64,000 nt of DNA, taken from assembly GCF_003589595.1 (NCBI RefSeq), contig NW_020653945.1, positions 9,239,505-9,303,504 on the forward strand, read 5' to 3'. The position numbers and the translations under genes were made by a program. The notes beneath the pieces are model-generated. The model was given only the letters and a program-made list of their open reading frames with translations. It did not search any database and had not been told where the DNA came from. The stretch comes from Hyposmocoma kahamanoa (lineage: Eukaryota; Arthropoda; Insecta; Lepidoptera; Cosmopterigidae). This document shows, piece after piece, positions 1-64,000 of the stretch. How positions within the stretch are numbered: position 1 is the stretch's first letter; every line of letters starts with the position of its first letter.

Positions 1-250
1 GGATCGGACTGTCCTTCCTCGCTTCTACCACCTTAAGAAGATAGTTGGTGCTTTCTCTCACACTGGTCAACAGGGATGCCACGACAGATGATGAACGACT
101 GCATGAAAACTATCAATCCTAGCCTACACGAACATCCCTGAGGTACTAATAGTGTCGAGGCAGCCCCAGCCGTCCCCTGACGGCGTTGTTGAATTGGACA
201 CGCAAGGCACTGTAGGTTTTTTTAGTAATCGCTCCACAGGTTGCAAGTGT
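1..250 (+). repeat. Possible LINE 3' fragment
   Basis: A moderately GC-rich stretch within AT-rich surroundings. From about 150 to 270 one forward frame stays open (reading ...SPDGVVELDTQGTVGFFSN...). The layout resembles the end of a LINE ORF and its 3' UTR, but no catalytic motif is visible. Assignment is tentative. Confidence 0.25.
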
Positions 251-282
251 ATAAGGTCTGGCATATGTTTTTTTTAATGTAA

Positions 283-347
283 TGTAGGTATGAACCATGC
301 ATAAAGTAGGTATGAACTAATGTGATGTAGGTATGAACCATGTATAC
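283..347 (+). repeat. Short tandem repeat, about 22-bp unit
   Basis: The motif GTAGGTATGAAC occurs three times at roughly 22-bp spacing. It follows a T-run and precedes AATAAA-like sequence, so it may be the 3' end of the preceding fragment. Confidence 0.6.
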
Positions 348-467
348 AAGTAATAAATTGTACTCTTTTGCAACTTAGCTGATGTCTCGATAATCGTCGC
401 TACCTTGGGTTTCAGTCCTTTCATAGATCATTCATGCCTACACGGCACTACTGTAAATTAACGAGTG

Positions 468-768
468 ATTTTTTTTATGACACCCAATGACAAATCTAAC
501 AAGTCGTGCGCCTGTTGGTAAGCGACACGCTTGTCCACAACAATTCAAATCGCAAAGATTTCTGAGGGGCACTGCACTGTGCCCGACACCTCGAGATATA
601 AGTCGTCAAATCCCAAGTGCCTGTAATTTTACCAACACTCGTACCCTCCAAAGTCGGAACGCAGTAATGCTCACATTACTGCTTGGCAGCAGAAATAGGT
701 AAAGTGTAAGGGTAAAGGGAAGAACCCTTAGAGTAACTCCTTTACAAGGAGCTCTACTGCTACTAAAA
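468..768 (-). repeat. Family A interspersed repeat, near full length
   Basis: First copy of the dominant repeat of the window. In its own orientation the consensus starts GAGCTCCTTGTGAAAGAG, passes AAATTACAGGCACATGGGAC and TTTGCGATTTAAAGCTCTG, and ends CCCGTCACTTGATATTATA plus an A-run. Orientation is taken from that A-rich tail, seen here as a T-run at 468-477. No convincing Pol III A and B boxes are present, so it is described as a short interspersed, LINE-like or SINE-like element of unknown class. Confidence 0.85.
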
Positions 769-1930
769 ATATAAAATTTTCTAGAAAACTGTCTGTTGTA
801 CTTTTCTGGTAAGATTTTTTCCTTCCACGCCAGATATCACCATAATCATTCTACTCTCTCCAACAACTTTCAATAACTCTTTAATTATCCGTCGTTACAA
901 AGGAAATAAGAATAATGATAATTTATGCAAGAAGAAAGTACAAAATATTGTGATATTCACAACAATTTCTTGTAAGTAACACTGCACAGTACAGTTAAAT
1001 AAGGTAACGCAGCATACTGCATACTGTTGTGAAGAAAAGAGCAATGAAAATAAATATTAAATCGACAGTCAATTATAGCAAATTTTTTAAGTGTCTGTTA
1101 CAAAATTTGCGAGAAAATATTTCAGAGTGTTTAAAAAATTATGTCCAAATTCATCATAGGTTTCAAACTTAACTACCATTAATTTCTCGCTTCTATTCAT
1201 ATCTGTACAATTCGTCATGATCATCAACGGAAGCTAAGCGTGAACCTTCTTATTAAAATAAGGCTTCAACGTACGAATGTAACAAAATTTTTTGTATATA
1301 CAAGGTTCAAGGAAATCAATCAAATTTATTAACCTTCCGCCCGTTTAATGAAATAGATGCTTCCTTAATTAATATATTGATTTAACGGTAGCTGTAGCTG
1401 TTTTAAGAACCAATATTAATTCGTTATTCGATATTGGCATATCCCTTTGTCAAATTATAACTTTGCTTAGCTTAAACAATAAGCAAGGAAAGTTATAATT
1501 ATTAGCTGTCTTAGCTTACAATGATCATTTGCTTTATCTCATCACTCGTCCTAGTGACACACGGTGTCCTTAACGCGCAGCTGTGATGTCATCCACCGTT
1601 AAAAAAATATTGAAGAAACAAAATTTAATGAAACTTGCGTATCATAACAATAATAATGAAAATACTTTATTTCAGAAAAAGTTTCATAATTTGTTAGTAA
1701 GACTTAGCAACTATGTTAGTAGGTAGTTATTTAAATTACATTACATTTCAATTACAACACATAATACGCAATTACTTAATTTAAATTACACCTATGACTC
1801 TTTGTATTAGATGCCATAGCAAGGGACTATCGAACCAGTTTACGAGTGTTATCAGTATACTGTTCTGGTCCGGCTACTATGCATACGGTGAAGAAAAGAA
1901 GCGGCCTACTTTCGCAATAAATTATCACCA
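769..1930. other. AT-rich, nothing recognised
   Basis: No open frame of note, no repeat family shared with the rest of the window, and no terminal repeats seen. Confidence 0.5.
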
Positions 1931-1934
1931 TCAT

Positions 1935-2080
1935 TGTTGAACGATTGTACTTCCCACTACTGTAGTCTTCCCAAGGGTAAAAAAAACCTTCTAAAAAACC
2001 TTCGACGACATAAAGTCCAAAAAACCATATTGGGCTAGCATGGTGGACTATGGGCTAAACCTGTTCGTAGAGGAAGCCCC
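1935..2080. repeat. Rearranged fragments of SINE family G
   Basis: The part GTGGACTATGGGCTAAACC matches the body of the family G SINE in forward orientation. The upstream TACTTCCCACTACTGTAG resembles the same family in reverse, suggesting inverted pieces. Confidence 0.4.
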
Positions 2081-2317
2081 GCGTTGAACAGGGAGAGGTA
2101 ATCGGTACATGTAATTATTTATATTTCTTTTGCAGTTATACTTAACCTTGGCCTGGAACAAAAGTTGTTTTTGCCGAAGGCTACGGAAACTGATGTCGTG
2201 AATGCAAATCCCGATTAAGTAATTATTCACAATTTACTGTTGAATCATGGGAATTATATTCTCAGACTTTCAATAGTAGTTGAACGAAGATGTTTTACAT
2301 AATTATATTTTATTTTT

Positions 2318-2605
2318 ATAAAAAAACCTACCTCAAAAGTCTGTGGAATTACGCCAATTTGTCAAGTTTTATTGAAATTGGTTGACAGAAAATGGGTAAA
2401 ATCCAATAAATTGGATTCATCCCCTAATTTGCCACCCTTAGAGGTGAAATATTTTCTTCGAATTCGAATGGAACCGCTAATGAGCTACCCTATTTCCGAA
2501 AAAAAAGAATCATCAAAATCAGCCCTCAATGTCGGAGTAATCGCGTAACGTATACACAAAAAAATACAGTCGAATTGAGAACCTCCTTTTTTTAAAGTCG
2601 GGTAA
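2318..2605 (+). repeat. Family C repeat
   Basis: Runs from AAAAAAACCTACCTCAAAAG to GAGAACCTCC followed by a T-run and AAGTCGGGTAAAAA. The same sequence recurs at 6238, 15280, 17830, 18140 and 28915. The ends are T/A-rich and partly complementary, fitting a small non-autonomous DNA element common in Lepidoptera. Confidence 0.75.
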
Positions 2606-3870
2606 AAACTAGGCGGAATGCTGTTTCTTATTTTTATTTTATTACATTCTGTTCATTTGCGCGCTCAAATTTTACAATTTTATATTTTTCCCTATAGACT
2701 CAATTCAGTGAGCTTTGACCTTAATTATCTCAAAAATTTATCTCAATCATGTCAAAACTCAAAATTTTGACTTCTTCATGACATGTAGAAATGTTTTCTA
2801 TTTGTATATATATATAATATTGTAAACACTATTCACATAAATCCCGTCCTTACTTTCTATTCTAATTCTAGTATTTTTCATTGAAATATCAATGTACATT
2901 ACCACCGTTTTATTAACTTAACTTTTATCATTACAGGAAAACAAAACATATCAATCACACAATACTCATCATGTTTTAAATAGAAATCGTGCAGCAAGAA
3001 TCCTAGGGCTTATGACGTCATTGCATATAATAGTTACCATCATATCCTTGTGAACATCGCGATGATCTCACGCGCCTTCTCGTTTCTTTTTTTTGTAACA
3101 TGTTTTTTCACATTATGATGAAAAAATATATAGGAACATTGTTCAACATTGGAGAAATAGTGTTTAACGTTATATCAAAACGACCTCTCAAAGGCTGACA
3201 ATGCCTAAGCATCTTGCTTTGCAAATGATGCGACTATGATCACGTATAAATAATTACAACGTTTTAATTTAAAAAAATGACCTCAAATGTTATATGAAAT
3301 CATTAAATCATTAAACTAACTTTAAACTACAATACATTACTTATTATTATCAACATTGAACTAAAATTTATTTCTTTGTGATATACAGGTTGTAAAGTGT
3401 TATAAGAACGAATTTTGAATTACTGTGATCCGGCTTATGGGATGCATAACGTATACTTCTTTTTGAAGTACCTAAGATAGAAAAATATAATCAAAACTGT
3501 TTGTGCATGTGTGTCAGAATTTACAATAGAGTACCAAATGACAGTAAAGACTATACTTGCCCATTAAATTATTGAACACGAAATTGTTGTTGTTGGATAA
3601 AGTTGTTTATTTTTTATTGGATAATGTTGGATAAACGAAATTGTTGAGGCATAAAGTATATTACAGTGTTAGGGAATTTTTTCAATAATTATTATTATAT
3701 AAAAGAATTTAAATAAATTTAAATACCTTTGACTACTATTATTATAATGCACATTATTAATGTAATACTGATTACATAATTTAATTTTACCATGTGACTA
3801 CCCATTTTTTTGCCTATCGTATTTTTGGTGAAACATGTTTGTACTCACTATATTACTTTGTTATCTTTGT
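2606..3870. other. AT-rich, nothing recognised
   Basis: Contains short local repeats such as TTGTTGGATAA near 3590-3640, but no gene, tRNA-like head or terminal repeats. Confidence 0.5.
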
Positions 3871-3874
3871 TGAA

Positions 3875-4105
3875 AGCTTCCGTGGTCGAGTGGCTTGCAC
3901 ACCGGTTTTCATGGTGTCGCCATATTTGAGGTACCGGGTTTGATCCTCGGCCGGGTCAGTGTAGAAATTTTTTCCATGTTGTCTTGTGTCTGGGTGTTTG
4001 TGGTACCGTCGTTCTTTCCGATTTCCATAACACGAGTGCTATAGATACTTACTTTGGGATCAGAGTAACGTATGTGATGTTGTCTAATATTTAAAAAAAA
4101 GTTTT
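3875..4105 (+). repeat. tRNA-derived SINE, family E
   Basis: The tRNA-like head shows an A-box GTGGTCGAGTGGC and a B-box GGGTTTGATCC. The body has TGTCTGGGTGTTTGTGGTACC and TTTCCATAACACGAGTGC, ending GTGATGTTGTCTAATA. The A- and B-box positions fit a Pol III internal promoter. Other copies are at 4215, 22010, 43550 and 53195. Confidence 0.85.
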
Positions 4106-4214
4106 GACCACCATTTGATTTGAAAGTTTTCTTAGTTTTAGTAATTCTCATGCAATAATATGTAATATACGATAATCATGCAGTCCAATTAACGCTGTAT
4201 ATATTAACGCTATT

Positions 4215-4425
4215 TAAATAAATTATATGTGTATAGTGTCGCCATCTCTGAGGACCCAGGTTTGATCCCCGGCCGGGTCAATATAGAAACTGAATTTTCA
4301 ATATTGTATCGGGTCTAGGTGTTTGTAGTACCTTCGTAGTTTCCAATTTCCATAACACGAGTGCTTTAGTTACTTTGAGGTCAGAGCAACCTATGTGATG
4401 TTGTCTAATAATTATTAGTTACTTA
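4215..4425 (+). repeat. tRNA-derived SINE, family E, 5'-truncated
   Basis: Lacks the A-box but keeps the B-box GGTTTGATCC and the full body through GTGATGTTGTCTAATA. It lies 110 bp after the first copy in the same orientation. Confidence 0.8.
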
Positions 4426-4435
4426 TTATATGACC

Positions 4436-4652
4436 TTTGACCTTTTTTTATAACATCAAGGGACGGGACGAACAAGTCGTGCGCCTGATGGTAAGCTACA
4501 CACTTGTCCATAACAGTTACAGTGCCACTCAGAGCTTTAAATTGCAAAGATTTGTGGGGCACTACCACTGCGCCCGTCACCCTGAGACATAAGTTGACAA
4601 GTCTACTACTCTTCCAAACCGGTACACACTAATGTTGACATTACTGCTTGGC
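4436..4652 (-). repeat. Family A copy, first part (interrupted by LINE)
   Basis: Begins with the T-run tail and GACGGGACGAACAAGTCGTG and stops at CTGCTTGGCG. The missing remainder (GGCGGAAATAGGTAAGG onward) reappears at 6183, on the far side of the LINE. Confidence 0.85.
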
Positions 4653-5870
4653 GTGGCTTCAATTTTACCAGCTTTTAGTAAAATATTCGAAAAGGTTATG
4701 CTGACTCAATTACTGTCCTATTTCGGTAGGAATCATATTTTTCATAGTGAACAATATGGGTTTACTAGTGGTAGATCGACTAGCGATGCGGGGCTAGCGT
4801 TACCGGACCTTTGGAAAGCATTGGTTGATGCTTCGGAAAGGCCCGCAAAGGTCCCAGAACGCTATTTGTGTTTTCTATGACCTCTCAAAGGCATTTGATT
4901 GAGTTGACCATATTATTATTATTAGGAAGCTGTAACATTATGGTGTAAATGGCAAGGCGTCGTAACTTGTCTCGTCATATCTCAACGGTAGAATTCAGAA
5001 AGTAGACATAAATGGAGTGACTTCTTTGGGTTCTCCAGTAAAAATGGGTGTTCCGCAGGGCTTAATGCTTGGACCTTTCTTATTTCTGATTTATATTAAC
5101 GATCTGCCATTTTTTGTTAAGGACTATTGCGAAATATTATTGTTTGCTGATCACACATCCTTGATTTTTAAAACAGACAGAAATGACATTAACTATGACC
5201 ATATTAATGATAACCTCTCTAAGGTAGTTTATTGGTTTAATGCTAACAATTTATTGCTTAATGCCAAGAAGACAAAATGTGTTAAATTTGAATTACCTAA
5301 CGTAAAATCGACTAGCCTAAGCATAGAAATAAATGGAGAAAAGTTAGACCTTGTTAATAAAGCAGTCTTCTTGGGAGTGACCTTAGATAGTAAACTTCAA
5401 TGGTTTCCACATATATCTTCCCTGGCCAGCAGATTAAGCCCCGCTGCATGCGCAGTCCGCAGAATACGTGCGCTTACCAATGTTAGTACTGCTAGACTAG
5501 GTTACTTTAGTTACTTCCATAGTATAATGTCCTACGGGATTCTCATATGGGGTAAAGCGGCAGATATTCAAATAATATTTGTATTGCAAAAACAAGCGAT
5601 TCGTTCTGTGTACCGTCTAGGGTCTCGGGTTCTCTCAGAGAAAGTTTAAGGAGACTGGTATCATGACTGTGGTATCACAGTATATTTACTCATATATTTT
5701 ATATGCCCGTAAAAATATACGTAATTTCAATAAGAAAGAAGATATCCATAATATTAACCTTAGGGCTAAGTCCAAACTCATGGTATCACGATTTCGTTTA
5801 ATCAAGGTAAACAACTCTTTTATGGGGAACTGTATACGTTTTTACAATAAGATTCCGGAGCATATATAAA
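4653..5870 (+). pseudogene. Reverse transcriptase remnant of jockey-like LINE
   Basis: Remains of the RT that would copy the LINE RNA into DNA. Motifs in order are SKIFEKVMLTQLLSYF and QYGFTSGRSTSDA (about 4670-4790), then after a frameshift YDLSKAFD (about 4877-4901), GVPQG with LGPFLFLIYINDLP (about 5047-5110), and LLFADHTSLIF (about 5138-5170). The YADD box reads FADH, so the second catalytic Asp is lost. The C-terminal part continues to 5649 and, after another break, to 5869 (ending in FYNKIPEHI). Frameshifts and stops make it non-functional. Confidence 0.9.
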
Positions 5871-6182
5871 GTTTATCATTTCCTAACTTTAAAAACTACA
5901 TAAAAAATATTTTGATCGAAAAATCATATTACGAAATTGAAGATTACGTGTTAGATAAAGATGTATGGAAAGACGCCACGGCTCCAGAATCCACACAAAT
6001 TTGATTCAAAGTGTATTCCATGGCACTTAAGTTTATTTGAAAAGAGCAATCCCTAGAGTATCATGCTAGTTCTTCTAAGGAAGGTCAGCGTAGTGAACGA
6101 GCAGTAGCTTAAATGTGACATTTTCAAGTGTAAATTTAATTTACCTATGGAATAAATGATCTTTGACTTTGACTTTGACTTT
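4653..6182 (+). mobile_element. 5'-truncated jockey-like LINE nested in family A
   Basis: A non-LTR retrotransposon fragment holding the RT palm and C-terminal part, then a 3' UTR and a (TTTGACT)n-type tail at 6160-6182. It interrupts a family A copy at the sequence GCTTGGCG/GCGGAAAT. Related 3' ends with the same tail occur at 15118, 22688, 39630 and 43765. Confidence 0.85.
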
Positions 6183-6233
6183 GCGGCGGAAATAGGTAAG
6201 GTGGCATTTTCACAAGGAGCTCTACTGCTACTT
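6183..6233 (-). repeat. Family A copy, second part
   Basis: GGCGGAAATAGGTAAGGTGG through CAAGGAGCTCTACTGCTACT completes the copy that stopped at 4652. Confidence 0.85.
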
Positions 6234-6237
6234 TTCA

Positions 6238-6350
6238 CATATGTCGGAGTATTCGCGTAACTTACACGCTTTGACCTACCAATGCATACACGCAAAAAAT
6301 ACAGTCAATTGAGAACAGCCTCTTTTGTTTGAAGTCAGTTGAAAATACAT
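6238..6350 (+). repeat. Family C repeat, 3' part
   Basis: Shares ATGTCGGAGTATTCGCGTAAC and ATACAGTCAATTGAGAAC with the copy at 2318, ending TTTGAAGTCAGTTGAAAA. Confidence 0.75.
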
Positions 6351-6589
6351 AATATTATTAAATTTGTCAGTATAAAATGTAACAATTATTATGATACACG
6401 AGTATAAATTACAAAGGATTATACTCCCACGAAAGATCCGTTACTTCACAACGACAATAGTTGATTTTATTTCACACGTTAATACAATGATATCGTTTTC
6501 ATATTATGTATCTGATATAAATGTACGTATGAATAAATTATATTATGAAACTTTTAAGACAAAAATATTCTTCTTCATCTTTATGATGT

Positions 6590-6775
6590 GCACGAAAGGT
6601 GCCTCCACCCACGACTTATCATTTTTCCCTTCCTACACATCTGGCGCACCCTGGATAACAATCGACTTTTCGACAATCGATTGGCAAATCCTTTCACCAC
6701 GATGGCACGCATTATGCGTATGTCATCGATACGATAAGAAAAAGATCTTCTTTACAGTTTCTTAGTTTCATTAGG
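6590..6775 (+). repeat. Family H repeat
   Basis: The segment from GCGCACCCTGGATAACAATCG to GTCATCGATACGATAAG matches 18795-18965. Two dispersed copies show it is a repeat of unknown class. A 124-codon frame across it (6391-6765) is probably fortuitous. Confidence 0.6.
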
Positions 6776-7590
6776 AACTCTATTCTTTATATACGTTCTG
6801 TCGTGAACTTTGATATGAAATCTTATAGTGATAATGCAAACATATTAAAGCGAAATGCTTAACAACTTCCTTGTCCCCATACAAGCAATTATATACCACT
6901 TCAAGTCCACTGAGTTTTTTAATACCTTCAAAGGGGTTTTTTAATACAAAATACAAAGGGTATATATATATATATATATAGGGTAAAAAATACAAAGGGT
7001 TTTTTAATACCTTCTTCAAAAATTAAAATAATATAAGACGATACAAAAAAATGCTATAATTTTTTTTTGCTTTCAGGTTACGGTTGATGTTTTATGCCAA
7101 AAGTTCTAACTAACTAATGTAAAGAAATGTCGTATCAAGTTCATAGAGAAAAGCTGCTTAGAATTGCGTGGAGAAATGAGTCGGATATAATTTCTTCGAT
7201 TTATTTCAGAACTCTCCCATGAGTCATACATGACTCGTTGGATAGGGAAGTTGTTAAAATATATTTTATAGAACGAGAGGGAAAATAACTTAAAATATAC
7301 TTAGTCAGAAGTTCTATCAATATTCTATAAAATATAATAGGTTAAACTCTACAGACTCGAGATACTTGGTGTCAAAATAACATTTTTTTTATAATTGTTT
7401 AAAGAGAACTTGTACACTATTCCATTGATTGAATTTTTATCTGTACTTATATTGTATTTAAAGATAAGACTTTCTATCAGTTGTCCGCCTCAATTACAAT
7501 TTCATTTAATCAAAATAAAAAAGTACATAGATAACTATATACTATAATCGCTGATTAATATTTTGATAACTTTTGAAAATAAAGTATTTT
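6776..7590. repeat. AT-rich region with (TA)n and a short duplication
   Basis: A TA dinucleotide run at 6961-6981 is flanked by two copies of AATACAAAGGG and of TTTTTTAATACC. Nothing else is recognised. Confidence 0.6.
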
Positions 7591-7594
7591 GATA

Positions 7595-7870
7595 ACTTAT
7601 CTTTGTATAATTCGACTTCTTAGGTTTTCGCGATTGCTAAGTATTACAAATGAAGCTATTTCTCGTATCTTAAATCGCATTTCTTGTTTTTGTAAAGAAA
7701 CCAATGTTTCATGGGACCTGTAAAGAGCCCGAAATGTTGTCTTGTTTAAAAAAAATAGAATATAAGGTGCATTAATATGAGACATAACTGGTTGATGACT
7801 TTACCATCTCAGTCAGCCGTGACCATGGGACCAGTAAAGGGCTGCAAATGTTGGTTGGAAACCTGCTACA
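7595..7870. repeat. Family D fragments in both orientations
   Basis: The stretch TTAGGTTTTCGCGATTG lies in reverse orientation. GACATAACTGGTTGATGAC and CCGTGACCATGGGACC lie in forward orientation. Complete copies of this family are at 23930 and 42770. Confidence 0.6.
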
Positions 7871-8054
7871 TCAGATGAACTGTCTATGAATTGCCAGTCT
7901 CTCAGAACCCTGTTGATATGTAAGATCATTCCATATCTTGCAGGTCAAGGAAGGAACGAACGTGATGCCCGCCTGGTATTACCAGGTATCAATGATGCGG
8001 GGATGGGTTCTACTCCTTTGGCGGGAGCTACTATGGTTGAAACATGACGGTGGT

Positions 8055-8290
8055 ACCAGGTGACGGGACGAAGAAGTCGTGTGCCTGGTGGTAAGCGACA
8101 GTCCATTGCAGTGTCATTCAGAGCTTTAAATCGCAAAGATCTAATGGGCACTGCCACTGCGCCAGTCACCCTGGGATATAAACAGATAAGTCCCATATGC
8201 CTGTAATTTCACCAGCACCCTTACCCTTATGGTGGTAGTACTTCCCTGGACAAACACTTTCACAGCGAAGATCGAAAAGTTCCTCTGAGT
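8055..8290 (-). repeat. Family A copy, diverged
   Basis: GTGACGGGACGAAGAAGTCG through TTCACCAGCACCCTTACCC, then a shortened 5' part (GTACTTCCCTGGACAAACAC). A family D tail (CCGAAAAAATAGTTTAATTTCC) follows at 8360. Confidence 0.8.
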
Positions 8291-8400
8291 ACTCCCCCTT
8301 ATAAAGACGGTAGAACACACATAAAGAGCCAAAGTCTCTCTGTAGACTCCATCGAAAGTTAGATCCGAAAAAATAGTTTAATTTCCCAAATATATGCGAT

Positions 8401-9440
8401 TTTAGATCAGAAAAAAAATCACTTACAATTTAAAATACATACATGACCCTACAAACACAACTGAAGTTTCAACACTAAATGATCACAGTTAATCATGATT
8501 AAAAATTAATGATTATGCGTCTGACAATTCGTGATCTCGATGACGTGTCATATCAAACGTAGTGACGTTCCGTCGACAGTACTTGGGAACTATGGTTAGT
8601 GTTACTTTGAACCAGGTATTGTGTCATGACTGAGTACGCCAAGTCATTGTTTTCAGACGGATGTGTTCCTTTAATATTAAGTAGTACCGTACTAAGAAAC
8701 CAGTAACTTGTGTTTTAAATTTTGCATAGCGAATTCTTTAGAATACAAATTAGAACGAATTTGTGTAGCAACGAGATACGGATAGGGGACAAAGATGCAT
8801 TTCATTATAGTGCATCATTCCTTCCATAGGGCTTAGAAAACTATAAAACCGTAAATATTACAAACGTTCTTTAGAAACACATTTTTTTAAAAAAACATTA
8901 TTGTTAATAAACTTATAATTACCTATTACTACACACAATAGGAAGAATGATGCTATAATAATAAAAAAACATTGACAAAAGCTATGCCGAAACAGCATAG
9001 TTTATATTTCAAATTTTTCCTGGTAGTAGACACCAATAACGTGAGCAACGCAATATACAGGGATACTTTTAGAACTTACATCATTATAATCACTTTGAAA
9101 TAAGATAATAACAATAAATCTTGTTAGTGTTTCGAGTAATTTAAGAAAACAAATTAATAACTAAATTTATTAACTTTATTATTCTTATTAAATAAATAAA
9201 TAAAAATACATTTATTTAACAAAAAAATATGTATATAAGTGAACAATTAAAACAAGAGAACAATAGAGTGGACAAAAAGAATGAAGACTCGGCATTTTGC
9301 AGGCTTCAACTATGGCTATTCGCTTGCTGCATCAGACCGGCAAGTGGAGCTTATGCTAATCACCAGGCTATCTGTGTTGCACTGTAATATAAAATTAAAA
9401 AAAAATGGAAAAAATATTGTTGAAAAAAATCCAAAATTTT
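8401..9440. other. AT-rich, nothing recognised
   Basis: No open frame, tRNA-like head or terminal repeat. A short GC-richer piece at 9270-9375 (AGACTCGGCATTTTGCAGG) matches nothing else here. Confidence 0.45.
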
Positions 9441-9444
9441 ATTT

Positions 9445-9575
9445 ACTTTTTTAGTGTTGCTAGGGAAAGTGACCACCGAACAATTGCTACGATCGATTTA
9501 CTCAATTTAAATCAAATTTGACTCAATGTAGCTACCGTTCTTACCAACTGAGCTATAGCTCGTTCCGCGGTAGCC
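9445..9575 (-). repeat. tRNA-like SINE head
   Basis: The reverse strand contains the A-box-like TATAGCTCAGTTGGTAAG, as in tRNA heads. The B-box is not clear, so it is read as a degraded SINE. Confidence 0.4.
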
Positions 9576-9654
9576 GCGTTGAGGCAACAGACACTGATTC
9601 GAGTACAGTCGAAATAATTTTCCTTTGTGTTTTGTATCAATAATATGGTGAAAT

Positions 9655-9828
9655 CACCCTAATCACCCTGAGACAAAAGTTAGCAAGTCCCGTGTACCTG
9701 TAATTTCACCAGCACCCTTACCCTTCAAAACCAAAACGCAGTAATGCTCACATTACTGCTAGGCGGTAGAAATAGGCAAGGTGGCATTCCCATTACTAGC
9801 CGGAGGAACTCTACTACTACTACTAATG
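9655..9828 (-). repeat. Family A copy, 5' half
   Basis: CACCCTGAGACAAAAGTTAG through GGAACTCTACTACTAC. The tail half is missing. Confidence 0.8.
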
Positions 9829-9944
9829 ATTACGACGTAAAGATTCTTCAGACCGGCGGCGTATCGATTAATATGGTGATTCCCTAAGAACGTCAAAAAG
9901 GGCACCGCCATTAAACAAAAACAAGAAGAAAATGTATAGGTGAT

Positions 9945-10187
9945 TTTTGGACAGAAATTATAAATAATAATAATATAATAACAATAACGCACACACTCAA
10001 CATGCACTAGGCAAAACCCTGTGTCCCAGGTGCCATGGACACATACATACACAACCACATATTACACCCAAACTCACGAGATATATAAATGTAGGCCTTA
10101 CAAATATTTCTCCCGGCCCGGGAATCGAACCTGGGACCTCTGCGTGTCAGACATGGTAACCGTTCGGCCACGGAGGCAGCAAAATAA
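9945..10187 (-). repeat. tRNA-derived SINE, family F
   Basis: The reverse strand starts GCCTCCGTGGCCGAACGGTT (A-box) and has the B-box GGTTCGATTCCCGGG. The body contains AATATTTGTAAGGCCTACA and GTGTATGTATGTGTCCATGG. Other copies are at 35560, 43305 and 48113. Confidence 0.85.
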
Positions 10188-10189
10188 TT

Positions 10190-10965
10190 TTTACAGATGG
10201 GAAATTAAAACTATAAAATCAAACAATGTCTATTTCATTTATATTCTAAATTGATTATTCTAATGCAAACTTATGACTCCGAAATTATCCTCACATGATT
10301 TGTTAGCACTTTGTATAATATTGGTTAAAGAGTGTCATTGATGATAAGATTTATTAGGTAGAGCTCAGTCCTGCGGCTTTGTCTCTGGTGGAATGAGGCC
10401 CAACAAATACATATAGTTTGAGTCTTTTATACATGACAAGTAGATGACTCCATTCCATCTGAAGTTAAATGGAAAGTGAAATTCAAACGTGAAGGGACCT
10501 AGTTCAGTGTTGGTACGATCACCGCCCTAGCCACCTCCACCCTGCATTCCTATAAGATGCCTTTGAAGAACCCCATGTCATAAGACCCCATGTTATATTT
10601 ATCGGGTGTGTGACAGAGAAAGGTACCTTACTTACCATACCTTTTAGTTCGCGATAGAATACGGTAAATCGTAAAAAGGTGACTACGGAAGTCAGTGCGT
10701 GCATCTAACCAGGAAAGGAGGGTAATAAAGGATATAATAAAGTTAATACAGATTCTCGTACATATTTACCGCCAGTCTTCCAACGGAATCAACATAGACT
10801 ACGAGCACCATGGAATAATTTGTTTATTCCATGACGGGCCCTAATTAATGATTGCTTATTCTGAGTATTTTTGAACTGGAATATACTATAGTCAAGTACA
10901 CTCGACGTAGGTAATTAGCAAGGAAATAACTGTTAGTAAAAAAAATTATATCACTATTTTTTTTG
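10190..10965. other. Nothing recognised
   Basis: Mixed-composition sequence with no coherent frame, terminal repeat or family match within the window. Confidence 0.45.
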
Positions 10966-10969
10966 ATGA

Positions 10970-11090
10970 TCTCGGTTTTTCAAGGGTTTGAACTGTAGGC
11001 GTCAGATGAGGCGGCCCTGGGTACGATTCCCCGTAGGACCAATTCTTGAAATTAACTTTTCTAAATTGGTTCTTGATTCTAAATTCCATT
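10970..11090 (+). repeat. tRNA-like SINE, family N
   Basis: The B-box-like GGTACGATTCCCCGTAGG is followed by ACCAATTCTTG. The reverse complement of 51405-51480 carries the same GTAGGACCAATT end, so this is a dispersed family. Confidence 0.55.
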
Positions 11091-11099
11091 CCCCTGTTA

Positions 11100-11784
11100 T
11101 TCACAGTATAGGGAATTATCTAGTTTACGCACATTATTATTAAAATTATATGCTGTGCAAACAAACATCTTTACGAATTCAAGTTTATCCGTACGTTAAG
11201 TAAGAAATATTCACAAACTAACAAAATATCCGCATAATTGGATATAATATACAATTCATAACACAAAATGCGTGCGTGAATTCGTGGCGATGTTACGCGC
11301 ACGCGCATGATCTCATAGATGATACTTATTCCGGGGTCTATAAAAATAGAATCAAGTATTAAGTTGTTCTTTTACATGAATATGTAGAGATTATTGTCTC
11401 TCGTATACTTTTTTGCTTATGAATGGTTTTGAAAATTTCAAGGATGGTAGATGTCGCAACCGTGGTAACATTGTACTTGCATACATTGTTAGGTATCCAA
11501 AAAAGGGTGTCGTTCGTTGTATTGATTTTAGCTTCATTCTTAATCCCGGTACAGAATATTTGCTATGCAATATGCAATGTAACGCAAACATCTACGTACG
11601 TCGGTCCTCGCGCAAGCTGAGTGCTTCTATTAAGAACGTCCGTTCCCGGCTATCTGGTAGAAAATTGAAACCACATCCATATAAAAAATTATTTAATTTA
11701 TCGGAGCTAGGTAGTTGTTGAAGGTAGGCGTTGCGCTTTTTTGAAAAATAAATAAAAATATTGTTGAAAAGCAAAGAGTACCTA
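11100..11784. other. Unique sequence with small overlapping frames
   Basis: Forward frames at 11413-11721 and 11423-11620 and reverse frames overlap one another. None has recognisable motifs, and no splice context favours one. The CpG-bearing CGCGCACGCGCATGATC at about 11297 is notable but unexplained. Confidence 0.35.
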
Positions 11785-11941
11785 TACAGAGGGCGCACTA
11801 TGAGTTCCCGGAACTGGTCACTTACATAAACAATATTTAAAAAGTAATTACAACATTTGCAAATGTAACTCTTTGTTTGTGGAATATAGTTTGTTTCTTC
11901 TAACTGTCACTTGTTTTTAGATTGTGGCGTCATTTTAGAAA

Positions 11942-13172
11942 TTGGTTGTCTACGTCACTATATATGTAACTCGTGAAAATTTTCGTAGTATGATCTACGA
12001 CTGTAAATGTAATTTAACAGCTCAGCGGAGCTTCGCTCGGCTTCAAACTGCTTTTGGCGATGAAGCACTATGCAAGACGACTATTTATAGCTGGTTTGCA
12101 GAATTCAAACGCGGTCGTGTGAATTTCAGTGACGAATTTCGTGATGGTCGCCCGTCCACTGCTGTGAACAGCAAAAACATCGTTGCAGGGTGCCGTATGA
12201 TCAAAACAGATAGTCATGTGACATACCATGAGATTCGGGAATCCTTAAGCATAGGCATGAGTTCAATACAATCAATACTACACAAACATTTGAGTGTGAA
12301 AAGCTGTTAGTTAGTAGCACAATTTGACTGAGACTCAAAACACGGATCGCGTCGCTTGGTGCAATGCCATGCTTACCAGATTCAACGAAGGGGCGTCAAA
12401 TTTGGTGTGGGACATGGTAACAGGTGACAAAACATGGATTTATAATTATTAATACAAAGAACGAACACTCAGAAAAAATACTCAGAAAAAATTCTTTCGA
12501 TCCGGTCGGATTCGAACCGACGTCTTCTTGCATACCGTGCCAGACGCTATACCAACTAAGCCACGGGACGAACCAACGGACCTCACGAATTCTTCTATGT
12601 GCTTGCGTCGTGTCTTTGTACTTGGTCTTTCAACGACTTTTTAGTCGTAGCGCCATCTATGAGAAATCCATGGATTTCTAGTTACGATCCCAAAGCAATA
12701 CAACAATCGGGCGTATGGATCTTTCGAGATGAGCCGAAACCAACCAAAGTGGCGCGCGTGTCAAGTGCATCTAAGCGGATGATTGCTTCTTTTTTTTTTA
12801 AATTGGACACGTGGCTACTGTTGCTTTGGAGAATCGTTGTACCGTGAATAGTGATTGGTATACGACCATTTGTTTACCAACCGTTAACGCCGTATCATCT
12901 TGCACCACGATAATGCCAGTTCTTACACGGCCAGACAGACAAATGAATTTTTGAAGGTGAACAACGTTGACCTTATGAGCCATCCCGCGTACAGTCCCGA
13001 CCTGGCACCTTGTGACTTTTATTTATTTCCAAAAATTAAGAACCAGTTACGCGGTCAACGATTTTCATCACCTGAAGAGGCTGTCAAAGCGTATGAAAAA
13101 TATGTTTCAGAGATTGTCAAGGAGGAGTGGCATAAATGTTTTCAAAATTGGTACATTCGTATGAAAACGTGA
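11942..13172 (+). pseudogene. mariner transposase, broken by SINE and frameshifts
   Basis: Cut-and-paste transposase of the D,D34D mariner type. The N-terminal helix-turn-helix region is visible (FARLQTAFGDEALCKTTIY, WFAEFKRGR, DEFRDGRPSTAV) to a stop at 12308-12310. The first catalytic Asp is in VTGDKTWIYNY, immediately before the SINE insertion (12442). Sequence resumes at 12678 with SYDPKAIQQSGVWIF and PKPTKVAR, then a frameshift in a T-run near 12790. The last part (12900-13172) has HHDNASSYTA and YSPDLAPCDFYLFP, with the two Asp residues 34 apart as expected. Stops, frameshifts and the insertion abolish function. Confidence 0.92.
12442..12668 (-). repeat. tRNA-derived SINE, family S, inserted in mariner
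   Basis: Flanked by perfect 9-bp duplications CATGGATTT (12433-12441 and 12669-12677). On the reverse strand it starts GATTTCTCATAGATGGCGC, has the A-box TGGCTTAGTTGGTATAGCG and the B-box GGTTCGAATCC, and ends TTTGTATTAATAATTAT. It gives the full-length reference for the SINE that the Transib-like element interrupts at 56382. Confidence 0.9.
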
Positions 13173-13275
13173 ATTAACGCTAACGGAAAATATTTTGAGA
13201 AAAATAAATTAATTTCTAACCATTTATTGTATTTTTTTCTTATTCATTCCGGAAACTTATAGTGCGCCTCACATA

Positions 13276-13732
13276 TAACCAGAAATAGAGACGAAATGTC
13301 ATTTAATTGTTTGAAAACTATTATGTCATATCATTACGGTAACAACTGCGTTCCGATTGGCCAGCCCGAATTCGAAACAATTGACGGGCGTCGTTATTTG
13401 TTTCACTTCAAATCGACTAGTTTAACCTGAGCTTTACTATAATGGACGAAAATTTAAAATTGACATATTAATTTTATTACGATTGTTTTGTAATTAGATG
13501 TTTTGTTATCACCGAATGGAACTTCCCCCCTAGTTAGAGAACAGAATATTTTTGTAATATACGGAGACGTACACACAGATCAGTTGGTGGCGCTGTACTA
13601 TTTCAGCTTTCTAATTTGTGATTTCAGTGCAAATGAGAGTAGATATTTAAAAGTGATATAAGGCCCATTTGCCTGATGAGATGCCTGGGATGGATGGCCC
13701 TTATTTCGTCTCTGTTTCTGGATATACACTCG
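13276..13732 (+). mobile_element. MITE family Q, copy 1
   Basis: Inverted termini ATAACCAGAAATAGAGACGA (left) and the complementary TCGTCTCTGTTTCTGGATAT (right). The interior contains TTCCGATTGGCCAGCCCGAA, shared in reverse with copy 2. No coding capacity. The left end directly abuts the mariner. Confidence 0.85.
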
Positions 13733-14150
13733 ATGGTTGAAAACCGACAATCGCCGGATCACAAATGACGACGCGCGCGTTGCGAATGCACGTAGAGTCC
13801 ACACAGGTGATATTAGTTGAGTTCATGTTAGTAGCTGCTATCAGATGGACTGCATGCACGAAGTCGATATATACATGCAACTGTATGCAATCGAAACTGC
13901 CTGCAAGCAGTTGATGTCGAAATGGAAGCACAGATGGTACTTGTACTTGTAGGTATATTTTAAGTATGTCAATTGCTGCGTTTGATTCTCGGGCTATCAT
14001 TCAAATCGACTGCAGCCGACGACATTCGCATTAACTGCACACATGCAATCCATTTATTAACATCCTTAGCATTGATTTCACCGGCGATACAGCAAATACA
14101 GTGAGAGCAGAGAGTAAGGTATTGCGTATGTATTATAGAGAATGATGAGA
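13733..14150. other. Unclassified, GC-richer block
   Basis: Contains repeated TGCATGCA-like words and several CTGCA/GCAGT motifs (13850-14050). It lies between two MITEs. No frame or terminal repeat could be fixed. Confidence 0.3.
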
Positions 14151-14154
14151 TGAT

Positions 14155-14455
14155 GAACATCATCATTAACCCTTTGTACGTCCCACTGCTGTGCACGGGT
14201 TTCCCTTCAGACGAGGGTTTAGGCCATAGTCCACCACACAGGCCGAAATGCGCGTTGGGGACTTCACACGTTTTCCAAGGGTTGTGAACCTTCTTCAACG
14301 TGCAGGTTTTTTCACGATGTTTTCCTTCACCGAAAAGCTCATGATAAATTTCGAACATAAATTCCGAGAAACTCAGAGATGCGAACCCGGATTCGAACCC
14401 ACGACCCTCTGCTTGAGAGGCAGTAGGTCAAACCATTAGGCTACCACGGCTTCAG
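14155..14455 (-). repeat. tRNA-derived SINE, family G, near full length
   Basis: The reverse strand reads GCCGTGGTAGCCTAATGGTT (A-box) and GTGGGTTCGAATCC (B-box). The body has TTTCGGTGAAGGAAAACATC and TGGTGGACTATGGCCTAAAC, ending in ATGATGATG. It is the best-preserved copy in the window. Confidence 0.9.
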
Positions 14456-14633
14456 AGATAGAGAATTAATTGACAATTATTCAGACTTCCTCATTAAAAT
14501 CAATACAAAGAGTGTTGAGGGAAGTTGAAATGTGTTAAAATTTTGAAAAGTGTACAATAAAAAAGCGGTTCGTTTTGAAGTTGGGGACGTTATGTATATG
14601 TATATAACCTCACACATATATAACATCGTGTAT

Positions 14634-15110
14634 ATAACCAGAAATAGAGACGAAATAAGGGCCATATATTCCTGGTAACAAATTAGCGATACAGCCCTCA
14701 TAAATATCAACTCTCGTTTGCACTGAAATATAGACAGGCCAACCACTGACCTGTGTGTATGTCTCGGTATATTTCAAAAAATATTCTGTATTTATTGTAA
14801 GATAATATCTCTAACAATGCCTTGCTGTTTTGTTGGTGGTGTGGGAAAAACAGTAAAACATCTAATTACAAAACAAACGGAATCACATTTCATCGGTAAT
14901 TAAATATTAAATATGTAATTTTGCAATTTTCGTCCATTACAGCAAAGCTCAAGTTAACTGGTCGATTTAAAGTGAAGCAGTTGACGACACCCGTCAATTG
15001 TTTCGAACTCGGGCTAGCCAATCGGAGCGTAGTTGTCACAGTAATGATATGGCAGAATAGTTTTCAAACAAATTATATGACATTTTGTCTCTATTTCTGG
15101 TTATATACTC
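14634..15110 (-). mobile_element. MITE family Q, copy 2
   Basis: Termini TATAACCAGAAATAGAGACG and its complement CTCTATTTCTGGTTATA, with TA on both sides. The interior matches copy 1 in reverse (AGCCAATCGGAGCGTAGTTG). Confidence 0.85.
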
Positions 15111-15117
15111 GATATGG

Positions 15118-15273
15118 GAGAAACTTTAGTTTAATTAATAATCTCGGATTTCTCAAAGAGAAAAGTTTAAGGAGACTGATATAATGACTGTAGCATCACA
15201 GTACATTACTCAACTATTATGTAAAAATTTTACCTATAGAATAAATGATTATTTGACTTTAACTTTGACTAGT
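15118..15273 (+). repeat. Jockey-like LINE 3' end, internally deleted
   Basis: TTTAAGGAGACTGATATAATG matches 5646-5666 of the longer LINE copy. A jump leads directly to the 3' end and the tail TTTGACTTTAACTTTGACT. Confidence 0.75.
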
Positions 15274-15279
15274 ACAGAA

Positions 15280-15515
15280 TACTAAAAAAACCGGCCTCAA
15301 AAGTTCGAGGAATTACATCTATTTGCCAAGTTGTATTGAAGTCGGTTGTAGGAAATTGCTTGAAACCTCCTAAAACAAAACCTCTTTCCAACAAAAAAGA
15401 ATCATCAAAATCGCTTCACGGATAGCATCACGAAATATTATCGAGTAACATACATAAAAATACATACAGTCGAATTGAGAACCTCCTCCTTTATTAAAGT
15501 CGGTTGAAAATAGCT
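15280..15515 (+). repeat. Family C repeat, full length
   Basis: Runs from AAAAAAACCGGCCTCAAAAG to AAAGTCGGTTGAAAATAG. It directly follows the LINE tail. Confidence 0.8.
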
Positions 15516-16185
15516 CTGTTAACGAGTATAACAGAATTATTGCATTAAAATAAACTTGAGAGGAAAGGTTATATAGCGGAGACCATGAGCTAGTAAACAC
15601 TGTGTGTGACGTCTCGCCATTACGAAAACAGATAAAAACGCAACGACGATCGCTGAGCGAATTTGGATACGGGTAAGTGCCTTGCAACTTCAAAACTAGT
15701 CTGAAGAAAGAAATATGAACATAAATTTTTCCGAAATCCTTTCTTTGTGTTTCAAATTGTATAGTTCAGTGAACTTCGTATACTGCCTTTTAACTTACAC
15801 GAAAGGCGCAGGACTTCCTCATTAAGCATGAACTGTGATCATTATAGGTCAATCACCAGGCCATCATCATAAGTGATCACCGTGAATGAAAGAAACAGAA
15901 CTGTAGGATCGTCGTTGTCGATCGACGTGGTCGTTGGTACCATACCTGTATTTGATAGCAATTACTGCTCATTATATTCAAGGTTATTGTTTCCCATTCT
16001 CAGAATCGATTATGACTCAGCTGAGTTCTTATTCTATTTGGGAGGAAAATAAAACTGTAAATTTCAAATATCTTTTAAGACATTTTATTTATGAAATGAA
16101 ATGAAAGAGTTTATATCAGACAGTAGGTATAGTTGCATGTCCACACAGTGTTAATAGGTACTTACAAATAAAGATGTCACGAACA
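15516..16185. other. Nothing recognised
   Basis: No coherent frame or repeat match beyond short fragments. Confidence 0.45.
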
Positions 16186-16187
16186 TT

Positions 16188-16600
16188 CGGCTACTATTCG
16201 GTATTCAGCCGAATACTACCACTATTCGGCTGAATACTCGATATCAAATAATGAAAAAAAGCACATATTATTCAAAATGTATCGTGTATAAAATACACAA
16301 ATTATTGCTTTAATACTAAAAATCAATCAGTGCCAGGTGATGAATGAAAACAATTTTTTCAGCATTGGTTGGGAACAAACAATAGACCTTTTCCTCATAA
16401 GCAATTCCTGCTTCTGAAAATACCCTCTCACTATAAACACTACTGCCAAGAGACAATGGATAAATCTCAGCAAATTCTGACTTGTATACTGCTCTGCGTT
16501 TGCAGACCACCACTTGCAAGGATCTGCCGTCCGATTTAGGCAAACAGGTTTCAAATAAAAATCCATCTCATGTGCAATAGTACATTTCTCCATATTCTCA
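16188..16600 (-). mobile_element. hAT transposon 3' remnant
   Basis: A palindromic cluster of ATTCGGCT and AGCCGAAT words at 16188-16245 lies just beyond the end of a hAT transposase remnant on the reverse strand. Such ATTCGGC-rich subterminal blocks are seen in arthropod hAT elements. The 5' part of the element is not found. Confidence 0.65.
16316..16593 (-). pseudogene. hAT transposase C-terminal dimerisation domain remnant
   Basis: Two overlapping reverse frames together carry the hATC signature. RTADPCKWWSANAEQY is in the frame starting near 16593, and SSVYSERVFSEAGIAYEEK and NAEKIVFIHHLALIDF are in the frame ending at 16316. The shift between them shows a frameshift. hATC mediates transposase dimerisation. 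The catalytic DDE region is absent, so it is a fragment. Confidence 0.85.
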
Positions 16601-16925
16601 TAATTTGCATATTATCTGTAGCGACTTCTTCAAAACAGGTCCAGAAACTGTCGTGTATTGATTCTATCATTTTTCAACAAAAGTCATCATCATTCGGTAT
16701 ACGATTGTCATAGGTTTAATTCATTGTTCGGTAAATCATAACCACTTCGCCTGTGCAGAAATTCGGCATTGAATTTGACATTGGATGAAAATCATCCGTA
16801 GTCATCTCTTAAGCATTTTTGAACAACTTCGAACACAAAACGAGGAAATTAATATAGAAAAAGTGTAGCGATACCTTAGATGGATAAATGCAAACAGTAT
16901 TGAGTCTTTTAGAATTATCACTCGC
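16601..16925. other. Probable decayed hAT interior
   Basis: Continues upstream of the hATC remnant. One more ATTCGGTA word occurs near 16694, but no frame is recognisable. Confidence 0.3.
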
Positions 16926-16929
16926 TCAG

Positions 16930-17215
16930 TTACACGAGGAGAAAGTTTTCGCGCGGCCGCCGCGAGGCAACCGCCAAGCTACCTATTTACTAGGCAACAA
17001 CATTTAAATTCCTCTGAATAACACAACCGCGCGGTCGCCGTGTAGACCAAATTCAAGCCAGCCTCTTCCGCGTGCCCGAGACGTTCATTTAAGTTAATAC
17101 GTAAAAGCTAAGTAAATAGAGCGTATTTTGCCATGACGCACGCGGTCGCTGCGCGGCGGCAACGCGGACTCCGTTCGGCGAGCGCGCGGCGGCCACGCGG
17201 GGTGAGCGCGATGAA
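16930..17215. other. CpG-rich island
   Basis: Dense in CpG (GCGCGGCCGCCGCGAGG, GCGCGGCGGCAACGCGG, GAGCGCGCGGCGGCCACGC) amid AT-rich DNA. The related GC blocks repeat three or four times with AT spacers, so it may be a repetitive element rather than a promoter. No frame is supported. Confidence 0.5.
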
Positions 17216-17254
17216 ATTCAAGTCGAATAAATGCGCCCTAACGGTGAGGGCGAT

Positions 17255-17405
17255 GATCACCTAGTTGGAAAACGATTGCTTCTCAAATGAAAAGTCGACA
17301 GTTCGAATCTCAAGTCTAAGTTATATATAACGTAAATTTATAAGTTACATTTGTGAATGTTTAGTAGCGATATTTTTCGCAAAACGATGAAGGAAACCTT
17401 ATGTC
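17255..17405 (+). repeat. tRNA-derived SINE, family G-like, diverged
   Basis: ATCACCTAGTTGGAAAACG resembles an A-box region and ACAGTTCGAATCTC a B-box. The tail word ACGATGAAGGAAACC matches the body of this SINE class. Confidence 0.5.
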
Positions 17406-17407
17406 TC

Positions 17408-17572
17408 AACGTAAGTTGACAAGTCCTATGTGCCTGTAATTTCACCAGCACCCTTACCTTTCGAAACCGGAACACAGTAATGCTGACATTACAGCTTGGC
17501 GGCAGGAATAGGTAAGGTGGCAGTACTACCCTGGACGAACTCTTTCACAAGGAGCTCTGCTGCTGCTAACGG
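17408..17572 (-). repeat. Family A copy, 5' half
   Basis: AACGTAAGTTGACAAGTCC through CAAGGAGCTCTGCTGCTGCT. It directly follows the SINE-like sequence, and a family D piece comes next. Confidence 0.85.
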
Positions 17573-17589
17573 TACTATTCACTCTAAGT

Positions 17590-17745
17590 ATAACTTGAAG
17601 TTGACTGTAAGCCGTGACCACAGGACCTGTAAAGGGCCCGAAACGTTGGTTTGTTTGAAAAAAACAAATGTACTATTTAGATTCGAAAAATTAATTTAAT
17701 TCTCTATGTGTAACAATCGAGAAAACCTAAAAACTGGATAAATAT
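17590..17745 (+). repeat. Family D repeat
   Basis: AGCCGTGACCACAGGACCTG, GGGCCCGAAACGTTGGTTTG and TGTGTAACAATCGAGAAAAC are the hallmark words of this family. The class is unknown. Confidence 0.75.
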
Positions 17746-17829
17746 GTATATTCTGGTCTATGATGATTGAAAAAAAAAGAAAAATTTTATGCAATCTATA
17801 AAACTTCTTGTCAGGTTGTCGTATAACTT

Positions 17830-18010
17830 TTTTGTAAAAAAACTGACCTTAAAAGCTCTTGGAATTACATATATTTGCCAAGTTTTATTGAAATCGATTA
17901 CCGGAAAGTGTGCGAAACCAGATTCATCTCCTCGTTTGCCTCGTTCGCTACCCTTAGAAAAAAATACAGTCGAATCGAAAACCTCCTCTTTTTTGAAGTC
18001 GGTTAAAAAT
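17830..18010 (+). repeat. Family C repeat with internal deletion
   Basis: Runs from AAAAAAACTGACCTTAAAAG to TTTGAAGTCGGTTAAAAATAG and lacks the central GAATCATCAAAATC part. Confidence 0.8.
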
Positions 18011-18139
18011 AGTAAACCTCAATATGAACAACGAGAAAAGAAAAATAGTTTCGGCTTCATAAACCACATTAACTGCAAAGCTATTAACAATAAGTTGTCT
18101 AATTAGTTAAAGAACGCCCTATAAAAGATCAAAAAGTTT

Positions 18140-18275
18140 GTTATATTTTCCTCTTTTAAGCGACTTCAATAAAGGAGTTCTTGGACTGTATTTTTTGTGT
18201 GTATGTTACGGGATTACTCCGACATATGTGAACTGATTTCACTTATTCTTTTTTGTTGGAAACGGGGTACCTCAG
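18140..18275 (-). repeat. Family C repeat, 3' half
   Basis: Reverse-oriented partner 130 bp from the forward copy (AAGCGACTTCAATAAAGGAG ... GATTACTCCGACATATG). The pair forms a loose inverted repeat. Confidence 0.75.
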
Positions 18276-18790
18276 TAGTGGTTGCGATCGTGTTTAATGT
18301 CTTTGTCAAATAATCTACGTGTTTGATGAAAATTTATCTCCAAGAGAAGTCAGAAACTCGAATAGAATAGAATAGGAAACCTAGATTGTCAGCGTTTTTG
18401 ACATTGAATCGAGCGTATGCTGTCATATTTGTCAAACAATACGTCTGAGGCTGAGTTTGAACTAGAGGCAAACAGTCAGAATTGTTGACGTTCGATTTGA
18501 TCGTTTGCAGAAAACGTGAAGCTTGAAGGATAAATTTGATAAGCAAATTGAATAATTTACAGGATGCTTAACGATTATATGCGAGTACATGTGGTCTGTG
18601 AGATAAACCATTCAATATAATGTTTGGCCTAAATGGAAATAATAAAAGTTAAAATACAAAAATTACTTTTATTTACACCCTCATACTTCAAATGAACTGC
18701 GACTTCTTACTTCAGTTTTAATTTAAGCTTATTTAAAATTTAATTTAAAAAATTTTTCACAGTTACTTGAAATCGTCGTACTGATGTACT
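18276..18790. other. Nothing recognised
   Basis: AT-rich. Small reverse frames (for example 18334-18546) lack motifs. Confidence 0.45.
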
Positions 18791-18794
18791 ACTT

Positions 18795-18965
18795 TCTATG
18801 TGGGATGCACTAAAGGAGCTTCCTCACATTTATTTTCCTGTACGTTTTCGCACCCTGGGCAATAATCGGCGGGTCCGTTGTGCCGATTGGAGGATCCTTT
18901 CACCGCGGTGACAAGCATTATTATGCTTGCGTACATCTGTCATCGATACGATAAGTACGTCATTT
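18795..18965 (+). repeat. Family H repeat, second copy
   Basis: CGCACCCTGGGCAATAATCG, GGATCCTTTCACCGCGGTG and GTCATCGATACGATAAG match 6590-6775. Confidence 0.6.
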
Positions 18966-19069
18966 ACGTTTTTTTTTCATATATCATAGATAGAATCAAC
19001 AGGAACGACCTACACAGGTTTAATATGTATCTATATATCCATACCGATTGCTGACTGGTTCCAGCTACT

Positions 19070-19546
19070 TGGAATGGACCTGTCGTCCGATTTGAACTTC
19101 AGCAGTTACATAGAATCCATGGCCAAAAATGGAGCCAGAAAGCTTCGCATTCTTTTTAGGGTGAGGCGCTCCTTCGCAACGGGACGGTTGCTTCCGCTGT
19201 ACCAAGCCTAAGTCCGTATATGGAGTACTGCTGCCACTGGGATGGCTGCCACATATGGGACGGTTCTGCTAAACACTAACTAGTCACCTTGGATTCAGTT
19301 GAAAAGCGTACCAAGAGGCTTAAAGATGACTCAAAATTAGTAGAGGTGAAGCTGCAGAGCCTTGAACACCGTCGTAAATTGCCTGCTTATCGGACATATT
19401 ACGAAAATCTACAGGATGTATTAAGTAGAGTGTGTGAGAAGATTACAATATTTCATTCCGCCTTCCCCTTTCCAACATCGGGGGACGTCTGCCTACAAAC
19501 TTGTTTCCTGAACGGTATAACTTGGGCCTTTTTAAGGCGAGAGTGA
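19070..19546 (+). pseudogene. CR1/jockey-like RT C-terminus, decayed
   Basis: One frame reads LLGMDLSSDLNFSSYIES and ARKLRILFRVRRSF, a thumb/C-terminal region typical of these LINEs, until a stop near 19209. Another (19289-19546) reads LDSVEKRTKRLKDDSKLVE and LQSLEHRRK. Stops and frameshifts separate them. The frame ends as the 516-bp element begins. Confidence 0.8.
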
Positions 19547-19552
19547 ATAGAC

Positions 19553-20068
19553 CACAGACATAAATCTAGATAAACACCGCATTTACAGGAATTAAGGAAG
19601 GAATTAGGAAAAAATGTACAAGCGGCCGTACCACGAAACTGAATGCATTATACAAAAGTGCGTTCGTTGGATATTCATGGCTTATTAACAAAGGATTACA
19701 AATATATCGCACCAAGTAAAAGCCGCAGTGTATTACAATCATGAGGCATACACTCGGTTGCATATTTGTTTTCTCGAAATATATACGAAACCAAAATAAT
19801 TGTTTTTAAAATAATTTATGCACCTTCTGATTACAAAATCACTTGCCCGTGGAAGGAAACGTACCTGTTTACCCGTTTGCTCACAGTTATGGTGCTTTTG
19901 CAATATATAATGGCACAATTACGCATTTTTCGCGCTTTCGACTGGTGTTTATCTACGGTAACGGTCGAGCGTGTTCTGATGTGTAGCAGCGGCAAGTAAG
20001 TGAATTTCACTTACTTTGGGCACGCGAAGTACATACACTTGCGGCGTCTATCTAGATTTATGTCTGTG
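19553..20068. mobile_element. 516-bp TIR element with 8-bp target duplication
   Basis: Left terminus CACAGACATAAATCTAGATA (19553-19572) is the perfect complement of the right terminus at 20049-20068, and the similarity extends about 10 bp further with mismatches. Perfect direct repeats GAATAGAC flank it (19545-19552 and 20069-20076). An 8-bp duplication suits hAT or P-type elements. No transposase is encoded, so it would be non-autonomous. An internal palindrome is at 19994-20016. Confidence 0.9.
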
Positions 20069-20329
20069 GAATAGACATTTCATAGGTGTCCATGCTTTAT
20101 CGTCGACTTCATCATTACTTTCCGTCAGGTGATATAGAGGTCAAATTAACATTTATTTTTTATATATAATTAATAATAAAAAAAGTTGACCAACAGACTT
20201 TTATCATTCTAATTAGGCAAGGAGTTGAACATCGTAAAAAGTATATTTTAAATAGGTATGAACAAGAATCTTCATCTTTTAAATGAATGTGTGAAGATGG
20301 TTGTCAAAAATGGTGCGTACATTTATTAG

Positions 20330-20628
20330 CAGCTGTAGTGCTCCTTGTGAAATAGTTCATCCAGGGGAGTACTGCCACTTTGCCTATTTCTACCGCCAAG
20401 CAGTATTGTTAGCATTACAGCGTTGTGGTTTTGAAGGGTAAGGGTGCTGGTGAAATTACAGGCACATGGGTCTTGTCAACTTATGTCTCTGGGTGACGGG
20501 CGCAGTGGCAGTGCCCCTCAGATCTTTGCGATTTTAAGCTCTCAGTGGCACTACAACTGCTATGAACAGGCGTGTGGCTTACCATCAGACTTGTTCGTCC
20601 CGTCACTTGATATTATAAAAAAATATTA
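20330..20628 (+). repeat. Family A copy, full length
   Basis: From GTAGTGCTCCTTGTGAAATA to CCGTCACTTGATATTATAAAAAA. It shows the A-rich 3' end directly on the forward strand. Confidence 0.9.
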
Positions 20629-20639
20629 CTATACTAACT

Positions 20640-21790
20640 TGACCAATTTATGAGATCGATTAGAATAGATGAGCAAAATTTCTTCATTGAAATAGATATT
20701 GTTTTGTTACATACGTTGTATATAGATTTTCTATAACTAGACATGAACGAAATTTGATTCTATTAGTTAGTAGGAAGTCCTTTCTTTTGAAAGTGTGTTG
20801 ATGGATTGAGATTTTGTTATGCAAAGTATTTGTAAAATTTTTAAAAAGGCACTAATCTATTTATAATGAAAGCGATAATTTCACGAAACTTCTACAAAAA
20901 GTAGTACACGAATATTACATTTAAACTCAACATTTTTGTAGATATGACTGGTCCTCTGTGAGAACTGAATGAGGTTATCTATCTTTTGTTTTATCTTTTC
21001 ACAAAAAGATTGGTTTCTATAATTGTTTTAGAACTTCTGTTAAATGACAAATTTTTATAAACTTCTGAGGGCGCTCTCATTGTGAGAGTACACCATGAGC
21101 ACACACACGTAATCTTATCATACGAGTATATGAAATAATCGAGATATAATACTATTATGAGAGGGAAATATCAAATTAAATAGAAATTATCATTTATTTA
21201 GAAATGTACTTTGAATCAGTGCATGCGTAATTACGAATAGACTTTGCTTTTATGTTACATTTCCTTTGAAGAAAATATATGCGAAGGGAAGCACGTAATC
21301 TGTTTAATCACGACCTTAGTTATATCAAGTAGTAATACATATAACTTGATAGTTAATTTATTTTTATGACTCTTTAATGGTTGTCTTTGCTTTAAACTTC
21401 GCAGATTATGCGATATAGAGACGTCTTTTATGGTGGCGTAATTCTAGGTTGTTTTATGAAGAGTCAATTTATGGTATTCAGTACTTTTATCATTTCATCC
21501 GTTCATTTTTGACGTTACCAGTCATGAGAAACTGTTCTGGATACGAGAATTTGTAGAAGATGTAATCATTGCTTTCATGCAAAATAATAGCTCCGATAAC
21601 TAGCGGCTTATGCAGGAAAATACACAAACGCTATAAGGAAATACCTACTGGCATAGCACATAAAAAACACATTTCTTTTACAAATAAGTTTCAATGTGAA
21701 TATGATTTCGAATACAACAAAAATATTTTGAAAAATACATTTTACAAAACCGATTTTGATTTTCTGTATTAAATAAATATAAATAATTAA
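20640..21790. other. AT-rich, nothing recognised
   Basis: No repeats shared with the window. A 67-codon frame at 21569-21772 has no motif and low-complexity composition. Confidence 0.45.
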
Positions 21791-21792
21791 AT

Positions 21793-22000
21793 ATTAGGAA
21801 GTCACTATACTTAGCATCACGGATTTGCATTAAACCGGTCAGAAAAATATTTATGTTCATGCAATACGAGCGAAAATGACGTTGTGCGTTTTGCACCGGC
21901 CGCGGAAGCGAAACGCGCAATTTGTTTTTCGCACTTATTGCATGGACATAAAGGTTTTTCTAACTGCCTCGTGATTGTGAATAAATGTGGTGAGTCCCTT
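21793..22000. mobile_element. MITE family J
   Basis: Long imperfect inverted repeats: left AGGAAGTCACTATACTTAGC with AATATTTATGTTCATGCAATA, right (reverse complement) AGGGACTCACCACATTTATT with CTTTATGTCCATGCAATAA. The arms are about 80 bp around a small GC-rich centre (GCACCGGCCGCGG). Related elements are at 54441 and 54733. Confidence 0.8.
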
Positions 22001-22009
22001 AGACAACAC

Positions 22010-22192
22010 CACATACGTGGCTCTGATTCCAAAGTAACTAGAGCACTCGTATAACACGAGAGAGGAAATCGAAAACAACGACGGTATCACAAACACCCTG
22101 AATATAGAAAATTTAATTGTCCTACATTGACCCGGTCGGGAATCGAACTCATGTATAAGCCATTCAACCACGGAGGTCGTCATTATTCGTGA
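22010..22192 (-). repeat. tRNA-derived SINE, family E
   Basis: On the reverse strand, GACCTCCGTGGTTGAATGGC gives the head, GAGTTCGATTCCCGACCGGG the B-box region, and CGTGTTATACGAGTGC the body. Confidence 0.8.
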
Positions 22193-22234
22193 ATTACATC
22201 GATAATTTGTAAAGGTCTTTACTTTATCGTAAAG

Positions 22235-22472
22235 ATTAGACACCCTACAAAAAAATAATGATCCTGACAGTATTTTGACCACATATTTTATTCACGGTTT
22301 GGAATCGAATGTTAATGGCCGAAGGCCAAACGGCTATCGTTGGTTACGAACGCGAAATAATTACACCACCAAATATGGATGGATGTGTTGCTCCAATATT
22401 TTATATGTGGTTCTCTGTGTTGCCATTATCGGACTCGTTTATTTGCTCTATTTAACACAAATTGTACTTTAA
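22235..22472 (+). CDS. Candidate host terminal exon with C-terminal membrane helix
   Basis: An open frame follows an acceptor-like TTTACTTTATCGTAAAG ending at 22234 and runs to a TAA at 22470-22472, giving about 78 residues. It reads NNDPDSILTTYF, GRRPNGYRWLRTRNNY, then KYGWMCCSNILYVVLC and AIIGLVYLLYLTQIVL. The last 25 or so residues form one hydrophobic helix preceded by basic residues, as in a C-terminal membrane anchor. No family is recognised. Composition differs from nearby repeats and no repeat family covers it. It could be the last exon of a forward-strand gene, or chance. Confidence 0.4.
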
Positions 22473-22687
22473 ATGACGGGCAGTAGCAATTTTTGATTAC
22501 GTAGAGGTTTGTATGTTTTTCATGTGTTATGAAAAAGATATGAAAAAAGATAAAGCATCTAATAACGTTGTTCCCAATATTCCACGACTATATAGTTCAT
22601 GAGAAGGTCCCACAGCGTAACCGTAGTTGTCTGGTATAAGTAATTTGTACCCATTGTCGTCCTTATTAGATTTGTTTTGATGCTTTT

Positions 22688-23052
22688 ATGGTGAACTGTA
22701 TACGTTTTTACAATAAGATTCCGGAGCACATATTAACATTATTATTCCCTAAGATTAAAATTTACATTAAAATTATTTAAATTGAAAAGTATGTATTAGA
22801 TAAAGATGTAAGGAAAGAAATGTGTCTAAATTCCACAAAATTATTCATTCAAAGTGTATTCCATAGCATTTATATTTATTTGAAAAGAGCAATCGCCAGA
22901 GTTCCTTGTTCGTTCTTCTCAGGGAGGTTAGCGCAGTGAACGAGCAGTAGCAATGGTCTTATATACAAAAGAAGTAGCTTAAAAAAGGACGTTTTCATGT
23001 GTAAAAATTTTACCCAAGGAATAAATAATTATTTGATTTAGACTTTGACTTT
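22688..23052 (+). repeat. Jockey-like LINE 3' end
   Basis: Begins inside the end of the RT frame (GTGAACTGTATACGTTTTTAC, matching 5825 onward) and carries the 3' UTR with GAAAAGAGCAATCGCCAGAG and the tail TTTGATTTAGACTTTGACTT. Confidence 0.85.
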
Positions 23053-23054
23053 GC

Positions 23055-23310
23055 CTTAATGGTTTGATCTACCGCCTCCCAAGCAGAGGCCGTGGATTGG
23101 TGATTCGTGGCCGGGTTCGTTCGACCTCTGATTTGCTCAAAATTTATCTACGAAATTTAATTTGAAATGTACCATGAGCTTTTCTACGGGTAGGGGACGC
23201 CCGCATTGGGCCAGCGTAGCGGACAAAGTCCTAAAACCCTCTTCTGAGAAGTGGCCCGTGCCCGGCAGTTGGACGTATAAATAGGTTGATGACAGCGATG
23301 ATTATTTTGT
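23055..23310 (+). repeat. tRNA-derived SINE, family G
   Basis: Starts CCTTAATGGTTTGATCTACC with no gap after the LINE tail. Body words GCATTGGGCCAGCGTAGCGG and CCCGTGCCCGGCAGTTGGAC, ending GATGATTATT. The B-box is eroded. Confidence 0.85.
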
Positions 23311-23369
23311 TGTAGACGCTTTCTTCAGAACTGTAAAATTCATTCATAATTTCGACAAAAAAAGCAAAA

Positions 23370-23678
23370 AGCAGCAGTAGAGCTCCTTGTGAAAGAGTTC
23401 GTCCAGGGAAGTAGGTACTGCCATCTTACCTACTTCTGACGCCAAGCAGTAATGTTAGTATTACTGCGTTCCGGTTTTGAAGGGTAAGGATGCTGGTGAA
23501 ATTACAGACACATGGGACTTGTCAACATATGTCTCAGACTGACGGGAGCAGTAGCAGTGCCCCTCAGATCTTTGCAATTTAAAACTGTGAGTGCTACTGC
23601 CAATGTTATGGCCTGGCGTGTACCTTACCATGAGGCGCACGACTTGTTCGTCCCGTCAGTTAATACTACAAAAAAAAA
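23370..23678 (+). repeat. Family A copy, full length
   Basis: GCAGTAGAGCTCCTTGTGAA to CGTCCCGTCAGTTAATACTAC plus an A-run. Every landmark of the family is present. Confidence 0.9.
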
Positions 23679-23929
23679 ACGCAGTCGAAGTCGGAAAAAC
23701 AGCACTCCTTTTCATCAACTTCGTAATATAAACAAAAGTTACATGTATTATGTTATTATCTATTTATATTATGACTGTGTGTTTGTTAATAAAAAATCCT
23801 TCAATAAAATAATTTGTAAAACTTAATGTAGCGAAAAATTGGAATGTTTTCTTTGTAAAATTAAAAATAAGGTATTTAATTAATAACTATTGTAACTATA
23901 GTGAAAAAATAGGGTGGTTTGCATCAATA

Positions 23930-24098
23930 TTAGACATAACTGGTTGAAGACTGTACCACCTCAGTCAACCGTGACCATGGGACCTGTAAAGGGCCCGAAA
24001 CATCGGTTTGTTTGAAAAAACAAATATACGCGATTTTAATCCGGAAAAATAGTTTCATTTCCTATGTGTAACAATCGCGAAAACCTAAGAACTCGACA
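23930..24098 (+). repeat. Family D repeat, full length
   Basis: AGACATAACTGGTTGAAGAC, CAACCGTGACCATGGGACC, GTTTGTTTGAAAAAACAAAT and GTAACAATCGCGAAAACC in order. This is the clearest copy of the family. Confidence 0.8.
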
Positions 24099-24326
24099 GA
24101 GTCTTATTTAATTTAATATTCAAAGTTTATTGCAACACTAAGTATGAATAGTTCTAAAATTTTAACCTAACCTTGAACGTAACTTTATTCAAGACATTCT
24201 TTGTATATTTATTATGAATAAGTACTTCTTGAAACTAACCACATAAACGAATTTACAAAGAAATCAAACCGCAAACACCTCTAAAATTATAAAGTAAGTT
24301 GAATGTAAAGTGGGTAAGATTTACAG

Positions 24327-24468
24327 TCCTACAAAACCACAAGAGTGGGACATCGCCTCGAGATCAGCCAATATTTTACTTTCTAACCACAATGCCTTCA
24401 GGAGAGCTATAAAGTCTGCCTCTTATGAGGAGGGTGCGGCTACCGACCTATCTATTAGTTTGTATTAG
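24327..24468 (+). CDS. Candidate host terminal exon, unknown protein
   Basis: An acceptor-like GTAAGATTTACAG ends at 24326. The frame then reads PTKPQEWDIASRSANI, LLSNHNAFRRAIKSASYEEG and AATDLSISLY to a TAG at 24466-24468, 46 full codons after one split base. Codon composition is balanced (GAG, ATC, GCC, TCG) in contrast to the AT-rich flanks, and no repeat family overlaps. No protein family is recognised. Confidence 0.35.
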
Positions 24469-24469
24469 C

Positions 24470-25050
24470 TTTGAGAAGAAAGTGAAGTCAAACATTTGAA
24501 TGGTAGTAAATAATTTATTAAAATTCCATTTAATGATTAACTAATTTAAATTTAAAATTCATTGCCTAATACGGACCGAAGTTGTCGCGGATTCAAGACA
24601 TTTTCTAAACACTTTTCAATATGGTTTTTTGACGATGTTGTACTTCGCTGTCAAACAATAAATATCGATTAAAATCGAATCACTGGTAAAGATTAAACTA
24701 CGTATAAGTTTGCATTTTTGTGGAATGAATGCTTGAAATTACTCAATCTTGTGTAATTGTTTCTAAGTTGTTAATAATGTTACTATAACAACAATTGTAA
24801 CAATTATTGGTGTGTCTATAACAATTGATGTAAAATAAATAAATAATAAAATAAATATAGACTTAATATTTTCGTAAACTTTATAGTTTTCTATCCATGC
24901 AATATTGTTAATTGCTTGATTAAGTACAGTGTTCAGATCTTGAAATAAATTGTCAAAAGGGTCAATAGAAAACCGCCCAGTCCTAGCGTGCAAATTATAG
25001 GTAGCATCACAAATAATAAATACGTAAATTAATTAATTTATTCTTCAGTT
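24470..25050. other. AT-rich, nothing recognised
   Basis: A 76-codon reverse frame (24763-24993) is low complexity. No repeat match. Confidence 0.45.
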
Positions 25051-25054
25051 TAGT

Positions 25055-25285
25055 CTTCCTTGAACAGTTCGTTCAAGGAAGCACTGTCACCTTACCTGTT
25101 TCAGCCGTCAAGCAGTAATATGAGCATTACTAGGTTCCGATTTTGAAGGGTAAGGTTTCTGGTGAAATTTTAGGTAAATGGGACTTGTCAGCTTATGTCT
25201 CAGACCTTTCTGAGGTCAGAGTGATACTGCCACTGTCATGGACTACTAACTTATAACTTGTCCCGTCGCTTGATATCATAGCGAT
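25055..25285 (+). repeat. Family A copy, diverged
   Basis: GAACAGTTCGTTCAAGGAAG through TTGTCCCGTCGCTTGATATC. The middle is rearranged (CCTTTCTGAGGTCAGAG). Confidence 0.8.
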
Positions 25286-25289
25286 ACCT

Positions 25290-26425
25290 CCAATGAACAC
25301 TACGCCATTTTTGGACCTGTTCTGTTATTATTTTGTTTTGTTTGTGTTCTGTTTTTGTTTTATTTCTTTTTTCACAAAATTCGTTGTTTATTTTTTCGAA
25401 TTTTGTTTTTTATTTTTTATTCTTGGGGGACATAATATTAGTAAATAAATATTTATCGCTGTTTACAAAAATAACAGAAAATGATCATTGGAGATACCGG
25501 TATGAGAAGAAAAGACAAAATCTGTGTTTATATTGCCTATAAATAATTAGCACTTTTTAATAACCTTTCCACCGTGACAAGATAGAAAACTTGACAGCCC
25601 GTAACACAGTGTATTATTTATTAATAAATTGTACTAAGAAACACCCGTTTAGATATTTACTTTTATTATGGGGATATAATTTTTTTTCGAAAGGTTCTGA
25701 ACTTTAAGAAAAATGTTTTGTATTTCCCGAAATACGTGAAACTTCCCTTTGAAATAAATACAAGTTGACTGTCTATTTAAACTTTATTAAATGTGAAAGT
25801 CGTAAATCCTTAAGCGCACAAAAAAGGTGAAAAACTATTTTGTTAATTTTAAAAGTACATTTATATAAAATTAACCGTACTATATTATTGTATCTATCGC
25901 ATAAAGAAAAAGTAAACGTTTATCTCGTAAGATCTCGGAGATACCGCGTTTCTAAGGTTTTTTTAGATTTCTATGGAAATAGGATTCTCACAAAATGTAT
26001 AAATTTTTACCCAACTACGTGAATCAATGGCGGGTTATGCGTTAAAACAAGAATAATAATATATTTATTTTAAATATGAATAGCCTTGTACGTGGTAATA
26101 AACACAAAGTTGTGAACTTATTTTAGTGTTAGTAAATATAATATTTTATTCCTACGTGTGGGAGCTTTGATAGCCCACAACAATTCAAATTTATTTACGA
26201 GGTTAACATAGTCCGTATGGTACATTAATTGAATTTTTACATTTTTAAGTTACGTTAGTTAAATTTAATATCAAGTGTAAAGTGAAATAAATTAAATTGA
26301 AGTAATTATGTCAACAATAATTTAAAACAATTTACGTTACATAGTATTGGCATATTTTGTTATAATATTCACGTATGTGCTTTACGTTGTATGAATAAAG
26401 ATAAATTATCCTGGCAAATGCTGAA
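25290..26425. other. AT-rich, nothing recognised
   Basis: Includes a TTTTG-rich low-complexity stretch at 25328-25435. No supported gene. Confidence 0.45.
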
Positions 26426-26428
26426 AGC

Positions 26429-26717
26429 TTATACATTTTCCTCATTATCGGATTGCCGAATGATTTCGTCTGTTGCTAGCTTGATATCAGCAGTTTCAAT
26501 ACTAATGTCTTCTGATGGGTAATGATGGTAACGAACATTTTCCGTGGTCACTCTTAGACGGCGAAGAACTTTACCAGGTATAGGTTGAGATTTTTTATAT
26601 TTGTGACGTGTACTAAGTGTCACAGAGAATAAATAAAGATCAGACGATTCTAGTGTACGGTGAAAAACGTCTGTGATGGTCGTTTTCCGATCCAACTTTC
26701 GTGTATGGTGCTCTCGA
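26429..26717 (-). CDS. Reverse-strand ORF, possible last exon of unknown gene
   Basis: Reading from an acceptor-like TTTTGACGTTAAG on the reverse strand, the frame is open for about 95 codons and ends ...ATDEIIRQSDNEENV. It contains the basic stretch RHKYKKSQPIPGKVLRRLR and an acidic tail, is not low complexity, and has no repeat homology in the window. No family is recognised and the start is unknown. Confidence 0.3.
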
Positions 26718-26791
26718 TCTTAACGTCAAAACTTGTTCCATGATTCACCGGCTTGTTCCGATAACGTACCTATAAATAATGTGCTACACTC

Positions 26792-27258
26792 AATGAATAT
26801 AAAATATTGCACTTTGCAGACAGGATAACTATTCAGTAACAACCCTAACCCAAAATTTAAAAATTCAATATTTCTGGTCTCTTGTGTTTGTCGCGTCTGG
26901 AATTTTTTAATGGTAGTACTTATTACTGCAATTAACAAATCTGCGTTGAAAAAACATGGTAATATGTACAGTCTTCAGAAAAAATGCATTAAACTATGGA
27001 AAAAAATTAAAAGTGCTCTAGGATAGTTTGATATTTTTTTAATTTTCGGACTTGTTGGCGCTTTTAGTAATTTTCTATCATAACATGAAATATTTAATGA
27101 AAAATCATTTACAGGAAAGGAGATAATCTGATTTATTCGATTCTGATCTTTATAGATTTTTCTCGATTTTTTTACATTTCTCTAAAACTATGGTAGATAT
27201 AGTCAGGAGAGTTTAATTAAGAGCTTTGTTTGATTATTACACAAAACGAGGATGTATA
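26792..27258 (+). repeat. Direct duplication, copy 1
   Basis: Matches 27846-28305 almost throughout, for example TTGCACTTTGCAGACAGGAT, AAAATTTAAAAATTCAATAT and AATCATTTACAGGAAAGGA. It is non-coding and AT-rich. Confidence 0.85.
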
Positions 27259-27259
27259 T

Positions 27260-27845
27260 CTATCTCCCTCGCACCTTTAGCTTATTTTACAGTTATCTCT
27301 TTCTATCTAACGGTGCATTGGCTGGGGTTCAAAATTGTTAAAAGCTTTATAACGTTTATTTTCCTTCAATTTTATACTTAACTTCGTAAGTTCGTCAAAA
27401 CTCGGTACCCGATACAAAAGCGCATTCCATGTTAGCAAGGTACCAAGTTGAAAGTACAATATGTATCCAATTTTCTGACCTTTGATCAAGGGTCATATAC
27501 GGCTCACCCCAGAAATAGGCAAGCACTCAGGTTTCACGCCCAAATTAGGGGTAAAAAATATTTACTTTTAAATACTTGCTAAGTTTTGTTCAAATTTAAC
27601 GATATTGTTATAAAATGCTTCTATCCACCAAAATTACCTAAAGACACCAGAAATCACGGCTATTTGGAAGTTGTACTCTACTGTTTTAAATCAGATCATA
27701 TTTACAAGTTTTTGGAATGCCAATGTCCGAAAAATGGCCTCTGTAATATACTGTGCCACTTTATAATCTGACGGTACGTTCACTTCCGCTGTATCACCAG
27801 TCCTCTCGAAGAAAATAAAATTAAGAAGTGAGTAAAGTAACACAT
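27260..27845. other. Spacer between the direct repeats; weak exon-like pieces
   Basis: A short reverse frame at 27307-27489 includes YILYFQLGTLLTWNALL, faintly like the first membrane segment of equilibrative nucleoside transporters (LGxGTLLPWN). The conserved Pro is missing and no second motif is seen. Confidence 0.2.
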
Positions 27846-28305
27846 GAATATATAATATTGCGCTTTGCAGACAGAATAAATGTTCAGTGACAACCCTAAC
27901 ACAAAATTTAAAAATTCAATATTTCTGAACTCCTCTGTTTGTTGCATCTGGTTTTTTTGTGGTAGTACTTATTATTATAATTAACATATCCGAGTTGAAA
28001 AAAAATGGTAATATGTAGAAATTTTTCAGAAAAAAACGAAATAATAGAAAAAAGTTAATTGTGGTCTAGGAAAGCTGGATATTTTTTTTAGTTTTTAGAT
28101 TTATTGGTGCTTTTAGTAGTTTTCTATCATATTATGAAATATTTAAAGAAAAATCATTTACAGGAAAGGAAATAATCTGATTTTGTGGGATTTTCTCGAT
28201 TTTCTAAGTTTCTCTAAAATAGGATAGATACAGTGTGGATAGTTTTATTACGAACTTTGTTTGAATATTATCTTTCTAAAAAACACATCAAACGAGGATG
28301 TTTGG
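27846..28305 (+). repeat. Direct duplication, copy 2
   Basis: Shares TTGCGCTTTGCAGACAGAAT and AATCATTTACAGGAAAGGA with copy 1. Scattered substitutions and indels indicate an old duplication, not an assembly artefact. Confidence 0.85.
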
Positions 28306-28679
28306 AACTAGGGTAAAATAACACACTGTGCGTAATGGCCTTTGATTTAGGTAAAGAGTACATGCGGCTTCTTAAACAAGCAGCAAGTATCAGCTATTAT
28401 TCGATTAGATACTATTGTTTTAGTCGTCTGTCTGAGTTCAAGGCGAGACGTGGTCAATTAGACACCGGATGAGGTAAGGTATTTTTTTTTGTTAACACTT
28501 ATCTTAACAAAACGGTCCTCGTTGGCCTTAGGAAGAGGTCATTTAGTATTTGAATAGAAAATCTAAGTATCCGTATAGCCGCTTAGGTAAACAGAGAATA
28601 GTTATGTGTATTGTCTTATTTTATATAATTCATTATTGTGGTTATACAGGTAAGGTACAATAAAAGCTTAAATACTAGG

Positions 28680-28800
28680 AAGTAAAACTATGATTTTTAA
28701 ATTATATGAATAAAATTGGGTCCCCGCGGCAAGGTGCCCAAGATGCTGGCAGAGTTCCCCCTTTGTAAGGCTATGCTAATGCGTTGGGCAAGGTACTGAA
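28680..28800 (+). repeat. Family O repeat
   Basis: Contains TTGGGTCCCCGCGGCAAGG, TGCCCAAGATGCTGGCAG and GTTCCCCCTTTGTAAGGC. The reverse complement of 59360-59445 is the same sequence. It may be a LINE 3' end. Confidence 0.65.
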
Positions 28801-28914
28801 AGTATATTGAGAAAGAAAAACGCCTTGAATTGGACAAAGGCAAAATCAACCATTAAATTAATTGCTCCTTATAATAAAATTTACGCGCTATTTATAAAAA
28901 TGAATATTCATGCG

Positions 28915-29107
28915 TGAACAGCCACTCTTAGAGGTGGATGATTTTCTTCAAAATTAAATGGGACCACTGCGGAGGTACCCTCTTTCCAACAAAAAAAGAA
29001 TCATGAAAATCGGTTCCCAAACACTGTAGTTATCGCGTAACATGCATACAAAAAAAACATACAGTCGAAGTGAGAACCTCCTCTTTTTTTTGAAGTCGGT
29101 TAAAAAA
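28915..29107 (+). repeat. Family C repeat, 3' two thirds
   Basis: CACTCTTAGAGGTGGATG to GAAGTCGGTTAAAAAAGG, including CAACAAAAAAAGAATCATG. Confidence 0.8.
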
Positions 29108-29402
29108 GGATCCAGGCACTTTCGAGATACGGCAGTTTGAAGTTTAAAAGTGTTTCTCACTCTTGTTTTATTTTCAAAACTTGTAATGTCAAGTAACTTC
29201 AGACATATTTATTTATGTTGTTTTTTTTTTTGCTGATCTAAAAGTTTAGGACCCGTTTGGTACATGTAACTTATTTTTTGATAATTTTGTAGATTGGATC
29301 CTTTTTGCTTAACTACGTCCCATTATTTACTTATTTATTTAAAATTGTTGACCAACCATACAATACAGATACATATAAAACCAACCGTTTAGCCAGTATT
29401 TT

Positions 29403-29698
29403 TTTAATAATACCAAGTGACGGGAGGAACAAGTCGTGCGCCTGGTGGTAAGCGACACGCCTGTCCGTCCAGTTGCCGTGGCACTCAGAGCTTTAAATCA
29501 CAAAGATTTGAGGGGCATTACCTCTACGCCTGTCACCCTGAGACATAAGTTGACAAGTCCGATGTGTCTGTAATATCACCAGCAACCTCGCTTGTCAAAA
29601 CTGGAACGTAGTAATGCTCTCATTATGCTTGGCGGCAGAAATAGGAAAGGTGGCAGTACTTCCGAACTCTTTTACAAGTAGCTCTAATGCTACGAATA
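29403..29698 (-). repeat. Family A copy, full length
   Basis: Starts TTTTTAATAATACCAAGTG, then GACGGGAGGAACAAGTCGTG, to AGTAGCTCTAATGCTACG. Confidence 0.88.
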
Positions 29699-29699
29699 A

Positions 29700-30660
29700 C
29701 TTTATAAAGTAAAATTTGGAAGGTATAACTAAAGCTGCGAATTTGTCACTGTATATGTAATGTATATCAAGGTCACAATTTTGGTCAAACTATTTGTTAT
29801 TCTCAGTTCAACTGCAAAATGTCTGTAATCAAGCAACCGAGCGATATTCAAGATGTTTTAAGTTATGAGGATCATGTCTGCAGACTTGATAGAGTGATAC
29901 CTCTATCTAGTATACCAGATAATAGGAGGACAGATGGCTGCATAATAACCTACATATAATACTATCTTCTGAAGACCGAGCAAAGTGGAAAGATATTCAA
30001 AAGAGTTGCGATCCTCAGAATTGAGAAATCAATATACAATAAACTATATTGTTGATTAGAATATTGAGCTACTTATGACCAGGTTGCTGCTGAGAATAAT
30101 TGCTCATGCTCTTAAGAAAACTTCACTTCGACAAATAGGTACTTGCATATAACGTGTAAACTAATCGTGACCTTTCAAACTTCCTGGTAAATAAATTGAA
30201 ACTAACGAGATACCATATGAAGGTAAGTATTTATGTAAACCAGATATTTAGCTACATAATAGGGAAGGGAAGACCATCTGAATCGACTTCCCGATCATGA
30301 AGATTGTGCAATACGTTTTCTATTACATTACGTGTCTTCCTGGCCGCCCGGTCCCGGAACACTCGACCTACGTACAGACATATCTCTGTACTTACTAACA
30401 TAAAATGACCTCCGACATATTATTTATATATAAACTTCAAAACCATGTCACCACCATTTTAGACATTATTATTGATAAAAGGCTTCGCAAAATAACGTTT
30501 TTGTCATGTCGCCGCGCATGATAGTTGGGGTGGCAACAACAACCCAATTTACACAGACACAATACTACTCATCTATAATCGCTTTCCCAACACCTAAGTA
30601 AAGAAGGGATAGGTGAACGGGAATACCACATCTTAGGCAAAAAATTGGTTCAAAATCCTT
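29700..30660. other. Mostly unique, nothing firm
   Basis: A 48-codon frame from ATG 29819 (MSVIKQPSDIQDVLSYEDH...) ends at 29963-29965 and has no recognised motif. GC-richer pieces at 30330-30365 (CTTCCTGGCCGCCCGGTCC) are unexplained. Confidence 0.35.
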
Positions 30661-30664
30661 GTTT

Positions 30665-30834
30665 ATATTTGATTTTAAAATCGGGACGTGTTGCAACATC
30701 CATGTTCCCGAAGGGACTCCTATATATGGGGTGGTGGTCCCTTAGAGACCATGGACGTTACGTGTCGTGTAACGTTGAGATAAATAAAATTGATTTATAC
30801 ACGATTAAGTCCCAATTTTAAGATCAAATAATAT
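30665..30834. mobile_element. Short TIR element (MITE), family L
   Basis: The left arm TATTTGATTTTAAAATCGGG (about 30668) is complementary to the right arm CCCAATTTTAAGATCAAATA (about 30812-30831) with two mismatches. The interior has GGACCATGGACG-like and GTTACGTGTCGTGTAACG palindromic words. Confidence 0.75.
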
Positions 30835-31267
30835 GTGAAAAATCTCGAAAATTTCTGTATTTGGAAACAGTAGTGACTATATAACTCAAAAAAGCAATGG
30901 GCATATTACCAATTGTCAGATATCACACTTTAATGGACATAAAGTGATAAACTAATACGCCTCAAACTTATTCTATTTATATCTGCATCACGCCCAAGAC
31001 CATTCAATTATATTAGAGAAAATTGTTTTGTTGTTGCTTCAGAACTATATTGGTGTTAGAAATTTTCAAGTACAGAACGAACAAGTTCAAACTCTTCATT
31101 AGATCAGATAAGCAGTAATATAGAAATATACTGGGTGTAATCGTTAAGTGTGCCCAGGCGATTAATCCAGGGACATATTAAAACCATTAAACTGATATCG
31201 AAAGTACGTAGTTATATATAGTACGTAGTTATCTAACGAGTATTTACGTCTTTAAAATGAAACTAGA

Positions 31268-31506
31268 GTATCCAAAATTTTAATGTTAAACGCCCCATAC
31301 ATTTAATAAATGCCATTCGTTGTAGCTTTATTTGACGTTCTTTAAGAGGTAACAATAAGTTTACAGGTAACGAAATCGCTATAAATAAAGTAATAAATCA
31401 AAAATGTTAAGTAACTAGATACAAAATTTTGTTGTTCGAAATTAAAGCCTCTCTACGAATGTCATGTTAAAGATGTGGGAGCATTAAACGTTAAAATTTT
31501 GGACGT
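31268..31506. repeat. Inverted-repeat pair, MITE-like
   Basis: CCAAAATTTTAATGTTAAACG at about 31271 pairs with the complement of CGTTAAAATTTTGG at about 31490-31503. Upstream, ACTGGGTGTAATCGTTAAGT at 31131 may be the true outer end of a larger element. Confidence 0.5.
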
Positions 31507-31534
31507 TTCTAATCTTATTTTTTTAAATATACAG

Positions 31535-31790
31535 GTGTCATTGCGCAAAGAAATGGCGATGGGAGGGTTACATAAGCCACAGGAGCGATGACCGCTGTAG
31601 GTGAAGAGTGCTGGAGACCGAGGACCGGTACCTGAAGCGTCAGCTGCCAGAGGCTAGATGGACCGACGATATAGTCAAAGTAACCAAAAAAAACCTGGTT
31701 GCGAATAAGTTAAGATCGAAGAGAATGGCGTGATAATGTCCTACACTCAGCAGTGAGCGACTAAAGGCTAAAGAAGAAAAAGAATATTCT
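31535..31790 (+). pseudogene. RTE-like LINE RT C-terminal remnant
   Basis: In one frame, allowing stops and shifts, the sequence reads KWRWEGYISHRSDDRCR, then RVLETEDRYLKRQLPEARW and TDDIVKVTKKNL. This is the C-terminal pattern of lepidopteran RTE-type LINEs (WRWAGH...RW...RWTDDIVKV). The GCTAAAGAAGAAAAAGAATA end is consistent with a degenerate 3' tail. Confidence 0.65.
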
Positions 31791-31794
31791 AGAA

Positions 31795-32284
31795 AGGTAT
31801 TTTTTTGTTCACTGATACAAATATTCACTCTCTTTAATCTTTTTTTATTAAAATATAGGAGCAGCAATTTTTTTTCGCCCCTTGTGACTAAAGTAACATC
31901 TTGTGTAGGTTAGTTAGCCTTGTCTAAAACATCCTTCATGACGTGAAATAATAAATAATTGTACATGCGCAAATTAAACATCCTAATGAGGTTAACTTTG
32001 TCAGTACATAACAATTAGATATGGCGCTTGTGAAGTGTGTAGGCAATGACTAATAAACTAACGTGTTGAAATAGGGACACTAAATAAATAAATTTAGAAT
32101 GTTAAAATTTTTTGACTTTCACAAATATCACGTAAAGTGTACCACAGACAGCTTCTGTATAATAACTTGGTAGAGCAAACTAATAGCTGTACGTAAAGAC
32201 TGAAAATCAACAATGCTGAAGTTTCCGTTCGTTTTGTCCACAGTACCTAATTTTATTCTGTTACGGTTTGTTTGAATCAAGGTT
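31795..32284. other. AT-rich, nothing recognised
   Basis: No frame, repeat match or terminal repeat seen. Confidence 0.45.
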
Positions 32285-33167
32285 TTAGAGCGGTTACACA
32301 AGGCGACATTTAGCAGCGATGGTGTAGCTAATCGTCTACCTAAAGCCCATTTAGATGGAGAGAGTTTCTTGTCTCGAAGATACGATTATCGAAAGAATAT
32401 AAAAAACTTTCCTCGTCTAAACATTAGGATTTAGATAGGATTACGATTATAGTCCTTCCACGTGCGCGATAATCGCCTCGCGTCGCTTTGAATACTGAAC
32501 GTCTCCATGTAAAAACTTAATAGCAAAAATCGTATTTCGAGTTTTTGTGCCAGCCAGTCGCTACTATGAGTGCAGTACGTGAGGGTGTTTTGATTATCAC
32601 TGGATTTCTAAAACAATAATTAATGAAACGAAAACGAAAAAAATGTTGGTTTAAAAAATGTTACAAAATTAAAAAAGTAATATTATAAAATATTATAAAA
32701 AATATATTTCTGTAAACTTCAATGAGCTTAATATTATCAGCAGTTCCAAATTTGAATGATTTTTGCGTCATTTTGATATATCCATAGTCAATACGGCAGT
32801 AAACACTGAACTCGAATGGTAATTCTCACACTCAAAATGGTACGAAACGATTTGGACGATAATCGTATGAACTTGAAAAAATGTCATACGTCGAGTTAAG
32901 ACAAGTCGAGAACGCGTAGACTAGAATATCCTTGCTAGTAGTTTCTCTGTGTAAACAATCGAAGAGGCGATTAAGTTTCTTGCGAATCTCGTATAACATA
33001 ATCGTACGCGAGATTTTAGTTCTTGCCTGTACGTAAACATTTTGATACGATAATCTTATGGCGATTATTGCTTGCGATAATCTCATACGATTTTTCGTCA
33101 CGAAGCGTGCGATAAGCTCTCTCCATCTCAATGGACGACTCACATGGACGACTTTAAGCAGCGATAC

Positions 33168-33250
33168 AAATACGACGCGTTTGTATCGATGCAATCGCGC
33201 GTTTGTATCGACGCAATCGCGCGTTTCTATCGATGCAGTCGCGCCTTAAA
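33168..33250 (+). repeat. Tandem repeat, about 22-bp unit, in the right arm
   Basis: TTGTATCGATGCAATCGCGCG repeats three to four times with small changes. It is present only in the right arm of the TIR element. Confidence 0.8.
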
Positions 33251-33252
33251 TC

Positions 33253-33283
33253 GTAAATGCGCGTTTCACGAACGCGCATTTAC
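33253..33283. repeat. Perfect 13-bp inverted repeat (hairpin)
   Basis: GTAAATGCGCGTT (33253-33265), loop TCACG, AACGCGCATTTAC (33271-33283). Confidence 0.95.
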
Positions 33284-33315
33284 ATACCAGCTAAAGTCGC
33301 CGTGTGTAACCACTG

Positions 33316-33840
33316 TAATGGATAAAGAAATACCTTTTTGATTTTCTTTTAGTTTTTTTTTAAATATGTAGTAGGCATCTCAGTTGCTTCGTTTCGGATC
33401 ACGAATTTTGAAAGTACTTTATTTTAAACAATGCTAAAAAAACACTTGGCCAAATATTTAACGAGATATTACTCTAAATAGCATAGTAAATAATCCCCCA
33501 ACCTTGAATAAATTAGTAAAATTATATACATAAGATATAAAGACTATTAAACCGTTGAGTATACATATTATACTTGCTGCATTTTTTAGTTTCAGTTGAA
33601 TACAGTGCCAAGTAAATATAATATGAGCAAATTTATCTTACGTATCAAAATAAACGACTTTCTAAAACCGACTTTATCTTTGTGTTTGCTTAAATAAAAA
33701 TAATAGGCATCTGGATAACGTCTCTAAATTACTTATAAATTTTTTTAACGGATGTTTTTTGTAAACTAATTTAGTTAGTGAATTGTAGGAAGCGTGTGAA
33801 TGTATAAGTAACCCACTCAATCGGAGTATGCTCGCATGCA
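33316..33840. other. AT-rich, nothing recognised
   Basis: Lies between the TIR element and the CpG-rich block and could hold upstream regulatory sequence for the latter. No motif is strong enough to call. Confidence 0.4.
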
Positions 33841-33844
33841 TTCA

Positions 33845-34283
33845 GTACATTCCGTTGACAGTTTCACAAAACAATTTTGTTCGTTGACGTCCGCTCGGAT
33901 CAGACTTGAATGGGTTTAGCCAGACGGTGTTTGCTAAACTTAGACGGGACAAAAAACGCCGCCGGGTTTGCGGCCCTTCTTTCACGGTCGCTCGTCCCAG
34001 GCCGGCAGTGGCGGCGCTTCCGAACCTAAAGCACGCAGCCGTCCGTCCGTCAGTTCGCCTCGCGCCGCCACTTGGGGTGCCTGTATTGTTCGTCGCCACG
34101 CGCGTTGCAACACTTGCCTCATCGCAAACCAATATACAAGTGCATATCTACTGAACATTGTGTATTTTTGGAGTGTGCCATAAAACGCATCGCGGAACGG
34201 AACTAACGCTTCCTCTGCAGTATTGCTTTACGTAAATGCAGTTCTCGACAATCTGTGCACGGAAAAATAAACATAACACTCCG
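33845..34283 (+). promoter_or_regulatory. CpG-rich promoter and first-exon candidate
   Basis: GC and CpG content rise sharply (for example GCCGCCGGGTTTGCGGCCC, GGCCGGCAGTGGCGGCGC, CCTCGCGCCGCCACTTGG) in otherwise AT-rich DNA. Initiator-like TCAGTT occurs at about 34050. The block ends with ACACTCCG followed by the consensus donor GTGAGT at 34284. Open frames across it (33906-34154 and 33968-34183) overlap in different registers and look non-coding, so a 5' UTR exon of a host gene reading rightward is the best reading. No downstream exon could be identified. Confidence 0.45.
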
Positions 34284-35555
34284 GTGAGTTTATTTATTAG
34301 AAGTTACATAGTTATCTTCGAGCATGTCAGTCTTGTGATACCTTCTCCATATAGGTAAAAGGGTTTGCAGTCCTTTCGCCCGTGGACTGGCTTTGAGCGT
34401 TTTAAAATACGCTTGGACGTGTTTAGCGTTCTAAACGTGTTATGCTAATTATGTCGTTAATTACGTTTTATACAGATTCAGATTTAGAAATATCTTAAAT
34501 ATTAGGAGAAAGCAATAGATCGTTTAGTCAACTTTTAGCAACTATTTTCTTTCAACTTAATAGTAAATAAGTATATTTCTTACTATATTTACTTTGCGGT
34601 ATTTATTTAGTAATACACAAACACTAGAGTAGATGTGTTTTGTTGAGTTCTCGTTGCACTATATAATTCATTGAAATAAGAAGTAATTGTCATCACCTTT
34701 ACCATACTTCTGGTAACAAAAAGTAGCTACATATCTGTATTCGTTACATTCAACGAACCATAGAAAAATAATGATGGCTTCTTAAATTTTGTTTACACAG
34801 AGATTAGACTATGTGCAGGGTTTTTATGTTTACATCAATCAGTTCTATTTGCGATTTCTATATCTGTTTATGACACGTGCTTCAAAATTACCAGTTATAC
34901 TTACGTTGACTACTACCAGACATAATGGAATTCTTATCTTAGTGAAGTTTAGTGATAGGGTAAAATCTGCAAATAAGAGTTTTATTAACTTTCTACGGAA
35001 TCTGCGCGATAGCTCAAGGATTTCGTCACAGCTAAACAAGTGGTTCCTATGCAAATTTCGTTTAAATTACGTTACCAGAATTTATATACTATTATATATA
35101 TTTTATACCACGTAACTAATCTGATACCAATATAATTCATGCTCATCAATAATGTATGACTTGACATTTTTGTTCAAGAAAGCTTGTGAAATTACTAGAG
35201 TTTGACATTTTATAATTTTACCTTTTGGTTTACTTGAAATTTGGGTCGTATTAAATTAAAAGATTGCAATACTAATAAGTTGATAGTCACTCGCGGAAAG
35301 AATGAATGTAAAATATTGTTTTTAAATTAATATTAATTTGATTTATAAATTTAAAGTGCATTAAATAATATTAATGATCCACATAATTTGTCGTTTTCTC
35401 CTTTGTATAGTGGGTAAGAGTAAATAAACTAAGTAGATACTATAAAATACCTTGACAACTAAGAAAATGTGCCAAGTTTTAAGCCTCGTTTCTATAATCC
35501 ACCAGGGAATAAGTGAGATATCGATCACACGCAGCAGATAGAGTAAGCTAACAAA
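34284..35555. other. Possible intron, no gene or repeat recognised
   Basis: AT-rich with no repeat match. A 109-codon frame at 34789-35115 has no motif. Confidence 0.35.
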
Positions 35556-35559
35556 ATAA

Positions 35560-35732
35560 AATGTCCTTCCAGATTTTTTTAAAGCCCCGCAAAGGAAACC
35601 CCGGTGCCGCGGGTACCATGGACACACACATAGACAACCATAAATTACATCCAAACTCACGAGAGAAATAGATGTAGGCCATAGACATATTTATCCAGGA
35701 CCTGATAACCGTTCGGCCACGGAGGCAATTCA
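35560..35732 (-). repeat. tRNA-derived SINE, family F
   Basis: The reverse strand has GCCTCCGTGGCCGAACGGTT, but the B-box segment is deleted. The body AAATATGTCTATGGCCTACA and GTGTGTGTCCATGGTACCC is intact. Confidence 0.8.
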
Positions 35733-35734
35733 TT

Positions 35735-36325
35735 GATTACGCAATGTAATCTGCAAACCAAAACCAAGAGACAATAACAAAAATGTCATAAAAAAGGCTG
35801 CAATGAAAAGTTCACCTAAATTTGGAAAGTGTAATAAAACGAAAAACTAATAAGATTATAAAGAAATATAAAAAGAATTGTTCGGTCCGTTGCTTGCGAT
35901 CTGATTTGAGTATAATATCCAGTGGAATCGTTATATAACAAATTGGTATGCCTTCCTTTTGGGTTGCAGGTCTAAGAGAAAGAGAGAGAGAGAGAGAGAG
36001 TGAGAGTAAGATGATATGATTTTCAGGCCATTCTTTACAAGGTGCTAAAATTTATCGATGTCGTTAAGTACACTAGAAATACAAAGCCTGTCACGTACTA
36101 TTAAAATGACATGTGCTTGTAGAATAAACTGCAACACCAAAATTATATCGTGTAAAATTATATCAACAAGTGACACAAATTACATTCCAATTCCACTGAA
36201 GAGGGATTATCTAGAACATAAAACAGTTGCGATAACGAAAACTTGATAATAATAATTTTTCATAATATTTTTTATGGTATGTAAATGCGTTATTCTTATA
36301 ATAATAAATCGGAATTTTATAGATG
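35735..36325. repeat. Unassigned, with (GA)n microsatellite
   Basis: A GA run at about 35973-36007. A 62-codon frame at 36058-36246 has no recognised motif. Confidence 0.4.
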
Positions 36326-36329
36326 AAAT

Positions 36330-36420
36330 AATTTGAAGTGTTTCTAGATCTTTCCGATTTAAAGGTCTAAGTGGCACTTCTACTGTCATGGATTGGCGTG
36401 TTGCCTGGTGGTAGCAACTC
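36330..36420 (+). repeat. Family A 3' piece
   Basis: GATCTTTCCGATTTAAAGG through GTTGCCTGGTGGTAGC, forward orientation, cut by the next element. Confidence 0.65.
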
Positions 36421-36515
36421 ACCAGTACGTCTAGCACGATAAAGAGTGCGACAATAGCAGTGTCTCGCGCTTTCTGTCGCTCTCGTGCTAGTCGCGCCTC
36501 ATCGTGTTAACCCTA
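36421..36515. mobile_element. Family I hairpin element
   Basis: CTCGCGCTTTCTGTCGCTCTC and GCTAGTCGCGCCTCATCGTG match the element at 46160-46275. It sits between two family A pieces of opposite orientation. Confidence 0.65.
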
Positions 36516-36519
36516 ATGA

Positions 36520-36752
36520 TCCATAACATTTGCAGTGCCACTCAGGGCTTTAAATCGCAAAGATCTAGGGAGCACTGCCAGTGCACTCACCTCCCTGATA
36601 AATAAACTTAACAAGTCCCAAGTGCCTGTAGTTTTACCACCATTCTTACTCTTCAAAACCAGAATGGAAATGCTCGTATTACTGCTTGGCGGCAGAAACA
36701 GGTATCGTGGTAGTAGTTTCCTGGACGAACTCTTTCACAATAAGCTAATGAC
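36520..36752 (-). repeat. Family A copy, 5' part
   Basis: CAGTGCCACTCAGGGCTTTA through GACGAACTCTTTCACAATAAG. Together with 36330-36420 it forms an inverted arrangement around the family I element. Confidence 0.8.
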
Positions 36753-36759
36753 AGCCTTC

Positions 36760-37935
36760 TATCTCGTTAGGACTATTTCTAATCATGAAATATTTAACGT
36801 GTTTGTGAAATATATATTGTCCAATAATAGATACGGAACAGCTGATATTTTTCACGTTTTATAGGTACTTATACCACAGAAACTTGAATTTTTACCTCTG
36901 AAGATTTTCAACTAATTTAGTTAAATATTATTGTCAAATAATATAGATTAATACAAGACTAAGGTGGTTTACAAAACTACGAAAAAGAACCGATAATTTG
37001 CAATTTTGTAATCTTAGCGATAAATATCACATAACTTTTCATGTCTCATTAACGCTCTAATCGCGTTCGATAACAGTGTACGCATTTCAATTTCTTTTCA
37101 ATAATTTTAATCAGAAATGGTAGAAGAAAATATATTCTACCTTTCGGTGACAGTTTACTCCTCTTGACAATTGAACATTAGTCAAAATACATAGTTTTAC
37201 ATGGTTTTACGCTTAGGGGGTCTACTCCTGTCCGTCTTCTCCTGTAATTCCGACATCCGTCTGAAAGAATGACTGTCAAATAAGTAATACTCGACCATAT
37301 CGAAAGACCATGTCAAGGATGAAGCTTCATTCGCATCATCCGTCGTGAAGACCCCATTCTTTCCATCCTCTAAAGTTTTACGCGTTCTGCGATTGGTTCG
37401 ACTTATCTTATATTTAATGGCGTTTTTTATTTCCTGCCACTTACATAGCTACCTACTTCATCTTATGCAATGATCTTATATACAGAGGATCATTATATAG
37501 GGTGTTCGCTTGCTGCACCCGGCTAATAATGAAAAATAAAACTGAGTTGAGAAAAAAACGCGGTTAAGTGACAAACGGTCAAATATCCGTTTTAATTAGT
37601 AAAAGATACAGCACAACATTATCTTTGAAAAATAGTTAAAATTAGTTAATGTGTACGTCTTATCGGAACTTACCTAACGACGCATAGCTGAAATATCATT
37701 AAACAATTTCAATATTCTAAAAGTGGGTTATGGATTTTTTATATCTCAAAAAAGTATTTTGTCTTTACACATATATCTACCTTAAGTAATAACTATTTAG
37801 GTAAAACGTTTAAATTTGTAGGTCGTCGAGGTTAAGTTATATTTTTATTTACTTAACCTAAAAATTAAAATTTTTGTTCAATCTAAAATGGTTTTTATGT
37901 TCTTGATAGCCAGTCATCGAGTAACTAGCAACATA
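36760..37935. other. Nothing recognised
   Basis: AT-rich. The GC-richer piece at 37215-37385 has no frame or repeat partner in the window. Confidence 0.4.
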
Positions 37936-37940
37936 TATAC

Positions 37941-38126
37941 GTGTACACTTCGTACCAGTACGTCACGGTCGAATCACGCCCCTCACTGGAATCAATAGAC
38001 CGGGGCACAATGGTCCAGACGAGCGAGAACACAATCACTACCTATGCATTTGAATACGAAAAACTGACGAAAGTTCGTTTGACAAGTTTACAGTTCATTA
38101 ATTCTTTTCTATTTGGATTTGTATGA
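37941..38126 (+). CDS. Short ORF of doubtful status
   Basis: Reads SYQYVTVESRPSLESIDRG, then TMVQTSENTITTYAFEYEKL, with protein-like composition and a GC-richer base content than its flanks. No acceptor, donor or family is evident. It may be an exon or repeat-derived. Confidence 0.2.
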   Translation: MYTSYQYVTVESRPSLESIDRGTMVQTSENTITTYAFEYEKLTKVRLTSLQFINSFLFGFV

Positions 38127-38129
38127 GAG

Positions 38130-39625
38130 TTTCTATGTGAATTTGTTATGGACATTGCAAAATGTCAATTTCCTTGTGTTAACAGAAAGTGAAAAGTTGT
38201 GTCATTTAGCATGTGTACGATGGCCTTGGTATAAAATTTAATAAAGCATACTTAATAATGCCGTGTTTAGGAAGCATAGACTATAAATCTCATATTTCTA
38301 GACGTCTTATTTATGACAGCACATAAACATAAACTGTTCCCTGGATATTAAAAAGGATCCTCGCTACAATATGCCATAATAGCGCTTAAAGTGTTAAGTT
38401 TAATGACAGTTTTATGTAAAGATTCCTTGACTTCATAAAATTACTTTGCAAAAAAGATTTAGTAACATAAAAGACTCGAAACAAAAGAAAGGCTAGCTTT
38501 TGTCACTCTAAGATCATAAAAGCGGATTACCTGTTAGTTTGCCTGTTATTCTTGGACGTTGTGTAAATTGACGCAATTTCAACGACAGTGTTCGAAAAGA
38601 CAAAGCTTTACACAAATCATATTATTAGAGCAGTTGTCCACATGTCACTTGGAAATTACACACAAATAAGACGATTTTAAAAGGAAGTTAAAAATTGCAT
38701 ACTCAATGCACACCCAAGTGTGACAGCTCGCACAATTACTGGTTGCTATTCTTATTGGCCGGGCACTGTATTCATATACTCATTGGACTGACACGTCCAT
38801 TATAACTTGAGACTTGAACAGTACACTTTGCCAACTGAAAGACTACAATCCAGGAGGTTGGTTTACAATGGAGGAAGCGAACCCTCTCCTTGAGACAGGC
38901 ATATGATATTACACAACAAGGGACAAGAACCTTTGTGAACGCGGGCAGTTTTCTGTAATAATACCTTAACCTTGTAAGATTGCAGGTATAATAAATTACT
39001 AGTAGCTTAGTGGAAATAGAGCCTGTTATTATTCATCTTGTTTTTTCTTTCCTTTAGTGCAGAGTACAAGAGCATTAGGTGTAAGGTACTGAGTTTTTTA
39101 TTGTGCAAGAATGAAAATAAGGTAATGATGGTGCGAAAATAATATGTCAGAAACCAATTAGAGATTTGAATACGTGATAAAATACCTAATTGTATACGTA
39201 GCCTAGAAACTCTACAAAGTAATAAGTACTGGAGGATACTGTTGGGATGATTTTAATTTCTTTTCATCAAAAGAAAGAAAAGAATTTTGAGGTTTTATAA
39301 CTGAAAAATTTTTATTTCAACATTTTATGATAAATTATTTTTCATGGAATCGATTATTACCGTCCTTATGTTATTTTTTCTTTCGACCATAGCCCGAAGA
39401 TAAAACCGATTAGAATAATGGAGGTCCATCGGACCGTCACGAACGTGAGTCACACCTTAGCAAGTTCATTACGCAGGAAGATTTGCATTGTACGCAGAAT
39501 TTTGATGAGGAAATTAAACTTCATGACAATGGGTTTTTTAAAAACAGTAAGAGAGAAATGAGTTTAAAGGAATTAACATGTTTACTCTAGCGTCATAGTA
39601 CATTTATGAAAATGTAAATTATATC
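38130..39625. other. Nothing recognised
   Basis: No frames or internal repeat matches. 38690-38990 is less AT-rich and contains ACAATGGAGGAAGCGAACCC, with no recognised identity. Confidence 0.4.
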
Positions 39626-39629
39626 AAGA

Positions 39630-40110
39630 AGAAAGGTAATTTTTTCATGAAAAATAGTTACAGACGTGATATTAATAAGAGGAAAAAAAAATTAACTGGC
39701 TGTTCTTCAGAGACATTTTCACAAAGTCAAACATTCATTTCAGGGGCAATGTATACGCTTTTATAATAAGATTCCGGTTGATATTTAAAATTTGCCTTTC
39801 ACGAGGTTTAAAATTATAGTGAAACACAAATTTTATAATACAACTTCTGCGTACTTGGATGACAAAAATCCGTGGTAATGACTGGTTTAGCTCTTGCAGG
39901 TTATTTCGATCTTATGATATTTGAAATAAATATTGTAAATGATAAATGTGTACAAATGTTTAATTACAAAGAGTAATCCTTCGACTTTCTTGCTAATTCT
40001 TCTCAGGGGAATCTGCCTTACGAATAAACGGTAGAGTTTCATCAGTATGACGATTTCAAGTGTAACTTGCATACCTATGAAATACAAATTGAGTTTAACT
40101 TTATTGGTAA
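39630..40110 (+). repeat. Jockey-like LINE 3' end
   Basis: Starts in decayed RT C-terminal sequence (AATGTATACGCTTTTATAAT). GATTCCGGTTGATATT and CTTCTCAGGGGAATCTGCC link it to the copies at 22688 and 43765. It ends in an A/T-rich tail immediately before the next LINE. Confidence 0.75.
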
Positions 40111-40140
40111 TTAAAAAAGTTTTTTTTTAAATTAAAGTAT

Positions 40141-41223
40141 CTCTGGACCATCGTTGGCTATGGACCATCTATAGACCAAAGTTATGAGGGATCCTCTCCA
40201 AGCTTCCGGCATATGGTCTTCCCGGCCGCCTTTGTGAGTGTACGTGTCCTTGTTGACGGAGGCACTTCGCGGCTCGTGACAGTTAATGCTGGGGTGCCAC
40301 AGGGCTCCGTGCTGTCGCCCACGCTGTTCCTTCTGCATATCAATGACTTGTTGCCTTTTGGCAACATTCATTGCTATGCAGATGATAGCACAGTGCACGG
40401 TTGCTATTATAAGCAATCGTCAAGCAGCCGGGAGGACCCTGAGAGAAACCGGGACAAACTTGTCGGTGAGCTCAACCATGTTTTGGAACATATATCGTCG
40501 TGGGGCTCCCGAAACTTGGTAGAGTTCGACGCGAAGAAAACCCAAATATGCGCGTTCAGCTCCAAAAAATCCCCATTCCTTCCACTTCCCTATCTTCAGG
40601 GTACAATGCTGACGTTGCAGGACAAGCTCAGCCTACTGGGGATGAGCATCCGGAAGGACATGAACAACAAAGAGTATATCGACAGCGTCATCTGTACCGC
40701 GTCGCGCAAGCTTGGCATCCTGAACAAGGTGCACCGATTTTTTACTCCAGAGCTGCGATACCTGTTGTATAAAGCTCAGGTCCGAAGCAGCATGGAGTAC
40801 TGTTCGCACCTTTGGGACGGCTCTGCCAAGTACTTGCTCGATGCCCTAGATGGACTGCAGCGCTACGCCTTCCGTGTTGTCGACGATCCTCATGTAACTG
40901 AGCGTGCGGAGTCGTTACAGCTTCGCAGGGATATAGCGTCTCTTAGAGTATTCTATCGCCTGTACCACGGTGAGTGCTCTGAAGAGTTATTCAACCTTAT
41001 CCCTTCCTCTCCTTTCCATCAGCGGACCACCTGTGCCGGACTGCGTTGCCACAGTTGGACGGTCAGTTCAATACCGTCCCGCACTAAAAAGTTTGGCAAT
41101 TCGTTTTTATGTCGAACCATCAAATTGTGGAACCAACTCCCGGCGCATGTATACCCTCCCCTCTATAACATCGGGTCCTACAAACGTAGTGTGAAGAAGC
41201 ATTTGGCCAGACCGGCAAAATGA
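40141..41223 (+). CDS. Reverse transcriptase, C-terminal part of CR1/jockey-like LINE
   Basis: RNA-dependent DNA polymerase that copies the LINE transcript at the target site. The frame is open from the truncation at about 40141 to the TGA at 41221-41223. The first Met is at 40213. Palm motifs are intact: GVPQGSVLSPTLFLLHIND (about residues 30-48 from that Met) and CYADDST with both catalytic Asp residues (about 56-62). The C-terminal region follows (ARKLGILNKVHRFF-like stretch, YKAQVRSSMEYCSHLWDGSA, LWNQLPAHVYPP, RSVKKHLARPAK). The N-terminal endonuclease and fingers are missing, so it cannot act alone. No stop or frameshift breaks the remaining frame, suggesting a fairly recent insertion. 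Confidence 0.92.
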   Translation, partial: LWTIVGYGPSIDQSYEGSSPSFRHMVFPAAFVSVRVLVDGGTSRLVTVNAGVPQGSVLSPTLFLLHINDLLPFGNIHCYADDSTVHGCYYKQSSSSREDPERNRDKLVGELNHVLEHISSWGSRNLVEFDAKKTQICAFSSKKSPFLPLPYLQGTMLTLQDKLSLLGMSIRKDMNNKEYIDSVICTASRKLGILNKVHRFFTPELRYLLYKAQVRSSMEYCSHLWDGSAKYLLDALDGLQRYAFRVVDDPHVTERAESLQLRRDIASLRVFYRLYHGECSEELFNLIPSSPFHQRTTCAGLRCHSWTVSSIPSRTKKFGNSFLCRTIKLWNQLPAHVYPPLYNIGSYKRSVKKHLARPAK

Positions 41224-41338
41224 TAGTGACGGAGCGAAGATATTTGTGTTTTCCATCCGTTACTCTCATCTCTGGACTGTATTCGCACTTTCCATCAGGC
41301 ATTACAGTCATTTTGCCGAGTCACAATAAAAAAAAAAA
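40141..41338 (+). mobile_element. 5'-truncated CR1/jockey-like LINE
   Basis: The coding part is open without a stop from about 40141, followed by a short UTR and an A-run at 41328-41338. The 5' truncation lies within the RT domain, typical of incomplete reverse transcription. No clear target duplication was found. Confidence 0.9.
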
Positions 41339-41339
41339 G

Positions 41340-42585
41340 GGAATTGCGTTAGTTATTGCTAAGTTTGAAGTGATATTATTGTTAATTGCAAAATTCAGTT
41401 AGGAGTATGCGAAAGAGTCTTAAACAAGTAGGTTTAGGCTAGAAATATGCACTTACATATACTTCTATACATAGTTATTTGCAAGTTTCACAGAGGATAA
41501 ATGCATCTCCAATACTTTAGTTCAGTTAGTGTCTATACACATTTATTCTCGCAACCTTGGATTTAGTAGTTTTAGAAGACAATTTACTAAGGTAATTTTC
41601 AAAGAATTTCGTACGTATTTCATGAGAATTGTGACTCAAGCAGACACATAGGCACTCATGACAACTTTAACAAAACTGTGGGAATACCATAAAATTTTGC
41701 GTCGATTCCATATAAATAATGCAGAGCTATAAAGCAAACAGTTTACGAGTAACTGCAGGTTGTTCCATTCAAGTCTAAACAAGGTCTCGAAGCATCGTAT
41801 GTTAGTTCCTAGCATATTCTGTGCTTTACGTCTATGCAGCGAAAATTTGCCTGAAATAATTTCTCGTGAAAATGAGATTTTGGTGGATGGCTTAAATCTG
41901 TTACGGAACGACAAAAATATAATACTGGTCGAATTTTAAATTTCCATGAGATCAAGAGGTGACAATGGGCGCCTTGAATTTGTTTGTATAGGAAATTCAA
42001 AGCGATTACTTGACCCAAATTTAAGGAACAGCTGTATTATCTTTCTGTGACTAAAATTAATACCAAAAGTTTTTTGTATTGAGTGGTAGAATGTCCCCTT
42101 AAAACGAAAAAAGCAGACCTGGAATTGCACTTATTAATACCATACTTATGTGTCAAATTTTGCATAACTATTCGGAAATTGATGAGATTTTTCAATTAAC
42201 TCATAACTGTCCGAACGAATAATGGAATATTATCGCGAGTGTCGATGACACTGCTATCGAATCATACCAATGAAATCGTATCTTTGTATCAAACATGTGC
42301 AGTCGTTGGTCATGTTTTACAAACCTGTTTAATTTTTTTTAATGTTGCACTGTAACAATTATTACTAGCGTGTCAAGGAAAGTAATCAGGAAAAAATTGC
42401 AACGGTTGTTTTTCTTTGGCCTAATTTTCATGATAGTATCACTAAAGCAATAATTAATTTGCCACATTGTATGATTATCACTAATTACAGGTCTATTTCT
42501 TTACTTTCGAAAGAAGGTAGATTCATATGTCTGCTCTTAAGTCATCTGCCGCTGTCCAGTCAACCCGGGACCATAGAGCTTGTAA
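41340..42585. other. Mostly unassigned
   Basis: Contains the frame described at 41658-41939. Several small reverse frames (41636-41914, 41809-42018, 41936-42130) have no motifs. Confidence 0.4.
41658..41939 (+). pseudogene. Possible pseudogene or exon remnant with one stop
   Basis: From ATG 41658 one frame covers 93 codons with a single TAA at 41730-41732. It reads LTKLWEYHKILRRFHINNAEL, stop, then LFHSSLNKVSKHRMLVP and ENLPEIISRENEILVDGLN. The basic, Ser-rich start resembles a mitochondrial presequence, but no family is recognised. Confidence 0.25.
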
Positions 42586-42587
42586 CC

Positions 42588-42745
42588 CATAGTTTCCCAA
42601 AGTGGTACCTACCGCCGACCCAGTGAGCGCTGAAGAGTCCCAAGTGGGCGGTATGGGTCTCGGAAGCAATTGGGGGCGTTAGATGCTGTCTGAGGGGTGC
42701 AACCGCATTTGAAAAAAAAAACCTGAATTATCTATATAAACCACA
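42588..42745 (+). mobile_element. hAT terminal fragment
   Basis: AGTTTCCCAAAGTGGTACC followed by CCGACCCAGTGAGCGC and GGGGGCGTTAGATGCTGTC is the terminal pattern of a widespread hAT group (GTTTCCCAAAGTGG...). It ends in an A-run near 42720. No coding part. Confidence 0.6.
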
Positions 42746-42766
42746 CAACATAACGTGTTATGTCAC

Positions 42767-42910
42767 TTTACAGGTCCCATGGTCACGGTTCTGACCTCAC
42801 CACCTCAGTCAACCGTGACCATGGGACCTGTAAAGGGTCCGAAACGTTGGTTTGTTTGAAAAAACAAATATACGCGATTTAAATTCGAAAAAATAGTTTC
42901 ATTTCCTAAG
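42767..42910 (+). repeat. Family D repeat with a 24-bp perfect palindrome
   Basis: Arms at 42767-42790 and 42811-42834 are exact complements (core AACCGTGACCATGGGACC) around a 20-nt loop. The rest of family D follows (GAAACGTTGGTTTGTTTG, ATAGTTTCATTTCCT). Confidence 0.9.
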
Positions 42911-43139
42911 GAAAATATTATTTCACATGTGTGGTTGAACACGACGGCCTACGCAAGCGCAGCATGTAAAATCTACTTGTGTTTAGATAACAGCACAGCG
43001 CCCAAGCTGCATTCCGTCATAGAAACCGGGAGTTAGCCAGGGCCATAACTTATTTGAGACCGAGTTTGAGCCCCATTCGCACTCGAGTTGTTTCACACGT
43101 GCTTAAGACAAGGCCAATGGCATGCGTGCTATTGTTATT

Positions 43140-43300
43140 GCATACTGGTGGTTTTACTAGAGACGGACGTGCGTATATTATGTTTCACTCAAGAATTAGA
43201 CAAAGACGGAACCCCATTGGTCTTCAAAAGTACGTTTCTAAAACCGAATCAGGATTATGGCTACGGTGTTTAGGCGATTCAAGTCAGTCAAATAATCTTT
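43140..43300 (+). other. Exon-like fragment, unknown
   Basis: After an acceptor-like TTATGTTTCACTCAAG, one frame reads ELDKDGTPLVFKSTFLKPNQ then DYGYGV and a stop at 43270-43272. It is short but strongly protein-like. No family is recognised. Confidence 0.25.
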
Positions 43301-43304
43301 ATAA

Positions 43305-43520
43305 AATAACGCACACACTCATAGCCCCTATACTCATAGCATTAGGGAAACCCTATATCGCAGTTGCCATGAACACACACATAGACAACCACAAATTACA
43401 CACAAAATTATGAGAGAAATAAATCTAGGCCATACAAATATTTCTCCCAGCCCGGGGATCGAATCCGAGATCTCTGCGTGGCAGATCAGCTAGGTAATCG
43501 TTCGGTCACAGAGGCAGCTC
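43305..43520 (-). repeat. tRNA-derived SINE, family F
   Basis: The reverse strand shows the A-box GTGACCGAACGATT and B-box region GATTCGATCCCCGGGC, then GAAATATTTGTATGGCCTAG and GTGTGTGTTCATGGCAACTG. Confidence 0.85.
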
Positions 43521-43549
43521 TTCAATCTTTATTTCATTATTCAACATCA

Positions 43550-43757
43550 CTTACGTTCTTCCGATCCCGAAGTAAGTAGGTATCTAAAGCACTTGTGTTA
43601 TTGAAATCGGAAACAACGACGGTACCACAAAGACTCAGACCCGAGACAATAGAAAAGTTACTTTTCTACATTGACCTGGCCAGGGATCGAGCCTGGGACC
43701 TCACAGATGGCGACACCATGAAAAGGAAACCACTCAACCACCGAGATCGTCATTAAA
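43550..43757 (-). repeat. tRNA-derived SINE, family E
   Basis: Reverse strand GATCTCGGTGGTTGAGTGGT (A-box) and CCCAGGCTCGATCCCTGG (B-box), then GGTACCGTCGTTGTTTCCGA. It lies 30 bp from the family F SINE in the same orientation. Confidence 0.85.
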
Positions 43758-43764
43758 CTCTACT

Positions 43765-44035
43765 GTTCCTTCGTAAGGCAGATTTCCCTAAGAAGAACGA
43801 CCAAGAAACTCTAGGTATTGCCCTGTGTAAGTAAACATCTGAACACATAATAATATAATAATTATTTCAAACATCATCGATCGAGACAACTACAAGAGTT
43901 AAACGGGTCACTACCACAAATTTTTGTCACTCAAATACGCAGAGGCCTTTAGTGTAAAGTTTTTATTTCACAATAGTTTTGGCAAATTTTGAATATCAAC
44001 CGGAATCTTATTACAGAAGCACATACATAGCTCTT
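43765..44035 (-). repeat. Jockey-like LINE 3' end, reverse orientation
   Basis: The reverse complement gives TTCTTAGGGAAATCTGCCTT and AATAAGATTCCGGTTGATATT, closest to the copy at 39630. Confidence 0.75.
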
Positions 44036-44095
44036 TAATCAAATTTGTGACTTTGTGAAAACTCCTGTCAAGACCCGACAGTTATTTTTATTATT

Positions 44096-44400
44096 GTGGT
44101 ATTCATAATCTGCACGCACGGCACAATGTTTAGCTGTGGTATATCTGTACTCTAAAGAAGCTCAAGTCCGTTTTTTATGATACCAAGTGACAAACATGTC
44201 GTGCGCTTGGTGGTAAACGACACGTCTGCCCATAACAGTTGCAGTGCCACTCGGAGTTTTAAATCACTAAGACCGGGCACTACTATTGCGCCCGTCACTC
44301 TAAGACATAAGTCGACTAGTCCCATATGCCTGTAATTTCATAAGCACCCTTACCTTCAAAACCGAAACGCAGTAATGTTCACATTACCTTGGAGCGTGCA
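44096..44400 (+). repeat. Local direct duplication, unit 1 (holds a family A copy)
   Basis: CATAATCTGCACGCACGGCAC, CAATGTTTAGCTGTGG and TCTAAAGAAGCTCAAGTCCG recur at 44637-44705. The included family A copy (44185-44398, reverse strand) is cut at ACATTACCTTGGAGC. Confidence 0.85.
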
Positions 44401-44631
44401 ACCGTTCCGAAATATCGGGAAAATAAAAAGAAGTCATACCGTGGTAAGAAGCCTGAAATTAGTGATAATCATTTAGTGAATAACCACGAAAGCCTTAAAA
44501 TCTATATAAATTACATTTTTATAAACATGTTGTGACGAGTGAATTGTAATAAATTTGGAACACATGATACTTAATTATGTACAAAAATTGCTTCTTATGG
44601 TACTGGAATAGGAAGACTAGAAACTATGAAG

Positions 44632-44955
44632 TGGTACTCATAATCTGCATCCACGGGACAATGTTTAGCTGCGGTACTTATATCTGTACTCTAAAGAAGC
44701 TCAAGTCCGAGCGATTAATCTTTTTATGATACCAAGTGAAGGCACAAACAAGTCGTGCGCTTGTACCACCAAGACCGGGCACTACCATTGAGCCCGGTAC
44801 TAGTCCCATATGGCTGGAATTTTATCAGCACCCTTACCCTTCAAATCCGAAACGCAATAATGTTCACATTACTACTTGGAGGCAGAAGGAGCAGGTAAGG
44901 TGGCAGTACTTCTGTGGACGAACTCTTTCACAAGGAGCTCTACTGCTACTGGAAG
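44632..44955 (+). repeat. Local direct duplication, unit 2 (holds a family A copy)
   Basis: Starts CATAATCTGCATCCACGGG. Its family A copy (about 44725-44952, reverse strand) has an internal deletion (GTCGTGCGCTTGTACCACC) but a complete 5' end. The flank at 44955-45035 (TTAAACCAAAGTTACATTAA) is shared with 60490-60565. Confidence 0.85.
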
Positions 44956-45039
44956 TTGAATAAAATTTAAGTGGTTAAACCAAAGTTACATTAAAGTCAA
45001 AATTACATCTTCAAGCTTATTATGAGTACAATATAGAAA

Positions 45040-45365
45040 TATATTACACGTGCAAATACTAGACGTACCTGTTTTAAGAGCACACAGTATTATAATAGTA
45101 TTATGGTGTCTCACGTAACTCAGTAAGCCAAGCATGTTGGTACACTAACTTGTCTGGAATGAGGCTCAAACTCGTTTATTATGTATACATATTACTTGAC
45201 ACATATAAGGAGGTTTAGTTAATTAGTTACAAGCAGAGAGCAAAATATATTTCCTTACCACTTTTTGTGTGTTCCCTACCATGTGCTTGTAGCATATCTT
45301 TTTTATTATCTATATTTATACAATTTTTATACACCGGGTTTTCAGGTTATCGTGATTGTTACTTA
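45040..45365. other. AT-rich, nothing recognised
   Basis: No frame or repeat match. Confidence 0.45.
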
Positions 45366-45371
45366 CACATA

Positions 45372-45670
45372 GTAGCTGTAGAGCTCCTTGTGAAAGATTT
45401 CGTCCAGGGTAGTAAAACCTTACCTATTTCTGCCGCCAAGCAGAAATATCAGCATTACTGTGTTCCGGTTTTGACGGGGGGTCCTGGTGAAATTACAGGC
45501 ACATGGAACTTGTCAACTTGTTTTAGGGTGACGGGCGCAGTGGTAGTGCTCCTCAGATCTTTGCAATTTAAAGCTCTGAGTGGCACTGTAACTGTTATGG
45601 ACAGCGTGTAGCTTACCATCAGGCGCACGACTTGTTGGTCCCGTCACATGATGTTATTAAAAAAAAATTG
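45372..45670 (+). repeat. Family A copy, full length
   Basis: GTAGAGCTCCTTGTGAAAG through CCGTCACATGATGTTATT and an A-run. A family D tail (GAAAAAAATTGTTTCATCTCC) follows at 45700-45760. Confidence 0.88.
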
Positions 45671-45774
45671 CAAATGAAAAAGAGCTCGTAACGTTGGATT
45701 GATTGAAAGAAACAAGTGTACGCGATTTAGATCCGAAAAAAATTGTTTCATCTCCAAAATAATTATATTTTCAC

Positions 45775-46160
45775 TTAATAGTCATCACCCAACCCACAGC
45801 TGGGTACAAACCTCCTGACGTTTGTACCCTCCACCACGATCCTGTCCAAATCTCACCCATCTACTGCCCGCGACTTTGACGATGTTGTCCGCCTATTCCG
45901 CTACAAGACGTCTCACGTTTCTTGGCCACTATCCGGTTGTCGCTTAACTCCATCTGTTTTCACTACGCCTCGCAATATTTCTTGCCCAGCGCCATTTTAA
46001 TTTTGTTATCCGATCTATGTCCTGTTCCTTCGGATTTCGTAATTCGGAACTCGGTGTATAAGTTTGATGCTGAGCTTGAACATGACTCTTACTTACAATT
46101 ACAAAACTTCTCACTACGATTTATTTTAGGTCCTAAACTGAATCGTAATAAGAGTTCATG
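45775..46160 (+). other. GC-richer unassigned block
   Basis: CCTCCTGACGTTTGTACCC and GATGTTGTCCGCCTATTCCG have no partner in the window. An 80-codon frame (45922-46164) has no motif. It may be a LINE UTR. Confidence 0.3.
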
Positions 46161-46275
46161 GTAAGGCCCAAGGTGCGACTTTCGCGAGAGCGACATAAAG
46201 CACGAGATCTCTATGTGAGAATAGCATTATCTCGCGCTTTAAGTCGCTCTCGCGCTAGTCGCGCCCTGTCGTGCT
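46160..46275. mobile_element. Family I hairpin element, copy 1
   Basis: GCGACTTTCGCGAGAGCGAC and its near complement GTCGCTCTCGCGCTAGTCGC form arms of about 40 bp around an AT centre. It could fold into a long hairpin. Confidence 0.75.
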
Positions 46276-46276
46276 G

Positions 46277-46638
46277 GCCCTACAGGGCGCGACTTGCGCG
46301 ATAGCGACATAACGTCGCCTTGCTTTCTCAAACTGGTATCTTGAAAAGAGTGATTATTCAGGAGACGGCAACACTTTCTATTTATTTAAAATTTCTTATC
46401 AAGGGTATTCATTTGGATGCATTACTTTAAGAATAGGCAAAAGCTAGTGTATAAATTTGAAGGAAATGTGATGTGAAATCAGCCTGCAACATTTGTATAT
46501 ACAATCCATTTTTTGCATTTCAGTAACTTTGTACTTCAAGACACGACTTTGAGAAAGTAAGGCGACGAAAAAAAAGATCCCGCGCTTTATGTCGCTCTCC
46601 CGCAAATCGCGCTTAGTCGTGCTAACCTTACAGAAATA
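46277..46638. mobile_element. Family I element, copy 2, with long inner inverted repeats
   Basis: The outer arm GCGCGACTTGCGCGATAGCG pairs with the right arm complement (46565-46630). The inner arms TCGCCTTGCTTTCTCAAA (46314-46331) and TTTGAGAAAGTAAGGCGA (46549-46566) extend the pairing with few mismatches. The size is about 360 bp with no coding capacity. Confidence 0.75.
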
Positions 46639-46919
46639 AGTACGGAAAAAATGCACTAGATAATTATGGGATTTCAGAGAAAGGTATTATCTACTCGATA
46701 TGTATTGCTACTTCCTTGAAGTATAGGTAAATATACTCTAATCATTCTTATCTGTGGTTATAACATAGATTTGTTGATAAATAAAATGACATGCAAACAA
46801 TGATTTGTACTAGCTAGAAAATGGCTAAACGTGTTAAGAAGACTTTACCATTATTGTGTTAGTACACTTTGTTTCTTCTGTCCAACGTGCTCATGATCTT
46901 ATAAAAGGGTTAGGTAATA

Positions 46920-47310
46920 CTGGGTTGGCCCAAAAATCCGTGCAGTGTCACAATATATGTGAACATTTTAAAAAACAAACGAAATATTACGTAAATAAAC
47001 TTTGATCAATTATGAATATGTTGATCTACGATGTTTTGCCAATTTTTGACTGAACTTTACGATTTGCAAGAATTAAAATATTTGAACTTTCCCACCTATT
47101 ATTATAACGCGCGCTAAAATATTGTTTTTGAAATGACCATAGACAACGCAATATTTTAGAAGATAAAAATTCTACAAAAGAAAAAGGTTACTTTTTTATT
47201 TTAGCTAGTGGCCATGAAATGACCATAGACGATATATCATTTTAAAAGATAAAAGTTCTTTTTTGTTTTAGTTAGTAGCAAATCCCGCTCGGACTTGTTG
47301 GCCAACCCAT
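46920..47310. mobile_element. mariner-type MITE, 391 bp
   Basis: Termini CTGGGTTGGCCCAAAAATCC (left) and the complement ATGGGTTGGCCAACAAGTCC (right) match mariner-like ends, with TA outside both ends. The interior holds a two-copy tandem repeat of about 80 bp (GAAATGACCATAGACAACG and GAAATGACCATAGACGAT). Confidence 0.8.
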
Positions 47311-47314
47311 TAAT

Positions 47315-48110
47315 TCTGATAGGAAAATGTCGATAACACTGAACAAGAATAAATCATCAAAATTGCAAATTGTTTACCAAACATTATTAATTTCCATAAA
47401 ACTCTTCGTTGCAGCAAAAAAAAATATAAAGTCAGTATATAAAAAAAAAAGGTATATTTGTTAAAAATTCGAATAAAATTTTTAGCATATTTGTTCTTAG
47501 TTATCGATACTTTCATATCCCTAAGTATTATTAGGCTCTTTTGTAACATCAAGTATAATGCCATTTTCTATACTGTTATAGTAGCTTTGTTATGCTTGCT
47601 CCTGAGCTACTATAACAGCTTCTAACGTCGGAGACAAAAGTGTTGATACAGTAATGCGAGTTGGGCCATATCCAGTTACGTTATAAGTAACGTAAGCCGG
47701 ACACTGCTAATTACTTGCCACTCAATTGCTTAGTGCATACTTATACTTGCACATACTGTGCTTAAATGGATTAGTTTTTACTATAGCGGAGGTTAAATGT
47801 TGGTATAAATTAAATTCCCTGGTGATATTGAAAAGAGTACAATATTAATTGAAGCATAATTAATTATATTACCGTACCGTTCGTTGTAGCAAACTGCAGT
47901 ATGACGGTGATATCCTCTGTCGTCGTCATTCCATCTTTTTATCACCCTCTTTTATAGACCCTGGCTACTTATTTTTAAAATTTTGAATCGTTCTTGAATT
48001 TCCTTTTCTTTCACTGTTCTTACGTTTGTTAGATCCGCAATCACTCCCATCAAAATTCTTGAAATGAGAGGAAGTGCCGTAAATCACAAATCACCTTCAT
48101 TTCCTGCTCC
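47315..48110. other. Nothing recognised
   Basis: AT-rich. A small palindrome TTACGTTATAAGTAACGTAA occurs near 47680. Confidence 0.45.
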
Positions 48111-48112
48111 TC

Positions 48113-48345
48113 TGTCTGCCTTCGTGGCCGAACGATTACCATGGTCTGCCACGCAGAGGTCCCAGGTTCGATTCCCGGGCCGGGAGAAATATTCGTATGG
48201 CCTACATTTAGTTCTCTCGTGAGTTTGGGTGAAATTTGTGGTGTTTTATGTATGTGTCCATGTCACCCGCGATGTAGGGTTTCCGTAGTGCGGGGCTATG
48301 AGTGTATTATTTCCTGTGTGTTGTTAAACTTCACGTCGATTACTA
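48113..48345 (+). repeat. tRNA-derived SINE, family F, best copy
   Basis: CCTTCGTGGCCGAACGATTA (A-box), GGTTCGATTCCCGGGCCGGG (B-box), AATATTCGTATGGCCTACA, GTGTCCATGTCACCCGCG, and the end GTGCGGGGCTATGAGTG. Confidence 0.9.
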
Positions 48346-48554
48346 TTAAATTTATCTAGTTAGGCCCTTTTGGAGCGAATATTGTGTATTGTGTTATTTA
48401 GTTTTATAGGGAGTGTTTTCTAATAATTGTATCTTTTTTACATCATTTTATTATTTGTTACAGCCTTCCTTTTCCACTTTTATCATCTTTTACTAATCTT
48501 GTGAACCAAGCCTTCTACATTCATATTTCTCCAAAGGCTATGCTACAGTTTTTT

Positions 48555-48836
48555 TATAATATTGACGGGACGAGCAAGTCGTGCGCCTAATGGCAAGCTA
48601 CACGCCTATCTATAACAGTTGTAGTGCTCAGAGCTTTAAATTGCAAAGATCTGAGGGGCACTGCCACTGCCCCCGTCACTCTGAGACATAAGTTGATAAG
48701 ACTCATGTGCCTGTAATTTACCCTTCAAAACCGGAACACAGTAATGCTGACATCATTGCTTGGCGGCAGAAATAGGTAAGGTGGCAGTAATACCCTGGAT
48801 GAACTCTTTCACAAGGAGCTCTACTGCTCCTAAACT
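48555..48836 (-). repeat. Family A copy, full length
   Basis: TTATAATATTGACGGGACG through GGAGCTCTACTGCTCC. It lacks the CACCAGCACC segment by a short deletion. Confidence 0.88.
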
Positions 48837-48861
48837 ACATTACGGCAGTAGTCGTCGCAAA

Positions 48862-49110
48862 TCTTTTTAACCCCCGAAGCAAAATGAGGGGAATTATAAG
48901 TCTGAAGCCTTTGTAGTATATTTGCCTGTCTCTGTCTTTATTTGTACGTCTTTCTGTGGTATCGTAACTCCCAGGTGGACTGACCACAAAGCGGTTATTT
49001 TTTTATTTGAAGGTTAATTTAATCGAAACCATTCTTAGCTATATTTGATGAATATCTGTTCAGCTGTTTCTCAGATAGTGCAGAGATCCCAGTCATAAAA
49101 TGAATAAGTA
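48862..49110 (+). repeat. Dispersed lepidopteran-type repeat (family R)
   Basis: TTTTTAACCCCCGAAGCAAA, CTGTCTCTGTCTTTATTTG, CGTAACTCCCAGGTGGACTG and TCTGTTCAGCTGTTTCTCAG resemble a repeat I know as common in Lepidoptera. There is one copy in this window. Confidence 0.5.
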
Positions 49111-49189
49111 TTATTTTACTTTCACCTGTCCGATCGATTTGAAAATTGGTATGCTACGGAAATCCAACAACATTGCAATAATGTAGTAG

Positions 49190-49445
49190 CAGTAGAGGTC
49201 CTTGTGAAATAGTTCGTCCAGGGAAGTACTGTCACCGTAACTATTTCTGCCGCCAAGCAGTAATGTGAGCATTACCGCGTTCCGGTTTCGAAGGATAAGG
49301 GTGCTGGTAAAATTACAGGCACGTGTGACGTTTCAACTTATGTCTCAGAGCGCAGTGCACCTCAGATCTTCGCGATTTAAAGCTCTGAGTGGCACTGCAA
49401 CTGTTATAGTGATTCGTGTCGTTTACCATCACTTAGTATCATCGA
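49190..49445 (+). repeat. Family A copy (tail-to-tail pair, left member)
   Basis: GTAGAGGTCCTTGTGAAATAG to TTACCATCACTTAGTATCATC. It meets the next, reverse copy at the tail with no A-run between them. Confidence 0.85.
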
Positions 49446-49612
49446 CGAACAAGTCGTAGAGTTAGCGGCACGCCTGTCTATAATTGCCGCTTTAAATCGC
49501 AAAGATCTGAGGGGCACTGCTACTGCTATCGTCACTCTGTGACATAAGTTGAAAAGCCCTACGTGCCTGTAATTTCATCAGCACCTTTACTTACCCTTTT
49601 AGAGTTGGTATT
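49446..49612 (-). repeat. Family A copy (tail-to-tail pair, right member)
   Basis: ACGAACAAGTCGTAGAGTTAG through CATCAGCACCTTTACTTACC. Together with 49190-49445 it forms a foldback structure. Confidence 0.85.
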
Positions 49613-49620
49613 ACCTCAGC

Positions 49621-49944
49621 TTGAATTCAAATTTTTCCCATACTAAATCGATTCAATTGCGCGAGTGGAGCGACAGGGACGCTGACTTTATTTCAGAATT
49701 TATTTTATTACAAACGAAATTAAAGCCAATGGAAAAATGTATAGGTATCGTATTTATTATACGTGTTCCACTTAGTTTAGTTGATATAAAAAAAAATATT
49801 GTTATATGTAAAGTACCTATTCAATACAGCGGTTTTTTTTTTGTAAAATTTCGAGGTAAGTTTGTGTTTTTTTTTGCGAAAATTTTTAGGAACCGTATTT
49901 TCACACCGTATATCAGTGTATATCCCCAGTTTTACTATAGGTAA
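49621..49944 (+). CDS. ORF of 107 codons, doubtful
   Basis: Starts with SNFSHTKSIQLREWSDRDADF and becomes Phe-rich low complexity (GFFFVKFRGKFVFFFAK). It has no acceptor or family match and is probably fortuitous beyond the first 60 codons. Confidence 0.15.
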   Translation: MNSNFSHTKSIQLREWSDRDADFISEFILLQTKLKPMEKCIGIVFIIRVPLSLVDIKKNIVICKVPIQYSGFFFVKFRGKFVFFFAKIFRNRIFTPYISVYPQFYYR

Positions 49945-50028
49945 TTAAATATTTTCCAAAGTGATGATTTAACACGTTCACTGTTGTGCGGAATCAACCA
50001 AAGCTGTTTTTGGGTTGTATCGATTCTT

Positions 50029-50112
50029 AAAACCGGAGTAATGCTCTCATAAGTAAGTTGGCAGTTCTTCCCTGGACGAACTCTTTCACATCAAGCTCTA
50101 CTGCAACTAAAC
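50029..50112 (-). repeat. Family A 5' fragment
   Basis: AAAACCGGAGTAATGCTCTC, then GGACGAACTCTTTCACATC. Confidence 0.75.
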
Positions 50113-50176
50113 CCATGTATACATGCGGCTATATCGTATTGAATAGCCGAGTCGTAAATTTTAGAAAAACAGTGCT

Positions 50177-50475
50177 TTAGTTACACATCTCATTTCTCTG
50201 ATGCAGTACGTTACCCATGAAAGGTAAAACCGGCTGATTGAATTGTGTGCCGTTTTCCATTTTCGACGAGATGCGTAACGGGAAGATGGATTCCGAGTAG
50301 CATTCCTTGCCGTACCGCACTACCAGGTAGAGTTGTACATTTTGGAATGATATGCTGAATAATGTGAATTTTGTTAACCGGAGTGTCCAAATTCGCGCCG
50401 CGGGCCTGTGTTCTGGAGTGAATTCCGTTGCTCTGTTACTCATAGTGTAGGGAATTTCCTTGCTGAGAAAACCTT
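50177..50475 (-). CDS. Reverse-strand ORF, duplicated in part, unknown
   Basis: The frame is open upstream of the ATG at 50443 to about 50473 and ends in TAA at 50177. It reads MSNRATEFTPEHRPAARIW, later LYLVVRYGKECYSESIFPLR and MENGTQFNQPVLPFMGN. Codon use is balanced. The first part (KEIPYT...RAT..TPE) recurs on the forward strand at 51310-51350 as KGVPYTRATVSTPEY, so this stretch is present in both arms of a large inverted repeat. No family is recognised. It could be an exon, a retrogene or part of an unknown element. Confidence 0.35.
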
Positions 50476-50645
50476 ATGCATACGAAGTTTGATCTTATTT
50501 TGTATTTTAATAAATCAAATTCAATGTCCCTGTATTTGATTTGTAGCCATAATCTATAAATTAAGATTTTTTGTTTCTGATACCAATTGTGCAAAGAACA
50601 AGTCGTGCACCTGGTAGTAAGCGACAAGTCCATAGAAGTCGCAAA
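50405..50645 (-). repeat. Large inverted repeat, left arm
   Basis: Contains ATTTGATTTGTAGCCATAAT and CAATTGTGCAAAGAACAAG. It pairs with 51107-51357. The arm includes a family A tail fragment (50575-50645). Confidence 0.85.
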
Positions 50646-50867
50646 CATTAACTACAACTGTGTAGTTTGATGTTTGATTGAAATAATTTGCTAGAAATGT
50701 AAATATAATTTATGAAAATACTAATTCATTATTTTTCCTGTGGTCATACTGTTTTAAAACCTATAGAATGTTCAATTCCCTTAGAAATTAGCATAAAGGG
50801 TTACCTTTAATAGATATTTACAAGACTGTAATTGTGAATTAGTTAACCAGACTTCGGTATTAGCAGT

Positions 50868-51165
50868 TGCACTAGGGGTCCTTGTGAAAGAGTTCGTTCC
50901 GTGGAGTACAGTGATCTTACCTATTTCTGCCACCAAGCAGTAATCCGAACATTACTGCGTTCCGGTCTTGAAGGGTAAGGGTGCTGGGGAAAGTACAGGT
51001 ACATGGGACTTGTCAACTTATGTCTTAGAGTGACGGGCGCAGTGGCAATGCCCGTCAGATCCATGCGATTTAAAGTTCTGAGCGACACTGTAACTGCTGT
51101 GGACAAGCGTGTCGCTTACTACCAGGTGTGTACGACTTGTTCTTTGCACACTTGGTATCATAAAC
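50868..51165 (+). repeat. Family A copy, full length, with a variant tail
   Basis: CTAGGGGTCCTTGTGAAAGAG to TTGTTCTTTGCACACTTGGTA. The usual CCCGTCACTTGATA end is replaced by TTTGCACACTTGGTATCATAA, the same variant as in the left arm at 50575-50600. Confidence 0.85.
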
Positions 51166-51357
51166 AAAAATATTAATTTATAGATGATTATGGCTACAAA
51201 TCAAATACAGCGACATTGAATTGTATTTGTTAATATACAAAATAATATCGAACTTCGATCGCATAATGATAATGAGCCAGAAGATCACACCAAGTACCTG
51301 ATCTCAAACAAGGGAGTTCCCTACACCAGAGCAACGGTATCCACTCCAGAATACCTC
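51107..51357 (+). repeat. Large inverted repeat, right arm
   Basis: ATTATGGCTACAAATCAAAT and AGTTCCCTACACCAGAGCAA are the complements of left-arm sequence. A forward frame here reads DNEPEDHTKYLISNKGVPYT then RATVSTPEYLV. A family A tail (GTCCTGTCACATGATATTAT) abuts at 51365-51395. Confidence 0.85.
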
Positions 51358-51404
51358 GTCTTGTTCGTCCTGTCACATGATATTATAAAGAAAAAAGTTT
51401 AGAA

Positions 51405-51482
51405 AAGTTCAAATTGGTCCTACCGGGAATGGAACCCGGAACATACTCATCCAGCGCTCATACTGCGAACCCTTAGAAAAGT
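51405..51482 (-). repeat. tRNA-like SINE, family N
   Basis: The reverse strand has GGGTTCCATTCCCGGTAGG (B-box-like) followed by ACCAATTTGAAC, as at 10970-11090. Confidence 0.5.
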
Positions 51483-51707
51483 TAAGGAAACTACGGAAAT
51501 ATAGAATGTTTAAATTACTAGCAATTTATTTTCTTAACCTTGTTACCTCTATCTATATGATTGGATCACCGTTATAAACGCTTTGCATACTGCATACTGT
51601 ATGCTAATATATTAGGTACCGATAAGTTTAGAGCCAATTACTTAATAGATAACCATTTTGAAGCAAGGTAATCAATCGCAATTCTGTGATTATCTTGCTT
51701 CAAAGTC

Positions 51708-51890
51708 GTTACCACAATGGTATTCTACCGCCTCAGAAGCAGCAGGTCGTGGGTTCGAATGCCGGCTTGCACCTCGTGAGTTTTGGAAATTTTTGTGCGA
51801 AATTTACTTTAATTTCAAATTGTTAAATTTTGGTAAAGTAATAAAACATTTTGAGGAAATCTGTATGACGGTTTTACGATAAATTTTTAT
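51708..51890 (+). repeat. tRNA-derived SINE, family G
   Basis: CGTTACCACAATGGTATTC (A-box region), GTGGGTTCGAATGCCGG (B-box), CTCGTGAGTTTTGGAAATTT. The 3' body is degraded (ATCTGTATGACGGTTTTACG). Confidence 0.8.
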
Positions 51891-51894
51891 AAAG

Positions 51895-52745
51895 TAGATT
51901 AATTTTTGAACACACTTTGTTATAATAATAATACTGGTTTATGAATAGAACCTCTTTAAAGTTATCTTTTGCAACATTTTAACTATCACTGGCCATTTCA
52001 ATATTAGAATGATGGACTATCAATGCCACGGTATTTCTTAATTTCTTTCTAAATGCACAGGTGATTATGTACGAGAAAGCGAATTTTATAATTACATAAA
52101 AAGTATTATTTCATGTTATCACTTTATATTGTAATAAAGTACAGAACTAAAAAAAAACAAAATCTACAGTGTATCTTATAAATCAACTATAGAATAAAAA
52201 AGCGTATTCTAACGAGTCAATGGAAGTCAAATACTCGTGGAGACAAATTCAATAAATACCAACTGTCTTTTGATAAGACTAACATGTTCGACCACCTTTC
52301 TGCTCCATCATCATACCCTGTTCACCATTTATTGAGCAACTACTCGTCAAGAGCAATCCAATAATTCCAAACTCGGTGCCGGGGTTCTACGTTTGATAAA
52401 GCTGACTTTCTGTGTTCACCTGACATCATCAGAAGAACTAAAAAAAATGTACAGTGCTACTTATAAATCAATTATACAAAAATAGATTTCAACTAAAACC
52501 CGTAACTCAAAATAAGTGAAGTGTAATAGATATCGTTCCAGGTGGAGTATCTAAATTTGATCATTGACTCTTTAACAGTACTCAACTCTAGTCCATCAGT
52601 GGGTTATGCGTGCACGCATTAAATTGGTTTAAGCTGAGATAATTGATACACGGTTTCCTAACACAGTTTGAATACAAACAGTTATTAAAAATTAAATTCG
52701 TATTCTCAATTTACGGTGCTGCGGAAAGGAACGGAAGCGGATTTT
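51895..52745. other. AT-rich, nothing recognised
   Basis: Two similar stretches near 52150-52200 and 52440-52490 (CTACAGTGTATCTTATAAATC, TACAGTGCTACTTATAAATC) suggest a weak local duplication. Confidence 0.45.
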
Positions 52746-52749
52746 TGAA

Positions 52750-52924
52750 ACCATAGCATAATTAACTTCATATCAATTGTGTAGCGTAGAAACTAGATAC
52801 GAGCCAAAAAAGCCCAGATTTAATCCGAAGAATTCTCGCGCAATCTCAGGAATTCCCGCATATAGCGTAACGCATCTAGTTATTTACGTTTTCCAATTGA
52901 CATAAAGTTCATTATGATATGTAC
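52750..52924. mobile_element. MITE family K, 170-175 bp
   Basis: Inverted arms CATAGCATAATTAACTTCAT with ATCAATTG (left) and the complement CATATCATAATGAACTTTAT with GTCAATTG (right), about 45 bp each. A half copy is at 54605-54665. Confidence 0.75.
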
Positions 52925-53194
52925 CGATGGCAGCACATCAAGCTACACATGGAAGGATCCTGTTGCACTGGAGGCGATATTCGAATGAAAGTGTTATAGC
53001 TCAATGTGCTGTTGGCTGTACAATTTCGTTTCGGTGCAAAATACACGCTACGAAGAATTAAAAAACGAAGTGCAGAGTACTTTCTCGAGGTTGTTTGAAG
53101 CAAAAAAATATAAAATATGATATTAATTATATTATATTATTATGTTGTAAATATTACCAAATACAATCAACAACACTAATCGGACACCGGATAT

Positions 53195-53345
53195 TAAAAA
53201 TAACGACCTCTGTGAACGAGTTTTTATTTGCATCCCGGTTTTTATGGTGCGCCATCTCTGAGTTCCCGGATTCGATCCCTTTTCTATGTTGTCTCGGGTC
53301 TGGGTGTGTGGTACCGTCTTTGTTTCCGATTTCCATATCACCGGG
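53195..53345 (+). repeat. tRNA-derived SINE, family E, fragment
   Basis: GGTGCGCCATCTCTGAG, CCGGATTCGATCCC (B-box), GTTGTCTCGGGTCTGGGTG and TTTCCGATTTCCATATCAC. Confidence 0.75.
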
Positions 53346-53349
53346 ACAG

Positions 53350-54260
53350 CAGAAGTGTGTCAAGTTTAACAGTCAAGGGAATTTTTCTTTGTGTTTGTTC
53401 CATCTTTGTATCAATAATAATAACAAACTTATAGATTTTTTTTTTACAAAACATAAAGATAATAAATATCATGCTAATAAAAACATCATGATATTCAATA
53501 AAAATAAAATGTTGCGACATACATAACTGTTCAGATATTGCAAATACCAATTACTGAATACATTTTTAGATATAAGTAATGTAGAAATTGAAATACAATT
53601 ACAAAAAAAATACGTATATATATTGGGTATTCTTATTTCAAATACGGCCCTGCCCTGACTGAGATGAATAGATCTTAATTAAATTTCTTTTTTAGCGAGC
53701 TTGTATGTTCGACTCTTTATAACTTATCTACTCTGTGATCGGTTTACGCTTTGATATATTTTGCTCGAGGCGAAGGCTGTCTGTCACTCAAGGTCCACTT
53801 TAAGTGTGATTAAAAACACGTACTTAAATATATTCTACTTTCGTAGTTAATTGCTACAATGTACAACTTTTTTAGCTATTTCCGTTTCCAAAAAACCCAT
53901 ATTAGTATTATTAAATATCACCAATGTATAATATGTAAATACTTCACAATGGTTTCAGTGAAATGTTGCTACTCTACAACAAATGTGAGGAAAATAACAG
54001 TAGGTAAATTTGCAAAAACCCAATTTATTGTTGCGAGTTAATAATAAAAACACACACACGACATCTTTGAAATATCTTCCTGTACGTTAGTAGTAAACCT
54101 TATAAAATTACTATTATGAAGAAAATTCAATAGGGCTACAAGCCTTATATAAAAATCTTTAGGGTTGACAATCGCGTCTACAACTACGATGAACGACATT
54201 ATGAACAAAATTCGTTCAAATTGTAATAGCATAATGCACCTGTGTTGTGGCGTTGCAATA
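53350..54260. other. AT-rich, nothing recognised
   Basis: Small frames only (for example 53859-54041), with no motif. Confidence 0.45.
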
Positions 54261-54265
54261 AATGT

Positions 54266-54387
54266 CTATTCTATTTTGTTCTGTTCTGTGCTGTACTGTT
54301 ATGTTGTGTTCTGTTCTGTTCTGTTCTGTTCTGTTCTGTTCTGTTCTATTCTGTTCTATTCTATTCTATTCTATTCTATTCTATTCT
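54266..54387 (+). repeat. (TTCTG)n/(TTCTA)n microsatellite
   Basis: TTCTG pentamers switch to TTCTA pentamers along about 120 bp, showing a point change that has spread through part of the array. Confidence 0.98.
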
Positions 54388-54440
54388 TATGAAGTTTATA
54401 TCTATCGTGTAACGTACAAACTGTGTATATACGCGATGTA

Positions 54441-54577
54441 AGGGAGTCACCACACTTTTTAACACAGAATCGCATTAAGCCGATTAGAAAAAGCTTTAAC
54501 GGCGAAACGGCTAATCCGACAAGTATGGTTCAACACGATTACATCTAGACGATTCCGCGTTAATAAGTTCGGTGACT
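54441..54577. mobile_element. MITE family J, compact copy
   Basis: AGGGAGTCACCACACTTTTT (left) and the complement AGGGAGTCACCGAACTTATT (right) bound about 135 bp. Confidence 0.85.
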
Positions 54578-54604
54578 CCCTAAGAAGATGTGCTGTTTTT
54601 TTTT

Positions 54605-54665
54605 TGGCTCGTATCTAGTTTGTACGTTTCACAATTGATAGAAAGTTCATTATACTATGGTTACA
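54605..54665 (+). repeat. MITE family K, half copy
   Basis: GGCTCGTATCTAGTTTGTACG and AGAAAGTTCATTATACTATGG match one arm of 52750-52924. Confidence 0.7.
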
Positions 54666-54732
54666 ATAATATCGCTTCCATTCTGCGGCAACGGAAATTA
54701 AGCGCACATCTAACAACAAAAACGTGCGCTTA

Positions 54733-55014
54733 AGGTAGTCACCACACTTATCGATAAGGCTCCCATGAAGCCAGTTGCAAAAAATTTATGTCAATGTAGT
54801 AGCAGCGAAAAAGATTGACAAAAAGATGCGCCCGTCATCCTGAAACACACTTCATACGGAGCAAGGAGCTCTACTGCTCTGGTTTGTTGGAAAACCAAAT
54901 ATACGCTATTCAAAAATAGTGTCGTTTCCAAGATTTTATTTATTGCATGAACGTAAAGGTGTTTCTGACCCACTCAAGCCGTTTCCGCGTTAATACGTGT
55001 GATAACTCCCCAAG
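54733..55014. mobile_element. MITE family J carrying family A and D fragments
   Basis: Left end AGGTAGTCACCACACTTATC, right complement GGGGAGTTATCACACGTATT. Pieces of family A (GATGCGCCCGTCATCCTG, GCAAGGAGCTCTACTGCTC) and D (GGTTTGTTGGAAAACCAAAT) lie inside at 54825-54935. Confidence 0.7.
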
Positions 55015-55017
55015 GCT

Positions 55018-55835
55018 TGTCGTCTGAATCGGCCCTTATCCTATTTTTAAACTTCTTGCACAAGTATTTAGTGCAACGACATGCAAATATTACTGTTACG
55101 TGTTTCAAACGTGTTGTGCTCGCTTTAATGCCTTTTCAATCTAATTCATAAATAGTAATGGGCGTTAAGGGTTTCAATTAAATGGAACATTTTTATTACA
55201 CTTGGCATTGCAACTCTTCGTCTCTAAGCACCACCTTATTAAAGACGAGATTGATAATTTCAGTTTAACTATCTGCCTTAATATAGACTTGTTTATGCTA
55301 GTTGAAAACAATTTGCCTATCATCAAAGGCCCGGATCAGAATTGCTGTTGTAAAAGCTGATAAGTACAATTATTACCCCACCATATTGAGGCACTAGAAG
55401 GAGTTTAAATGACAAGACGAACATTGATACAAAAATACACCCTTTCACGGTTAAAAGGTAGCCTCTTAAATTATACTTGACAACTGTTCAAATATTATTA
55501 TTGATGCAAAGATTGAACAAACAAAGAAAGAATCCGTCGATCTGACTGGACTCGAACAAGTGTTTCTCCGACCCTACTAAGCTAAATAAGATTTAGAGTG
55601 TCTTGCAGATACCCTCGACACCATATCCAATCACTTTGCCAACCTCTTCGAAGAACTAAATCGGTAGAATTTAAAACTTATATATGTACATACATCAAAA
55701 GTGTCTAGGGATCAAGCACGTCTTTGAAAATCAGGTTTTTTAATTATTATATTTTCAACACCAATGGTTTTTGGTCAATTTCAAAATTTTAAAAATACGT
55801 AAGTAACTAAATAAATAATGTTATGTAGATAATTT
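55018..55835. other. Mostly unassigned
   Basis: A degraded tRNA-like piece near 55530-55595 (AATCCGTCGATCTGACTGG then ACTCGAACAAGTG) may be SINE S. Nothing else is recognised. Confidence 0.35.
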
Positions 55836-55840
55836 TAATT

Positions 55841-55975
55841 ATTAATACAAAGATCGCACACTTAGAAAAAAGCACAGGTTTATTTAGGTTTGCTAGGATA
55901 CGTCGGTTCGAAATCGGCCGGATCGACGGAAGTTTTTCTAAGTATTCGATCTTTGTATGAATAATTTATAACAAA
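55841..55975 (+). repeat. SINE S 3' half with an inverted tail copy
   Basis: B-box region GTCGGTTCGAAATCGGCCGG and tail CGATCTTTGTATGAATAATT. The left edge ATTATTAATACAAAGATCG is the complement of that tail, giving a small palindrome. Confidence 0.7.
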
Positions 55976-56185
55976 CTAGTGGAGTAATTTCACAAAAAAA
56001 TAATTGAATATCATGGTGGTGAAACATCCTAACATTAAATAAAAACTTAGATCATTTTATTTAACTTTAATGGGGTAATAAAAAAATATGTGTGTAATAT
56101 AAGTAGTGTATAATGTCGACGTACGTACGTACGTGGAGATTGTATTCGAAAAATATTAAAACAAAATAGGTATCATTGTTATACT

Positions 56186-56241
56186 TAGTTATTAATACAA
56201 AGCTAAGAAAAAATCTTTCGATCCAGCTGGGTTCGATCCAT
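56186..56241 (-). repeat. SINE S, 3' half, reverse orientation
   Basis: The reverse strand has TGGATCGAACCCAGCTGGATC and the tail CTTTGTATTAATAACTAA. It lies head-to-head with the next copy. Confidence 0.75.
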
Positions 56242-56382
56242 TTGGCACAGATGGCTCTACGGCAAAAAGTTATTAAAAACCAAAAAATCTGCAACAAGCA
56301 CATAGAAAAATTCGTAAGGTCCGCTTATTCGTTCCGTGGCATAGTTGGCGTAGCGTCTGACACGGTTTGCTGGAACACGTTG
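56242..56382 (+). repeat. SINE S, 5' half (interrupted by Transib-like element)
   Basis: ACAGATGGCTCTACGGC, CAAGCACATAGAAAAATTCG and the A-box CCGTGGCATAGTTGGCGTAG align with the full SINE at 12442-12668. It stops at ACACGTTG, just before the B-box; the rest is at 59290. Confidence 0.9.
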
Positions 56383-56410
56383 CACTGTGATTCCCCCATA
56401 GGCCATAAAT
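56383..56410 (+). repeat. Left terminus: heptamer, 12-bp spacer, 9-mer
   Basis: CACTGTG (56383-56389), 12 bases (56390-56401), GCCATAAAT (56402-56410), followed by an A-run. Positions 1-3 and 6-7 of the heptamer agree with the vertebrate signal CACAGTG. Confidence 0.75.
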
Positions 56411-56484
56411 CAAAAAAAATCATTGGCTTATCCCGGTTAGATCAACTCACTAAGTTAGTAACTAGTTAACAAGCTTCCAAAAAC

Positions 56485-56520
56485 TATAAATATCAATGTA
56501 ATTAGGTCACGTTATCATTC
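56485..56520 (+). promoter_or_regulatory. TATA box and arthropod initiator
   Basis: TATAAATA at 56485 and TCATTC at 56515-56520 match the arthropod initiator TCA(G/T)T(C/T). They lie about 32 bp apart, the normal TATA-to-start distance. Transcription from A 56517 would give a 129-nt leader before the exon 1 ATG. Confidence 0.6.
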
Positions 56521-56645
56521 ACTTTTGTGCATCGGAAGTGAGCGCATCGCGAGACTAATTATCACCACGTGTGAGTCATCGAAACTTAATCACTTTGTTT
56601 TTGAGTGTCACTATTCCAAATCAAGTGTTTACGTGTTGTGAAAGC

Positions 56646-58918
56646 ATGGAGATCCAAGAGCATGGTATGTACTTTTATTATCAATTTTTTTTAATTTTTT
56701 TTATGCATATTTTTTTTATATATAAATTTTTTATTGAAGGCAGTTTTTTGGTGAAAATTTTTGGCATAACTTAATTTCCTTTAGACCTACAACTTTTGGC
56801 TGCGCTGAGCTGCACCTGAGGTATATGGTTTTTGAATAAGGAGTATGTCCTTATTAAGAGCTATAAGTTTCATTTGCATCTTGCTGCCTCTTCTTGGCTT
56901 AAAGGGGTGTCAAAGTATGCATGTCCATAGTATTGAATTTTTAATTTTTTTTTAAGTTCAGCTTTCATATTGTTTTAGGTACATTTTTCAAATGTTCTGT
57001 ATCGAGGATGACAATTTTTGATATTTGGCACTCTAAAGTGGGTAATCCAAATGAAAAAATGCAACACGTCCTGAGCACTTTGACCGAAACATCATCCCTT
57101 TCTGACGACATCGAAAATATTGATTTAGAGACTTTAAGCCTTAAAATTAAGAATATTTGTAAACGAATTTCCCACTACTGGGCAAAGTCGAATCGTACTA
57201 GATCTAAATTCTTAGAAAAATATTCAGATTGGCTGCATGTCGTTGAAAATATTGATGTACAGCGAACTGAGTTACGTGTATCTCAGAGCTTTGACGAAGT
57301 TAAACCATCAACTTCTTCATCGCATGGCCGTCCGAGAATTAACTTTGACGACACCAGTAAACGTACAAAAAGGAGAAGATTGGCTAGTTTGTCTAACCAA
57401 GACCCTTCTCTTGTACAGTCATTGCTCAATGCGTCCGATAGCTTGTCTTGTCCTGAAATCGATTCTAGCGAAGTTTTATCGCTCATTGTTGAAGCTCAGT
57501 TAACTCGACATCAATATATATTAGTAAAGAAATTTATAGACAATAAGTTTTCAAAAACCATTTTCCCATCTTACCAAAGTGTCGTGGAATCTAAAAAACA
57601 CTGTTATCCTTCAGATATTACTGTTACAGAATCATCCGCCGAAGTCGAACTTCAAAGTTTATTAGATCATACTGCCAATCGGATTCTCAAGTCTCAAAAA
57701 GATGTTTTGGATAGTGTACCTAATGAGTCTCTAGATAAGATATCTTTGATAGGGAAATGGGGTTTCGATGGCAGTACAGGGCATTCAGAATATAAACAGT
57801 GTTTTTCTGACTCCACTCTTGAAGACAGTAGCCTGTTTGTTACTTCGTATGTGCCACTTCAGCTTGTTTTGACAACAGATAACAAAGAAAATTCAGTAGT
57901 TTTGTGGAAAAATCCTCGTCCTTCATCAACTCAATACTGTCGTCCCATACGCCTCCGATATTTGAAGGAATCGACTGCAGTGTCAGTTGAGGAAGAAGCT
58001 CATTTTAAAGATAAAATAAGGAACTTGCAGCCTACTGTTTTCAAGGAAGAAGATCGCGAATATCGCATTACTCATTGTTTGCAACTTACTATGGTAGATG
58101 GTAAAGTGTGTAATGCACTTAGTGGTGTTTCTTCATCAAAATGTTTTATTTGTAACGCCTTGCCCAGTGAAATGAACAAAATTGACGAATGTTTAAATAA
58201 GGAAGTCGATGAGAGTAAATATGAATTTGGTTTATCACCTCTTCACGCGTTAATACGTTTTTTTGAATATTTTGTTCATGTCGCGTACAAGTTAGATGTT
58301 AGGAAGTGGCAAGCTAGGTCCGCTAATGACAAAATGCTTGTTGCTGCAAAAAAATCATATGTTCAGACTCAATTTAGAGAAAGATTAGGGCTTATAGTGG
58401 ATAAGCCTAAAAGTGGCGGAAGCGGAACATCAAACGATGGTAATACAGCCAGGCGGTTTTTCTCGAATTCAGAAATTTCCGCTGAAATTACTGGGATCAA
58501 GAAGGATCTCCTAGATCGTTGCTGGATCATCCTTCAATGTTTAAATTCGGGATATAATATTAATAAGACGAACTTCGAAGAGTTCGCTTTAGAGACGGCT
58601 CGGCAGTTAGTTGCCGAGTATCCGTGGTATAACATGCCTGCTTCCGTTCACAAAGTTCTAATTCATGGTGCTAATGTTATAGATTACGGTTTGTTGTCAA
58701 TCGGAGAGTTGTCTGAAGAAGCAGCTGAAGCGACTAACAAATACATCAAGTCTTTTAGAAAAAATCATACGCGTAAAATGAGTCGCATTGTGACCAACAC
58801 AGATTTAGTAAATAGGCTGCTTCTTCATTCAGATCCCTTCATAACAGGTCTACGAAAGTTACCTGTTAAAAAAAAAGGTGTACTGTCAAAAGCTGTATTA
58901 GACTTGTTATGTATTTAA
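56646..58918 (+). CDS. RAG1-core/Transib-type DDE transposase (two exons)
   Basis: Cleaves at its terminal repeats and inserts the element by DDE chemistry, acting in the nucleus. The 636-codon frame opens with ATG 57008, but upstream sequence stays open to a strong acceptor (TTTTAG/GT at 56978/56979). An ATG exon at 56646-56664 (MEIQEH plus one base) ends at a perfect donor G/GTATGT. Joined in frame, the protein is 652 residues. In that numbering: a basic KRTKRRR stretch near 133-140 (nuclear signal), first catalytic Asp in KWGFDGSTGHSEYKQ (D270), second in LTMVDGKV (D380), zinc-binding pair CFIC (C395, C398), NDGNTARRFF (about 492-501) matching RAG1 NGNFARKL, HKVLIH (H564, H569) matching the second zinc pair, and catalytic Glu in EEAAEATNK (E590). 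The Asp-Asp spacing of 110 and the His-to-Glu spacing agree closely with RAG1. No stop, frameshift or missing residue is seen. RAG2, RING and other RAG1 N-terminal domains are absent. Confidence 0.93.
56665..56978 (+). other. Intron of the transposase gene, 314 nt
   Basis: Donor GTATGT at 56665, acceptor CATATTGTTTTAG ending at 56978 with a T-rich tract before it. The phase (one base before, two after) preserves the frame. Confidence 0.75.
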
Positions 58919-59213
58919 AGTTAATATTGTTGAGATTTAATGTATTTTGGTATAATTTGTGTTTTGTTTGTATTTTGTAAAATGAACTTTTTTATGTATT
59001 TTTATTGTTTTAATTTATTCATTTGTGGTTATTGTTAATACAAATAATCATTATTTACACAGTTTTACCATTAAAAGTCGCAGTATAAAATGTTTTAGAT
59101 ACATCGTCTAAAAACAAAATTACTGCGAGACATTTTTACACCTAAATATTGTCAAATATTTTTTAAAATGTATAATTTTATTAATTTACGTTTACCTAAT
59201 CATATTTTAACGT

Positions 59214-59219
59214 AATAAA
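59214..59219 (+). terminator. Polyadenylation signal
   Basis: AATAAA lies inside the element, about 300 bp after the stop codon and just before the right terminal repeat. Confidence 0.55.
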
Positions 59220-59251
59220 ATAAAAAAATAATAATAATTTCGGAGTTACGT

Positions 59252-59289
59252 ATTTATGACCGCCTTAGTATGGAGCGTGAATCACCGTG
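59252..59289 (-). repeat. Right terminus: heptamer, 22-bp spacer, 9-mer
   Basis: On the reverse strand CACGGTG (59289-59283), 22 bases (59282-59261), GTCATAAAT (59260-59252). The 9-mer differs from the left one at a single base. Confidence 0.75.
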
Positions 59290-59352
59290 CGTTGGATCGA
59301 ATCCAGCCGGATCTAATGATTTTTTCTTGGTGTCTGATTTTAGTATTAATAA
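59290..59352 (+). repeat. SINE S, 3' half (after the Transib-like element)
   Basis: Starts with the duplicated CGTTG, then GATCGAATCCAGCCGGATC (B-box) and ends TTAGTATTAATAATTAT. It continues the SINE broken at 56382. Confidence 0.9.
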
Positions 59353-59359
59353 TTATAAC

Positions 59360-59445
59360 AAACACATTAGCATAGCAATACAAAGGGGGAACGCTGCCAG
59401 ATCTTGGGCACCTTGCCGCGGGGACCCAATTTTATTCATATAATT
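59360..59445 (-). repeat. Family O repeat, reverse copy
   Basis: Complement of 28680-28800 (GGGGGAACGCTGCCAGATC, TTGCCGCGGGGACCCAA). Confidence 0.65.
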
Positions 59446-59449
59446 TAAA

Positions 59450-60220
59450 AATCCTAGTTTTATTTTCTTGTAGTTAAGCTCTTTTTGTCTTTTTTTTAAA
59501 TAGGTACCTAAATACTCTTCCTTACAATATTTAAAAAAATGATATCAGTTAGTAACAATAATATATTGTTAATTTAAAAAGGCTTCTTTTCTCATTTCCA
59601 CATGAGGTGTTTACCTGTAATTATTTGTGCATTAAATTTAAAACCCCAAATCAATGTACCTAATAAATAAGTCACAATAGCTTAAATTGAAAAAAAAAAA
59701 AAATTGTAAATGAATATTATTCGTTCATTCACTCATTTAATAGTTCTACGATTCTCAATAGGCACAAGCAGTTCACTGATTTAAGAATATAAGTTGACTT
59801 ATATAAACCGTTCAGCATTTCAACCCCATAAAAAACGGAAGTTTAAAATTTGATTAAAGAGAATACTAAGATTTAAGTTTAACGTTTTGAAGTTAAGTGG
59901 TACGACATTGAGTTTGCTCCAACGATTGGCTTCACGCCAAATGATTACGTTCTAACTGCAAAACTGTTAGTAAACGCCCAACTTGAATTTCAACGGACAC
60001 CCGCAGTGTGGAAACATCGATCTCAAAACACAGTTACATAGAAAGCTTTAACTTTCTGCGTTTTATCTGATTCTTTTTTATGATTTCGAAGGGTCGTTTT
60101 AGTAAAAGTTTTTCGTTTTAATGAATGAAGTTAACCCAGGCGCGGGATAACCAACAACCTGTTTGTTTTTTTTTTTACTTATAAATTCTATTAAGTAGTT
60201 TTGGGAAATTCTTTCTTCGA
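59450..60220. other. AT-rich, nothing recognised
   Basis: No frame or repeat match. An A-run at 59689-59702. Confidence 0.45.
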
Positions 60221-60227
60221 TCATTGC

Positions 60228-60478
60228 TACCACATGACAGGACGAACAAGTTGTGCGCCTGATGTTAAGCAGCCCACAACAGTTGGAGTGCCATTCAGAG
60301 CTTTCAAACTCAAGATCATAATCTTCCAGTGACATAAGTTGACAAGTCCCATATGCCTGTAATTTCACCAGCACCTTTCAAAACCAGAATGTAGTAATGC
60401 TCACGTTACGGCTTGGCGGCAGAAATAGGTAAGGTACTTCCCTGTACGAACACTTTCACAAGGAGCTTTACTACTACT
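60228..60478 (-). repeat. Family A copy with deletions
   Basis: CACATGACAGGACGAACAAG through AAGGAGCTTTACTACTAC. The central GCCACTGCGCCCGTCACC part is missing. The flank 60480-60565 is shared with 44945-45035, and a family D trace (AGTCAACCGTGACC, AATAGTTTCATTTC) follows to 60645. Confidence 0.85.
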
Positions 60479-60649
60479 AGAATTTGAATACAATTTAAGT
60501 CGTTAAACCAAAGTTGCATTAAAATCAAAGTTACGTTTTCAAGCTTATTATAAGTACAATATAGAATTACGGCTAACAGTCAACCGTGACCAAGTGTCCA
60601 TGGAAAATATAAGCGAGTTAGATCGGAAAAATAGTTTCATTTCTGATGC

Positions 60650-61130
60650 AACTGCATCAAAATCACCCTATTTAGGGCAGTGAATGAAGTTTCATTCATA
60701 TAAATATAAATAGGGTGAAAATAAACCTTTTCGATTCTGTTGTCTACCTATTCATAAATGGCTATGTTTACAACTACCCAGTCTCAAAAATATCAATAAT
60801 TACATGACGTATAACGAATGATTAATGTAAAAATATAAATACATTTCTCCTTTATATCGTCTTTCGCCTTTTATAAAACTCGAAATTAATAGTAATTATA
60901 ATGAAATAAGCATAAAATGACATGTAAAATTGTCGGCAATGTGGTATCGCCATATCGGGTTGACAATATGGGCAGGAAGAGCTAAAATGGACCGCGGAAT
61001 CGGACGGAAGTCCTTCAACTGTTCTTATAGTCAATTGGATACTTTATAGTTTATATTTAAAAGTTATGGATCATTAATTTGGTATTAAATAATAGCGTAC
61101 ACTGACCTACATACATTGGATGTCAATAAA
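60650..61130. other. Nothing recognised
   Basis: Contains TTTTATATTTATATGAAT-like inverted words near 60680-60720 but no clear element. Confidence 0.4.
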
Positions 61131-61133
61131 GCG

Positions 61134-61290
61134 GTTTGCATACCTTTGAGTTTCTCGGAATTTAAGTACGAAATTTAGTTTGAAATTTACCTTGAGCTCC
61201 GTAAAGGAAAACGATTTGAAGAGACCTGCACATCGAAGAAAGTTCACGACTCTCGGAAAATGTGTATAGTTCTCAACCCGCATTTATATT
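61134..61290 (+). repeat. SINE family G, body only
   Basis: TTTGAGTTTCTCGGAATTTA, CCTTGAGCTCCGTAAAGG and GAAGAAAGTTCACGACTC match the body of the copy at 14155. The tRNA head is lost. Confidence 0.75.
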
Positions 61291-61304
61291 TAAGAACTAT
61301 TTTA

Positions 61305-61730
61305 GCAGTACAGCTTCTTGTAAAAGAGTTCGACCAGGGAAATACTACCTGCGGGTATACGCACAATACAAAGTCGATATTTTTTAAACATCTAACCTAC
61401 CTATCATCATTACGTGCGCCTCAGTAATGACATTCTTTAGTAACATTAAAGCTCTTTGTGAAGACGTCGTTCAGGGAACCTCATCTATTTCTGCCACCAA
61501 GCAGTAATGTTAGCATTGCAGCGTTCCGGCTTAGAACGGTAAGGGTGCTGGTGAAATTACAGGCACATGGGACTTGTCAACTTATGTCTCAGGGTGACGG
61601 GCACAGTGGCAGTGCCACTCAGATCTTTGCGATTTAAAGCTCTGAGTGGCTCTTCAACTATTATGGACAGCCAGGTAGCTTACCATCAGGCACTTTTTCG
61701 TCCCGTCACTTGATATTATAAAAAAAAAAC
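61305..61730 (+). repeat. Family A copy plus an upstream 5' fragment
   Basis: The main copy runs 61446-61730, GCTCTTTGTGAAGACGTCG to CCCGTCACTTGATATTATAA plus an A-run. A second 5' piece (CAGCTTCTTGTAAAAGAGTTC) sits at 61310-61345 in the same orientation. Confidence 0.88.
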
Positions 61731-61734
61731 TGTC

Positions 61735-63005
61735 CACGAACGAGATAATCAATGCACACAAGTCACACTGATTGCAACCAAATCTAACTATAGGACATTA
61801 TATCAGATAGAATGTCTATTGATATATGTTTTGGCGACAGAATAGTAGACAAATAATATGAGTATAAAAATCAATCTCTTACAATTGACCGGCTATCGCA
61901 ACACAATGAAAGACAATGAACAACATTCGATGTTATCGGACTTCTATTGCACTAAGCCGAGGTCGTCTAGACTTATTTAACTACAAACGAGGAGTTGACA
62001 TTAGTCTTTGATTTATTAGCCTTTCTAATACACTGTTGAATTGTGAAACCTTTAACAAATAACCTTTAAAATAAATTTCAAGAACGTCTATCGAAAACAC
62101 AAAAAAGGGAAAATGACTGTACTTGAGCACGATTTATAGGCAGCTAGTTACACAATGTTGTACCTACCTTTTAAAGTAGGTTGCTATTAAATTGTGGAGT
62201 AAAAATATTTATTCAAACTCTTTTATACATGTGCTGTATCACATGCTTTTGAAATATTCAATGAGTAAATGTAGAGTTGGGTATGTTCTTTCTTTTCTGG
62301 TGTTTCGTTCGTTTCTTGTCTTTGATGTCTTTTATATTAAAAGGAACTAAAGTAATTTGCACAGTTTATGATTATGACGATTACCATTTCCAATATCATT
62401 GGTTGACAAGTGAAATATACTAAATTACAAATTTTTTGAGAAAAAAAATATAATAGATATAGTAATTTTGCTTTTTTTAAACACATATTTATTTTAATGG
62501 TTTTTAGATGAGTTTTTCGGATTTTAACCTTTTACGGTTTGACTTTTGCTATATTGAAATTTAATTAAAAATACTGAATGTGATTTTAACGTGTTTCATT
62601 TCTAAGCAGACGATATTTAATTTTTGATGGCGTCATACGATACTCACCGCGTTAATACGAACCTATCGGCAACTCACATCTTAATATCGATTGAAGCGTA
62701 TATTATAGAAAGTAAAAACAGTGAAGTGGCACTCGAAGGATTGCTTTAGTTCGATAAACATAGTAGGTAAGTAACTTAACTTATTTAGTCTATGTGTTAT
62801 GGCGTAATTTTATTTCTTCTGATTGTTTCATGGATTTGTATAGAAAGTTGAATAGCTTTGCATGAATTTTTATAAGTTGCATAACGTTAGATGTCTGCCA
62901 TGATACCTAAGTCGTTCACTCTTTCAAAGTAACCTTTATTTTTTTCACAATTGACATATAAAATTTTTACTACTACGTTCTCTTTCGTCATCAACCCGTT
63001 TATGT
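61735..63005. other. AT-rich, nothing recognised
   Basis: A word shared with MITE J (CCGCGTTAATACG) occurs at about 62648 without a second arm. No gene. Confidence 0.45.
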
Positions 63006-63009
63006 TTCA

Positions 63010-63262
63010 CTTCTGGCCACAGGACATAGTCCGCCACGTTGGTCCAATGAGGTCTTGGGGTCTTAATACGTTTTCCAAGGGTTGTGAATCTTCTTCAATG
63101 TGCAGTTTTCAACACGATATTGTCTTTCACCGAAAAACTAATGGTAAATTTCAATTTGAATTTTGCACATAAATCCCGGAAGTGCGAGCCAAGATTCTAA
63201 ACCACGGCCTTTGCTTGAGAAGCGGTAGGTCAAACTATTATGCTACGACGACTTCTGCTCTT
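63010..63262 (-). repeat. tRNA-derived SINE, family G
   Basis: On the reverse strand the tRNA-like head with TAGTTTGACCTACCGCTTC, a degraded B-box, TTTTCGGTGAAAGACAATATC, and GGACTATGTCCTGTGGCC at the far end. Confidence 0.85.
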
Positions 63263-63264
63263 TA

Positions 63265-63848
63265 CTGAATATTAAATGACCTAAGTAAATATTGCAGAAG
63301 ATATAATATAATTCGAACAAAAGGTCAAATTGCACTTAAGTATGAGGTTCAGTGTTCCATTCTAAAGACGTGCAAATGCCAGAATATTGAGCGCAAGCGC
63401 AGGTGAGTTGAACAACATCTGGGCCCATGCCAAGTCCTGTTTATAAAATAGCTTACGTTTTATAAACATTGCAAAGAATATACTTCCTAGCAGGAAAAAG
63501 AGTGTATATTTTTGGATAATGTTTAGTTATGGAATAAAAAACTATGAATCACACTCGCTTGCATGCGTAAAGCGATATATCCGAATTTAGCGCTATTATG
63601 CTTGATTAACTGCAAGTTATGCACATAGAATTAATAATATTTAATTCTGAAATTCCTAAATTATTAAAAACAAACGTAAACAATAAAATTAAAAGGCTAA
63701 AGTTTACCTATATTTTTACTTACTATTACAAAAACCTTCATCTAATTACACTACCATAGTAAAATAATAGCTAGTTACACAATACAAATATACAACAAAA
63801 TACTATATAATCGTAAGATACGAGTTTTCTTAGTTTAGGAGTAAGGGA
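63265..63848. other. AT-rich, nothing recognised
   Basis: No frame or repeat match. Confidence 0.45.
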
Positions 63849-63853
63849 ATTGG

Positions 63854-63992
63854 TTAAGGTCCAATGTACCTGTAATTCCACAGCACCCGTACCCTTTAAA
63901 ACCGGAAAACAGTAAAGCTCACATTGCTTCTTGGCGGCAGAAATAGGTAAGGTGGGAGTACTTCCCTGGACGAATTCTTTCAGAAGGAAAGG
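63854..63992 (-). repeat. Family A copy, 5' half, at window end
   Basis: CCAATGTACCTGTAATTCCAC through GACGAATTCTTTCAGAAGG, with the tail half missing. Confidence 0.85.
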
Positions 63993-64000
63993 AAAAAAAA

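Follow-up and report, generated by a model that had tools for sequence, protein, structure and literature searches.

A complete DNA transposon of the Transib superfamily occupies 56383-59289 of the window, the 64,000-nucleotide stretch of Hyposmocoma kahamanoa DNA analysed here. Its anatomy, its family, its copies in the host genome, their target duplications and the very recent, star-like burst that spread them are described below. It is almost certainly an autonomous cut-and-paste element, with one gene for a RAG1-core-like DDE transposase, presumed RAG-type cutting and 5-bp targets of the form C-R-N-Y-G. The origins of V(D)J recombination can usefully be studied in RAG1-like transposons that amplified recently and keep open frames, and this Transib family supplies dozens of natural open-frame copies together with one tight set of ends.

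Element anatomy and transposase gene

The element and the duplication around it are made up as follows.

56378..56382, no strand: left target-site duplication, CGTTG
56383..59289, + strand: complete Transib element, 2907 bp, defined by its ends, by the duplicated target and by a further 43 fetched copies complete at both ends
56383..56393, + strand: left terminal inverted repeat, CACTGTGATTC, its start resembling an RSS heptamer
56413..56421, + strand: nonamer-like AAAAAAATC, agreeing with the RSS nonamer at 7/9 positions and spaced 23 bp from the left heptamer; no more than suggestive
56485..56492, + strand: TATA-box-like TATAAATA, with an initiator-like TCATTC 30 bp downstream, at 56515; identified by motif only
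56646..56664, + strand: exon 1, the first 19 nt of coding sequence, with the ATG at 56646; GT-AG splice model
56665..56978, + strand: GT-AG intron, 314 nt
56979..58918, + strand: transposase exon 2 including the stop codon; homology upstream of its internal ATG in P0007, P0024 and P0027
57932..57934, + strand: codon 325, CAA (Gln), private to the window copy; G>A at 57933 gives R325Q
59214..59224, + strand: two overlapping AATAAA poly(A) signals, at 59214 and 59219; identified by motif only
59279..59289, - strand: right terminal inverted repeat, CACGGTGATTC
59290..59294, no strand: right target-site duplication, CGTTG

The initial annotation had described terminal repeats, a description that stands for the outer 11 bp, where CACTGTGATTC and CACGGTGATTC agree at 10 positions, and falls further in, where end-to-end similarity is at chance level (an equal score was reached by 720 of 5000 shuffles and by 619 of 5000 random window pairs); the repeat is thus 11 bp only. 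Both ends start with CAC and are heptamer-like, CACTGTG and CACGGTG each matching CACAGTG at six of seven positions. The 5-bp duplication CGTTG is present on both sides, as had been claimed. Since 43 of the 47 copies fetched from the host assembly stop at identical bases and have perfect 5-bp duplications, ends and duplications are beyond chance.

The TATA-like box, the initiator-like TCATTC and the AATAAA signals, all of them motif matches, fit a complete gene. A scan of 55700-59700 against Rfam at E 0.1 gave zero matches. Among ORFs of at least 60 aa lying wholly within the element, none besides the transposase exceeds 95 aa, which is too small for a RAG2-like protein; judged by ORF size, the annotated lack of a RAG2-like gene is correct.

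The long open frame at 56945-58918 encodes 657 residues, and splicing to exon 1 gives the unbroken 652-residue, two-exon transposase, with the exon coordinates and the 314-nt intron, that had been proposed. Among the 47 fetched copies the exon 1 donor is GTATGT in 42 and GTATGC in one, and was not located in four. Four alternative splice choices likewise preserve the frame, so that 56664/56979 is put forward as the likeliest junction among several. Relatives support the two-exon model: homology to P0007, P0024 and P0027 carries on N-terminal to the first Met in exon 2, and at the corresponding position P0024 and P0027 lack a Met.

Alignment upholds the catalytic triad D270, D380 and E590, which corresponds to D126, D225 and E436 of HzTransib (numbering of PMC6941560). 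The zinc pairs C395-x2-C398 and H564-x4-H569 were also recovered, with all four residues in each of the 31 aligned rows, as was the NxGNxARR block (NDGNTARR at 492). In alignment A1, P0031, P0039, P0045 and P0111 have Asn for a catalytic Asp, the second in three of them (TMINGKVC) and the first in one; these may be dead copies or variants.

The window copy itself has Gln at position 325, seen in one of 45 aligned copies; Arg stands there in all 30 other aligned relatives, and HzTransib has Met. The intron accounts for two of its remaining differences from the majority sequence, a 1-bp insertion and a substitution; two further changes are read as synonymous. Because of the private R325Q the enzyme of the window copy is not a safe bet, and this copy may be weaker itself and reliant on sister copies for transposase.

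Family assignment and known systems

By sequence and by predicted fold the protein is a RAG1-core-like DDE transposase nearest the known Transib enzymes, which assigns the element to the Transib superfamily and bears out the proposed Transib/RAG1 kinship. Checked by profile search for membership of an unrelated DDE family, it was placed with Transib. Its Pfam RAG1 score was 18.6 bits, under the curated cut-off of 25 bits, and an NCBIfam profile search at E 0.1 returned zero matches.

The duplications made by hAT and P elements are 8 bp long; of the 47 fetched copies of the present element, 43 have duplications of 5 bp. HzTransib moreover leads clearly in both sequence and fold, and with no ORF big enough for a RAG2-like protein the element lacks the linked gene of RAGL/ProtoRAG elements. 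We therefore give practically no credence to membership of another DDE family (P element, hAT) or to a RAGL/ProtoRAG origin.

The Transib assignment accords with the relatives found. A protein search gave 618, and details were taken from the best 120 of them. P0001 is near-identical to the window protein, which has one residue less and differs further by L/I and Q/R; the relatives P0002-P0007 stand at 60-86%. P0001, drawn from a separate data set, has DSSIS at the place where DSLS stands in 45 of the 47 fetched host copies (two were not readable), and is perhaps the same element in a different population or species. The nearest named proteins among the matches listed (best 120 of 618) are LOC123257406 of Drosophila ananassae (P0030; 57% identity over 81% of the query) and LOC120322169 of D. 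yakuba (P0040; 50% over 75%), both from other hosts, with shorter gene models, and likened by protein alone. An Episyrphus (hoverfly) protein at 45% and an Amyelois (moth) protein at 42% identity are also among the matches listed. In the tree the window copy joins P0001 (100/100) and then P0002 (100/99); the fork adding P0003 is weaker (92/79), and that adding P0004 has 100/100. Searches of viral contigs (protein and alignment queries) and of prokaryote genome contigs (alignment query) found no relative.

HzTransib of Helicoverpa zea (PDB 6pqn and others) has the same RAG1-like core, DDE, zinc and C-terminal layout, 5-bp target duplications and a single gene, at 37-41% identity to the window protein in structure matches. 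The part of PMC1852546 available describes it as 3518 bp with long TIRs, as against 11 bp here, and a deduced protein of 489 residues. The predicted model aligns with HzTransib right through its C-terminus; the sequence alignment begins only at residue 175 of the 657-residue frame, and HzTransib therefore seemingly lacks an N-terminal counterpart. Transib Subgroup II is characterised by a CTT2 tail and by having lost the RAG2-binding region alpha11-alpha12 (PMC9435367). The RAG1/RAG2 recombinase and ProtoRAG (RAGL) resemble the element in RNase H core fold, heptamer-like ends and 5-bp GC-biased duplications (excerpts of PMC8289069 and PMC7204232), and differ in that structure matches have 12-19% identity and the window element has no room for a RAG2-like gene. 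Likened by description, Transib1 of Drosophila melanogaster / simulans is likewise a Transib, from another host; it is 3,030 bp long and, in the portion of PMC12230796 at hand, its invasion is documented for 2013-2016. The present burst is comparable to that D. melanogaster invasion and otherwise ordinary, though fresh.

The N-terminal segment and a nonamer-like stretch

An equivalent of the RAG1 nonamer-binding domain (NBD), with GRP at residue 123, precedes the HzTransib-like portion of the protein; among the 30 rows with a residue there, R is kept in 30, G in 29 and P in 28. Such an N-terminal GRP segment has already been reported as an NBD equivalent in both Transib subgroups (PMC9435367). 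The N-terminal part is collinear with the RAG1 NBD-DDBD stretch, to which it is a weak match (14.6 bits, E 0.075 by itself). With the segment seemingly absent from the solved HzTransib, what an NBD does in an enzyme that works without RAG2 could be tested here.

A partner in DNA is suggested by AAAAAAATC, as a lead only. The stretch is A-rich, and 7/9 nonamer matches begin at 0.3% of window positions. At the right end, spacings of 12 and 23 bp give no comparable nonamer (3/9 and 5/9), and the ends of Hztransib have little or no nonamer similarity according to the section of PMC8289069 consulted. We consider it unlikely that the left end is a 23-RSS-like bipartite signal, with the GRP segment reading AAAAAAATC at exactly 23 bp from the heptamer and the right end lacking a nonamer; if true, this would be a recently amplified insect transposon with nonamer reading and end asymmetry in the absence of RAG2. 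Asymmetric bipartite ends based on CATAAAT, whose positions in the two ends differ by exactly 10 bp, were rejected, 720 of 5000 shuffles having done as well.

Copies, age and target sites

The host assembly searched comprises 728 Mb in 2727 contigs. A protein search yielded 1021 candidates, of which 67 were scored; all 67, on 44 contigs, match at 99-100% identity over residues 1-657 (one over 2-657), and the frame contains no stop in 63 and stops in four. A DNA search with the left end yielded 136 candidates, and the 40 of these that were scored all match at 100% over 260 bp, 17 of them away from the 67 protein-search loci. Near-identical copies or pieces are thus present at 84 places at least (67 + 17). 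We fetched 47 of the 67 protein-search copies: both ends are reached in 44, and perfect 5-bp duplications, of 27 different sequences, flank 43. One copy (L008) is truncated by the contig start, another (L020) has no 5' part, and L035 lacks its last 10 bp. L009 (G000:C647:13848654-13853624) has both CAC ends with no matching target duplication, and the sequence immediately internal to its right end differs, which might reflect the rebuilding or capture of one end. Three of the 17 extra places were also fetched; matched duplications were found at two, and the third extends past the fetched stretch. Frames are broken in all three, and the proportion of intact copies is accordingly too high in the protein list.

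Copies might multiply by segmental duplication, or seem to by haplotype redundancy in an assembly. The number of contigs, the location of some copies on small ones, and seven flank pairs among the 47 fetched loci that share 167-193 bp stretches at 81-99% identity would be in keeping with this. These shared stretches are short and lie at differing distances from the junction, a pattern unlike that of segmental duplicates; in no pair does the shared flank reach the element, and most loci have differing target duplications. Such an origin is accordingly very improbable, and the copies, which do not occupy one common position, are attributed to transposition.

Divergence was measured on 45 aligned copies (the 44 two-ended ones and L035). 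Substitution divergence has a median of 0.24% and a maximum of 0.53%, the mean distance of a copy from the majority sequence is 3.6 substitutions, and of the variants 137 are singletons and only six are shared: a star-like, very recent burst. The youth proposed in the initial annotation is thereby supported, with near-identical copies at so many places and differing target duplications. The lepidopteran mutation rate is near 3e-9 per site and generation, which would date the burst to about some hundred thousand generations, or fewer if assembly errors contribute, as they may to part of the 0.24%.

Coding sites change about half as fast as the remainder. Of 79 changes, 49 alter an amino acid or create a stop, where 77% would be expected (p 0.003), in a set biased by its choice on protein score; from this biased sample, selection for a functional transposase is suggested. 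By analogy with HzTransib and RAG, from which the cleavage chemistry and ongoing transposition are taken, this Transib family is likely to be mobile at present. A burst already finished, amplified recently, now silenced and only beginning to decay, shares the family assignment and differs on current mobility only; we regard it as a real though less probable possibility. It would account for the stops in four of 67 frames, the broken frames in all three extra copies and the 1-8 substitutions from the majority in 43 of 45 aligned copies, and is opposed by the 63 stop-free frames, by two copies with no substitution from the majority and by one pair with no substitutions between its members (indel length differences only).

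For a family still mobile, the single gene would supply the RAG1-core-like DDE transposase, which would bind both CAC-starting ends, excise the element by a nick and a flank-side hairpin, as in the known systems, and insert it into a GC-rich C-R-N-Y-G target, leaving the 5-bp duplications; the window copy, given R325Q, may draw its enzyme from sister copies. The target consensus comes from the 43 duplications (C in 41, A/G in 38, any base, T/C in 36, G in 38), and the 5 bp adjoining the ends have a GC content of about 61%, versus 36% at 200-800 bp.

The window copy interrupts a repeat, of which an uninserted relative is present in the window.

56240..56382, + strand: left part of the interrupted tRNA-like (SINE-like) repeat; the joined flanks align across the junction with 12440-12667 (-)
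59295..59358, + strand: right part of the interrupted tRNA-like repeat
12440..12667, - strand: uninserted relative of the tRNA-like repeat with 73% identity, representing a paralogous empty site; 12496-12571 is called tRNA-Thr by ARAGORN

ARAGORN called no tRNA on the joined window flanks, so the term 'tRNA-like' rests on the relative at 12440-12667. L006 also lies within a repeat, and an uninserted relative (L050, 85%) spans the junction with the target bases once; in the match table the joined flanks of L043 have many 76-88% matches over the junction without insert. No allelic empty site was found with the joined flanks of L006 and L043, both in repeats (40 scored of 3219 and of 1914 candidates); these searches returned the two halves of each query and paralogous repeats.

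The window has further repeats. A fold-back element at 55837-55966, with 34-nt arms 91% complementary, is related in sequence to the interrupted tRNA-like repeat. Beyond the latter, 59361-59488 is another repeat, 91% identical to the inversely oriented 28657-28785, making these nested insertions. Chilo suppressalis and other Lepidoptera supply the best named relatives of a LINE reverse transcriptase in the window, as is likely for a moth or butterfly host. Mariner-type transposase (HTH_48) remnants lie at 11939-12310, and those of a reverse transcriptase of LINE type at 40111-41223.
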